In this document: positions 1 through 39,696 of the stretch, in pieces
Numbering within the stretch: position 1 is the first letter of the stretch
Layout of the letters: every line of letters starts with the position of its first letter
Assembly: GCA_017437045.1 (NCBI GenBank)
Contig: JAFSBY010000020.1
Coordinates: forward strand, 1 to 39,696
DNA: 39,696 nucleotides
Direction of reading: 5' to 3'
DNA from: Alistipes sp.
GTDB taxonomy: Bacteria > Bacteroidota > Bacteroidia > Bacteroidales > Rikenellaceae
The notes under the pieces: generated by a model
Database searches by the model: none
What the model was told of the DNA's origin: nothing
The model's input: the letters and a program-made list of their open reading frames with translations, nothing else
Program-made: the position numbers and the translations under genes

Positions 1-941
1 CCGACGACATTCTGAAGATCATCTCCCACATACCCAAGGAGCGTCAGACGTTGCTCTTTTCGGCTACCTTGCCACCCAAGATTCGCCAATTGGCCAAGAC
101 TATTCTGCACAATCCGGTCGAGGTCAATATTGCCGTCTCGAAGCCCAACGAGGCGATCGACCAATCGGCCTTCGTCTGCTACGAGACACAGAAGTTGGCC
201 ATCGTGCGCGAGCTCTTCAAGGAGGCTCCCGCCTATAAATCGCTCATCTTCTCCTCGTCGAAACAGAAGGTCAAGGATTTAGCCTATACGCTCAAGCGCA
301 TGCATCTGGATGTTGCCCCGATGCACTCCGACCTGGAACAGGCCAAGCGCGAGGAGGTGATGCTCAACTACAAAAACGGCAAGGTCAAGATTCTGGTGGC
401 CACCGACATCGTAGCTCGCGGCATCGACATCGAGGATATCGGCCTGGTGATTAACTACGACGTGCCACACGATCCGGAGGACTACATCCACCGCATCGGC
501 CGCACGGCACGCGCAGCAGCTACGGGTGCCGCGATCACCTTTGTCAATGAGGAGGAGCAGGCCAAATTCCACCAGATCGAGAAGTTCATCGAACGCGAAA
601 TACCCAAGCGGGAGCTACCCGAAGGGATGGAGGGTCCCGCCTATGCTCCGGCCGAGCAGCGCGGACGCGGCGGCAAACGCAACAACCACCGTGGCCGTAA
701 ACGTGGCGGCAAAGGGGGCAGCAAAGGGGGCGACAAACAAGCCAAAAAGGGCGCAGTAATTGCAGCACCGGCCAACGAGGGTTCAGCTCAACCTATGCCC
801 GACAACCACCACGGCGAGGGACGCGGCGAGGGCAATCGAGGCACACGCGACCGCAAGCGTCGCCATCGCGGAGGTCGTCGTCATCGCAAGGCGGGCGAGA
901 ATACCCCGTCGCAAGATACACAAACCACTAAAAACGAGTAA
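1..941 (+). CDS. DEAD-box ATP-dependent RNA helicase, C-terminal part (5' end outside window)
   Basis: The frame is open from the window edge, so the start lies upstream. The visible part begins just before motif III (SAT in LLFSATLPP) and continues through the whole RecA2 helicase domain, with motif V (VATDIVARGIDI) and motif VI (HRIGRTARA). This is the RhlE-like DEAD-box family, which uses ATP to unwind short RNA duplexes in ribosome assembly or mRNA turnover. The last roughly 110 residues are a low-complexity Gly/Arg/Lys tail (RGRGGKRNNHRGRKRGGKGG type), a usual RNA-binding extension in Bacteroidota RhlE-like proteins. The next gene begins 3 bases after the stop, so the two are probably co-transcribed. 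Family assignment is firm; the exact paralogue is not. Confidence 0.95.
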   Translation, partial: DDILKIISHIPKERQTLLFSATLPPKIRQLAKTILHNPVEVNIAVSKPNEAIDQSAFVCYETQKLAIVRELFKEAPAYKSLIFSSSKQKVKDLAYTLKRMHLDVAPMHSDLEQAKREEVMLNYKNGKVKILVATDIVARGIDIEDIGLVINYDVPHDPEDYIHRIGRTARAAATGAAITFVNEEEQAKFHQIEKFIEREIPKRELPEGMEGPAYAPAEQRGRGGKRNNHRGRKRGGKGGSKGGDKQAKKGAVIAAPANEGSAQPMPDNHHGEGRGEGNRGTRDRKRRHRGGRRHRKAGENTPSQDTQTTKNE

Positions 942-944
942 CAA

Positions 945-2216
945 ATGATTCGTCGGCTCATCCATCGCTTGATCTTGGTAGTTGGTGTTGCAGCGATCTC
1001 ATCATCCTGCATCGCATGGCGTTTTATCGGCCATGGCACCGAGGGTATTGATGATTACAAGACCTTCCCGACCGATACCGTCTCGCGCGGAGATCAAGAG
1101 CCATTCCGCTTTGCCAAAGCCGACGGATCGGTACTCGATACCCTGCATTTAGCCGTCTTCAACAAGACCCCGATGACCCTGCGACAGATGATCGACACGT
1201 TAGGGAGCAAATCCTCAGCCGGCATAATCGTCGTGCGTCGTGACACGATTCTCTTTGAGCACTATCGGGGTGAGGTCGGACCGGATCGTCATTCGACCAT
1301 CTTCTCGATCTCGAAGTCAATCACCTCGCTGCTGGTCGGCATGGCCATCGACAAGGGTTACATCGCCTCGGTCGAGGATCCCGTGACCAACTATCTACCC
1401 GAGTTGCAGGGCCGAGCTCCCGAATTTGAGCGGCTCACGATCGAAGACCTGCTCGACATGCGTTCGGGGCTCTCCTTCCAAGAGAACTACTCACCCAACC
1501 CCTTTAGCGGCATGGCACGCCTGCACTATGGCCGCGACATCATGGGGCAGATCCGTCGCCAGACCTTCAAGGAGGAGCCGGGCACACGATTCGAGTATAG
1601 CTCGATGGCTACGGCCATTTTGGGCGCAGTCTTGGAGCGTGCCACCGAGCGTCGTTACGCCGACCTGCTGTCGGAGTGGATCTGGCAACCACTCGGCATG
1701 GAGCGTTATGCACTCGTCAATCTCGACGACAAGAAGCACCGCATGGCCAAAGCCTATGGCGGTATCTCGACCAACCCGCGCGATCTGGCCCGATGGGGTC
1801 GTCTCTATCTGCGCAATGGCGATTGGGAGGGTCAGCAACTCGTCTCCGAGGAGTGGATAGCCCGCTCGTTGTCGAGTCAGCGGGCTGCCAAGAATGGATT
1901 TTACACCAATTCGTGGCGTTCGGTCTCGAACCGTGCCGTCGATGGAGAGCAGAAGAGCTGTACGACCGAGGAGCTCTCCGCGAAGATGCTGCAGATTCAC
2001 CAAACGTTGGGGGTGCCGATCGACCGAATCGTGGCGACCCAAAACCAGGATCGCACGTGGACCTTGCGCATCGCCACGGAGCACTTTTTTGCCCTCGGTG
2101 TCTTTGGCCAAGTGGTCTTTGTTGATCCCGAGAAGCAGATCGTAGCGGTCTATTTAGGCAACGATCGGGTGGACAATTTCCCGGGGGTGTTCCAGCAAAT
2201 GGCTCGCTATCTCTAA
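945..2216 (+). CDS. Serine hydrolase lipoprotein, beta-lactamase/class C family
   Basis: A 423-residue protein with an N-terminal signal and a lipobox-like end (ISSSC, Cys22), so probably a membrane-anchored periplasmic lipoprotein. The fold is the class C beta-lactamase/DD-peptidase type (Pfam Beta-lactamase): the nucleophile motif SISK is at residues 121-124, the second motif is Y218-S-S (usually YxN), and the region around residues 378-388 (HFFALGVFG) sits where the third motif is expected. These enzymes act as esterases, peptidases or D-amino-acid amidases, and the substrate cannot be read from sequence. The ATG is 3 bases after the helicase stop. It precedes a nitroreductase-like lipoprotein on the same strand, with no obvious functional link. 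Confidence 0.88.
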   Translation: MIRRLIHRLILVVGVAAISSSCIAWRFIGHGTEGIDDYKTFPTDTVSRGDQEPFRFAKADGSVLDTLHLAVFNKTPMTLRQMIDTLGSKSSAGIIVVRRDTILFEHYRGEVGPDRHSTIFSISKSITSLLVGMAIDKGYIASVEDPVTNYLPELQGRAPEFERLTIEDLLDMRSGLSFQENYSPNPFSGMARLHYGRDIMGQIRRQTFKEEPGTRFEYSSMATAILGAVLERATERRYADLLSEWIWQPLGMERYALVNLDDKKHRMAKAYGGISTNPRDLARWGRLYLRNGDWEGQQLVSEEWIARSLSSQRAAKNGFYTNSWRSVSNRAVDGEQKSCTTEELSAKMLQIHQTLGVPIDRIVATQNQDRTWTLRIATEHFFALGVFGQVVFVDPEKQIVAVYLGNDRVDNFPGVFQQMARYL

Positions 2217-2250
2217 AGAAGTATCACGATAAAAAAAAGAATAAACAACT

Positions 2251-2931
2251 ATGAAACAGCTCTTGATTCTTTGTTTTGCCGCTTTGGCAACGGCTTGCTG
2301 CTCAAACCAACCGCCCCAAGAGGCCGAGGTCGTACAAACGGCGACGCCCGTCGTACATGGTGCCGAGATCACGCTTCCGGCTCCCTATCTGAAGGCCGGT
2401 CTGACGATCGGTGAGGCGCTGGCCAATCGCCGCTCTTGGCGCGAATACAGCCCCGAGAAACTCTCGCTGGAGGAGCTGTCGGGTGTGTTGTATGCCGCAG
2501 CCGGCATCAATCGTCCCGAGAATGATCATCTGACCGCCCCGTCGGCTTTGGCCCTCTACCCGATTCGTGTATATGCCTTTTTCGAGGAGGGCATCTATCG
2601 CTATGAGGCCAAAGGTCATAAACTCGTACGCGTCAAGGAGGGCAATTTCATGGCCGTATCGGGCGCACAACCCTTTGTGGCTACGGCTGCGCTGAATCTG
2701 GTCTATGTAGCCGATCTTTCGGTCTATGCCGACAAGCCTATTCCGGCCGAGCATGTGCGCTACCTCTGCGGACAAGATGCCGCCGGCTATGCCGAGAATG
2801 TCAATCTCTACACGGCCGGCACGGGCTTGCGCTCGATCACCCGTGGCAGTGCCGCGCCCGAGTTGTTGCAAGCCATCGGCTTGGAGGGCGAGCAATACTT
2901 TTTCGCCCTGGCACAATCGGTAGGTAAATAA
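2251..2931 (+). CDS. Nitroreductase/SagB-like lipoprotein
   Basis: A 226-residue protein with a short signal sequence and candidate lipobox cysteines at positions 16-17. The mature part has the typical nitroreductase-fold opening: a basic 'RRSWREYSPEKLSLEELSGVLYAAAGI' type stretch around residues 59-86 that in this family contacts FMN phosphate, then an Arg/Tyr-rich beta region. This resembles the SagB-type dehydrogenase branch. Such proteins bind FMN and oxidise or reduce small substrates, but the substrate here is unknown. The lipoprotein location is unusual for a flavoenzyme but common for this Bacteroidales subgroup. It lies 34 bases after the serine hydrolase and 25 bases before the cysteine desulfidase, so an operon is likely. 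Confidence 0.8.
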   Translation: MKQLLILCFAALATACCSNQPPQEAEVVQTATPVVHGAEITLPAPYLKAGLTIGEALANRRSWREYSPEKLSLEELSGVLYAAAGINRPENDHLTAPSALALYPIRVYAFFEEGIYRYEAKGHKLVRVKEGNFMAVSGAQPFVATAALNLVYVADLSVYADKPIPAEHVRYLCGQDAAGYAENVNLYTAGTGLRSITRGSAAPELLQAIGLEGEQYFFALAQSVGK

Positions 2932-2956
2932 TCGTTCACCACAAAGAGATAACAAT

Positions 2957-4243
2957 ATGCTAACCCCCACTGAACGCAAGAAGATCATCGACCTGATCCA
3001 TCAAGAGGTCATCCCGGCCATTGGTTGCACCGAACCGATCGCCGTAGCCCTTTGCACGGCTCGCGCTACCGAGTTATTGGAGAAACGCCCCGAGCATATC
3101 GAGGTCAAACTGAGTGCCAATATTCTGAAGAATGCCATGGGTGTCGGTATCCCCGGCACGGGCATGATTGGCTTGCCGATTGCCGTGGCTCTCGGTGCTT
3201 TAGTGGGTCGTTCGGCCTATCAGTTGGAGGTCTTGCGTGATGTGACGCCCGAGGCTGTGGACGAGGGGCGTCAGTTCCTCCACGAGCGACGCATCACGAT
3301 CGGACTGAAGGAGGAGATCGACGAGAAGCTCTATGCCGAGGTGCAGGTGCGCGCCGGCGAGCAGAGCGCGACCGCGATCATTGCCGGAGGACATACGAAT
3401 TTTGTCTATGAGGCCTGTAACGGCGAGGTACTGACGGATCAGCGCATTGCCACCGCTGCCGCCGAGGAGGAGGCGCAGATCGAACTCTCGATGGCCAAAG
3501 TATGGGACTTTGCTCTGAACTCCCCCATCGACGAGTTGCGCTTCATTTTGGAGACCAAGCGGCTCAATATGGCGGCCGCCGAGACTGCCTTTCAGGCCAC
3601 CTACGGCCACGCTGTAGGTCGTACGCTGCAACGCCCGAACCACCTGCAAGTGATGGGCGACAGCATCTTCTCGCGCATCTTGAGCTACACCTCGTCGGCC
3701 TGCGATGCCCGTATGGCCGGTGCACCGATCCCCGTGATGAGTAACTCGGGCAGTGGTAATCAGGGTATTTCGGCCACGCTTCCCGTAGCCGTCTATGCCG
3801 AGGAGATCAAGGCCTCGGAGGAGCAGACCATTCGTGCCTTGGCGTTGAGCCATCTGCTGGTGATCTACATCAAGCAGAGTTTGGGTCGTCTGTCGGCGTT
3901 GTGTGGTTGCGTGGTGGCCGCCACGGGATCGAGCTGCGGCATTACCTATCTGATGGGTGGCGGCTATGCCGAGGCTGTGGCTGCCGTGAAGAATATGATC
4001 GCCAACCTGACCGGTATGATCTGCGATGGCGCGAAACCGAGTTGTGCGATGAAGGTCACCAGCGGCGTATCGACCGCCGTATTGTCGGCCATGATGGCCA
4101 TGGAGGGCCGTTGTGTCACCTCGGTCGAGGGAATCATCGAGGAGGATGTCGATCGTTCGATCCGCAACCTGACACGCATTGGCCGCGATGCCATGAATGA
4201 GACGGATCGTATCGTGCTCGACATCATGACCCACAAAGCGTAA
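2957..4243 (+). CDS. L-cysteine desulfidase family protein (UPF0597/YhaM-CyuA type)
   Basis: A 428-residue cytoplasmic protein matching the UPF0597/serine dehydratase alpha-like family, whose E. coli member (YhaM, now CyuA) degrades L-cysteine to pyruvate, ammonia and sulfide. Visible family marks are the N-terminal GCTEPIA block (Cys24), the SANILKNAMGVGIPGT block around residues 53-68, NSGSGNQG in the middle, and the Cys-rich C-terminal half with CGC at 316-318, a later SSC, and CDGAKPSC. The cysteines are the expected ligands of a [4Fe-4S] cluster. The length is normal. It is the last gene of the plus-strand run and is followed by two strong inverted repeats. Family is certain; the exact amino-acid substrate is less so. 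Confidence 0.9.
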   Translation: MLTPTERKKIIDLIHQEVIPAIGCTEPIAVALCTARATELLEKRPEHIEVKLSANILKNAMGVGIPGTGMIGLPIAVALGALVGRSAYQLEVLRDVTPEAVDEGRQFLHERRITIGLKEEIDEKLYAEVQVRAGEQSATAIIAGGHTNFVYEACNGEVLTDQRIATAAAEEEAQIELSMAKVWDFALNSPIDELRFILETKRLNMAAAETAFQATYGHAVGRTLQRPNHLQVMGDSIFSRILSYTSSACDARMAGAPIPVMSNSGSGNQGISATLPVAVYAEEIKASEEQTIRALALSHLLVIYIKQSLGRLSALCGCVVAATGSSCGITYLMGGGYAEAVAAVKNMIANLTGMICDGAKPSCAMKVTSGVSTAVLSAMMAMEGRCVTSVEGIIEEDVDRSIRNLTRIGRDAMNETDRIVLDIMTHKA

Positions 4244-4264
4244 AACACCACTTTTGACAGGAAT

Positions 4265-4293
4265 ACAATATGCCCCAAATTGGGGCATATTGT
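4265..4293. terminator. Perfect 14-bp palindrome between convergent genes
   Basis: The arms ACAATATGCCCCAA and TTGGGGCATATTGT are exact reverse complements around a single central A. It lies 21 bases after the cysteine desulfidase stop and before the end of the oppositely oriented DUF5606 gene, so it can serve as a two-way terminator. As RNA the loop would be the central AAATT. No strong T-tract follows, so a protein-binding operator is an alternative. Confidence 0.55.
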
Positions 4294-4333
4294 GTTATAT
4301 TAAAAGAGGTGCAGATTTTGGCATGAACGCAGT

Positions 4334-4378
4334 TTGCCCCGGATGGGACATACTTTTGGTATTTCCCATTCGGGGCAA
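4334..4378. terminator. Second GC-rich inverted repeat in the same convergent gap
   Basis: The arms TTGCCCCGGATGGGA and TCCCATTCGGGGCAA pair at 14 of 15 positions. The 15-base spacer itself contains a small ATAC/GTAT stem. Together with the palindrome at 4265-4293 it fills most of the gap between convergent genes. Both share a GCCCC/GGGGC core. A bidirectional terminator is the simplest reading. Confidence 0.5.
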
Positions 4379-4416
4379 GCAAGGAAGGACAAAATATGCC
4401 CTATAAAATCAAAAAA

Positions 4417-4818
4417 TTACTCTTCGGTAGGCAACTTAAACTCCGTAAAACCAGCCTCTACCAGGATGTTAAACCAGGAAAAGCACTTCTTGATGTCCGA
4501 AACGTGTACGCGGTCGCGGTCATACTCGGGCAATACCTCGGCAAAGGCGGCCTTCAACTGCTCGGGCGTCGATTTGGGGCTGATGGCCGGCTGACCACCC
4601 GTGTGCTCGTAGATGCGCGTAAAGACATCGGCCAGGGCGATATCGTCGCCTTCGGTAAACATCGAGATCTCGGTCAGTGCGCTCACCTTCGAGGTAGCCG
4701 ATGCGTTCATGCGCTTGCCATCGAGCAGCGACTCAACGATCACACCGCGCTGCGATTGTGCCACATACTTGAAAAGTCCGGGCTGGCCCGAAATGGCCAA
4801 AATTTCTCTCAATTCCAT
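4417..4818 (-). CDS. DUF5606 domain protein
   Basis: A 133-residue soluble protein that begins with the characteristic MELREILAISGQPGLFKYV block and continues with VESLLDGKRM, matching the Bacteroidota-specific DUF5606 family. It ends with the conserved YDRDRVHVSDIKKCFSWFNIL segment. No enzymatic motif or biochemical role is known to me. It starts 12 bases downstream of the MscS gene stop on the same strand, so it is probably the second gene of a two-gene operon. Confidence 0.85.
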   Translation of the reverse strand: MELREILAISGQPGLFKYVAQSQRGVIVESLLDGKRMNASATSKVSALTEISMFTEGDDIALADVFTRIYEHTGGQPAISPKSTPEQLKAAFAEVLPEYDRDRVHVSDIKKCFSWFNILVEAGFTEFKLPTEE

Positions 4819-4830
4819 GTTGATTCGTTA

Positions 4831-5745
4831 TTAGTTGTTTTTAATATGTACATCCAGTTGGCGGAAGGGGAAGTGTACACCCTCTTTCGGTAGTTCGTTA
4901 TAGAAACGTTCGTTGTATTCAAAGAAGACATCCCACAGGTCGGAATTTTGCACCCAGGCACGAACCGTCAGGCGCACACAACTCTCATCAAGCGAGCTGA
5001 CCCACACGACGGCTGCCGGCTCTTTCAGGATGCGCTGATCGGCCTCAAACATGGCCAAAATGGCCTTACGTACCCGCTCCACATCATCGCCATAAGAGAT
5101 CGCCAACGACCAATCCGTACGACGGGTTGTGGCGGTCGAATAGTTGTCGATGATGCCCGTAGCGATGACATTGTTGGGGATGTAGATGGTCTGATTATCG
5201 ACCGTGGTGATGACCGTCGAGAAGAGTTTGATCTCCTGCACGGTACCCGACTGTCCCTGGGCCGTGATGTAGTCACCCACACGATAGGGCTTGACCATCA
5301 GGATCATCACTCCGCCGGCAAAGTTCTGCGCCGTACCGCTCAAGGCCATACCGATGGCCAAGGTGGCGGCCGAGAAAATGGCGATGAGCGAGGTGATATT
5401 GACACCCAGCGTCTGGACCACAAACAGCAACAGCAGCAGCGTCAGGGCTACAGTCACCGTACCACGGATAAAGGTACGCAGGGTCGGATCGACCTCACGG
5501 CTCTCGAAGGTGCGATTGAGCAATTTCACCACCCGACGGATCAGCCAACGCCCGACCAGGAAGATGCACAAGGCAACCAGCAGCTTCAAACCGATCCAGA
5601 TCAGTTCGCTCATCAGGTCGGAGAAGAGTTGCCGCGCATCGAGGTTCATGAGCTTGTTGTAAGCCTCCTCGAAATGGGCCTTTTGGACACTATCGGGCAG
5701 GATAACCGGCTCGCTCGGTGTGGTTTGCATGAAAAATTGCCACAT
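4831..5745 (-). CDS. Small mechanosensitive ion channel, MscS family
   Basis: This inner-membrane channel opens under membrane tension to release solutes on osmotic downshock. The 304-residue form has an N-terminal amphipathic part, a hydrophobic segment (LIWIGLKLLVALCIFLVG), further membrane segments, and the MscS pore helix and beta-domain signature (SLIAIFSAATLAIGMALSGT, then QNFAGGVMILMVKPYRVGD). The C-terminal alpha/beta vestibule is complete. I chose the ATG at 5743-5745 (MWQFFMQ) rather than an upstream ATG at 5787, because the promoter -7 element at 5775-5782 would otherwise lie inside the gene. It is divergent from the DUF5689 pair. Confidence 0.9.
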   Translation of the reverse strand: MWQFFMQTTPSEPVILPDSVQKAHFEEAYNKLMNLDARQLFSDLMSELIWIGLKLLVALCIFLVGRWLIRRVVKLLNRTFESREVDPTLRTFIRGTVTVALTLLLLLFVVQTLGVNITSLIAIFSAATLAIGMALSGTAQNFAGGVMILMVKPYRVGDYITAQGQSGTVQEIKLFSTVITTVDNQTIYIPNNVIATGIIDNYSTATTRRTDWSLAISYGDDVERVRKAILAMFEADQRILKEPAAVVWVSSLDESCVRLTVRAWVQNSDLWDVFFEYNERFYNELPKEGVHFPFRQLDVHIKNN

Positions 5746-5774
5746 AGAAATTCTGTTCTCAAAAATTATTGCGA

Positions 5775-5782
5775 CAAATGTA
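5775..5782 (-). promoter_or_regulatory. Bacteroidota -7 promoter element for mscS
   Basis: On the minus strand this reads TACATTTG, matching TAnnTTTG. It lies 30 bases upstream of the chosen mscS start. No good -33 TTG is seen at the usual spacing, so strength is uncertain. Confidence 0.5.
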
Positions 5783-5804
5783 ACCAAAAATCAGATATGT
5801 TGCT

Positions 5805-5812
5805 TAACTTTG
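5805..5812 (+). promoter_or_regulatory. Bacteroidota -7 promoter element for the DUF5689 pair
   Basis: TAACTTTG matches TAnnTTTG and is about 78 bases before the ATG at 5891. The leader contains a small hairpin (CGCTC at 5852-5856 with GAGCG at 5863-5867) followed by ATTTT, which could be a weak attenuator. No clear -33 element is seen. Confidence 0.45.
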
Positions 5813-5890
5813 TCGAAAGAAAAAAACAGAAAAGCTAAAATTCGTGCTCCTCGCTCACCGGGGAGCGATTTTGTAAGACCCTCTTATAGC

Positions 5891-6652
5891 ATGCTACGAT
5901 TCGGCCTCTTCCTACTTTTATTGCTTGTCGGATGTCACGACAGCTCCTTTGACGAGGCTGCACCCTCGCCCACTTGGCCGACCGCCACCACGACCCTCGA
6001 TCAGCTGCAATCGCTCGTAGGCGACAAGAGCCTGCGCATCGAGCGAGCTATTGTAGTTGGCGGGCGGGTTACCTCGTCCGACCAAGCCGGCAATTTCTAC
6101 CGCACGTTGATGATCGAAGACCGCGGTGCCGCTTTAGAGATCATGGCCGGCATCGACCACCTGCACAACGACTACCCCATCGGCTCCTGGGTGATCCTGC
6201 AACTCGAAGGAGCAACCGTAGGGCGACGCTTTGGTGTGATGCAGGCCGGTGCCGAGCCGGAGGTCGGGAGCTACTACCCGACCGACTATTTCGGCTCCAA
6301 AGCGGCACTCGATCGACATCTATTCCGCACCGACAAGGACCTCATTACCCCCTCACCGACCCGCTGTTCGCTCGCCACACTGACACCTGCGATGGCCGGC
6401 CGATTGGTGCAGCTCGAGGGGCTCACCTACGAGCCTCAAGCCGATGATGAGCCGGCTGTTTGGAGTGGCTATCACACCTTCACCGATGCCACCGGCCACA
6501 AGCTGCGGAGCTACGTGCGCTCGTATGCCGACTTTGCCGACCGGCCATTGCCACAGGGGCGTTGTACCTTGATCGGCATACTGCAATATGATGCTACGGG
6601 CGAGGGTTCCTATCTGCTGAAATTACGCGATGAGACGGATTGCATCTATTAA
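5891..6652 (+). CDS. DUF5689 lipoprotein 1
   Basis: A 253-residue protein whose signal sequence ends in a lipobox (LLVGC), so a membrane-anchored lipoprotein. The mature part follows the DUF5689 pattern: a short Ser/Pro/Thr linker, a TTLDQLQSL segment, then an OB-like beta domain with the EDRGAALEIM and LQLEGATVG strands. The family is common next to Bacteroidota surface systems and is thought to sit on the cell surface; no function is established. I chose the ATG at 5891 because it gives the signal peptide, whereas an upstream in-frame extension would cross the promoter. The following homologous gene overlaps it by 23 bases, so the two are translationally coupled. Confidence 0.8.
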   Translation: MLRFGLFLLLLLVGCHDSSFDEAAPSPTWPTATTTLDQLQSLVGDKSLRIERAIVVGGRVTSSDQAGNFYRTLMIEDRGAALEIMAGIDHLHNDYPIGSWVILQLEGATVGRRFGVMQAGAEPEVGSYYPTDYFGSKAALDRHLFRTDKDLITPSPTRCSLATLTPAMAGRLVQLEGLTYEPQADDEPAVWSGYHTFTDATGHKLRSYVRSYADFADRPLPQGRCTLIGILQYDATGEGSYLLKLRDETDCIY

Positions 6653-7391
6653 CGTTTTGCTGCTGCTCCTCCTTTTGTTGGGACAGTGCAACCAAGCCAG
6701 CGAGCCCAATTTTGACGATCCGACGTTAGCACCCACCTCGATTCGCCAGCTGAAGGCGTTGGCCGAAGGAAGCACAACGCGTATTCGCCAAGAGATCCTG
6801 ATCGAGGGAATTGTCACGGCCAATGATCACTATGGCGAGTGGGAGCGGCAGATCCACCTCGAGGATGCCACCTCGGGCATCACCCTTGCGCTCAGCGAAG
6901 CGGATTGCTACCGCCGCTATCCGATCGGAGCCGCTGTACGCGTCGCTTGTAACGGACTCTTGCTCTACAACTACAACGGATCACTCCTTGTAGGCACAGA
7001 GCCGGACGCCTATGCGCGCATCGGCTTAACGGCCAAACAAGAGGCGGCCCATCTGCGACGCACGGACGAAAGCCCCACAACGCCTACCCCATTGCTCATC
7101 ACCCTGCCCATCACCGACACACGTGCTGCCGATCGCTTTGTGCGGATTGATGGCGTACATTTTTCCGCAGCGGGCACATGGTGTAAGCGCGATCCCGAGA
7201 CCAATCGCCACATCCACACGACGCATCTTCTCATCGACGAGCAGGGCGAAACGCTTCCTCTCTGGACACACGCCTCGACCCACTATGCAAACGAGCCTCT
7301 ACCCGAAGGCAAAGGCTCGTTATATGGCATTCTGGAGACCTCTTACGAGGGTTATCGGTTGCGCGTTACCGATCGACACATCTACTTCTAA
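6630..7391 (+). CDS. DUF5689 lipoprotein 2
   Basis: A 253-residue lipoprotein (lipobox LLGQC) of the same length and plan as its upstream neighbour: [12 protein letters not shown] matches the partner's TTLDQLQSLVGD, and both end with a [16 protein letters not shown] / LIGILQYDATGEGSYLLKL type segment. They are diverged tandem duplicates. The start overlaps the end of the first gene by 23 bases. Its stop codon overlaps the stop of the convergent obg gene (shared bases 7388-7391). Function is unknown; a surface-exposed OB-like domain is inferred from the family. Confidence 0.8.
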
Positions 7392-8422
7392 CCCTCGATC
7401 GAATCGGTCAGGGCCTTCCACAGCATATCCTTCAACTGCTGGATATTCTTGCCGGCCACCGACGAAATGAAGATCGACGGCACACCCTCCGGCAACTCGG
7501 CACGCAACTGCTCGAGCAACTCTTCGTCGTTACCCAACATATCACATTTGGTGATCGCCAGCAGGCGTTGTTTGTCGAGCAATTCGGGGTTATATTGGGT
7601 CAATTCACCGAGCAGCACCTCATAGGCCTCGCGGATATTCTCCGAGTCGGCTGCCACCATAAAGAGTAACACCGAATTGCGCTCGATATGGCGCAAGAAG
7701 CGGGTTCCCAGGCCCTTACCCTCGTGTGCGCCCTCGATAATACCCGGAATATCGGCCATCACGAACGATTTATGGTCGCGCACCTCCACAATACCGAGGT
7801 TCGGCTCCAGGGTCGTAAAGGCGTAGTTTGCGATCTTGGGTTTGGCAGCCGAAACGACCGACAACAGGGTCGATTTGCCGGCATTGGGGAAGCCGACAAG
7901 ACCCACATCGGCCAACACCTTCAGCTCCAGGACAAACGATCCCTCGTCGCCCTCCTCACCGGGCTGGGCATAACGCGGCACCTGGTTCGTAGCACTCTTA
8001 AAGTGCCAGTTACCCAAACCGCCTCGGCCACCCTGCAGCAAAACCAGCTGTTCGCCATGCTCGGTCACCTCACCGACATAGACGCGCTCCTCCTCGCCGG
8101 TCTCCTCATTGAGCACCAACCGATGGGCTACCGTACCCAGAGGCACAGGCAGAATGATATCTTTGGCATTCTTACCCGACGAACGGGCACCCGAACCACA
8201 CTCGCCATCTTCGGCAAACTGATGACGCTGATACTTCAGGTGAATCAGTGTCCAATACTGTCGATCACCCTGCAAAATGATGCTGCCACCCTTGCCGCCA
8301 TCACCCCCATCGGGGCCTCCGAAGGCGACAAACTTCTCACGACGGAAGTGAGCCGAGCCAGCACCTCCATGGCCCGAACGGGCAAAGATCTTCACATAAT
8401 CGACAAAATTACTTCCTGCCAT
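7388..8422 (-). CDS. obg: Obg/CgtA GTPase
   Basis: An essential GTPase that works in late 50S ribosome assembly and the stress response. The 344-residue protein has the glycine-rich Obg fold at residues 1-160 ([19 protein letters not shown], then [12 protein letters not shown]) followed by the G domain: G1 GFPNAGKST at 177-185, G2 around the TT at 203-204, G3 DIPG at 224-227, and TKCD for guanine specificity near 290. The C-terminus is short, as usual in Bacteroidota, without the long variable OCT domain. The start [10 protein letters not shown] is the conserved one. It is the last gene of a pepD, TonB-dependent barrel, obg run with a 45-base gap to the barrel gene. Confidence 0.97.
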
Positions 8423-8467
8423 AACCGCTTAATTTTCAAATGGGACGCAAAGATACAACTTTTTTCG

Positions 8468-10906
8468 CTAAAAACAATAACCCACCGAAACCACCACACT
8501 GCGCGGGGCATCATACAGATAGCGCGAGGCCTGTGGCATGCGCACGGCATGATCGCCCGTACCCTGCCATTGCGAGCGGAGCGACTCATAGCCGTAGGAG
8601 ACATTCTCCGCATTGAGCAGGTTATTGACGCGCAACGAAAGTTGCAACTGCGATTCGTTATCAAAGGTAATATACTTAAACAGAGCCACATCGACCGAGT
8701 AACTATCGGCTAACCGCGCCTGCTCGGTAAAGGCGGCGAAGCTCTCCGGCGTAGTGCCCGCCTGATCGGCCACCCGATCCGTACGGCGCAAGGCCGCAGG
8801 GTCCACATAGCGACCTGTAGCCAGGCCGCCCGTCAGTGTCACACTCCACCCTCGACTGGCCCAATAGCGTGCCGAAAGCGACGCAGCCAGCGAGGGGACG
8901 CTACCCATGCGACAATCGCCCATACGGCTCACCGCGTTCGCATCGACCACCGAATTATCGACATCCGACAGGATCGTCACCCGCGGGTCGCGCACATAGC
9001 GATAATCACCCCACGTGCAGGCCGCCGTAAATCGCCACCGATAGCTTGCCCGCCACGAGGCCGCAGCCTCCACCGAAAAGGCGCGTCGGGCAATTCCCTG
9101 CACCGAAAGATCGCTATATACGCCTGCCAAATCATCGTAATAGCGACGCGTCTCGAGGCCATCTGTTGTCATCGAAAAGAGGGCCGAAAGCTCATACGAA
9201 AGGCTTGTTCCCGTGCGGCGATAGCGCAGACGCGCTCCATAATAACGCTCCGGTGCGGGATCCTCCACCGTACGATTGTTATAGAGCGGTTGGACAAAGA
9301 GTTGTCCGGCTTCCGGTGTGCGACTACCAGCCGCCAAGGTCAGTTCGAGCAGTTGATCCGAGGCCAAGGCGTAGGAGGCGACACCTTTGAGCGTGTAGGT
9401 GGTCATCCGGATGCTCCGCGAACGACCATAGGATTGATTGCCGGCAAAGAGCTCTTTTTCGTAATAGCCTCGGCGTTCGATCTGCTCCTCGCCCACAGCA
9501 AACATACCCTCCAACCACCAACGATCCAACTGCCATGCACCGCGCAACCAGCCTCCGATGTGGCGGTTCTCGAGTGCATAATCATACCCGAAGCGATCGC
9601 CCTCGCCAATGCGACGCGAGGGGTTGCGCAGATTGTTTTCCAACTGGTTGGAGTAGCGATCATCGTCGATCAGATATTGGTCGATATCGGTCAGATAGTC
9701 GGCACCCAACAGATCGCGCATACGTTTATAATAGCGGCTGCGATCCCAGGCCACCAAAAGGCCATAATCCAGCTCCGCGTGTTCGGTTTTCGTCCGAAAA
9801 GCAGCACGCAGGGCGATCTGTAGCGGCTCCTCGACCCGATCCTCCAGCGTATAGGCCGCCTCGCCTCCGCGCAAGCGATTTTGGGCGATCAGTTCATCCC
9901 AATCGATCTGCGTATAGCGCGGGTCGCCACTCCGCCAGACCTCCTCCGAGGCGCGATCGCCGGCATAGGAGGGCATATTCCGATAATTATCGGGCAAGGG
10001 CGAGCGGGCGTCATACCACCCCAACCCACTCTGGCGGCGAATGCCTGCTTTGGCCGAAGTCGAGAGTTGCAGGTGCGTACGTTCACCGATCGGCAGCTGC
10101 CAGGCCGCCATCAGATAGGGCAATGCCTCACGGCGCACCCGCGCATTACGCACCTCACCCGCCTGAAAACCCCACGAAGGGTTGTAGTAGGGATCATCGA
10201 GTAGTGTATAGGCCTCCTCGGTCGAACTCGACCGCAGGCCGCGCATCGTAAAGGGAAGCGACAGAAAGAGGGCAAAACGATGGCCACTCTCCCACGTACG
10301 CGAAAGACGGCCTCCGAGGTGCAGTGCATCGGTAAAGACCCCTTCGACCCGCGCATCGCGCCCCGTGCGCAGATCCATCGCGGCAGCGACACGCCAACCG
10401 CGATCCGTAAACCGATCGAAAGCCCCTCGCACTCCCAACCGATAGCCGCGCTCGGCATAACGCACCGTGATCCGATCGGGGCGATTGGGCAATTCGTCCG
10501 AGAAGGTAAAGGATTGCACGCCTCCCGTTGTTCCGAAGGCATCGCTCAACGGACTTAACAAGGCCGCTTCGCGCTCCTCAACCGACAAGAGCCGCAACAG
10601 AGCCACCCGATCATAGGGCATCGCCATGCCATAGAGCGTGATCGCTTCAGTAGCAAACCCTTCGCCACCACGCCAGCGAGTCATCTGCGGCAAGGTATAG
10701 CGAGTCACCTCGCCATACAGCTCCTGCGAGGCATGAAAGATCCAATCATAGCGTCCCGTCGTAAAGAGCGAATCGACCAACGGCTCCGGCTCGGGATTCA
10801 GGTCGGCATAGGTGGCATAGGGATAATAATAATCCTCCTCGGTCAGCTCTTGAGCCGACACCGATAAAGGCATGAGCAACAACAGCAGACCGAGGAGGCG
10901 TTTCAT
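8468..10906 (-). CDS. TonB-dependent receptor-like outer-membrane barrel with reduced N-terminus
   Basis: An 812-residue secreted protein (signal peptide ending SVSAQ) made mostly of alternating beta strands and finishing with an aromatic residue (VSVGYCF), as outer-membrane barrels do. The central part matches a Bacteroidota TonB-dependent receptor group by SPLPDNYRNMPSY, IDWDELIAQN, RDLLGADYLTDIDQY and EGDRFGYDYA. The usual CarboxypepD_reg domain is absent and no convincing TonB box or full plug domain is seen in the first 150 residues, so it may be a plugless or degenerate relative. The substrate is unknown. It starts 16 bases after pepD and precedes obg on the same strand. Confidence 0.8.
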   Translation of the reverse strand: MKRLLGLLLLLMPLSVSAQELTEEDYYYPYATYADLNPEPEPLVDSLFTTGRYDWIFHASQELYGEVTRYTLPQMTRWRGGEGFATEAITLYGMAMPYDRVALLRLLSVEEREAALLSPLSDAFGTTGGVQSFTFSDELPNRPDRITVRYAERGYRLGVRGAFDRFTDRGWRVAAAMDLRTGRDARVEGVFTDALHLGGRLSRTWESGHRFALFLSLPFTMRGLRSSSTEEAYTLLDDPYYNPSWGFQAGEVRNARVRREALPYLMAAWQLPIGERTHLQLSTSAKAGIRRQSGLGWYDARSPLPDNYRNMPSYAGDRASEEVWRSGDPRYTQIDWDELIAQNRLRGGEAAYTLEDRVEEPLQIALRAAFRTKTEHAELDYGLLVAWDRSRYYKRMRDLLGADYLTDIDQYLIDDDRYSNQLENNLRNPSRRIGEGDRFGYDYALENRHIGGWLRGAWQLDRWWLEGMFAVGEEQIERRGYYEKELFAGNQSYGRSRSIRMTTYTLKGVASYALASDQLLELTLAAGSRTPEAGQLFVQPLYNNRTVEDPAPERYYGARLRYRRTGTSLSYELSALFSMTTDGLETRRYYDDLAGVYSDLSVQGIARRAFSVEAAASWRASYRWRFTAACTWGDYRYVRDPRVTILSDVDNSVVDANAVSRMGDCRMGSVPSLAASLSARYWASRGWSVTLTGGLATGRYVDPAALRRTDRVADQAGTTPESFAAFTEQARLADSYSVDVALFKYITFDNESQLQLSLRVNNLLNAENVSYGYESLRSQWQGTGDHAVRMPQASRYLYDAPRSVVVSVGYCF

Positions 10907-10922
10907 CAGCTACACGAATCGT

Positions 10923-12374
10923 TTAGATGCGACGCAGTACTTCGCACAGCAGCTCCCAGAACTTGGGCACCGTGGCGATCTCCAACCGCTCGTCGGGCGA
11001 GTGTACACCACGCAACGTGGGGCCAAACGAGACCATCTCCAGCTCGGGGTACTTCTCCAAGAAGAGGCCGCACTCCAGACCGGCATGAATGGCTCGCACC
11101 TTCGGCTCGGTGGCAAACAGATCGACATAGGCCTGCTTGGTCACCTCCAGCAGACGCGACTCAGGATTGGGAGCCCAGCCCGGATAGCCATCCGTATGGG
11201 CCACATCGGCTCCGGCCAGCGCAAAGACCGACTCGACCATCTCAGCCACATAGGTCTTGGCACTCTCGACCGACGAACGCTGCGACGAGGTCACCACGAT
11301 CGTCTCATCGTCCACAAATTTCACCGAAGCTAAATTGGTCGAGGTCTCAACCAGGCCCGGCATCGCAAACGACATGGCAATCACGCCATTCGGTACACCC
11401 ACCAACGAGTAGATCAGCCCCTGCTGCGTCTTCTGATCCAGCACGCGATCCACCTCGGGCATCTCGTTGAGCGTAATCGTAAAGTTCGGCTCACGGAAAC
11501 GGAACTCGTTGTGCAGATCGGCCGCGAAGAGGCGATAACGCTGTTCAAAGTCGGCCTTAAAGCGCATCGGCACACCAAAGATGGCGTATGCCTCGCGCGG
11601 AATGGCATTGCGCAGGTTGCCGCCCGAGAAGTAGCTCAAGCGCAATTCGCACGACTGCATGCCGTCCCACATCAGACGAGCCAGCGTCTTGACCGAATTG
11701 ACACGTCCCTTATCAATATCGTCGCCCGAGTGGCCACCCAGCAGGTTCGACACATCGACACGATAGAAGGCATAGTTTTTCGGAGCGGCCTCCATCTCGC
11801 CGTGGAAGGTGGCGATCGTATCAATACCACCGGCACAACCGATAAAGAGCTCACCCTCGTCCTCCGAATCGAGGTTCACGAGGTATTTGCCCGTCAGCAT
11901 CCCCTCGCCCAACTCGAAAGCACCGGTCAAGCCGGTCTCCTCGTCCACCGTAAAGAGCGCCTCCACCGGACCGTGGGCAATCGTCTCATCGAGCAGCACA
12001 GCCAACGCAGCCGCCATGCCGATACCGCAATCGGCACCGAGCGTCGTCCCCTCGGCCTTGACCCAGCCCTCCTCAATGCGGGTGCGAATGGCGTCATGGT
12101 CGAAGTCGAACTCCACATCCGAATTCTTCTCGCAGACCATATCCATGTGCGACTGCAGAATCACCGTCGGGCGATCCTCCATGCCGGGCGTTGCCCCTTT
12201 GCGCATCACCACGTTGCCGATGGCATCTTTCTGATAGTCGATCCCGTGCTCACGGGCAAAATCGACCAGATATTGAATGATCTTCTCCTCCTTCTTCGAG
12301 GGGCGCGGCACACGTGTAATGGCATCGAACTGCTCCCACACCAGGCGAGGTTCCAAATTTGTAATTGCAGACAT
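10923..12374 (-). CDS. pepD: Aminoacyl-histidine dipeptidase PepD (M20 family), copy 1
   Basis: A cytosolic zinc metallopeptidase that cleaves Xaa-His and other dipeptides. The 483-residue protein has all M20 metal and catalytic positions: HMD at 76-78, Asp115 in LGADCGIG, the Glu pair 145-146 in DEETG, Asp169 in NLDSED, and His458 in GVHSPDE. The lid domain carries GGHSGDDI and the RNAIPRE block typical of PepD. Length is normal. It is the first gene of a minus-strand run with the outer-membrane barrel and obg, and has its own good promoter. A diverged second copy lies at 33190-34656. Confidence 0.95.
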   Translation of the reverse strand: MSAITNLEPRLVWEQFDAITRVPRPSKKEEKIIQYLVDFAREHGIDYQKDAIGNVVMRKGATPGMEDRPTVILQSHMDMVCEKNSDVEFDFDHDAIRTRIEEGWVKAEGTTLGADCGIGMAAALAVLLDETIAHGPVEALFTVDEETGLTGAFELGEGMLTGKYLVNLDSEDEGELFIGCAGGIDTIATFHGEMEAAPKNYAFYRVDVSNLLGGHSGDDIDKGRVNSVKTLARLMWDGMQSCELRLSYFSGGNLRNAIPREAYAIFGVPMRFKADFEQRYRLFAADLHNEFRFREPNFTITLNEMPEVDRVLDQKTQQGLIYSLVGVPNGVIAMSFAMPGLVETSTNLASVKFVDDETIVVTSSQRSSVESAKTYVAEMVESVFALAGADVAHTDGYPGWAPNPESRLLEVTKQAYVDLFATEPKVRAIHAGLECGLFLEKYPELEMVSFGPTLRGVHSPDERLEIATVPKFWELLCEVLRRI

Positions 12375-12414
12375 CTTCTATATTCGTCTAAAGGTTTATA
12401 CTTTTCTTATGGCG

Positions 12415-12445
12415 CAAAAGTAGAAAAATATCAGCAAGATAACAA
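12415..12445 (-). promoter_or_regulatory. Promoter of the pepD-barrel-obg operon
   Basis: On the minus strand TACTTTTG (12415-12422) matches TAnnTTTG, and TTG (12443-12445) lies upstream with 20 bases between. It is 41 bases before the pepD ATG. The 257-base gap to the divergent hydrolase gene holds only this and the opposite promoter. Confidence 0.7.
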
Positions 12446-12527
12446 GCATTTGGCCGCTTTTTCGGTCCGACCGCCCCATCACACCGGCCACAACACCCCG
12501 CAAAGAGCACGCTTCGAGAGGCAATGA

Positions 12528-12559
12528 TTTGGAAAACCGCCCAGCTTTTACTATCTTTG
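12528..12559 (+). promoter_or_regulatory. Promoter of the alpha/beta hydrolase gene
   Basis: TTTG (12528-12531), 20 bases, then TATCTTTG (12552-12559) is a near-ideal Bacteroidota housekeeping promoter. The predicted leader to the ATG at 12632 is about 65 bases. Confidence 0.8.
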
Positions 12560-12631
12560 CTTGCATCGAATTATTTTTTTGGCAAATCAATTAAAACGTT
12601 TTATCTATTAACACCTAAACATTTTACTACT

Positions 12632-13630
12632 ATGAGAAAATGGATACTTGCCTCGCTGGCCCTTTTGATGGCAGCAACCCCTCTCTCAGCACAGCAGAAA
12701 CCGGTTAAGAAACTCTCTAACCGTTATGGAATGGCTCTGAAAGCGAACGATGACGGCACCTACTCCATAGCCAAGCCCGGCCGCTATGTACACATCAACC
12801 TGGAGGAGATTCCCGATGTGTATACCTATTACAAAGCGCAACCTATCGCCTCGAAAGAGGAGATGAGCGTCTGCACCAACCAGGAGTTCATCTATAAGAC
12901 CCACGAAGGCTATAGCCTAAAGCTCATCATCGATCGACCCAAGAGCAACCAACCAACCCCCTTCGTGATCTATATCCACGGCGGCGGTTGGACCGGTGGT
13001 GCCCCGCGTGGATCGCTCCAATATACCTCACAATATTTGGCTTCTCAATGTGGTATCGCAGGCGTTCGTATCACCTACTCGCTGGGAGGTCAGCCGGGAG
13101 CGAATGTCGAAGTCGGCATGGCCGATGTACGTGCAGCCGTGGAGTGGGTGCAAGCCAATGCTAAAGAGCTGAACATCGACCCCAAACGATTCGGTTTCTA
13201 TGGCCATTCGGCCGGAGCACACTTAGCTGCCATGGCAGCTATGACGATCAAGGGCACGACCGCTTTGGTGGGCAACTCGGGACCCTATGTATTGAGCGAT
13301 CCGGAGGTTTTAGCCGTCAAATATGCCAATAAAAAACGGCGCGACTACTTCTTCGGCTTTACCCCCGAGGCATCGGCCAAATATTCGCCGATCAACTGCA
13401 TCCCGAAACGCAAAATTCCATCGACCCTCTTGCTTTGCGGTACAGGCGACACCTCCTGTGAATACACCCACAGTGTCCGCTTCGCCGATGCACTCAAGAA
13501 GAAGGGCGGTCGGGTCGATCTGCGCATCTACCCCTACTATGAACACAATCTGCACAGCTCAGGCAGCGACAAAGGCCGCGAGATTCTGCTCTTAGTGGCA
13601 GACTTCTTTAGCAAAGAGTTGAAAAAATAA
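12632..13630 (+). CDS. Secreted alpha/beta hydrolase (esterase/lipase-like)
   Basis: A 332-residue protein with a clear signal peptide (MRKWILASLALLMAATPLSA then QQ). The mature enzyme has the oxyanion-hole motif HGGGW in YIHGGGWTGG, the nucleophile elbow GHSAG in GFYGHSAGAHLAAM, and a late His in YYEHNLH expected to complete the catalytic triad. This is the hormone-sensitive lipase / BD-FAE-like group, which cleaves carboxyl esters, often acetyl or feruloyl groups on plant polysaccharides. The substrate is not determined. The ATG at 12632 was chosen because it gives the signal peptide and sits after the promoter. It is monocistronic, with a strong terminator following. Confidence 0.88.
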   Translation: MRKWILASLALLMAATPLSAQQKPVKKLSNRYGMALKANDDGTYSIAKPGRYVHINLEEIPDVYTYYKAQPIASKEEMSVCTNQEFIYKTHEGYSLKLIIDRPKSNQPTPFVIYIHGGGWTGGAPRGSLQYTSQYLASQCGIAGVRITYSLGGQPGANVEVGMADVRAAVEWVQANAKELNIDPKRFGFYGHSAGAHLAAMAAMTIKGTTALVGNSGPYVLSDPEVLAVKYANKKRRDYFFGFTPEASAKYSPINCIPKRKIPSTLLLCGTGDTSCEYTHSVRFADALKKKGGRVDLRIYPYYEHNLHSSGSDKGREILLLVADFFSKELKK

Positions 13631-13646
13631 CCTGGACAAGGTTGCC

Positions 13647-13684
13647 AAAAAGGGCTGCTCGTGAATCCGAGCAGCCCTTTTTTT
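13647..13684. terminator. Bidirectional rho-independent terminator
   Basis: The stem GGGCTGCTCG (13652-13661) and CGAGCAGCCC (13668-13677) has a 6-base loop. Seven Ts follow on the right and five As precede on the left, so it can stop both the hydrolase transcript and the convergent aspA transcript. Confidence 0.9.
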
Positions 13685-13709
13685 GATTGACAACGTATCC
13701 CAAGCGGGA

Positions 13710-15134
13710 TTATTTACGCGGCTTGATATTGAGTTTCACGGGACGAATCATATTCTCGGGCTTGAGCACCTCGTCCAGCTCCTCGCGGGTCAGAATGCCG
13801 TGCTCGAGCACCAACTCATAGACACCACGACCCGTCTGCAATGCCTCCTGGGCGATCTTGGTCGAGTTCTTATAGCCGATGATCGGATTCAAAGCCGTCA
13901 CCACACCGATACTATTATGCACATAGGCACGGCAGCGATCCTCGTTGGCCGTGATGCCCTCGATGCAACGCACGCGCAGCGTATCGAAGCCATTCATCAG
14001 CAGATCGGCCGACTCAAAACAGCACTGAGCCATCACCGGCTCCATGGCGTTGAGCTCCATCTGGGCAGCCTCGTCGCTCATGGCCGTAGTCAGATCGTTA
14101 CCGATCACCTTATAAGCAATCTGGTTCATCACCTCGGGAATCACCGGATTGACCTTACCGGGCATGATCGACGAACCCGGCTGACGTGCCGGCAGGTTGA
14201 ACTCACCCAAGCCACAACGCGGGCCCGAAGCCAAGAGGCGCAGGTCGTTACAAATCTTGTTCATCTTCAGCGCAATACGTTTCATAGCCGACGAATAGCC
14301 CACCATGCACGAAGTATTGGAGGTAACGGCCACCAGATCCTCGGCCAATCGGATCGGCCAACCCGTTATTTCGGCAATGGCCGCCGTACACTTCTCGGCA
14401 TAGCCCGGCTCGGCGCAAATACCCGTACCGATGGCCGTAGCACCCATGTTGATGGTCAAGAACTCGCGCGACGCGAAGTCCAAATTGGCAACCTCCTCCT
14501 GCAACACGCTGGCAAAGCCGTGGAAGGTCTGACCCAAGGTCATCGGTACAGCATCCTCGAGCTGCGTACGGCCCATCTTCAGGATATGGGCAAACTCGTC
14601 ACCCTTCTTGCGCAGGGCATCCACCAACTGCTGCAGGTGCTCGCGCAGCTCCAAGTGGGTGCTATACAGACCCATGTGGATGGCCGACGGATAGGCGTCG
14701 TTGGTCGATTGCGAGCGGTTCACATGGTCGTTGGGCGAGCAATACTGATATTCGCCACGACGATGGCCCATCAACTCCAGTGCGCGGTTGGCAATCACCT
14801 CGTTGGCGTTCATGTTCGTGGTCGTACCGGCTCCACCCTGGATCATATCGACCGGGAAGTGCTCGTGATGCTGCCCCGCCATGATCTCGCGGCAAGCCTG
14901 TGCGATGGCCTCATAGACCTCGTCGCTCAACAAGCCCAGTTCATGGTTGGCCATGGCTGCACCCAACTTAACGACAGCCAGACCGTGGATAAAGCGCGGA
15001 TAGTCGCTCAAATGAAATTTGCTGATCGGGAAATTCTCCAAACCGCGCATCGTCTGGACACCATACAGGACATTTTCAGGGACCTCCACCGATCCCAGCA
15101 GATCACTCTCGGTGCGTGTGTTTTTTTGCGTCAT
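13710..15134 (-). CDS. aspA: Aspartate ammonia-lyase
   Basis: This enzyme reversibly splits L-aspartate into fumarate and ammonia and links amino-acid use to fumarate respiration in anaerobes. The 474-residue protein belongs to the fumarase/aspartase superfamily: conserved region 1 GAGTTTNMNANEVIANRA, region 2 MGRTQLEDAVPMTLGQ, and the signature loop GSSIMPGKVNP with its catalytic Ser. Length is normal. Fumarase class II is the main alternative; the overall sequence (ESDLLGSVEVPENVLYGVQT start) favours AspA. It is monocistronic with its own promoter and shares a bidirectional terminator with the hydrolase gene. Confidence 0.95.
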   Translation of the reverse strand: MTQKNTRTESDLLGSVEVPENVLYGVQTMRGLENFPISKFHLSDYPRFIHGLAVVKLGAAMANHELGLLSDEVYEAIAQACREIMAGQHHEHFPVDMIQGGAGTTTNMNANEVIANRALELMGHRRGEYQYCSPNDHVNRSQSTNDAYPSAIHMGLYSTHLELREHLQQLVDALRKKGDEFAHILKMGRTQLEDAVPMTLGQTFHGFASVLQEEVANLDFASREFLTINMGATAIGTGICAEPGYAEKCTAAIAEITGWPIRLAEDLVAVTSNTSCMVGYSSAMKRIALKMNKICNDLRLLASGPRCGLGEFNLPARQPGSSIMPGKVNPVIPEVMNQIAYKVIGNDLTTAMSDEAAQMELNAMEPVMAQCCFESADLLMNGFDTLRVRCIEGITANEDRCRAYVHNSIGVVTALNPIIGYKNSTKIAQEALQTGRGVYELVLEHGILTREELDEVLKPENMIRPVKLNIKPRK

Positions 15135-15193
15135 AATTGCAATTTTTATCTATTTAAAATCTATAAGTTTCAATATTTCTGCTTTAGCTACGT

Positions 15194-15225
15194 CAAAGTT
15201 AAGATTTATTTCCCATATTCGCAAA
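15194..15225 (-). promoter_or_regulatory. aspA promoter
   Basis: On the minus strand TTTG (15222-15225), 20 bases, then TAACTTTG (15194-15201), 59 bases before the aspA ATG. Both elements match the Bacteroidota consensus. Confidence 0.75.
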
Positions 15226-15302
15226 TTTTCTTTGCAAAGAACCTACTCGGCGAATGAATCATTTTTTTCGGCCGCAAATTTTTCTTTCTTTCATTTTATC
15301 AC

Positions 15303-15310
15303 TATCTTCG
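15303..15310 (+). promoter_or_regulatory. Possible -7 element giving a near-leaderless fRMsr transcript
   Basis: TATCTTCG differs from TAnnTTTG at one position and ends only 4 bases before the ATG at 15315. If used, the mRNA would start at or next to the start codon. No -33 match is seen, so this is tentative. Confidence 0.3.
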
Positions 15311-15314
15311 CCCT

Positions 15315-15791
15315 ATGGCTGAAGAGTTACTGATTGCAACCGGCACGAAGGAGGAGCGTTACGCGCTGCTATGCCGACAGATAGCCTCGCTCGTGGAGGG
15401 CGAGACGGATCCAATTGCCCGCATGGCTAACGTTGCGGCAATGATCCACCTCACGTTTGGTTTTTGGTGGACGGGGTTCTACCGCGTGGTGGGCGACGAG
15501 TTGGTGTTGGGACCCTTTCAAGGGCCGATTGCCTGCACACGCATTGCTCGCGGGCGGGGTGTCTGTGGCTCGGCTTGGCAACAACAGCGCACCCTCATCG
15601 TCCCGGACGTAGAGCAGTTTCCGGGCCATATCGCCTGCTCGACCCTCTCGCGAAGTGAGATTGTCGTGCCGATATGGCAGGCCGACGAGGTAATCGGCGT
15701 TCTCGACATCGACAGCGAGCAATTAGCCACGTTCGACGAGGTCGATCAACACTATTTGGAACAAATTGTACATCTAATAACAGAACTATGA
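15315..15791 (+). CDS. msrC: Free methionine-(R)-sulfoxide reductase (GAF domain)
   Basis: This enzyme repairs free oxidised methionine using thioredoxin. The 158-residue protein is a single GAF domain with the three cysteines of the fRMsr family at 74 (GPIACTRI), 84 (GRGVCGSAW) and 108 (HIACST). Their spacing of 10 and 24 residues is the same as in the E. coli enzyme. SEIVVPIW and IGVLDIDSE are the typical late strands. The stop overlaps the next start as ATGA, so the downstream dehydrogenase-like gene is translationally coupled. Confidence 0.93.
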   Translation: MAEELLIATGTKEERYALLCRQIASLVEGETDPIARMANVAAMIHLTFGFWWTGFYRVVGDELVLGPFQGPIACTRIARGRGVCGSAWQQQRTLIVPDVEQFPGHIACSTLSRSEIVVPIWQADEVIGVLDIDSEQLATFDEVDQHYLEQIVHLITEL

Positions 15792-16684
15792 GATTTAAGA
15801 AATTGGTAGCCATCGAGCCGGTGAGCCTCATTCCATCGGCCGAGCAGGAGCTCTACACCTTGGCCGACGAGGTGGTGCTCTACGACGACATCCCCACCAC
15901 CGACGAAGAGATCGCTCGCCGCATAGGCGATGCCGATGCCGTCTTATTGAGTTACACGTCGCGCCTGGAGCGTGCCGCCATGGAGCAGTGCCCCAATATC
16001 CGCTATATCGGTATGTGCTGTTCGCTCTATTCGCCCGAGAGTGCCAACGTCGATATTCGCTATGCCGAGAGCCGCGGCATCACCGTGACGGGCATCCGCG
16101 ACTATGGCGACGAGGGTGTGGTCGAGTATGTGGTCAGCGAGCTGGTGCGGCTGCTGCATGGCTTTGGCGAGGCACCCTGGGAGGGTACGCCGCGTGAGAT
16201 CACGGGGCTGAAGGTCGGCGTGGTCGGATTGGGTAAATCGGGCGGCATGATTGCCGATGCCATGCGCTTTTTCGGGGCCGAGGTGAGCTACTTTGCCCGT
16301 TCGGAGAAGGCGTGGGCCGCGGAGAAGGGGTATCAGTTCCTCCCCTTGCGCGACCTGCTGAAGCAGAGTTCGGTGGTGTTCTGCTGCCTGAATAAAAATA
16401 CGGTGTTGCTCTACGACGAGGAGTTTGAGGCGTTAGGCTACGGCAAGGTGCTCTTCAATACGGGTCTTTCGCCCGCTTGGGATGAGCCGGCCCTGCTCAA
16501 ATGGCTCGACAAATGTGGTTGCCGCCTCTATTGCGACACGGTCGGTGCCTTGGGTGGCGAGCACCTGCTGACCCATCCGTTTGTGCGCTGTGTGGAGGTC
16601 TCGACCGGCCGCACGAAACAGGCCTTTGTCCGCTTGAGCGAGAAGGTGCTGTACAACATGAAACACTACCTCGATCGCGCATAA
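15788..16684 (+). CDS. D-isomer-specific 2-hydroxyacid dehydrogenase-like protein with altered active site
   Basis: A 298-residue protein with the two-domain plan of NAD-dependent 2-hydroxyacid dehydrogenases. The cofactor-binding motif GLGKSG is at 147-152 in KVGVVGLGKSGG, preceded by YGDEGVVEYVVSELV, which parallels the NAxxVAE segment. The normally Arg-containing block after the cofactor domain reads NTGLSPAWDEPAL (224-236) and lacks the catalytic Arg. The usual catalytic Glu/His pair is not obvious either; the only nearby His residues are in GGEHLLTHPF. It may be a diverged enzyme or a binding protein. The ATG overlaps the stop of the fRMsr gene by 4 bases, and I prefer it to upstream in-frame starts. 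Confidence 0.75.
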   Translation: MRFKKLVAIEPVSLIPSAEQELYTLADEVVLYDDIPTTDEEIARRIGDADAVLLSYTSRLERAAMEQCPNIRYIGMCCSLYSPESANVDIRYAESRGITVTGIRDYGDEGVVEYVVSELVRLLHGFGEAPWEGTPREITGLKVGVVGLGKSGGMIADAMRFFGAEVSYFARSEKAWAAEKGYQFLPLRDLLKQSSVVFCCLNKNTVLLYDEEFEALGYGKVLFNTGLSPAWDEPALLKWLDKCGCRLYCDTVGALGGEHLLTHPFVRCVEVSTGRTKQAFVRLSEKVLYNMKHYLDRA

Positions 16685-16700
16685 CAAGCCGAGAACGACA

Positions 16701-16738
16701 AAGCCCCCAAAAGTTCGTGCACTTTTGGGGGCTTTTTT
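16701..16738 (+). terminator. Rho-independent terminator
   Basis: The 14-bp perfect stem AAGCCCCCAAAAGT / ACTTTTGGGGGCTT has loop TCGTGC and is followed by Ts. It ends the fRMsr-dehydrogenase operon just before the tandem repeat array. Confidence 0.9.
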
Positions 16739-16745
16739 ATGGGTG

Positions 16746-17057
16746 GGATTTCAAAACCGAGCGTAACGCAAAAATCACCCAACGCAGAGCATCTGATTGG
16801 ACTCGGAAACCATATAATTGGTGGGATTTCAAGGCTTGCGAAGGTTGTGAAACCGGAGCATACTGAACGTATGTGAGGATTTCAACACCGAGCGTAACGC
16901 AAAAATCACCCAACGCAGAGCATCTGATTGAACTCGGAAACCATATAATTGGTGGGATTTTAAGGCTTGCGAAGGTGTTGAAACCGGAGCATACTGAACG
17001 TATGTGAGGATTTCAAAACCGAGCGTAACGCAGAAATCACCCAATTAGATGGTTTCC
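16746..17057. repeat. 131-bp tandem repeat array (2.3 copies) with inverted ends
   Basis: Units begin GGATTTCAA at 16746, 16877 and 17008, giving an exact 131-base period; the third copy is cut after about 37 bases. Differences between copies are few. Each full unit contains a small hairpin CATAC-TGAAC-GTATG flanked by GAAA and TTTC, and a segment GGAAACCATATAATTGG (16805 and 16936). The array ends with a near-reverse-complement of that segment (17034-17057: AAATCACCCAATTAGATGG then TTTCC), so the whole can fold as a large hairpin. It fills the gap between two convergent genes. No protein is supported here. A dispersed intergenic repeat family is the likely explanation. Confidence 0.85.
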
Positions 17058-17061
17058 TCGC

Positions 17062-17850
17062 CTAAAAGACGATCGGCGACACAATATTCCGCAACACGGC
17101 AACCACCGACCAAGCGGCAATGGCAGGGGTGGCACTATAGATATCGACTACGGCATGCACCTCGGCATTGCGAATCTCGACACGCTGCGTATCGCCCCGG
17201 AAATAGGGCGACGACTGCATGGTAACCTGCATCTTCTCCGGCCCTACCGAGGCTCGTGAGGCGGCCACGGTGACATTCACACGCGTCGGGAACTGCGCAA
17301 TCGCCTCCTTGGCCGTGCCGCGAAAGACCACGCGCTGCTCCTGCTGCAACGACTCGTCATAGACGGAGGTGCCCTTCAGCCCATTGGGGCCCTTCTCGTT
17401 GAAGAATTGCGCCGTAGCCCCTCCCATGAGCGAGGCGGTTCGCAGGACATCAAAGCCACCCGTTGCCCCCGAGGCCAAGTAGATGCGCTGCCCGCATTGG
17501 CGTGCCACCTGCTGCGCCTCGGCATAGAAATCGTCGTCGGCAAAGGCACCGATCGAGAGGGTCACGATCGAGCACCCGGCCTCCAGCGTCGGACGCGTAA
17601 TGGCTCGCATGCAGGCCGGCGATGCGGCCTCAACCAGATAGTCCGGCCGAAGTGCCAGCAACTCCTCCAACGTGTGGCAGGCCTGACAACCAATACCCGC
17701 CTCGGCCATCTTGGCAGCCAGCTGCTCGGTACGCTCATAGGTGCGCGAGAAGAGGCCCACCAACTCATATTCGGGCAGCAAACCCTTGGCTGCCGCCTCG
17801 GCCACGATCGTGCCCAGACGACCGCACCCCACAATTACCAATCTGTTCAT
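17062..17850 (-). CDS. Aspartate dehydrogenase-like oxidoreductase
   Basis: A 262-residue NAD(P)-binding protein. The N-terminal Rossmann motif is GCGRLG (residues 8-13), and the domain layout follows L-aspartate dehydrogenase (NAD_binding_3 plus DUF108): CSIVTLSIGAFADD, YLASGATGGFDVLR, then VFRGTAKEAIAQFPTRVNVTVAAS. A late His (NAEVHAVV) occupies the place of the family's catalytic His. The canonical enzyme oxidises aspartate to oxaloacetate or iminoaspartate, which can feed NAD synthesis; aspartate as the substrate here is only inferred. I chose the ATG at 17848-17850 because it gives the Rossmann start MNRLVIVG and because the promoter lies immediately upstream. Confidence 0.8.
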   Translation of the reverse strand: MNRLVIVGCGRLGTIVAEAAAKGLLPEYELVGLFSRTYERTEQLAAKMAEAGIGCQACHTLEELLALRPDYLVEAASPACMRAITRPTLEAGCSIVTLSIGAFADDDFYAEAQQVARQCGQRIYLASGATGGFDVLRTASLMGGATAQFFNEKGPNGLKGTSVYDESLQQEQRVVFRGTAKEAIAQFPTRVNVTVAASRASVGPEKMQVTMQSSPYFRGDTQRVEIRNAEVHAVVDIYSATPAIAAWSVVAVLRNIVSPIVF

Positions 17851-17854
17851 AGGG

Positions 17855-17884
17855 CAAAGATAGTGATTTTTTTCCGCACCCAAA
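17855..17884 (-). promoter_or_regulatory. Promoter of the AspDH-like gene, probably leaderless
   Basis: On the minus strand TATCTTTG (17855-17862) matches TAnnTTTG, with TTTG (17881-17884) 18 bases upstream. The -7 element ends only 4 bases before the ATG, so transcription would start at or near the start codon. Confidence 0.6.
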
Positions 17885-17944
17885 ATTTTGTGGTGTACCC
17901 CGGTCTATTCTTCTTGGGAAGGGCTGTTTTTTCTTGGGCGAAAA

Positions 17945-17976
17945 TTTGCGATTGAGAACCGATATTGCTATCTTTG
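17945..17976 (+). promoter_or_regulatory. nusB promoter
   Basis: TTTG (17945-17948), 20 bases, TATCTTTG (17969-17976), 40 bases before the ATG. A consensus Bacteroidota housekeeping promoter. Confidence 0.8.
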
Positions 17977-18016
17977 CGGCCGAAATTAAAGCAAAAAATA
18001 GTACCGTTCTTCAAAT

Positions 18017-18952
18017 ATGTTAAGCAGACGTTTACTCCGCATCAAGGTGCTCAAGGCACTCTTCGCCCACCTCAAATCAGATGCCGATAACCTCATGGCC
18101 TCGCAAAAGAGCCTCATGTCCTCGATCGACAAGGCCTATGATCTCTATTTTCAGATGCTCGCCCTGCCCCAAGAGTTGATTCGCTATGCCGCAGAGCGTC
18201 AGGAGATTGCAAAAAACAAGAAGCTGCCCACATTCGAAGATCTCCATCCGAACACCAAATTCATCGACAACCAGGTGATCCGCGTCATCGCCAACACCGA
18301 TGCCATCAATGACTACCTCGCAGCGCATCGTCTCGGCTGGGAGCAGTACCCCGAGTTGATCCGCACGCTCTACAACCAATTCTCCGAGAGCAACTATTTC
18401 CGCACCTACATGGCCCGCGAGAATCGCTCGTTCGAGGAGGATCGCGCGCTGGTCGATAACCTCTTCACGATGTTGGCCGATTGCCCGGCACTCGACGAGG
18501 TGCTGGACGAGCAGTCGATCCAATGGAGTGGCGACCTGCCCTACATCCTGATGATGATCCAGCGCACGTTGAGCAACATGCGTATCTCGCACAAGGAGCT
18601 GCGCGTAGCCGACAAATTCAAGAGCGAGGAGGATCCCGCATTTGCCAAGAATCTCTTTGCCAAGGCGTTGGTCAATTACAACGAGTATCAGCGTTATGTG
18701 GAGCGTTACACGGCCAATTGGGACATCGAGCGTATCGTCTTCATGGACAACCTGATCATCGGCACGGCCATGGCCGAGCTGATCGCCTTCCCGTCGATTC
18801 CGGTCAAGGTGACCATGGACGAGTGGATCGAGATCTCGAAATACTACTCGACGCAGGGCAGTAGCACCTTCATCAACGGCGTGTTAGACAAGATTGTCGC
18901 CTCGCTCACCGAGGAGGGGCTGATCCAGAAATCGGGTCGCGGACTGATCTAA
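18017..18952 (+). CDS. nusB: Transcription antitermination factor NusB, long Bacteroidota form
   Basis: NusB binds boxA RNA with NusE (S10) and supports rRNA antitermination. This 311-residue version has the start MLSRRLLRIKVLKALFAH seen in Bacteroidota NusB, a long helical N-terminal extension, and the conserved NusB helical domain in the last third (WDIERIVFMDNLIIGTAMAELI, then IPVKVTMDEWIEISKYYST and FINGVLDKIVASL). It is about twice the length of E. coli NusB, which is normal for this phylum. A DUF1573 lipoprotein and yajC follow, an arrangement I recall in related genomes. Confidence 0.93.
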   Translation: MLSRRLLRIKVLKALFAHLKSDADNLMASQKSLMSSIDKAYDLYFQMLALPQELIRYAAERQEIAKNKKLPTFEDLHPNTKFIDNQVIRVIANTDAINDYLAAHRLGWEQYPELIRTLYNQFSESNYFRTYMARENRSFEEDRALVDNLFTMLADCPALDEVLDEQSIQWSGDLPYILMMIQRTLSNMRISHKELRVADKFKSEEDPAFAKNLFAKALVNYNEYQRYVERYTANWDIERIVFMDNLIIGTAMAELIAFPSIPVKVTMDEWIEISKYYSTQGSSTFINGVLDKIVASLTEEGLIQKSGRGLI

Positions 18953-18967
18953 CAACAGACCATCGTC

Positions 18968-19387
18968 ATGCGTCGCGCCGTCATCGTGTGGATGGGGCTG
19001 TTGGCTGTCGGTTGCTCGTCGTCGCCCAAACAGCTAAAACAGACCGATTTGCAGGGCCAAAAGATCGAATTTGTGGCACAAAAGGAGCCATTATTGGCCA
19101 CTGACACCATTCATTTTGGTCGCATGCACGAGGGCGAGATAGCCGTCAAGCAGCTCGTTTTCAAGAACAGCACGCCACAGCCCATCATCATCAAAGGCTA
19201 TGAGCGCACCTGCGGATGCACAACACTCGACCATGACAATCAGCCACTTATGCCCGGCGAGGAGCGAGCCGTGAGCCTAACCTTCGATGCCCGCGGAGCG
19301 TGGGGTTGGCAACTCAAGGCACTGACCTTGCAATTGGCCGGTCCGGTGACGAGCCATCGGTTGGTGGTCGAGGCCGACATCGAATAA
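18968..19387 (+). CDS. DUF1573 lipoprotein
   Basis: A 139-residue protein with a signal sequence ending in a lipobox (LLAVGC). The mature part is one Ig-like beta-sandwich of the DUF1573 family, with the LLATDTIHFGRMHEGE opening, FKNSTPQPIIIKGYERTCGCTT (the conserved CGC) and the MPGEERAVSLTFDARG turn. DUF1573 proteins are common surface or periplasmic proteins in Bacteroidota with no fixed function. It follows nusB by 15 bases and is probably in its operon. Confidence 0.85.
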   Translation: MRRAVIVWMGLLAVGCSSSPKQLKQTDLQGQKIEFVAQKEPLLATDTIHFGRMHEGEIAVKQLVFKNSTPQPIIIKGYERTCGCTTLDHDNQPLMPGEERAVSLTFDARGAWGWQLKALTLQLAGPVTSHRLVVEADIE

Positions 19388-19389
19388 GA

Positions 19390-19421
19390 TTTGCAAAGTT
19401 GCTATTTAATAGTTATATTTG
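19390..19421 (+). promoter_or_regulatory. yajC promoter
   Basis: TTTG (19390-19393), 20 bases, TATATTTG (19414-19421), 34 bases before the yajC ATG. It suggests yajC has its own transcript in addition to any read-through from nusB. Confidence 0.75.
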
Positions 19422-19455
19422 CATCATTGTACACACTTAAAAACAGAAAATAGTT

Positions 19456-19854
19456 ATGATGAATTTCCTTCAAGCAGCCGAGGCCGCAGTTGAGGCCACC
19501 GCTGCAGCTGTCGCCGAGAACGTACCGCAGGCTGCCAATGCTATTGCCGAGATTCCCGTAGAGCCGGAACCGTCGTGGTTTGCCCAGAACAGCTTCCTGA
19601 TTATGATCGGCTTGATGTTCCTCGTGATGTGGCTCTTCATGTGGCGTCCCGAGGCCAAGCGTCGTAAGCAGATGCAGCAGTTCCGCAACAACCTCAAGAA
19701 GGGCGACAAGATCATCACCGCCGGTGGTATCTATGGCGTCGTAAAGGAGGTTAAGGAGAACGATCCGACGATCTTGATCGAGGTGGATGGCAACGTAACG
19801 CTGCGCATCGACAAGAACATGATCGTAGCCGATCCTTCGAGCCTGCAGCAGTAA
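19456..19854 (+). CDS. yajC: Preprotein translocase accessory subunit YajC
   Basis: YajC is a small inner-membrane partner of SecDF in protein export. The 132-residue protein has an unusually Ala-rich N-terminal stretch (about residues 7-40), one transmembrane helix (SFLIMIGLMFLVMWLFMW, about 46-63), then the family signature RPEAKRRKQMQQFRNNLKKGDKI-type segment and ITAGGIYGVV. The first ATG of the MM pair is used; either is possible. Confidence 0.93.
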   Translation: MMNFLQAAEAAVEATAAAVAENVPQAANAIAEIPVEPEPSWFAQNSFLIMIGLMFLVMWLFMWRPEAKRRKQMQQFRNNLKKGDKIITAGGIYGVVKEVKENDPTILIEVDGNVTLRIDKNMIVADPSSLQQ

Positions 19855-19924
19855 GAGGCACATTCCCTGCGCTATCATGGTTCAGGGAGGCTTGCCAAAA
19901 GGCTGATAAACAAAAAAAATGGAT

Positions 19925-19960
19925 GACGACGCAGCAGAGAGCACTTTTTGTTGCGTCGTC
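19925..19960 (+). terminator. Hairpin after yajC, probable terminator
   Basis: GACGACGCA (19925-19933) pairs exactly with TGCGTCGTC (19952-19960) around an 18-base loop, followed by a T-rich stretch (GTTGTTTTGT). It lies in the gap between yajC and the TSCPD gene and could also act as a leader structure for the latter. Confidence 0.5.
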
Positions 19961-19992
19961 GTTGTTTTGTAACCCTTCAGAGAGCAATCAAG

Positions 19993-20247
19993 ATGAAAAA
20001 GACGATTACATACACCACCCAGGGTACCTGCTCGCAGGCTATCATCGTCACGGTCGAGGATCAGCAGATCGTCGAGGTGTCGTTCTTGGGCGGTTGCCAC
20101 GGCAATACGCAAGGCGTGGCGGCTCTGGTACGCGGCATGGCGATCGAGGAGGCCATCAAGCGACTTGAGGGCATCGACTGTCGCGGACGGGGCACATCGT
20201 GTCCCGATCAGTTGGCCAAAGCGCTGCGTCAATGTCTTGAAGCGTAA
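19993..20247 (+). CDS. TIGR03905-type TSCPD domain protein
   Basis: An 84-residue protein that is essentially one TSCPD domain: MKKTITYTTQGTCSQAIIV, then FLGGCHGNTQGVAALVRGM, and the naming motif as TSCPDQLAKAL near the end. The domain also occurs at the C-terminus of some ribonucleotide reductases, where cysteines bind metal, and stand-alone versions of about this size are common in Bacteroidales and Firmicutes. Conserved Cys residues are at about 13, 35, 63 and 70. Function is unknown. The ATG at 19993 matches the conserved family start. Confidence 0.85.
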   Translation: MKKTITYTTQGTCSQAIIVTVEDQQIVEVSFLGGCHGNTQGVAALVRGMAIEEAIKRLEGIDCRGRGTSCPDQLAKALRQCLEA

Positions 20248-20284
20248 AAATAGCAGAAAAATTTAGCCAATCGAGCGAGAGCTA

Positions 20285-20315
20285 TTTGTTATTTCAGAAT
20301 TTTTGCCTACCTTTG
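20285..20315 (+). promoter_or_regulatory. tRNA-Gln promoter
   Basis: TTTG (20285-20288), 19 bases, TACCTTTG (20308-20315), 21 bases before the tRNA. It matches the Bacteroidota consensus. Confidence 0.8.
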
Positions 20316-20336
20316 CACCGCTTTCGAGCAACGGAT

Positions 20337-20407
20337 TGAACTGTGGTGTAATGGTAACACAGCAGATTTTGGTTCTGTCGTTCTGGGTTCGAGTCCCGGC
20401 AGTTCAA
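20337..20407 (+). tRNA. tRNA-Gln (anticodon UUG)
   Basis: The acceptor arms TGAACTG and CAGTTCA pair fully. The D-arm region is GTGGTGTAATGGTAACAC. The anticodon stem GCAGA/TCTGT encloses loop TTTTGGT, with TTG at positions 34-36. The T arm is CTGGG-TTCGAGT-CCCGG. The discriminator is A and the 3' CCA is not encoded. It has its own promoter and terminator and stands directly before the RyR/TIR gene island. Confidence 0.97.
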
Positions 20408-20460
20408 CGATCACCGCAGCCGAGAGGCAATGAGGTGATGCACGAAGTGCAAAAACAAAA

Positions 20461-20508
20461 GGAAGAAAGGCTAACGATGCTTGCATCTGTTGGTCTTTCT
20501 TTTTTTTG
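20461..20508 (+). terminator. Terminator of the tRNA-Gln transcript
   Basis: A long imperfect stem runs from AAGAAAGGCTAACGATGC to GCATCTGTTGGTCTTTCTT with a tight CTTG loop, ending in a run of Ts. The gap between the tRNA and the first island gene (20408-20868) otherwise holds only the repeat pair and a promoter. Confidence 0.8.
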
Positions 20509-20546
20509 TTTGATAACTGCGAAGCAGTGGTCTCTCTTTGTCCGAG

Positions 20547-20644
20547 GCGCCACCGATCGAAACGCCTCTTTGCATCGTAAAGAGGCGTAACCTCATCCAC
20601 CTTGACATAACGCCCCAAGCCTCTTTTTTTTGGTTAGACCTGTC
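20547..20644. repeat. Direct repeat copy 1 (about 98 bp) with internal hairpin
   Basis: It begins GCGCCACCGATCGAAACG and recurs almost unchanged at 20690. Inside is a perfect 9-bp stem CGCCTCTTT (20563-20571) / AAAGAGGCG (20579-20587), and near the end a run of eight Ts after CCAAGCCTC. It is non-coding and may be part of a dispersed element with terminator ability. Confidence 0.8.
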
Positions 20645-20689
20645 GGGACTCTCACTGGGGCGGGGTTGCGCGAATAGGATAATTTTATT

Positions 20690-20788
20690 GCGCCACCGAT
20701 CGAAACGCCTCTTTGCATCGTAAAGAGGCGTAACCTCACCCACCTTGACCTAACGCCCCAAGCCTCTTTTTTTTGGTTTAGGCCTGTC
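20690..20788. repeat. Direct repeat copy 2 (about 99 bp)
   Basis: This copy is offset by 143 bases from copy 1, with only two substitutions in the body (TCATCC/TCACCC and GACATA/GACCTA) and small changes at the right edge. The inner hairpin and T-run are preserved. The 45 bases between the copies are unrelated to the repeat. Confidence 0.8.
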
Positions 20789-20803
20789 CTGTCGCACTTT
20801 TTA

Positions 20804-20835
20804 TTTGGTGTTTTTGCGACTTTATGCTATCTTTG
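20804..20835 (+). promoter_or_regulatory. Promoter of the RyR/TIR island
   Basis: TTTG (20804-20807), 20 bases, TATCTTTG (20828-20835), 33 bases before the channel gene ATG. No comparably good promoter is seen in the later gaps of the island, so it may drive all eight genes. Confidence 0.75.
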
Positions 20836-20868
20836 TTTATTCAATAGGTAGCTAAACAACGTACCAAT

Positions 20869-23433
20869 ATGACTTGTGAGACGATTGAGAAAATTGATCC
20901 TGTGATGTGGATTGTCACCATAGTGGCTTTATGTGTTGTCGGAGGCAGCATCTATCTTTGGTGCATCAAAGCCAAACAGCGTGATCGGTGGATGACCAAG
21001 GAGTGGGCTTTTTTGGGGAATATCGCCTTTACCATCTTCAGCATATTGCTCCTGCTGAGCTGCATCTCCATGTGGATCAAGACCCTGTATGGAACTTTCC
21101 TCTATAGCGAAGAGCAAACTGCTATACAGCAATCGCTCCCCCAAGAAGATGCCTCATGGCACCACTCGCTAAAAGATAATTTCTGGAGCGTTTACTACCA
21201 TTTTGTCGATCCGGGAAACCAGGATCGTGCCTCACAACAAGGAGGCCGTCTCTTTGCCGGCATTGTTGCCCTGCTGGGTATCTTCTCGCTCAATGGGCTG
21301 TTAGTCAGCGGCTTGATATCGGCCATCGACCGCCGCAAGGAGCGTTGGATGAAGGGCGAGGTGCGCTACAAACGCCTCAAAAACCATATCGTCATCATCG
21401 GAGGCCATGCCATGGTGCCCGACATCTGCAAAGAGTTGTTTGAGAATGCCGGCTCCTCGCCGAGGAGCATTCTGATCCAAACCAAAGGGTCGGTCGAGGA
21501 GTTGCGCGCTGCCCTGCTCTCGACCCTGACACCCCAACAAGAGGCGCGCGTCATCATCTACTACGGCGATCGCACCCGCCGCAACGATATCGAAGACCTA
21601 CGCCTCGACAAGGCGCAGAAGGTTTATCTGATCGGCGAGGATAGCTCGATCGACGGCAAGGATCACGACACCTACAACATGACGGCTCTCAATCTGCTGA
21701 TCGAGCAACTGCCCGAGAATCGACCCGAACCCCTGGAGGTCTATGTGATGTTTGAGTACCAAACCACCTTTTCGGTCTTCCAATTCTCGGATATCGCCGC
21801 CGCGGCCTACGATAAGATCGACTTCCGCCCCTTCAACTATTATGAAATGTGGGCCCAAAAGATCTTCGCACATGCCGACCCGACCCATCTGATCGAGCCC
21901 GTCAATCGGTCACAGGGTGAATGTCGTTACCCCGAGTACCTGCCTCTCGACACGATTGATGCTGAAAAAGACACATATATCGGGGCCGATTCACCCGAGC
22001 ATGTCCATTTAGTGGTGATAGGCATGAGCCAAATGGGTGTTACGCTCGCCCTCGAGGCGGCACATATCGCCCACTACCCCAACGCCCGCACCCCTCAAGG
22101 ACCGCGCACACGCATCACCTTCATCGACCCCGAAGCTGACCGCGAATCGGGCTATCTGATGCGTCGCTACCACGATCTGTTCCAATTGGCGCGTTGGCGT
22201 TATGTCGATGCCGCACACTGCGCATCGTCGCTCTATGCCGACTTTGATGCGGCGAACGACACGTGGCACGATCCGTTGCATAAAGACAACTCCACATCGC
22301 CCTATAAGCAGGTACAGTTGAGTGCAAGCGAGCCGAATAACGACCCTGCGCAAGGAGAGGATGGCCGCGAATTTTTCATCGACATCGAGTGGGAGTTTAT
22401 CAAGGGCGGCATGAACGATCGGGCCGTCTATGATTACTTAGCTACGTGTGCCAACCATCCCCACAAGCGGCTGACCGTAGCCGTCTGCCTCGAGGAGAGC
22501 CACCAAGCCATTGCTGCCGGCCTCTACCTGCCCGAGGCGGTCTATGAGCAGGTCAACCAGGTGCTGGTCTATCAGCGACAAGCCGATGCCATCATCAGCA
22601 ATCTTACGACCAACGGAGGGAACACCCGTTACCAGAAGGTGAAACCCTTCGGCATGTTCTCGCTCAGCTGCGATCTGCTCTTCGACAACGACGACATTGC
22701 CCGACTGATCAACTACGTGTATTCTACAGGTGGTGACCCGACGTTGAGTGGCAGCACCCCGGAAGCGATTAAGAAAGCCTGGAAGGATATGCTGACATTT
22801 GAGAATGGCAAATCGGGCGCGGCACGTCGTTGGTCGAATATCTACCATGCCAATGCCGTGCGCACCAAGCTGCGCAGTGCCGGTTGGAAACCGGTACACA
22901 GCGATAGCTGGGAGCCGGGGAACCCGTGTCTGTTTAAGATAGACAAATACACCATCCGCAATCTCGCCATTGCCGAGCACAATCGTTGGAATGTCGAACA
23001 ACTCTTGATGCACTATCGTCCCCTCACGCAAGACGAACAGGACAAGGTAAAAATGCGTTTTGACAACTACCAACAAACTTTTGACAACTACCAACAAGCT
23101 AAAACTCACAACGAGAAGAGTGACCCAACACAGATTGATCAAAAAAACTGGGAGAAGAAATGTCTATCCTACAAAAAACAGGTGTTCAAACAGTTCTTCA
23201 AAGACTATAAGAACGACCTGAAACGCCAGATGCACCACCCCGACCTCTGCTCCTATCAGCGTGTGGCCGAGATCGACGACACCCAACATTACGACCAAAA
23301 TTTAGCGCGTGCCCTACCCTACATTGTCCACCGCATCAATGCCAAAAGAACGGGACAGATCCAGTCGATTGGAGAGAGAACAAAAGAAGAGATTGCTTGT
23401 CATAATAAAGGGGCAGAAAATGCTTGTTTCTAA
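20869..23433 (+). CDS. CASTOR/POLLUX-like RCK ion channel with C-terminal RyR domain
   Basis: An 854-residue inner-membrane protein. Hydrophobic segments lie at about 12-33, 46-70 and 125-152. Before the third is a pore-loop-like stretch (DNFWSVYYHFVDPGNQ, about 103-118), then a basic segment (RRKERWMKGEVRYKRLKNH), which is the layout of plant CASTOR/POLLUX channels (a filter near ADSGNHAE, then an arginine/lysine-rich linker to an RCK domain). A first RCK Rossmann unit starts at IVIIGGH (174-180) and a second at LVVIGMSQMG (381-390). The C-terminus (about 699-820) looks like a ryanodine-receptor RyR domain with an insertion: AEHNRWNVEQLL, HHPDLCSYQRVAEID, then HYDQNLARALPYIV. RCK domains gate channels by ligand binding; the ligand and the ion are unknown. 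A 21-base tandem duplication (23058-23099) repeats FDNYQQ. It is the first gene of an eight-gene island. Confidence 0.65.
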   Translation: MTCETIEKIDPVMWIVTIVALCVVGGSIYLWCIKAKQRDRWMTKEWAFLGNIAFTIFSILLLLSCISMWIKTLYGTFLYSEEQTAIQQSLPQEDASWHHSLKDNFWSVYYHFVDPGNQDRASQQGGRLFAGIVALLGIFSLNGLLVSGLISAIDRRKERWMKGEVRYKRLKNHIVIIGGHAMVPDICKELFENAGSSPRSILIQTKGSVEELRAALLSTLTPQQEARVIIYYGDRTRRNDIEDLRLDKAQKVYLIGEDSSIDGKDHDTYNMTALNLLIEQLPENRPEPLEVYVMFEYQTTFSVFQFSDIAAAAYDKIDFRPFNYYEMWAQKIFAHADPTHLIEPVNRSQGECRYPEYLPLDTIDAEKDTYIGADSPEHVHLVVIGMSQMGVTLALEAAHIAHYPNARTPQGPRTRITFIDPEADRESGYLMRRYHDLFQLARWRYVDAAHCASSLYADFDAANDTWHDPLHKDNSTSPYKQVQLSASEPNNDPAQGEDGREFFIDIEWEFIKGGMNDRAVYDYLATCANHPHKRLTVAVCLEESHQAIAAGLYLPEAVYEQVNQVLVYQRQADAIISNLTTNGGNTRYQKVKPFGMFSLSCDLLFDNDDIARLINYVYSTGGDPTLSGSTPEAIKKAWKDMLTFENGKSGAARRWSNIYHANAVRTKLRSAGWKPVHSDSWEPGNPCLFKIDKYTIRNLAIAEHNRWNVEQLLMHYRPLTQDEQDKVKMRFDNYQQTFDNYQQAKTHNEKSDPTQIDQKNWEKKCLSYKKQVFKQFFKDYKNDLKRQMHHPDLCSYQRVAEIDDTQHYDQNLARALPYIVHRINAKRTGQIQSIGERTKEEIACHNKGAENACF
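23058..23099. repeat. 21-bp tandem duplication inside the channel gene
   Basis: TTTTGACAACTACCAACAA plus two bases occurs twice in direct tandem (23058-23078 and 23079-23099, one mismatch), duplicating seven residues in the insertion of the RyR-like domain. It is in frame and looks recent. Confidence 0.85.
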
Positions 23434-23474
23434 TGAAACTAATGAAGCTAATAAATCTTAAAACACGATAGACC

Positions 23475-23891
23475 ATGAAAAACTACACACCCAAACCGAT
23501 TGACTTAGACAACATTATCATTGATGCCGATTTAACAGATCTCCAAGAGGCCATTGCCGAAAATGCCCACGAGATCTGGGCTCGGAATCGTCAAGCAGAA
23601 GGTTGGACATACGGCCCGGAGCGCAATGACCAGCTCAAACAAACGCCCGATATGGTCCCCTACAATGACCTGCCGGATTCGGAGAAGCAATACGATCGAG
23701 ACATGGCCATGGAGACCATCAAGTTGATCTATAAACTGGGCTATGATGTGGTAAAACGCGAAGAGACTCAGCTAAAACGTACCCTGAAGCACGACTTGCA
23801 GCACAATGAGGTTTACTCTTGTCCGGAATGCGGCAGTTCGTTCAAGAAGTTCTACGTATTCTGCCCGCAATGCGGCAAAGAGCTTAAATAG
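23475..23891 (+). CDS. RyR domain protein with C-terminal zinc ribbon
   Basis: A 138-residue soluble protein. Residues about 22-95 form one RyR (ryanodine receptor repeat) domain with the family pattern ENAHEIWARNRQAEGWTYGP, then MVPYNDLPDSEKQYDRD and the closing IKLIYKLGY. The last 25 residues are a zinc ribbon with CxxC pairs at 116/119 and 130/133. RyR domains are known from animal ryanodine receptors, where they sit on the cytoplasmic cap, and as small stand-alone proteins in Bacteroidales; their bacterial ligand is not established. It follows the RyR-tailed channel by 41 bases and resembles the last gene of the island over the same region, so it is likely a ligand-sensing or regulatory partner. 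Confidence 0.85.
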   Translation: MKNYTPKPIDLDNIIIDADLTDLQEAIAENAHEIWARNRQAEGWTYGPERNDQLKQTPDMVPYNDLPDSEKQYDRDMAMETIKLIYKLGYDVVKREETQLKRTLKHDLQHNEVYSCPECGSSFKKFYVFCPQCGKELK

Positions 23892-23922
23892 TCTCAACGC
23901 AACACGCTTATCCTGCTACTAA

Positions 23923-23951
23923 TCCGATTCGTCTTATCAAATCGGACTTTT
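23923..23951 (+). terminator. Weak terminator-like hairpin between the RyR-zinc and TIR genes
   Basis: TCCGATT (23923-23929) pairs with AATCGGA (23940-23946) around a 10-base loop, followed by CTTTT. It may reduce but probably not stop transcription into the TIR gene. Confidence 0.4.
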
Positions 23952-23983
23952 GTTCGTTACACACCCTGCATGATTGATCACCG

Positions 23984-25741
23984 ATGAATAAGAGATACGA
24001 TGTTTTTATCAGCTACCGTCGATCCTCGGCCAGCGAAGCAAATCTGATTGCCGAAAAGTTACGCGCCCGAGGCTATCGGGTCTTTTTTGATGTGGAAGAG
24101 CTCCGAGCCGGGCTATTCAATGAGCAACTCTATCGCGTGATCGAACAATGCAAGGACTTCATTGTCATTCTGCCCCCACAGGCCCTGGATCGTTGCTCGG
24201 ACCCGGAGGATTGGGTACGCAAAGAGGTCTGTCACGCCATAGCCCATCGCAAGAATATCATTCCGGTCATGTTGGCCGGATTTGAATGGCCTAAAGTCAT
24301 GCCTTTGCAGATGGAGAGTTTGTGTAATTATCAAGCTATTACCGCCTCCTCGCATGAATTTTTCGACATGGCGATGGATCGATTGGCCTCCTATCTGAAG
24401 AGCAAGAAATACCCGAAGATTCGCCTAATCGTGCGGACGATGATCACAACGCTCATCCTGCTTGTCATGCTCTGCGCTATCGTCTATGGCGCAATTCGAT
24501 ACTACGCCTTGCCCGTCGAGCGCGATACGGCCGAGAAGCTGACCATGCAGATCGGCATCCTGGATTTCACGATGAGCATGACACATAAGATTCAGCAGGA
24601 ATGGGAAGAACACCGAGCAACCGATTGGTCCGAGATGGATCGTCAGACGTTGCAGGCTGTGGAGCACGACTATCAGCAACTCATTACCTATTTGGAGAAT
24701 GACATCGCCACCCAAGAGCAGCAGCATGCTCTTTTCCAATTAGACCTCAACAACCACGAAGCCTTTTTGCTCAAATGTCGAGGCATCAGCCATGCTGAGC
24801 TGCAAGGGTTATCGCTGTCGCAACAGAAGATCTTGCAGCAGGGAAAAGCCTTGATTGCTCAACTCGCGATCAGTTTACAAGATCACACCCGGAAGCCCTC
24901 GATGGATGGCCGCATGAATCGGGAGATACAGATCATGTTCTTGTTGGGCGAGAGTGCCTATTATGAGTATTTGATCGCCTTACATGATTTTTCGAAAAAG
25001 GCCCAACAATGCGTTTGGGATTTTGCGTCCGAGTTTCAATATATGCCAACCGACTGCGACCTGCGATCCGATCTCAAAACGCTCACACGCAAATACAACC
25101 AGGTGCAAAATCAGCTCCGCGATCTGAATTGGAAGGTCAAAGAAGACACCGCAGAGGTGATGGATCAGGAGGCAGCTGCGCAACGTTCGTTGGATTCCAT
25201 GAAACAGCAATTTGTGGAGCAAGTCGAGCAGCTTTTGGCCGAAATGGAGCTTGAACCTGCGGACGATCAATGGACCCAATGGGCTAAAATTACCACCGTG
25301 GCCGGATACATGCATGTTTTTCTCGAGGAGCAGCGCAACTATCCCGACGAAGTGCCCCTCATCTCCATAGATCGGTTGCTCACTAAAATCGAGCAAATGC
25401 TCACGGTGCATGCCGCTCATTATCCGGATGCGGCAGCCTACACCCCGGCAGCAGGCCGATTCTACCAAGAATTGGCTCAAGGTCAGCAAACCACCGCGGG
25501 TGTTATGGCTATCGTATTTGGTGACGACCCGCAATACCAAACCGGCGACATCGTCATCGAACGCAACCAACAGCCCACACCCACCATTAAAGCCTTCGAG
25601 CGGGCCATCCAGCTCAACAAACAAGGGAGCGTCAGAATCTTACGCTACCAAGACAACCAATTTACCCCGATCGAGACGACAGTCGAGGCCGTTGGTGCGA
25701 AAACCGGATGGGTGGAACTCATTCCCGATCAACAAGAATAA
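23984..25741 (+). CDS. Membrane-anchored TIR protein with long coiled region and PDZ-like C-terminus
   Basis: A 585-residue protein. Residues 1-140 are a TIR domain: YDVFISYRRSS at the start, GYRVFFDVEEL (BB-loop region), and WVRKEVCHA, in which Glu81 is at the position of the catalytic Glu of NAD-cleaving TIR enzymes. A basic stretch and one transmembrane helix (about 148-172) follow. The remaining 400 residues are on the other side of the membrane: a helical, Gln/Glu-rich region, then a PDZ-like end (about 500-572) with AGVMAIVFGDDPQYQTGDIVI. The layout suggests an outside or periplasmic sensor coupled to a cytoplasmic TIR effector that consumes or converts NAD+. The opposite topology cannot be excluded. 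It lies 23 bases before an unknown gene. Confidence 0.8.
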   Translation: MNKRYDVFISYRRSSASEANLIAEKLRARGYRVFFDVEELRAGLFNEQLYRVIEQCKDFIVILPPQALDRCSDPEDWVRKEVCHAIAHRKNIIPVMLAGFEWPKVMPLQMESLCNYQAITASSHEFFDMAMDRLASYLKSKKYPKIRLIVRTMITTLILLVMLCAIVYGAIRYYALPVERDTAEKLTMQIGILDFTMSMTHKIQQEWEEHRATDWSEMDRQTLQAVEHDYQQLITYLENDIATQEQQHALFQLDLNNHEAFLLKCRGISHAELQGLSLSQQKILQQGKALIAQLAISLQDHTRKPSMDGRMNREIQIMFLLGESAYYEYLIALHDFSKKAQQCVWDFASEFQYMPTDCDLRSDLKTLTRKYNQVQNQLRDLNWKVKEDTAEVMDQEAAAQRSLDSMKQQFVEQVEQLLAEMELEPADDQWTQWAKITTVAGYMHVFLEEQRNYPDEVPLISIDRLLTKIEQMLTVHAAHYPDAAAYTPAAGRFYQELAQGQQTTAGVMAIVFGDDPQYQTGDIVIERNQQPTPTIKAFERAIQLNKQGSVRILRYQDNQFTPIETTVEAVGAKTGWVELIPDQQE

Positions 25742-25764
25742 AAAATCAATAAAAACATAACGAC

Positions 25765-26712
25765 ATGAAAACCTATCTTCACAATCGGCTCCAGCAGGAT
25801 TTTGTCAAATATTGCATCTTGTGTTCGGATGATCCGAATACAACACTATTGGCAAGTAAACTACAACAAACGATCTCGACCGAAGCCATCGAACAGGCGT
25901 TTGAGGCGACATTTGGCAGTTTGTGTGAACAATACTTCTCGTTAGACCTGCTCAAAAAAGAGGGCGAATTCTCCAACGAGCTGCCGGAGCAATTGAATCG
26001 GGAGGTCGCGGCGCAACTCATAGCCGACTATCAGGCCAAGATTGAGGCCTTTGACAAAGAGGCATTTATTCTGACGCAAATGGATCGTCTCCAGCTCACC
26101 ATCGAAGAACTTTGCTGGGGACACGGCCTGACGCCCATGCCGGAGGCACTGCGCGAGGGGCAGGCTCGTCTGCTCCAAACGGTCAAGGACTATCAAGCAC
26201 TTACCGTCACCTCTACCGACGACGACGAACTCGCCAAGCGCGAAGAGGCCGCCAAGAACATCTCCTGGTTGGAGCGATTGCAAGCAAACAACCTCGACGA
26301 TGTCATGGACTATCGCGCAGCGCTCATCCATCATACAGAGAATGCTTGCAAAGCCATGTTAAACAAACTGATAGCCGATCTATACGAGCGTATGGCCCAT
26401 CATGAAATATTCGATCGTCTCGTGCAGCACTTTGCTATCCAACTCGAGCAAGCACAACAAGCAGCCGCAACAGAGCAGACGGTACCGGAAGCATGGACTG
26501 CAGCATACGATCAGCTCATGCCGATCGACTTTTTCCATCGTCAGGTACGTACGATTAGCGACAAGCAGGCCTTCCAGATGGCCTTGTTGTTTGCCGCAGC
26601 ACGCAACGAGCAGTGGCTCATTGAGCAGGGCTATCTGCGCAATGGCGAACTGATGCTCTTCACCGCTCCCCATCCGGCCTGGGACTATCTGTTGCAGCAG
26701 ATGGCGGAGTAA
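25765..26712 (+). CDS. Unknown helical protein in the RyR/TIR island
   Basis: A 315-residue soluble, acidic, mostly helical protein with no signal peptide, membrane segment or family I recognise. It starts MKTYLHNRLQQDFVKY and ends in HPAWDYLLQQMAE. Base composition matches the GC-rich neighbours upstream rather than the AT-rich genes that follow. It sits between the membrane TIR gene (23-base gap) and the SIR2-TIR gene (30-base gap) on the same strand, so a role with the TIR protein, for example as partner or inhibitor, is possible but unproven. Confidence 0.75.
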   Translation: MKTYLHNRLQQDFVKYCILCSDDPNTTLLASKLQQTISTEAIEQAFEATFGSLCEQYFSLDLLKKEGEFSNELPEQLNREVAAQLIADYQAKIEAFDKEAFILTQMDRLQLTIEELCWGHGLTPMPEALREGQARLLQTVKDYQALTVTSTDDDELAKREEAAKNISWLERLQANNLDDVMDYRAALIHHTENACKAMLNKLIADLYERMAHHEIFDRLVQHFAIQLEQAQQAAATEQTVPEAWTAAYDQLMPIDFFHRQVRTISDKQAFQMALLFAAARNEQWLIEQGYLRNGELMLFTAPHPAWDYLLQQMAE

Positions 26713-26742
26713 ATATATATTTTCAAAATAGATCGATAGCAT

Positions 26743-28110
26743 ATGCCAAGAAGAATTATCAATAAGCCACACAAACAACTCCAGAATTTGCCCGAGTTAC
26801 ATAATTATTGGGATCAAATTTTGAATTATATTTTTAATGGCGAATATGTCCTCGTTGTGGGTAGTAATATTATTCTCAAACAAGATCTAGACCCACATGC
26901 TAACGGGGACTCGCAACAATATATACTACAAACCGTCATCGATGAACTTAAGAATGATAATATTTTATCACAGAATTATACTTGTGATTCTTTCACCCAA
27001 TTAAATGAGGATATCAATGATTTGCATAAGAAGACGGCTGCCTATTTGAGAAATTGTATAGAATACACCACAGATGACATTTCCGATGATCTGCTAAAGA
27101 TTCTAAAAACGCGTCTTTTTCGTGTTGTCATCACCACAACCATTGACCCATATTTAGAACAAGCCATGCGAGAAGTATGGGGTGATGAACTACGGGTTCT
27201 AAACATCTTTGAGGCTGAAGATCATGTAAAAGCATACAAAAACGATTATTTCGATATACCTCCAACCCTTTATTATGCATTTGGGAAAGTGGGAGAAACT
27301 CAATATGTGCTAACTGATAACGACGCGATCGAAGCTATTGATCGATGGATTACCGATAAATCACATCCCGCTTTCCGAAATTATATTAAGGATAAACGCA
27401 TGTTGGCTATTGGGTGTAAATTTGAAGATTGGTTTTTCCGTTTCTTTTGGTATGTTTTACAAGGAGACATCTCTAATCTCAAGACCGGAAATGGAGAGGT
27501 CGCTATTACCCTTGATATTGCCCATTCAGAGATCGATCAGAATCTAAATACATTTTTAAAAAGAAACAATGTTGCTGTATTCCCTAATGCCCAAGAGTTT
27601 CTGGCTAAATTAGCAAAAGACTGTGAGCAACCATTGAACGAACAGCAAATTTTTACACAACGCCGACAACAGGGTGGAATTTTTATTTCCTATGCAGCCG
27701 AAGATAAAGCAACCGCCATACGGCTATTCAATCAGCTCACAAACAGAGGGCTTAATGTTTGGATCGACGAGAAACAATTAGTCAATCAGAAGGATAATAA
27801 TTACGATCTGTGTATTCAACGAGCCATCGAACAGTGTCGTATCTTTATGCCCATTTTTAGTAAACAACTAATCATTGATTACGAAACAGGGAAGAAACGT
27901 TACTATAAAGAGAACGAATGGCGATGGGCAAATGTAGCCGAGAAAACTATCAAACCGGTAGTAATCCATGGTTACAATTGTCGGGATGAAAAGCATCAGG
28001 AAATCTGTAGTGGATATCCACACATTGCACATGCCTCCGCTGTTTTATTACACGAGGCTCCCATTGAGGAGTTAGTTCAAATATGTGAGAATATCTTAAA
28101 AGCGCACTAA
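26743..28110 (+). CDS. SIR2-like/TIR fusion protein
   Basis: A 455-residue cytoplasmic protein. Residues about 20-290 resemble the SIR2-like domains of defence proteins: VLVVGSN (36-42) at the nucleotide-loop position, RVVITTTID (127-135) where active members have TTNxD, and YYAFG (177-181) where they have KLHG. By this reading Thr133 replaces the catalytic Asn and Phe180 the catalytic His, so the SIR2 part probably does not cleave NAD but may bind a nucleotide. Residues about 312-440 are a TIR domain (GGIFISYAAED, GLNVWIDEKQL) with Glu392 (NEWRWA) at the catalytic position. It is AT-rich, unlike the previous gene, and the nSTAND gene starts 2 bases after its stop, so the two are tightly coupled. 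Confidence 0.75.
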   Translation: MPRRIINKPHKQLQNLPELHNYWDQILNYIFNGEYVLVVGSNIILKQDLDPHANGDSQQYILQTVIDELKNDNILSQNYTCDSFTQLNEDINDLHKKTAAYLRNCIEYTTDDISDDLLKILKTRLFRVVITTTIDPYLEQAMREVWGDELRVLNIFEAEDHVKAYKNDYFDIPPTLYYAFGKVGETQYVLTDNDAIEAIDRWITDKSHPAFRNYIKDKRMLAIGCKFEDWFFRFFWYVLQGDISNLKTGNGEVAITLDIAHSEIDQNLNTFLKRNNVAVFPNAQEFLAKLAKDCEQPLNEQQIFTQRRQQGGIFISYAAEDKATAIRLFNQLTNRGLNVWIDEKQLVNQKDNNYDLCIQRAIEQCRIFMPIFSKQLIIDYETGKKRYYKENEWRWANVAEKTIKPVVIHGYNCRDEKHQEICSGYPHIAHASAVLLHEAPIEELVQICENILKAH

Positions 28111-28112
28111 CC

Positions 28113-30542
28113 ATGAGCAATACAAACAGAACAAATCCATGGGTAGGTATAGCCTCTTACCAAGAGCCTACCGCATCGAACCCCACCCAACACCTATTCT
28201 GTGGTCGAGATGAAGCATCAAGAGATATATTAACAATCATTGACAATAATCTCTTCTCGATTATCTATGGAGCGACAGGCATTGGAAAAACCTCGATTCT
28301 ACAAGCTGGCGTATATCCTCGTCTCCGAAAGTTAAACTATATCCCTATCTCCATCCGATTAGGTCGAGCCGATACAAATGTAAAATTGGCCGATGCGCTT
28401 ATTGAGGCCATCAAACTGGAGATAGAGAAGCTGAATTGTAGCATAAAGCAGCCTGATGGACTACCCGAGCCTAAAGAAGAAGATCGTATATGGGCCTTCT
28501 TCAAATCATCCACGTTTTTTAACGATCGCGAAGAGCCCATATATCCAGTCATTGTATTAGATCAGCTCGAGGAAATCTTCATTCATAGGAATCAAGATGC
28601 AGCTCAACTCATGCAACAAATATACATGTTGATTGATGATACTCGGATTATCGACAACGGATCCGGATACCATGACGAAACCAACTTTCGATTTGTTGTT
28701 TCAATTCGCGAAGATTACCTCTATGCGCTTGAAGAGTGTATCGATACTCATTATTTAACCGAGATGCTTTATAGTAGATATCGCTTAGGAGCTATGACTG
28801 ATGACGAGGCTCGTTCTGTGATATTGCGCCCGGGAGAAGGTCTTTTTGCAAAGCAACACGAGGAGGATATCGTTTCTCATATTATTGCATTAGCCAAAAA
28901 CAAACAAACAAAACTAATCAATACACTACTCCTTTCTTTGATCTGTGCCAGGCTCTACGATATTATGTCGGAAACCGGAGGTTCTCTCATCTCTCCTCTT
29001 CATCTCAAAAATATTGGAGAGAATCCTCTTCAATTCTTTTACCAAGAGGCTTCGCATAAGCTTTCCGGCAAGCAACGGAAATTTATTGAACAATCTTTAG
29101 TTGATAGAGAAGGTCATCGTACTACAATTTCCAAAGACCTGTTCACACAAAAAGCAGGATGGAGCGAGACATTGGTTGAGGGACCGCATCGCCTATTAAA
29201 TATTATTCCGGCGGCCTCACACGCGGATCATTCGCCGAGAGTAGAGCTCATGCATGATATGCTTGCTTCGGCTATTCATACAAAACGGCAAAAAAAGAGA
29301 ACCCAAATATTAGATATGTTTGTTTTGTTCCCTATATATAGTGGTTCGATGATGTTATTATTAGGATCATTGATGCTATCGTGTGCGGTATCAATTACTT
29401 CTTTTCTATCAAACTTCTTCCTTATAATACCGGTCATTCCCATCTTTTATTTAGCATGTATTGGCCAGCAAAGCAAAGATAGCAAAAATTTGTTTTTTGT
29501 GCCAGTTCTCGTATATCATGTAATATTGATTTGGGTTCTGCTGTATTGGTTTCCACAACTCAGCGGAGATACAATAATCGCTTGGCACGGACTTCGTCCA
29601 TCTTCGTTAAATTTTATGCTCCACATAGGGGTAATCATTGCGATTCTGTTACTCATTCTAACATTTACCCAATTTTTCTATCAACGAAGCCAATGGAGGT
29701 TTCGTTTAAGCCCACGAGATTATATCGGCTTGCGAGCGTTGAAAAATAAGAGAAACAGAATTATCTTTATCGCTCTTACCATTGGTCTAATTCTACCAAT
29801 ACTCTGGTTCATTTTCCCTCCTCGTACCCATATTGAACAATTACGAGATAGAGCTGCTACCAATGATCCGGAAGCTTTGTGTGAATTGGGTGATTACTAC
29901 CTCCAGTACTATCCAGATTCCACAAAAGCAAAAGCGTATTATACCCAAGCAAAGGATCTTGATTATTCTGCTGCAAACGAACGATTAGCGACACTATCCG
30001 CACGATATGCAAAAGCACAGAGTACGTGGAACGAGGTCGATCATTTCACAGATCAAATACGTACTGATGTCCTAAAATATCTTTTAGACAAAGAATCAGG
30101 CAAAACTCCTGTCATCTCAAGTGCTGAGATAAAAGAACTATATGCTGACAACAATAAATGGCCAACATTTATCCAGACGTCTGACATTGAAGACGAATGT
30201 AGCGTAGGGGCTATTCGCGCATACTTTGAACGGCAAAACGATCACGAGGCCTTCATGCGTTGGACTTGCAAAAGGCATTATCCCTGGGAGATTGGATACC
30301 AGTTTCTATTAGGGGAGCATATTGAACAAGATAAAGAGCGAGCTCTTGAAATATTTTATAAATATAAAACTCATGATCTTATTATCAAACTATATCTCAG
30401 CGATTGGGAGGTCAAATCTGTGTTAGAATATATTGATGCCAACCAAGAGGAGATATTTAATGAAGAGTTTGCAGGTAACTATCCATTTATTAGTCTCGCG
30501 TATTTGTTGTTTTATTTAATAACTAAAAATCCTTCCAAATAA
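28113..30542 (+). CDS. Membrane nSTAND NTPase with Sel1/TPR-like C-terminus
   Basis: An 809-residue protein starting with the typical nSTAND1 entry (NPWVGIASYQEP, then FCGRDEAS), Walker A GATGIGKT (53-60) and Walker B IVLDQLEEIF (147-156), then the SIREDYLYAL sensor-like segment (197-206). Such STAND ATPases are switch proteins that oligomerise on sensing a trigger. Unusually, several hydrophobic helices follow (about residues 395-590, roughly six), so it is membrane-bound. Near 600-650 is a Sel1/TPR-like repeat (DPEALCELGDYYLQYY, then KAKAYYTQAKDLDY), a likely protein-contact surface. The gene is AT-rich and is coupled to the SIR2-TIR gene. It is the probable regulator or sensor of that TIR effector. 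Confidence 0.8.
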   Translation: MSNTNRTNPWVGIASYQEPTASNPTQHLFCGRDEASRDILTIIDNNLFSIIYGATGIGKTSILQAGVYPRLRKLNYIPISIRLGRADTNVKLADALIEAIKLEIEKLNCSIKQPDGLPEPKEEDRIWAFFKSSTFFNDREEPIYPVIVLDQLEEIFIHRNQDAAQLMQQIYMLIDDTRIIDNGSGYHDETNFRFVVSIREDYLYALEECIDTHYLTEMLYSRYRLGAMTDDEARSVILRPGEGLFAKQHEEDIVSHIIALAKNKQTKLINTLLLSLICARLYDIMSETGGSLISPLHLKNIGENPLQFFYQEASHKLSGKQRKFIEQSLVDREGHRTTISKDLFTQKAGWSETLVEGPHRLLNIIPAASHADHSPRVELMHDMLASAIHTKRQKKRTQILDMFVLFPIYSGSMMLLLGSLMLSCAVSITSFLSNFFLIIPVIPIFYLACIGQQSKDSKNLFFVPVLVYHVILIWVLLYWFPQLSGDTIIAWHGLRPSSLNFMLHIGVIIAILLLILTFTQFFYQRSQWRFRLSPRDYIGLRALKNKRNRIIFIALTIGLILPILWFIFPPRTHIEQLRDRAATNDPEALCELGDYYLQYYPDSTKAKAYYTQAKDLDYSAANERLATLSARYAKAQSTWNEVDHFTDQIRTDVLKYLLDKESGKTPVISSAEIKELYADNNKWPTFIQTSDIEDECSVGAIRAYFERQNDHEAFMRWTCKRHYPWEIGYQFLLGEHIEQDKERALEIFYKYKTHDLIIKLYLSDWEVKSVLEYIDANQEEIFNEEFAGNYPFISLAYLLFYLITKNPSK

Positions 30543-30574
30543 AAGATATCGTTCATGATTACGGATTATCAACT

Positions 30575-31384
30575 ATGACCGAACAACTGATGATTATTGC
30601 GGCATTGGTGCCGGCGGCAGCATTGCTCTATTTTGTATTTCGGCGCGATCGGCTCAATCGTGAGCCATTCAAAGCGTTGATCAAGGCCTTCGGGTGGGGA
30701 TGTTTAAGTGTTCCGATCTCACTGACCATCTCATTTCCGCTCCAATGGCTCGGCCTATACCCGGCCGAGGCGACCAACCTCTTCGGGGCGATAAGCATCT
30801 CCTTCTTCGGAGCTGCTATCCCCGAGGAGATCGCCAAGTTAGTCGTGTTGTGGCTCTGTCTACGCAAAAATAAATACTTCAACGAGCACATGGATGGCAT
30901 TGTCTATGCCGCTTGTGTAGCGTTGGGTTTTGCCGCCGTAGAGAATATCATGTATGTAGTCGGAAACGAAGAATCGTGGATACAAGTAGCCTTCAGTCGA
31001 GCCATCTACGCCGTACCGGGCCACTTCCTGGATGGTGTACTGATGGGTTATTTCCTCTCGCTGGCTATCTTCTCGCCCTACAAGCGCAAGCTACACATGG
31101 CCCTGGTGTTGGTAGCTCCCATCGTAGCACACGGCATCTACGATTCGATTCTCTTCACGATGGACACGATCGAAAATGTGTGGATCACAGGCATACTGAC
31201 CCAACTTTTCTATGGGTTCTGTTTCCTGCTTTGGTTCTTCGGCATTCGTCTGATGAATAAGCACTTGCAGCGCGACAGATTACGTATGGAGGCAGAGCAG
31301 GCAGCTGCAGCCTCTTCAGAGGTGGCGGACGAAATTGTCATCGCAGAGACCGCTTCGGAGCCGAACGTAGAATTTGAACAATAA
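30575..31384 (+). CDS. PrsW-family intramembrane metalloprotease
   Basis: A 269-residue multi-pass membrane protein of peptidase family M82 (CPBP clan). Conserved PrsW motifs are present: IPEEIAK (Glu84-Glu85), MDGIVYAACVALGFAAVENI with Glu123, FSRAIYAVPGHFLDG with His150 and Asp153, and IVAHGIYDS with His187. In Bacillus PrsW starts regulated proteolysis of an anti-sigma factor after stress. Here it sits among TIR and STAND genes, and substrates could be the single-pass TIR protein or the membrane STAND protein. This is inference. The last 40 residues are a charged tail. GC content returns to the local norm, in contrast to the gene before it. Confidence 0.88.
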   Translation: MTEQLMIIAALVPAAALLYFVFRRDRLNREPFKALIKAFGWGCLSVPISLTISFPLQWLGLYPAEATNLFGAISISFFGAAIPEEIAKLVVLWLCLRKNKYFNEHMDGIVYAACVALGFAAVENIMYVVGNEESWIQVAFSRAIYAVPGHFLDGVLMGYFLSLAIFSPYKRKLHMALVLVAPIVAHGIYDSILFTMDTIENVWITGILTQLFYGFCFLLWFFGIRLMNKHLQRDRLRMEAEQAAAASSEVADEIVIAETASEPNVEFEQ

Positions 31385-31396
31385 CAAAAAAGACGT

Positions 31397-31687
31397 ATGA
31401 AAAAGCATTACACGCCCCAACCGATTGACACTTCGCAGGTGGAGCTGCCGGCCGAGCTGATGGCTTTGGCCGAAGATATTGCCCACAACGTGCACGAAGT
31501 ATGGGCCAAAGGGCGCATGGATGAGGGGTGGAGCTATGGTCCCCAGCGCGACGACGAGCAGCGTCTGCACCCGGGATTAGTGCCCTACGAAGAGCTCACC
31601 GAGGCCGAGCGCGACTACGACCGTCGGACGGCCATGCAGACCCTGCGACTGATCACGCAGTTGGGATTCAAGATCAGCAAAGAGTAG
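31397..31687 (+). CDS. Small RyR domain protein
   Basis: A 96-residue protein that is almost only one RyR domain: HNVHEVWAKGRMDEGWSYGP, LVPYEELTEAERDYDRR, then LRLITQLGF. It matches residues 1-95 of the RyR-zinc protein at 23475 closely, including the KxYTPxPID start, but lacks the zinc ribbon. The gene begins 12 bases after the PrsW stop and ends the island, so RyR proteins flank the TIR/STAND/PrsW genes on both sides. The role is unknown; ligand sensing is inferred. Confidence 0.85.
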   Translation: MKKHYTPQPIDTSQVELPAELMALAEDIAHNVHEVWAKGRMDEGWSYGPQRDDEQRLHPGLVPYEELTEAERDYDRRTAMQTLRLITQLGFKISKE

Positions 31688-31701
31688 TTCGCTCAAAGCA
31701 A

Positions 31702-31736
31702 AGCGGCTGTCGCAACATCTCTGTTGGACAGCCGCT
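31702..31736. terminator. Terminator hairpin at the end of the island
   Basis: AGCGGCTGTC (31702-31711) pairs with GACAGCCGCT (31727-31736), and inside it CAAC pairs with GTTG. There is no clear T-tract. It separates the last island gene from the convergent lipoprotein gene and resembles the hairpin at 39227-39263. Confidence 0.6.
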
Positions 31737-31759
31737 ACTGTTATCAAGGCCGACCTCTC

Positions 31760-32143
31760 TTATCGCTCATCAACACCTTCGGTGAAGGCCTCGGTAAAGC
31801 CCTCCAACAAGGCCGGCAGCTGCTCGATAGCCTGCTGCACCTCCTCGGCGGCACGCTCGATGCCATGACGGGTCTGCAAGCCATAATAACGGCCGATAGC
31901 CTTCAAGGCAGCCTCCTGCTGTTCGGGCGTCATCTGGTCGTAGTTGAGCTCCACAGCCTCGACCAACGACTCAAAGGTCTGATCGGCCACCTGCCACTCG
32001 GCCTCATCATACGAGGCGGCTTTCTGCTCCACATTAACAACGAACGAGTCCAGCTCCTGAACCCGCGAGGCGTTTGTATCGGCACATGCCGTCATGGCCA
32101 ACAATGCTACAAAGGCCAAGCCCACAAAAAAGATCTTTTTCAT
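31760..32143 (-). CDS. Small lipoprotein, possibly DUF6565-like
   Basis: A 127-residue protein with a signal sequence ending MTAC (Cys20) and a helical, acidic mature part (VQELDSFVVNVEQ, then YDEAEWQVADQTFESL, then LTP-like QMTPEQQEAALKAIGRYYG). This pattern resembles the Bacteroidota DUF6565 lipoproteins, but I am not certain of the family. It starts 9 bases after the diacylglycerol-kinase-like gene and is the last gene of the minus-strand run. No function is known. Confidence 0.7.
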   Translation of the reverse strand: MKKIFFVGLAFVALLAMTACADTNASRVQELDSFVVNVEQKAASYDEAEWQVADQTFESLVEAVELNYDQMTPEQQEAALKAIGRYYGLQTRHGIERAAEEVQQAIEQLPALLEGFTEAFTEGVDER

Positions 32144-32152
32144 CGTTATTAC

Positions 32153-33184
32153 CTATTTTTGTTTTGTTCTTTTACGCTTTTTATCACGCGGTTGTGGCTC
32201 TTCCGACGGCACGGTCTCGGTAGCAGCCATGCGCGACTCATAGAACGCCTTGCTCACCACAACCCGAATAGCCTGCGGTTGCACCTCAAACTCCAGCGGT
32301 GTTTCGCCCAACAATTCACCATCGACCTCCAACGACACCTCGGGTGAGGATTCGATGCGCACCTTGCGTCCGCGTGCATGCAGGACGTGGCCAATGCGAT
32401 AGATGCCACCATTATAGAGGTAGCGCAGACGGAACAGGACATGCCAGAAGTGAATCGGTTTCACGAGCGAGATATCCAACATGCCATCATCGGCCACCGC
32501 ATCGGGCAGCTGCTGCACACCGTCGCCGTTGTATTTACAGATACCCAGCGCGATCGAGAACATCAGACCGTTGTAGATGCGCACATCATCGACCCAGATC
32601 TTCATACCGGTCGATTTATAGACAAAGAAGTTGCTCAACACGCAGAGGAACTTGCGCCAAGGGCGAAAGCGGTTCTTCTTTTGCAGGTGGGTCATGCGTT
32701 TGAGCAGGAAGGCATCAAAGCCCACACCGGCCACATTGGCAAAGTAGCGCGTTTGGCGATAGAGGGCCTCCTCGTAGCTCACCACACCGACATCCTGCAA
32801 GAAGGAGCAACCATCGACAATATCACGCACGGCATCCTGGTAACGGGCCGACGAGCCGAAGGCGCGCACCCAGTTATTACCCGATCCGACGGCTATCATG
32901 GCCAGCAATACATCGGCCGGAGCCACCTCCTGTTGGATAAAGAGGCCATTGACCACCTCATGGAGTGTGCCTACGCCTCCCACCACAATAATGTGGCGAT
33001 AGCCCTCCTTGACGGCCGTCACGGTCAGCTCCGTAGCATGAAACTTATGCTCCGTAAAGACCGGCTCGGCATGGATGCCGGCCTCCCGCAACAGACGCGA
33101 AATGAGCGGATAGTCATCCAACCCGCGGCCCTTATCGGCCACGGGATTGACGATGACAAACCACTTTTGTTCGGTCAGAGCCAC
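32153..33184 (-). CDS. Diacylglycerol/sphingosine kinase-like protein with altered GGDGT motif
   Basis: A 343-residue protein with the YegS/DgkB/LCB5 lipid kinase fold: WFVIVNPVADKGRG at the start, the nucleotide-loop region IIVVGGVGTLHEVVNG, then GSGNNWVRAFG and DDGMLDISLV in the C-terminal sandwich. The invariant GGDGT is GGVGT here (Val71), and the usual GTGND is GSGNN (Asn104). Both changes touch ATP/catalytic positions, so activity is doubtful. It starts with GTG, 5 bases after the second pepD. The basic C-terminal tail (KKRKRTKQK) is unusual. Annotated members of the family phosphorylate diacylglycerol or similar lipids at the membrane. Confidence 0.85.
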   Translation of the reverse strand: MALTEQKWFVIVNPVADKGRGLDDYPLISRLLREAGIHAEPVFTEHKFHATELTVTAVKEGYRHIIVVGGVGTLHEVVNGLFIQQEVAPADVLLAMIAVGSGNNWVRAFGSSARYQDAVRDIVDGCSFLQDVGVVSYEEALYRQTRYFANVAGVGFDAFLLKRMTHLQKKNRFRPWRKFLCVLSNFFVYKSTGMKIWVDDVRIYNGLMFSIALGICKYNGDGVQQLPDAVADDGMLDISLVKPIHFWHVLFRLRYLYNGGIYRIGHVLHARGRKVRIESSPEVSLEVDGELLGETPLEFEVQPQAIRVVVSKAFYESRMAATETVPSEEPQPRDKKRKRTKQK

Positions 33185-33189
33185 GACTG

Positions 33190-34656
33190 CTATGCCTTAA
33201 CGGGAATATTCTCCAACGTGCGCAGCAGGAAGTCGTAGAACTTCTCTACCGAGGCGATCTCCACCTTCTCGTCGGGCGAGTGGGGATAGCAGATCGTCGG
33301 ACCGAACGAGATCATATCCAGATTCGGGTACTTGCTACCAATGATACCGCACTCCAGACCGGCATGGATCGCCGTGACGGCCGGACGCTTGCCATAGAGC
33401 TGCTCGTAGGAGGTAGTCATAGCGGCCAGGATCGGCGACTTCATGTTGGGATTCCAACCATCATACGAACCCGTCAGCTCGGTCTTACCTCCGGCCAGCG
33501 CAAAGACACCGGCCATAGCGGCACCCAAAGCCTCCTTCTCCGAACGCATCGACGAGCGCAACAGACACTGAATCTTGATCTGCTTGCCATCCGAAACGAC
33601 ACGTGCCAGGTTGGTCGAGGTCTGCACCAGACCCTCCATCGCTACCGACATCTTCTGCACACCATCCGGACAACCGACAACGGCCTTCGCAACGGCATCG
33701 GCCACCGCCACCGGAATCACCTCGGCCGGCATCGGAGCCTCCTCGACAAAGATCGAGATACTATCCTCGATATCCTCAAACTCACGAATCACGGTCTGCT
33801 CATAGGCGGCAACGGCCTCCTTCCAAGCGGCTACATTTGCTGCGGGCAGCACAACCACCGCCTCAGCCTCACGCGGAATGGCATTGCGCAAACCGCCACC
33901 ATCGACCGAAGCCAAGCGCAAGCCCAACGACTCGCTCTGGGCCAACAACAGGCGGAACAAAACGCGGTTGGCATTGGCACGCTGATAGCCGATCTGAATA
34001 CCCGAGTGGCCACCCTTCATCCCTTTTGCCACCAATTTCATGGCGACATAATCGCCAGCCGGAACCGGCTCGGCCTGATAATCGAACGTAGCCGAAGCAT
34101 CCATACCGCCGGCGCAACCTACATACAACTCGCCCTCGGTCTCCGAGTCGAGGTTGAGCAGAATATCGCCCTGCAACATGCCGCCCTCCAGACCGAAGGC
34201 TCCATCCATACCGGTCTCCTCGGTAGCCGTAAAGAGCGCCTCCACGGGGCCGTGTACGAGCGTCTTATCCTCCAGCACGGCCAAAATAGCCGCTACGCCG
34301 ATGCCGTTATCGGCACCCAGCGTCGTGCCGTTAGCCGTCACCCACTCGCCGTCGATGTAGGCCTCGATCGGATCCTTCTCGAAATCGAACTGTTTGTCGT
34401 TGTTCTTCTGCGGTACCATATCCAGGTGGGCCTGGATCACCACACCTACACGATTCTCCATCCCCTCCGAGGCGGGTTTGGCGACATAAACGTTATGCGC
34501 TGCATCCTCTTTCCACACAAGGCCCTGCTCCTTGACAAAGGCGATGATATAGGCACGGATCTGCTCCTCGTGGCCCGACGGACGCGGGATCTGCGTCATC
34601 TCGGCAAAGTGTTTCCATACCAATGCGGGCTTCAGCCCCTTCAAATTCTTGTCCAT
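33190..34656 (-). CDS. pepD: Aminoacyl-histidine dipeptidase PepD (M20 family), copy 2
   Basis: A 488-residue paralogue of the enzyme at 10923-12374. Metal and catalytic positions are present: HLD at 77-79, Asp116 in LGADNGIG, the Glu pair 146-147 in TEETG, NLDSET, and PHSPDE near the end. GGHSGIQIG marks the lid domain. It hydrolyses dipeptides, probably Xaa-His, in the cytosol. It starts 12 bases after phoH and precedes the kinase-like gene by 5 bases. Two diverged PepD genes are common in Bacteroidales. Confidence 0.95.
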   Translation of the reverse strand: MDKNLKGLKPALVWKHFAEMTQIPRPSGHEEQIRAYIIAFVKEQGLVWKEDAAHNVYVAKPASEGMENRVGVVIQAHLDMVPQKNNDKQFDFEKDPIEAYIDGEWVTANGTTLGADNGIGVAAILAVLEDKTLVHGPVEALFTATEETGMDGAFGLEGGMLQGDILLNLDSETEGELYVGCAGGMDASATFDYQAEPVPAGDYVAMKLVAKGMKGGHSGIQIGYQRANANRVLFRLLLAQSESLGLRLASVDGGGLRNAIPREAEAVVVLPAANVAAWKEAVAAYEQTVIREFEDIEDSISIFVEEAPMPAEVIPVAVADAVAKAVVGCPDGVQKMSVAMEGLVQTSTNLARVVSDGKQIKIQCLLRSSMRSEKEALGAAMAGVFALAGGKTELTGSYDGWNPNMKSPILAAMTTSYEQLYGKRPAVTAIHAGLECGIIGSKYPNLDMISFGPTICYPHSPDEKVEIASVEKFYDFLLRTLENIPVKA

Positions 34657-34668
34657 AGTCTTGATTGG

Positions 34669-35664
34669 TTATTTATCTTGTTTATCGATCAATTTTCGTT
34701 CTATTTCGCCCCGCTCGGCATCGCGGTCAAAGGCCTCGACAATCTGCTTGACCAACTCATGGCGCACGATGTCGCGTTTGTCGAAGGTGATCTGTCCGAT
34801 CCCCTTCACCCCCTCCAGGATCTTCATGGCGCGCGTCAATCCGCTATCCGAACGACGCGGCAGGTCGATCTGCGTCACATCGCCCGTCACGATAAAACGG
34901 GCATTGCGGCCCATGCGCGTGAGGAACATCTTGATCTGCGAGAGGGTCGTATTCTGCGCCTCGTCCAAAATCACAAAGGCATTATCCAACGTGCGGCCTC
35001 GCATGTAGGCCAACGGTGCGATCTGCACCGTCCCGTCCTCCATAAATTTTTGCAGTTTGAGGGGCGGGATCATGTCGTTGAGCGCATCGTACAACGGTTG
35101 CAGGTAGGGGTCTAACTTCTCCTTCATGTCGCCGGGCAGGAAACCCAACTTCTCGCCGGCCTCTACTGCCGGGCGGGTCAGGATGATGCGTCGCACCTGT
35201 TTCTCCTTCAGCGCACGCACCGCCAGCGCAATGGCCGTATAGGTCTTACCCGATCCGGCCGGACCGACGGCAAACAGCAGGTCGTTTTTGTCGTAGCATT
35301 CGACCAGGCGTTGCTGGTTGGGCGTACGGGCACGAATAATCATGCCATTGTTGCCATAGACCAGCACATCCTTATCCATCGGTCGCTCGGCCGAGGCATC
35401 ATAGCCGGCCGCGAAGCATTGGTCGATCACCTGCGACGAGAGGTGGCCATATTTGGTATAGTAGGCCACCAACCCCTCAAACCGTTTCTCGAAGCGAGCC
35501 ACCTCACGCTCGGCACCCAAGACCTTGAGCGATGAGCCGCGCGCGACAATTTTCAGTTCGGGAAACAGGGTGCGCAACTGCTCTAAATAGGCATTTTGCG
35601 GGCCATAGAGTTCGCGGGGATCGACACCGTCGATCTGAATCTCTTTTCCGAGTTGATCGGTCAT
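34669..35664 (-). CDS. phoH: PhoH family ATPase (YbeZ-like)
   Basis: A 331-residue cytoplasmic ATPase of the PhoH/YbeZ family, linked to RNA metabolism and often found with the rRNA maturation factor YbeY. The N-terminal part is KH-like (residues 30-80), followed by Walker A GPAGSGKT (134-141), the RPAVEAGEKLGFLPGD block, Walker B FVILDEAQN, and the conserved GDVTQIDLP. It starts 3 bases after the second OMP barrel gene and 12 bases before pepD copy 2. Confidence 0.95.
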   Translation of the reverse strand: MTDQLGKEIQIDGVDPRELYGPQNAYLEQLRTLFPELKIVARGSSLKVLGAEREVARFEKRFEGLVAYYTKYGHLSSQVIDQCFAAGYDASAERPMDKDVLVYGNNGMIIRARTPNQQRLVECYDKNDLLFAVGPAGSGKTYTAIALAVRALKEKQVRRIILTRPAVEAGEKLGFLPGDMKEKLDPYLQPLYDALNDMIPPLKLQKFMEDGTVQIAPLAYMRGRTLDNAFVILDEAQNTTLSQIKMFLTRMGRNARFIVTGDVTQIDLPRRSDSGLTRAMKILEGVKGIGQITFDKRDIVRHELVKQIVEAFDRDAERGEIERKLIDKQDK

Positions 35665-35667
35665 AGG

Positions 35668-36294
35668 CTAAAAGTAGTAACCGACGTTGAACGAAGCCCA
35701 CCGGGTACGCATCTTACCGACGCCACCCATATCGTCGGGCAGGTTCACATTATCCTTGTCCTTGAATTGGCCGTTGTAGCGCAGATCGAGGCGCAGACGG
35801 TCGAACAGACGCACCTCGGCACCCACCGTATAGGAGAGGGTCGTACGTACACCCGAATACTCCAGATCCTGCTCGCCAAACGAGCCTTTGCTATCGTTCA
35901 GCACGGTGAACACCGGACCGGCAAAGAGGCGCAGCGGCCCCACGATCTTGAACTCCAGCGCGAGCGGCACGTCGATCGAGTGGCTGGTCAGCTCGCCCGT
36001 TCTGCGAGCATCGGGATGGCTCAGATCCATCGTCTGATGCACATAGATGATCTGCGGGTCGATTGACATGATCTCACCGAGCGGAATCGAGGCCATCATA
36101 CCGACCTGCCAGCCCATCTTATTCTCAATATCCACGCGCGTATCGACCAACTTAAAGTCGGCGGCATTCAAACCGGCGATCAAACCCCAACGTACGGCCG
36201 ATCGTTGTTTGGTTTGGCCCATAAAATCTTGTGCCGAAAGGCTGCTCGCCATCGCTGCCAAGAGCAGCGTCACAAACCATTTTTTCATATTCAT
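35668..36294 (-). CDS. Outer-membrane beta-barrel protein (PorT/OMP_b-brl_2 type)
   Basis: A 208-residue protein with a signal peptide (MNMKKWFVTLLLAAMASSLSAQ) and a predicted eight-strand barrel ending in an aromatic residue (FNVGYYF). It resembles the small PF13568-type porins of Bacteroidota. Two start codons are possible (MNMKK at 36294 or MKK at 36288). It is a close neighbour and likely homologue of the next gene upstream (36320-36928): both have KMGWQVGMMASI / KIGLQVGVLTSI and the late barrel strand LRYNGQFKDKD / VRYNGQFGARKD. Cargo is unknown. Confidence 0.85.
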   Translation of the reverse strand: MNMKKWFVTLLLAAMASSLSAQDFMGQTKQRSAVRWGLIAGLNAADFKLVDTRVDIENKMGWQVGMMASIPLGEIMSIDPQIIYVHQTMDLSHPDARRTGELTSHSIDVPLALEFKIVGPLRLFAGPVFTVLNDSKGSFGEQDLEYSGVRTTLSYTVGAEVRLFDRLRLDLRYNGQFKDKDNVNLPDDMGGVGKMRTRWASFNVGYYF

Positions 36295-36319
36295 ACTTCG
36301 TTTTTACAGTTTCTCTTTT

Positions 36320-36928
36320 TTAGAACAGGTAGCCGACACTGATCGCCACGTTGTATTGGCGCAGTTTGTGTACGACCACCTCGTTGTGCTGTTTCAGATC
36401 TTTGCGTGCACCAAATTGACCATTATAGCGCACATCGAACATCAGATGGCGTTGCGGCTTGATGCGCAGACCTGCCGTATAGCCCACCGTCGAATAGACC
36501 CGATCGCAATCAATCAGATCGCCACCCACCTTCTGCTTGGCATTATCGACGAGCGTGATGACCGGACCGGCATAGATGCGCAACACACGCGCCAAACCGA
36601 TCGAGGCCGTCACGGGCAGCTGCAAGGAGTTGCACCGCAGTTGCATGATCTGATCGCCCGTACGCAGGCGTATGCCCTGATGCTGGTAGATCAGTTGCGG
36701 CTCGAGATTGAGCACTCCGACCATCTTAATCGAGGTCAGCACACCCACCTGCAAACCGATCTTATTCTGCACATCGCACCCCACGTCGTCGGTCGAGAAC
36801 GAGGGGACATTCATACCGCCCACGATTGCCAAATCAATCGGCAGGGCATCGCTCACCGTCTGACTCTGTGCCATGCTCACCGAAGCAAGACCCGCCAGAC
36901 AGACTATCCATCGCAAAATGTAGCTCAT
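36320..36928 (-). CDS. Outer-membrane beta-barrel protein, tandem paralogue
   Basis: A 203-residue barrel with a signal peptide (MSYILRWIVCLAGLASVSMAQ) and a C-terminal aromatic residue (AISVGYLF). Repeated strand patterns match the adjacent gene at 35668, so the two are tandem duplicates. I chose the ATG at 36926-36928 because it gives the signal peptide; an upstream in-frame ATG would add an unrelated stretch. It is the first gene of a probable six-gene run (two barrels, phoH, pepD, kinase-like, lipoprotein). Confidence 0.85.
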   Translation of the reverse strand: MSYILRWIVCLAGLASVSMAQSQTVSDALPIDLAIVGGMNVPSFSTDDVGCDVQNKIGLQVGVLTSIKMVGVLNLEPQLIYQHQGIRLRTGDQIMQLRCNSLQLPVTASIGLARVLRIYAGPVITLVDNAKQKVGGDLIDCDRVYSTVGYTAGLRIKPQRHLMFDVRYNGQFGARKDLKQHNEVVVHKLRQYNVAISVGYLF

Positions 36929-37038
36929 TGTTTCCCTATTTAAGATGCCCCCGCAGCAGACGCTCCACCGCCATGATCCACACTCGATCATCCGCTCGGC
37001 CGACCGTCCATCGGCGGGCAACATACACGTTTATCTGC

Positions 37039-37046
37039 CAAAGATA
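37039..37046 (-). promoter_or_regulatory. -7 element for the OMP-phoH-pepD run
   Basis: On the minus strand TATCTTTG matches TAnnTTTG. It would give a leader of about 105 bases before the ATG at 36928. No clear -33 element is present. Confidence 0.45.
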
Positions 37047-37079
37047 CATTTTTTTTATGAGATTCCCAGTATTTTTCGC

Positions 37080-37087
37080 TATATTTG
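37080..37087 (+). promoter_or_regulatory. -7 element for the antiporter gene
   Basis: TATATTTG matches TAnnTTTG and lies 21 bases before the ATG at 37109, which supports that start. No clear -33 is seen. Confidence 0.5.
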
Positions 37088-37108
37088 TCTTCTCGAACGA
37101 AAGATATT

Positions 37109-39196
37109 ATGACCTTACTTGCACTACATACGGCCTTTACGCTTCCGATTCAAGATCCGATTTTGAAGTTTCTGATCATCATGACGATCGTCCTCGGAAC
37201 GCCGCTTATCCTCAACAAACTGAAGATTCCCTACCTGTTGGGACTGATCATTGCCGGAGCCGTCATCGGCGAACACGGGCTGAATTTGGTGGCACGCGAC
37301 AGCAGCATCATCCTCTCGGGTACGGCCGGTATGCTCTACATCCTCTTTTTGGCCGGTTTGGAGATGGATATGGCCGACTTCAAGCGCAACAGCCTGCGCA
37401 GTTTGACCTTCGGACTCTACACCTTCATCGTCCCGATGGCCTTTGGCGTGGTGGCCGGTTACTACCTGTTAGGCTACTCCCTGCTCTCATCGCTGTTGCT
37501 GGCGGCACTCTTCGCCTCGCAGACGCTGATCGCCTACCCGATCATCTCCAAGCTGGGGATCACCCGCGATAAGGCGGTAACGATCGCCGTGGGCGGTACG
37601 ATCATCGTCGATATTCTGGCCCTCGTCACGCTAACCGTTGTCGTCGGCTTCGCTACGGGCAGCACCGAGAGCGATTTCTGGTGGCAGTTGGCCGCCTCGG
37701 TGGCCGCCTGCGGGGTGGTCATTCTGTGGATCTTCCCGCTCATCGGACGCTGGTTTTTCAAGCGGTGCAGCGACAACATTTCGCAATATGTGTTTGTGTT
37801 GGTCAGCCTCTTCTTGGGTGCCTATCTGACGCAGTTGGCCGGCCTGGAGCCGATCATCGGAGCCTTCTTGGCCGGTCTGGCCATGAACCGACTGATTCCA
37901 CGCACCTCGCCCCTGATGAATCGCGTCGAATTTGTCGGTAACGCCATCTTCATCCCCTTCTTCTTGATCGGCGTGGGTATGTTGGTCGATTATCATGCCA
38001 TCTTCGGCAGCTGGGAGACCCTCCTGGTCGGCGGCGTGATGGTGGTGATGGTCACCGCCTCGAAATACATTGCTGCACTGCTGACGGCAAAGACCTTCCG
38101 TCTGACGGGCGACCAGCAGACCGTCCTCTTTGGCTTGAGCGTGGCACACGTGGCCGGCACGTTGGCCGTAGTGATGGTGGGTTACAACATCACGATCGGA
38201 ACGACTCCCGAGGGGTTGCCCATTCGCCTGCTCGACGAGGCGGTACTCAACGGTACGATCCTGATGATTTTAGTCACCTGCACCATCTCGAGCTTCACGA
38301 CCCAACGTGGTGCCCACCAGATAGCCCTCAACGGACCGCAAAATGACCGCAAGGTCGAGGTGGGTGAACATGTCCTGATCCCCGTATCGCATCCGCGAGC
38401 CGTAGCCGAGGCGGTCGGTCTGGGTATCGCCGTCACCAAGCAGAAGCACCGCAGCCTCTATGCCCTGAATGCCATCGACAACCAAAACGGTTCGACCGAG
38501 GCTGTCGAGTCGGCCGAGAAGATGCTTTCGGCAGCTGCCGATGCCGCTGCAGCCGCAGGTATCCATCTGCACCGATTGATGCGTTACGACGTGAACATCG
38601 CCAACGCCATTGTCAGCACCGTCCGGGAGCGCAACATCACCGATCTGGTGCTCGGCATGCACGTCGAGACGGCCCACATCTCGCCCTTCAATGCGCTGGT
38701 CGGGCAGACCGTGCTCGGATCGACTATTCCGCGCGTACTCTCGCGCAGCAATGTCACGACCTACATATATAGTACCATACAGCCCCTCTCGACCATCAAA
38801 CGCCATTTGGTCTTTGTGCCGCGTCGTGCCGAGTTGGAGCTGGGTTTTGAGACGTGGGTACTGCGCATTCGCCATCTGGCACACGACACCGGTGCCAAGC
38901 TGATCTTCTATGCTACGCAGGCCACCATTGACCAGCTGCGTCGCAAGCCTCGCAAGGTCGATATTGCCGATTATGTGGTCTCGGAGAGCCCGTGGGAGGA
39001 TCCCGAGCAGCTCTTTGCACCCGTCGAGGCGGACGATGCCGTGTGGGTCATCATGAGCCGCCGCGAGCGCATCTCCTACACGGCCGCCATGAACCGCATT
39101 CCGGCCTATGTCGAGGAGCACTTCACCCACAACAACCACATCCTGCTCTACCCCGTACAGGCCGGTACCGAGAGTGAGCTGCTCAAGACGATGTAG
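37109..39196 (+). CDS. Cation:proton antiporter (CPA2) with C-terminal USP-like region
   Basis: A 695-residue protein. The first roughly 400 residues form a multi-pass membrane domain of the Na+(K+)/H+ exchanger family (Pfam Na_H_Exchanger): KIPYLLGLIIAGAVIGEHGL, LYILFLAGLEMDMADFKRN, LEPIIGAFLAGLAMNRLIP and DEAVLNGTILMILVTCT are typical CPA2 segments. The C-terminal roughly 270 residues are soluble and look like one or two universal-stress-protein-like domains (HVLIPVSHP, LVLGMHVETAH), which may bind nucleotide and regulate transport. The ATG at 37109 was chosen over an upstream codon that would overlap the promoter. The ion is unknown. Confidence 0.9.
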   Translation: MTLLALHTAFTLPIQDPILKFLIIMTIVLGTPLILNKLKIPYLLGLIIAGAVIGEHGLNLVARDSSIILSGTAGMLYILFLAGLEMDMADFKRNSLRSLTFGLYTFIVPMAFGVVAGYYLLGYSLLSSLLLAALFASQTLIAYPIISKLGITRDKAVTIAVGGTIIVDILALVTLTVVVGFATGSTESDFWWQLAASVAACGVVILWIFPLIGRWFFKRCSDNISQYVFVLVSLFLGAYLTQLAGLEPIIGAFLAGLAMNRLIPRTSPLMNRVEFVGNAIFIPFFLIGVGMLVDYHAIFGSWETLLVGGVMVVMVTASKYIAALLTAKTFRLTGDQQTVLFGLSVAHVAGTLAVVMVGYNITIGTTPEGLPIRLLDEAVLNGTILMILVTCTISSFTTQRGAHQIALNGPQNDRKVEVGEHVLIPVSHPRAVAEAVGLGIAVTKQKHRSLYALNAIDNQNGSTEAVESAEKMLSAAADAAAAAGIHLHRLMRYDVNIANAIVSTVRERNITDLVLGMHVETAHISPFNALVGQTVLGSTIPRVLSRSNVTTYIYSTIQPLSTIKRHLVFVPRRAELELGFETWVLRIRHLAHDTGAKLIFYATQATIDQLRRKPRKVDIADYVVSESPWEDPEQLFAPVEADDAVWVIMSRRERISYTAAMNRIPAYVEEHFTHNNHILLYPVQAGTESELLKTM

Positions 39197-39226
39197 CCGC
39201 TTGCACGAATGGTGGTTTTGAAACAG

Positions 39227-39263
39227 AAAGGGCTGTCCAACTTATCGTTGCGACAGCCCTTTT
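39227..39263. terminator. Bidirectional terminator
   Basis: AAAGGGCTGTC (39227-39237) pairs with GACAGCCCTTT (39252-39262) around AAC...GTT, followed by Ts. It lies between the antiporter and the convergent gene. The GGCTGTC/GACAGCC core is shared with the hairpin at 31702. Confidence 0.85.
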
Positions 39264-39294
39264 GGGTTTTATCGTATATGAGCACTTGCTACCG

Positions 39295-39696
39295 TTAAAA
39301 AGCGGCCTTCTTCATCATCCGATCAAACCAAGCTACAAACGGTTGGCCATATCCCCCCCGCACCTCATAAGCGCCATAGCCGTTATACACAAACAAGACC
39401 GAAGGAACCATCATCTGCTCAGGTTGGAATCTGAATGCTTCGAAGTAATTATGCAGTGTATTCGTGTTTTGTCCTACTACGTCCAATACCCAATAGAGGT
39501 CATATTGCCCTTCATAGCTCTTCAAGACCATCTTCCAATCCTCCATAAGAGTCTTAGCAGGTGTAGCAGTCGCATCTACCGCCACCACCACAACCGGTCG
39601 CGTTGCTGTTTTTATACGCTCGCCCAACTGCTCTAATGTGATGCCACCACTATTGGTATCATACTTCGTTTGACAAAGCACATTTTCTATATCACC
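39295..39696 (-). CDS. Unknown protein, 5' end outside window; thioredoxin-like fold possible
   Basis: The frame stays open to the window edge on the minus strand (GDIENVLCQTK at the edge), so the start is outside. The visible 133 residues include RPVVVVAVDATATPAKTLM, then LYWVLDVVGQNTNTLHNYF and PSVLFVYNGYGAYEV, an alternation of strands and helices that resembles a thioredoxin fold without a CxxC. The resemblance is weak. No function is assigned. It is convergent with the antiporter gene. Confidence 0.6.
   Translation of the reverse strand, partial: GDIENVLCQTKYDTNSGGITLEQLGERIKTATRPVVVVAVDATATPAKTLMEDWKMVLKSYEGQYDLYWVLDVVGQNTNTLHNYFEAFRFQPEQMMVPSVLFVYNGYGAYEVRGGYGQPFVAWFDRMMKKAAF

Follow-up and report, generated by a model that had tools for sequence, protein, structure and literature searches.

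A predicted TIR-signalling operon with a putative ligand-gated, RyR-tailed channel in an Alistipes genome

Introduction

Can a bacterial immune messenger open an ion channel by way of a ryanodine receptor-type (RyR) domain? Whether ryanodine receptors respond to cADPR directly is an old controversy, and a bacterial locus that sets RyR domains, TIR proteins and a channel-like protein side by side raises the question from another direction. In phages, the RyR domain provides a pocket for cADPR isomers, according to the preprint PMC13232231. Here we analyse such a locus within a 39,696-nucleotide stretch of DNA from an Alistipes sp. (the window). On balance, we favour reading it as a TIR-signalling operon whose effector is a ligand-gated channel, in which an ADPR-type messenger would gate the RyR-tailed channel, probably in defence against phages.

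Results

Eight genes behind a single predicted promoter

The operon spans positions 20869-31687 and comprises eight ORFs on the forward strand, at the same coordinates as in the original ORF list. The intergenic gaps from g1 to g8 are 41, 92, 23, 30, 2, 32 and 12 bp, bearing out the mostly short spacing of same-strand genes reported in the first-pass annotation. The features are:

20337..20408, + strand: tRNA-Gln (TTG), upstream of the island and outside the operon
20804..20835, + strand: predicted Bacteroidales-type promoter, TTTG-N20-TATCTTTG, an exact consensus match 33 bp before g1
20869..23433, + strand: g1, 854 aa membrane protein with tandem RCK, a DMI1/CASTOR/GsuK-like gating ring and an RyR-type C-terminus
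21208..21219, + strand: supposed filter of g1, D114-P-G-N, placed by alignment column counts
22936..23352, + strand: C-terminal RyR-type domain of g1, with H704, W707, H790 and D809
23475..23891, + strand: g2, RyR domain with a C-terminal zinc ribbon
23984..25741, + strand: g3, TIR (E81 kept), one TM-like segment, a helical region and a PDZ-like C-terminus
25765..26712, + strand: g4, 315 aa protein, a rare accessory
26743..28110, + strand: g5, SIR2-like half fused to TIR
28113..30542, + strand: g6, NTPase of the nSTAND1 type with five TM-like segments; its Walker A, read by eye, is GATGIGKTS
30575..31384, + strand: g7, PrsW family intramembrane protease
31397..31687, + strand: g8, stand-alone RyR domain with H33, W36, H58 and D75
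31704..31736, + strand: hairpin GCGGCTGTC/GACAGCCGC, 3' of g8, without a T-run (by eye)

A scan permitting zero mismatches to what we take to be the Bacteroidales promoter consensus gave seven matches across the window against 0.41 expected; none lies inside the island and none between the match at 20804-20835 and the end of the window. The source bacterium is a gut-type organism in which these genes are predicted to form one eight-gene operon behind a single promoter. GC content in 1.5-kb segments is 0.40-0.55 over the island against 0.50-0.60 in the flanks, and a search for direct repeats bracketing the island found none. A clean integration site was considered and set aside: DagK-PepD is present in all 10 stretches fetched from genus relatives (12 in the sample; two of the stretches end less than 5 kb from DagK), yet no empty site could be defined. 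NusB, YajC or tRNA-Gln stands beside DagK-PepD in 0/10 of these stretches, and an RyR gene is found on the DagK contig in none of the 10 relatives.

A channel-like protein with an RyR-type tail

The identification of g1 as an RCK channel holds at the level of a tandem-RCK membrane protein, with a single weak Pfam match, to Slo-like_RCK (18.3 bits, cut-off 24). Comparison with PDB sequences places g1 nearest, weakly, to the plant DMI1/CASTOR channels. In the fold table the likeness extends to K+ channels, the membrane part of the structure model being of low confidence; the rows of this table, which comes from VIA-align, barely reach the RyR tail, and families absent from it are not thereby excluded. 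A K+ channel as judged by the filter was rejected, g1 being without TVGYG, and the supposed filter can be compared with AD265SGNHA of CASTOR (PMC6697748, excerpts).

Pfam RyR (PF02026) gives no match in g1, so an RyR tail is not demonstrable from g1 alone and the assignment rests on homologues, profile-profile comparison and pocket residues. Channel relatives L046, L204, L207, L244, L245 and L246 exceed the Pfam RyR cut-off (27.4 bits; L046 scores 30.5), with L160 at 17.2, L041 at 14.5 and L045, L038 and L043 giving no match. A profile of 11 channel tails matched a profile built from nine small RyR proteins with a P of 2e-5 and a probability of 77%, and the H, W, H and D of the pocket described for the phage protein RyDEP are kept, by alignment columns, in 90, 92, 91 and 90 of 92 channel tails. 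The second His of Bacteroidales tails lies 25-140 residues past the first and the Asp 16-31 further on, against 25 and 17 in RyDEP, the longer spacing being due to insertions. Direct MAFFT alignment of the g1 tail with phage RyR proteins fell out of register and was discarded. Of the three RyR proteins first claimed, two (g2, g8) are recovered by Pfam itself, and the third, with its RyR-type region in the tail of g1, has no match there and is supported by the other three lines.

Small RyR proteins and the ligand pocket

Both small proteins score far above the PF02026 cut-off of 27.4 bits (g2, 110.5; g8, 122.7). The four-residue pocket is incomplete in g2, where T replaces the phosphate-binding H100 of RyDEP. 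In g8 the pocket spacing is that of RyDEP (+3, +25, +42), both residues of the RyDEP catalytic dyad are present (H33, D75), and a PDB sequence search matches RyR1, RyR2 and RyR3 chains. RyR proteins of phages use H75, W78, H100 and D117 to bind or cleave 2'/3'cADPR (2026 preprint PMC13232231, excerpts), and all four residues are kept in the three phage proteins aligned here. The first-pass proposal that RyR domains can read a TIR-made nucleotide gains independent backing, in that the phage domain binds these isomers and the same residues are present in the island. The excerpts also state that most tested phage homologues show no cleavage and that the animal R12 domain, which has ligand residues in common with RyDEP, binds AMP-PCP. 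RyR-type residues do not, then, predict cleavage, and the messenger need not be 2'/3'cADPR.

Since the homologues in phages act on the signal by sequestration or cleavage (PMC13232231, excerpts) and g8 has both dyad residues, the small proteins could be phage-type sponges or glycosidases against self-activation, with the channel an independent effector. We regard this as unlikely: the same residues occur in the channel tail, and in 34 of the 55 loci having both genes the small RyR gene shares the channel's strand and is no more than 150 bp away from the channel gene, pointing to a joint device. Of the two phage-collection matches at 57-58% RyR identity, L161 (MT836850) was rejected as a bacterial contig judging from its genes, and L162 is probably one too. 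A term search of PMC9503650 finds no mention of RyR; an earlier description is possible in Burroughs 2015.

TIR proteins

TIR_2 exceeds the Pfam cut-off in g3 and g5, as does SIR2_2 in g5; the earlier count of two TIR proteins stands, with g5 amended to a SIR2-like/TIR fusion. By alignment, both appear to keep the NADase glutamate at the position that we presume for it. E81 of g3 is invariant in 11/11 aligned sequences, and the EW motif is present in six of eight SIR2-TIR proteins, including g5, and absent from two. A PDZ of the g3 type is seen in relatives only, under the Pfam cut-off. The catalytic residues of the SIR2 enzyme ThsA are N112 and H152 (PMC7272460, excerpts). The corresponding Asn is substituted in 7/7 SIR2-TIR proteins spanning the motif (the eighth, L043, is incomplete) and Phe occupies the His site in 10/10, g5 having been aligned against TTNYD and FHG of KomC. 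With catalytic Asn and His both absent, an active SIR2 NADase in g5 was rejected.

Recurrence in other genomes

RyR genes occur in 26 of 295 genomes of the order, with 15 reaching an E of 1e-30 or better. The first-pass annotation had named scattered homologues, or RyR never near TIR, as the pattern that would speak against it; across these 26 genomes, 15 of 49 TIR matches have an RyR or channel gene no more than 10 kb away, against 0.52 expected. For N6_Mtase this is so in 0 of 91 matches (by eye), and on this single control family we rejected the view that the proximity comes entirely from a general clustering of genes in defence islands. The TIR, RyR and channel genes are no chance pile: they occur together above chance and on the same strand.

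Among 92 channel loci, from a survey that includes the best 80 of 223 channel relatives, a separate RyR gene is present at 55 and a TIR gene at 36; 37 are without the former and 56 without the latter within the stretch examined, and some, not all, of these missing neighbours are explained by the 28 loci with less than 3 kb on one side. The count leaves out L048-L052 (incomplete or weak), L126 and L129 (on the contigs of L037 and L034), and L134 and L159 (without an intact channel ORF). ORFs were called mechanically at a minimum of 80 or 90 codons, by which the small RyR genes of L197 and L211 were lost, and neighbour domains were labelled with HMMs built in this analysis rather than by per-gene Pfam. 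One count of TIR/RyR/channel co-occurrence left out G022, G073, G202 and G217. From 26 further RyR genomes seven loci were read, leaving out G395 and G402. TIR abuts the RCK-RyR gene in 4/4 distant loci of this kind. Around the RyR genes of G073, G106 and G107, the last at a contig end, the sequence that was read holds no TIR and no channel gene. None of the other stretches read, many of them cut short by contig ends, contains exactly this set of eight genes.

The loci without RyR or TIR neighbours, together with AMP-PCP binding by animal R12, would fit RyR domains that sense adenine nucleotides or ADPR, the channel reading energy state and the TIR genes being mere hot-spot neighbours. This is quite improbable given the abutting TIR and RCK-RyR genes and the contrast between TIR and N6_Mtase, itself a common defence family.

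The remaining genes follow the channel less closely. Both g6 (nSTAND1, PF20703, 82.3 bits, cut-off 27.1) and g7 (PrsW, PF13367, 130.1 bits, cut-off 23.5) were correctly named at first pass, g7 missing the PrsW equivalog (NCBIfam NF033739, 134.2 bits vs 225). Their suggested controlling role is less firm than first stated: nSTAND accompanies SIR2-TIR in 12/12 cases against 10/92 for the channel, and PrsW as a core part is weakened, being present at 15/92 channel loci, with 2/15 PrsW matches in the 26 genomes (by eye) near an RyR or channel gene. A single ORF, in L100, fuses PrsW to RyR. For g4, listed without a family at first pass, nothing exceeds the Pfam or NCBIfam cut-offs and nothing matches in PADLOC (E up to 0.1) or PHROGs (0.001); among the 295 genomes it occurs in its own alone, and it clusters with an ORF in L086 and another in L099.

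ECF-sigma-like genes occur at 14/92 channel loci (NCBIfam 42.2 bits, cut-off 42.9) and M48-type peptidases at 11/92 (the automated tally of 12 included a zinc-ribbon cross-match). Together with the TM-like segment of g3, the sub-threshold PDZ-like end in its relatives, and the osmotic role for which MscS and RCK pores are known, they lend some weight to an envelope or ion-stress response in place of phage defence: g3 and PrsW would sense damage, the messenger would tune ion flux, and the ECF-sigma-like protein of relatives would alter transcription. We consider this rather doubtful, however, in view of the patchy spread through the order, the lack of RyR on the DagK contigs of genus relatives, the low GC and the nSTAND, SIR2 and TIR domains, which are typical of conflict systems.

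Discussion

A proposed messenger-gated channel

The recurrent pairing of TIR with the RyR-channel in many related bacteria suggests a bacterial version of cADPR-to-channel signalling. In a TIR-signalling operon of this kind, infection by a phage or damage to the envelope would probably be the stimulus. It would switch on g3, whose TIR is anchored in the membrane and joined to a helical, PDZ-like part serving as sensor, and g5, in which the TIR sits on a dead SIR2-like domain and which may partner the nSTAND switch g6. Judging from the TIR family in general and from the glutamate that is retained, these would convert NAD+ to an ADPR-type messenger, for instance 2'cADPR or 3'cADPR. Bound at the pocket residues of the g1 tail, the messenger would open the pore, and cation flow would lead to growth arrest or death. 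The same messenger could be bound by g8, as a buffer or hydrolase setting threshold and reset, or with g8 joining the channel as a subunit, with g2 and PrsW g7 forming a regulatory branch that in relatives would include the ECF-sigma-like protein. We counted against this reading the channel loci without RyR (37/92) or TIR (56/92) and the longer tail spacing; the weak DMI1 likeness, the fold tie to K+ channels and the low-confidence membrane model; the binding of AMP-PCP by animal R12 and the lack of cleavage by most phage homologues; and the absence of EW from 2/8 SIR2-TIR proteins and of TIR or channel beside the RyR genes of G073, G106 and G107.

A more specific form can be offered tentatively: a cADPR-RyR-channel axis in which an isomer made by TIR acts through an RyR domain to gate a DMI1-like channel for cations, possibly Ca2+, as an immune effector with a swappable pore (MscS). 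If so, ligand-gated ion channels would join the effectors of TIR signalling, bacteria would be a plausible host source for phage RyR proteins, RyDEP proteins being captured copies of a host receptor, and the R12 pocket of animal RyR would have a common origin with a bacterial immune-signal receptor. Since a bacterial channel carries the same pocket, with TIR genes next to it in many species, messenger, receptor and pore become testable as small bacterial proteins.

Comparison with known systems

As in Thoeris, a TIR protein has as its neighbour a presumed effector that would respond to an ADPR-type messenger, and the neighbouring TIRs of L098, L136 and L244-L246 exceed the Pfam ThsB_TIR cut-off. 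However, the proposed effector here is an RyR-tailed channel, and ThsA (SIR2-SLOG) has no match among the eight proteins in Pfam, PADLOC or NCBIfam (E up to 0.1), which excludes Thoeris type I. The PADLOC check proposed at first pass returned partial TIR/SIR2 stretches in g3 and g5 and weak matches in g2 (REase_II) and g6 (AbiLi). KomC, a SIR2 NADase, shares the SIR2 fold of the N-terminal half of g5 (profile E 1.6e-5) but has the catalytic Asn and His that g5 lacks.

Among channels, DMI1/CASTOR/POLLUX show about 10% identity to g1 in the fold alignment. GsuK and MthK share an RCK-gated two-TM pore, and structures of GsuK with NAD and ADP exist, judging from their titles; by sequence, g1 lacks a TVGYG K+ filter. 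The channel here matches RCK channels, and not animal ryanodine receptors, in both the sequence and the fold tables. Close to g8 is another stand-alone bacterial protein, the putative ryanodine receptor of PDB 3nrt/4n05 (E 3.5e-35), from B. thetaiotaomicron (PMC13232231, excerpts). RyDEP shares with the island the PF02026 domain and its H75, W78, H100 and D117 pocket; according to the same excerpts it is a phage counter-defence protein within a NARP1 operon, whereas here the domain is host-borne, on a channel and within a TIR operon.

Organisation and genomic setting of the island

The first-pass annotation had described eight same-strand genes, and ORFs for all eight are present at its coordinates on one strand, separated by gaps of 41, 92, 23, 30, 2, 32 and 12 bp. 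Its domain assignments stood for RyR in the small proteins g2 and g8, TIR_2 in g3 and g5, nSTAND1 in g6 and PrsW in g7 (all over the Pfam cut-off), with the amendment that g5 also carries SIR2_2; g4 has no Pfam match over cut-off. Exact matches to the Bacteroidales promoter consensus number 7 in the window against 0.41 expected. One ends 33 bp upstream of g1, which encodes the channel-like RCK membrane protein with an RyR-type tail, and none falls inside the island; a hairpin with a 9-bp stem lies 3' of g8. The island is 460 bp from a tRNA-Gln gene and has a lower GC content than its flanks. No RyR match was found on the DagK contig in the 10 genus relatives in which DagK was located (two of these contigs stop <5 kb away), and RyR genes occur elsewhere in the genome in 4 of 12 genus relatives. 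Overall, the island looks like a single mobile operon. An 89-nt direct repeat (98% identical; window 20547-20635 and 20690-20778) is also present between tRNA-Gln and the island.

TIR genes recur beside RyR-tailed channels

Of 295 genomes of the order, 26 contain channel relatives, 15 of these with E no higher than 1e-30, and 25 have a Pfam RyR match. Gene-neighbourhood conservation across Bacteroidales, set as a test in the first-pass annotation, holds for TIR with RyR/channel genes: within 26 RyR/channel genomes, 15 of 49 TIR_2 matches lie within 10 kb of an RyR or channel gene, compared with 0.52 expected (P 3e-17), and 13/43 do so without the genome of the island itself. For N6_Mtase the corresponding figure, counted by eye, is 0 of 91 matches, some of which are pieces of one gene (Fisher P 3e-8 for TIR_2 versus N6_Mtase), and for PrsW it is 2/15, also by eye.

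We then considered 92 loci with an intact channel ORF, taken from the best 80 among 223 channel relatives together with order-level loci and the window, calling gene classes with HMMs built in this analysis. These contain a separate RyR gene (55/92), TIR (36), PrsW (15), an ECF-sigma-like gene (14), an M48-like gene (11; the script counted 12, one being a zinc-ribbon cross-match), nSTAND (10), the zinc-ribbon protein 'c6' (10), SIR2-TIR (8) and g4 (3). RyR and TIR genes share the strand of the channel in 63/63 and 58/61 cases, versus 548/970 unannotated ORFs. SIR2-TIR adjoins an nSTAND gene in 12/12 cases (8 in channel loci and 4 in other stretches), and L100 contains a PrsW-RyR fusion ORF. 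The layouts nearest to the island are those of L099 (channel, sigma-like, RyR, TIR, M48, c6, g4, SIR2-TIR, nSTAND, stretch end), L140 and the same-genus L190; the complete eight-gene set is absent from every other stretch examined. Further genes of note include:

L106:12140-12709, L085:12517-14221, L193:7464-9130: ECF-sigma-like gene followed by RyR protein
L033:15227-17407, L084:14897-17068, L114:15381-17657, L119:12274-14505: second protein near the channel, 723-758 aa, with degenerate C-terminal RyR
L034:11695-14700: pyruvate phosphate dikinase-type ATP-binding protein adjoining the channel

By eye, the RyR protein after the ECF-sigma-like gene often has a zinc ribbon and an anti-sigma-factor-like N-terminus, and the pair is possibly an RyR-controlled sigma switch; the sigma-like gene of L106 scores 42.2 bits, below the NCBIfam cut-off of 42.9.

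Pore replacement, a two-gene unit and tandem RyR proteins

In L190, L194 and L048 an MscS protein (over the Pfam cut-off) is encoded 5' of a shortened channel relative of 368-409 aa, which keeps the H-W-H-D tail and is followed by a small RyR gene. Elsewhere in the phylum, an RCK-RyR membrane protein of 561-611 aa abuts a TIR gene in 4/4 such loci examined (L244-L247, of which L244 and L247 share one genus; the TIR ORF of L247 is just 105 aa). TrkA_N and RyR exceed the Pfam cut-off in 3/3 scanned channels, and in two loci the TIR is followed by WD40-type repeats. The simplest indication of joint action by TIR and the RyR channel comes from this two-gene unit.

Within the phylum sample, 20 of 27 RyR genomes fall in one family, f136. 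The three f136 loci examined encode proteins of 881-890 aa that carry a pair of RyR repeats at the C-terminus, along with an AAA-like part scoring below the Pfam cut-off:

L241:6229-8901, L242:9437-12082, L243:7280-9925: f136 tandem-RyR proteins

No TIR was found in 19 kb around these three loci, and the proteins appear to put tandem RyR domains to a use of their own.

The RyR pocket and the SIR2 half of g5

According to a preprint (PMC13232231), phage RyR proteins bind or cleave 2'/3'cADPR: one protein cleaves, and 6/8 homologues assayed bind without cleaving. The g8 residues H33, W36, H58 and D75 have spacing identical to that of pocket residues H75, W78, H100 and D117 of RyDEP, the phage RyR-domain protein. 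H33, W36 and D75 (g8 numbering) are present in 65/65 non-channel RyR domains; H58 is present in 47/51 without a recognised zinc ribbon versus 1/14 with one. The four ribbon-less exceptions are proteins of 328-339 aa, three with an N-terminus resembling ribbon proteins. Because loss of H58 tracks the zinc ribbon in non-channel RyR domains, the g2 branch is, judged by sequence, a distinct RyR subtype. All four RyDEP pocket residues (H75, W78, H100 and D117) are present in a phage protein whose gene is flanked by ones annotated as PRPP transferase and nicotinate ribosyltransferase, which is a NARP1-like setting:

L165:2782-3192: gp81 of Mycobacterium phage Baudelaire, RyDEP-like RyR protein

RyR genes also occur in two records labelled Bacteriophage sp., L161 (MT836850.1) and L162 (MT837259.1). 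L161, with RyR and channel genes, resembles a bacterial contig, and L162 is probably one too.

The N-terminal half of g5 aligns with KomC (E 1.6e-5). KomC TTN is replaced by TT[TSAIC] in 7/7 SIR2-TIR proteins covering the motif, and the KomC His by Phe in 10/10. KomC and ThsA carry the catalytic Asn and His, whereas g5-type SIR2 halves lack both; N112 and H152 are required in ThsA (PMC7272460). The SIR2 half of g5 is probably a pseudo-enzyme.

Proposed mechanism and comparison with known systems

Architecture, recurrence, strand linkage, pocket residues and pore swap are shown for TIR/RyR-channel loci. We lean towards a reading in which a TIR-made ADPR-type messenger gates the RyR-tailed channel, probably in phage defence; pocket-residue spacing is longer in channel tails than in RyDEP, which slightly lowers our confidence. 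A trigger would activate TIR (g3, and g5 together with g6), yielding an ADPR-type messenger that would bind the g1 tail and cause cation flux, leading to arrest or death. The small RyR protein g8 may tune or reset the signal, and g2 and g7 could form a regulatory side branch.

The PADLOC check proposed in the first-pass annotation gave no named system for the island proteins (PADLOC, NCBIfam), with partial TIR, SIR2 or fold-level matches. Judged by title and opening abstract, none of the literature matches listed describes a bacterial TIR-RyR-channel operon, subscription literature lying mostly outside the search. We rate the island as a form of TIR nucleotide signalling whose effector is unusual, not previously described in the literature searched; the nearest work among the matches listed is the RyDEP preprint, on phage proteins.
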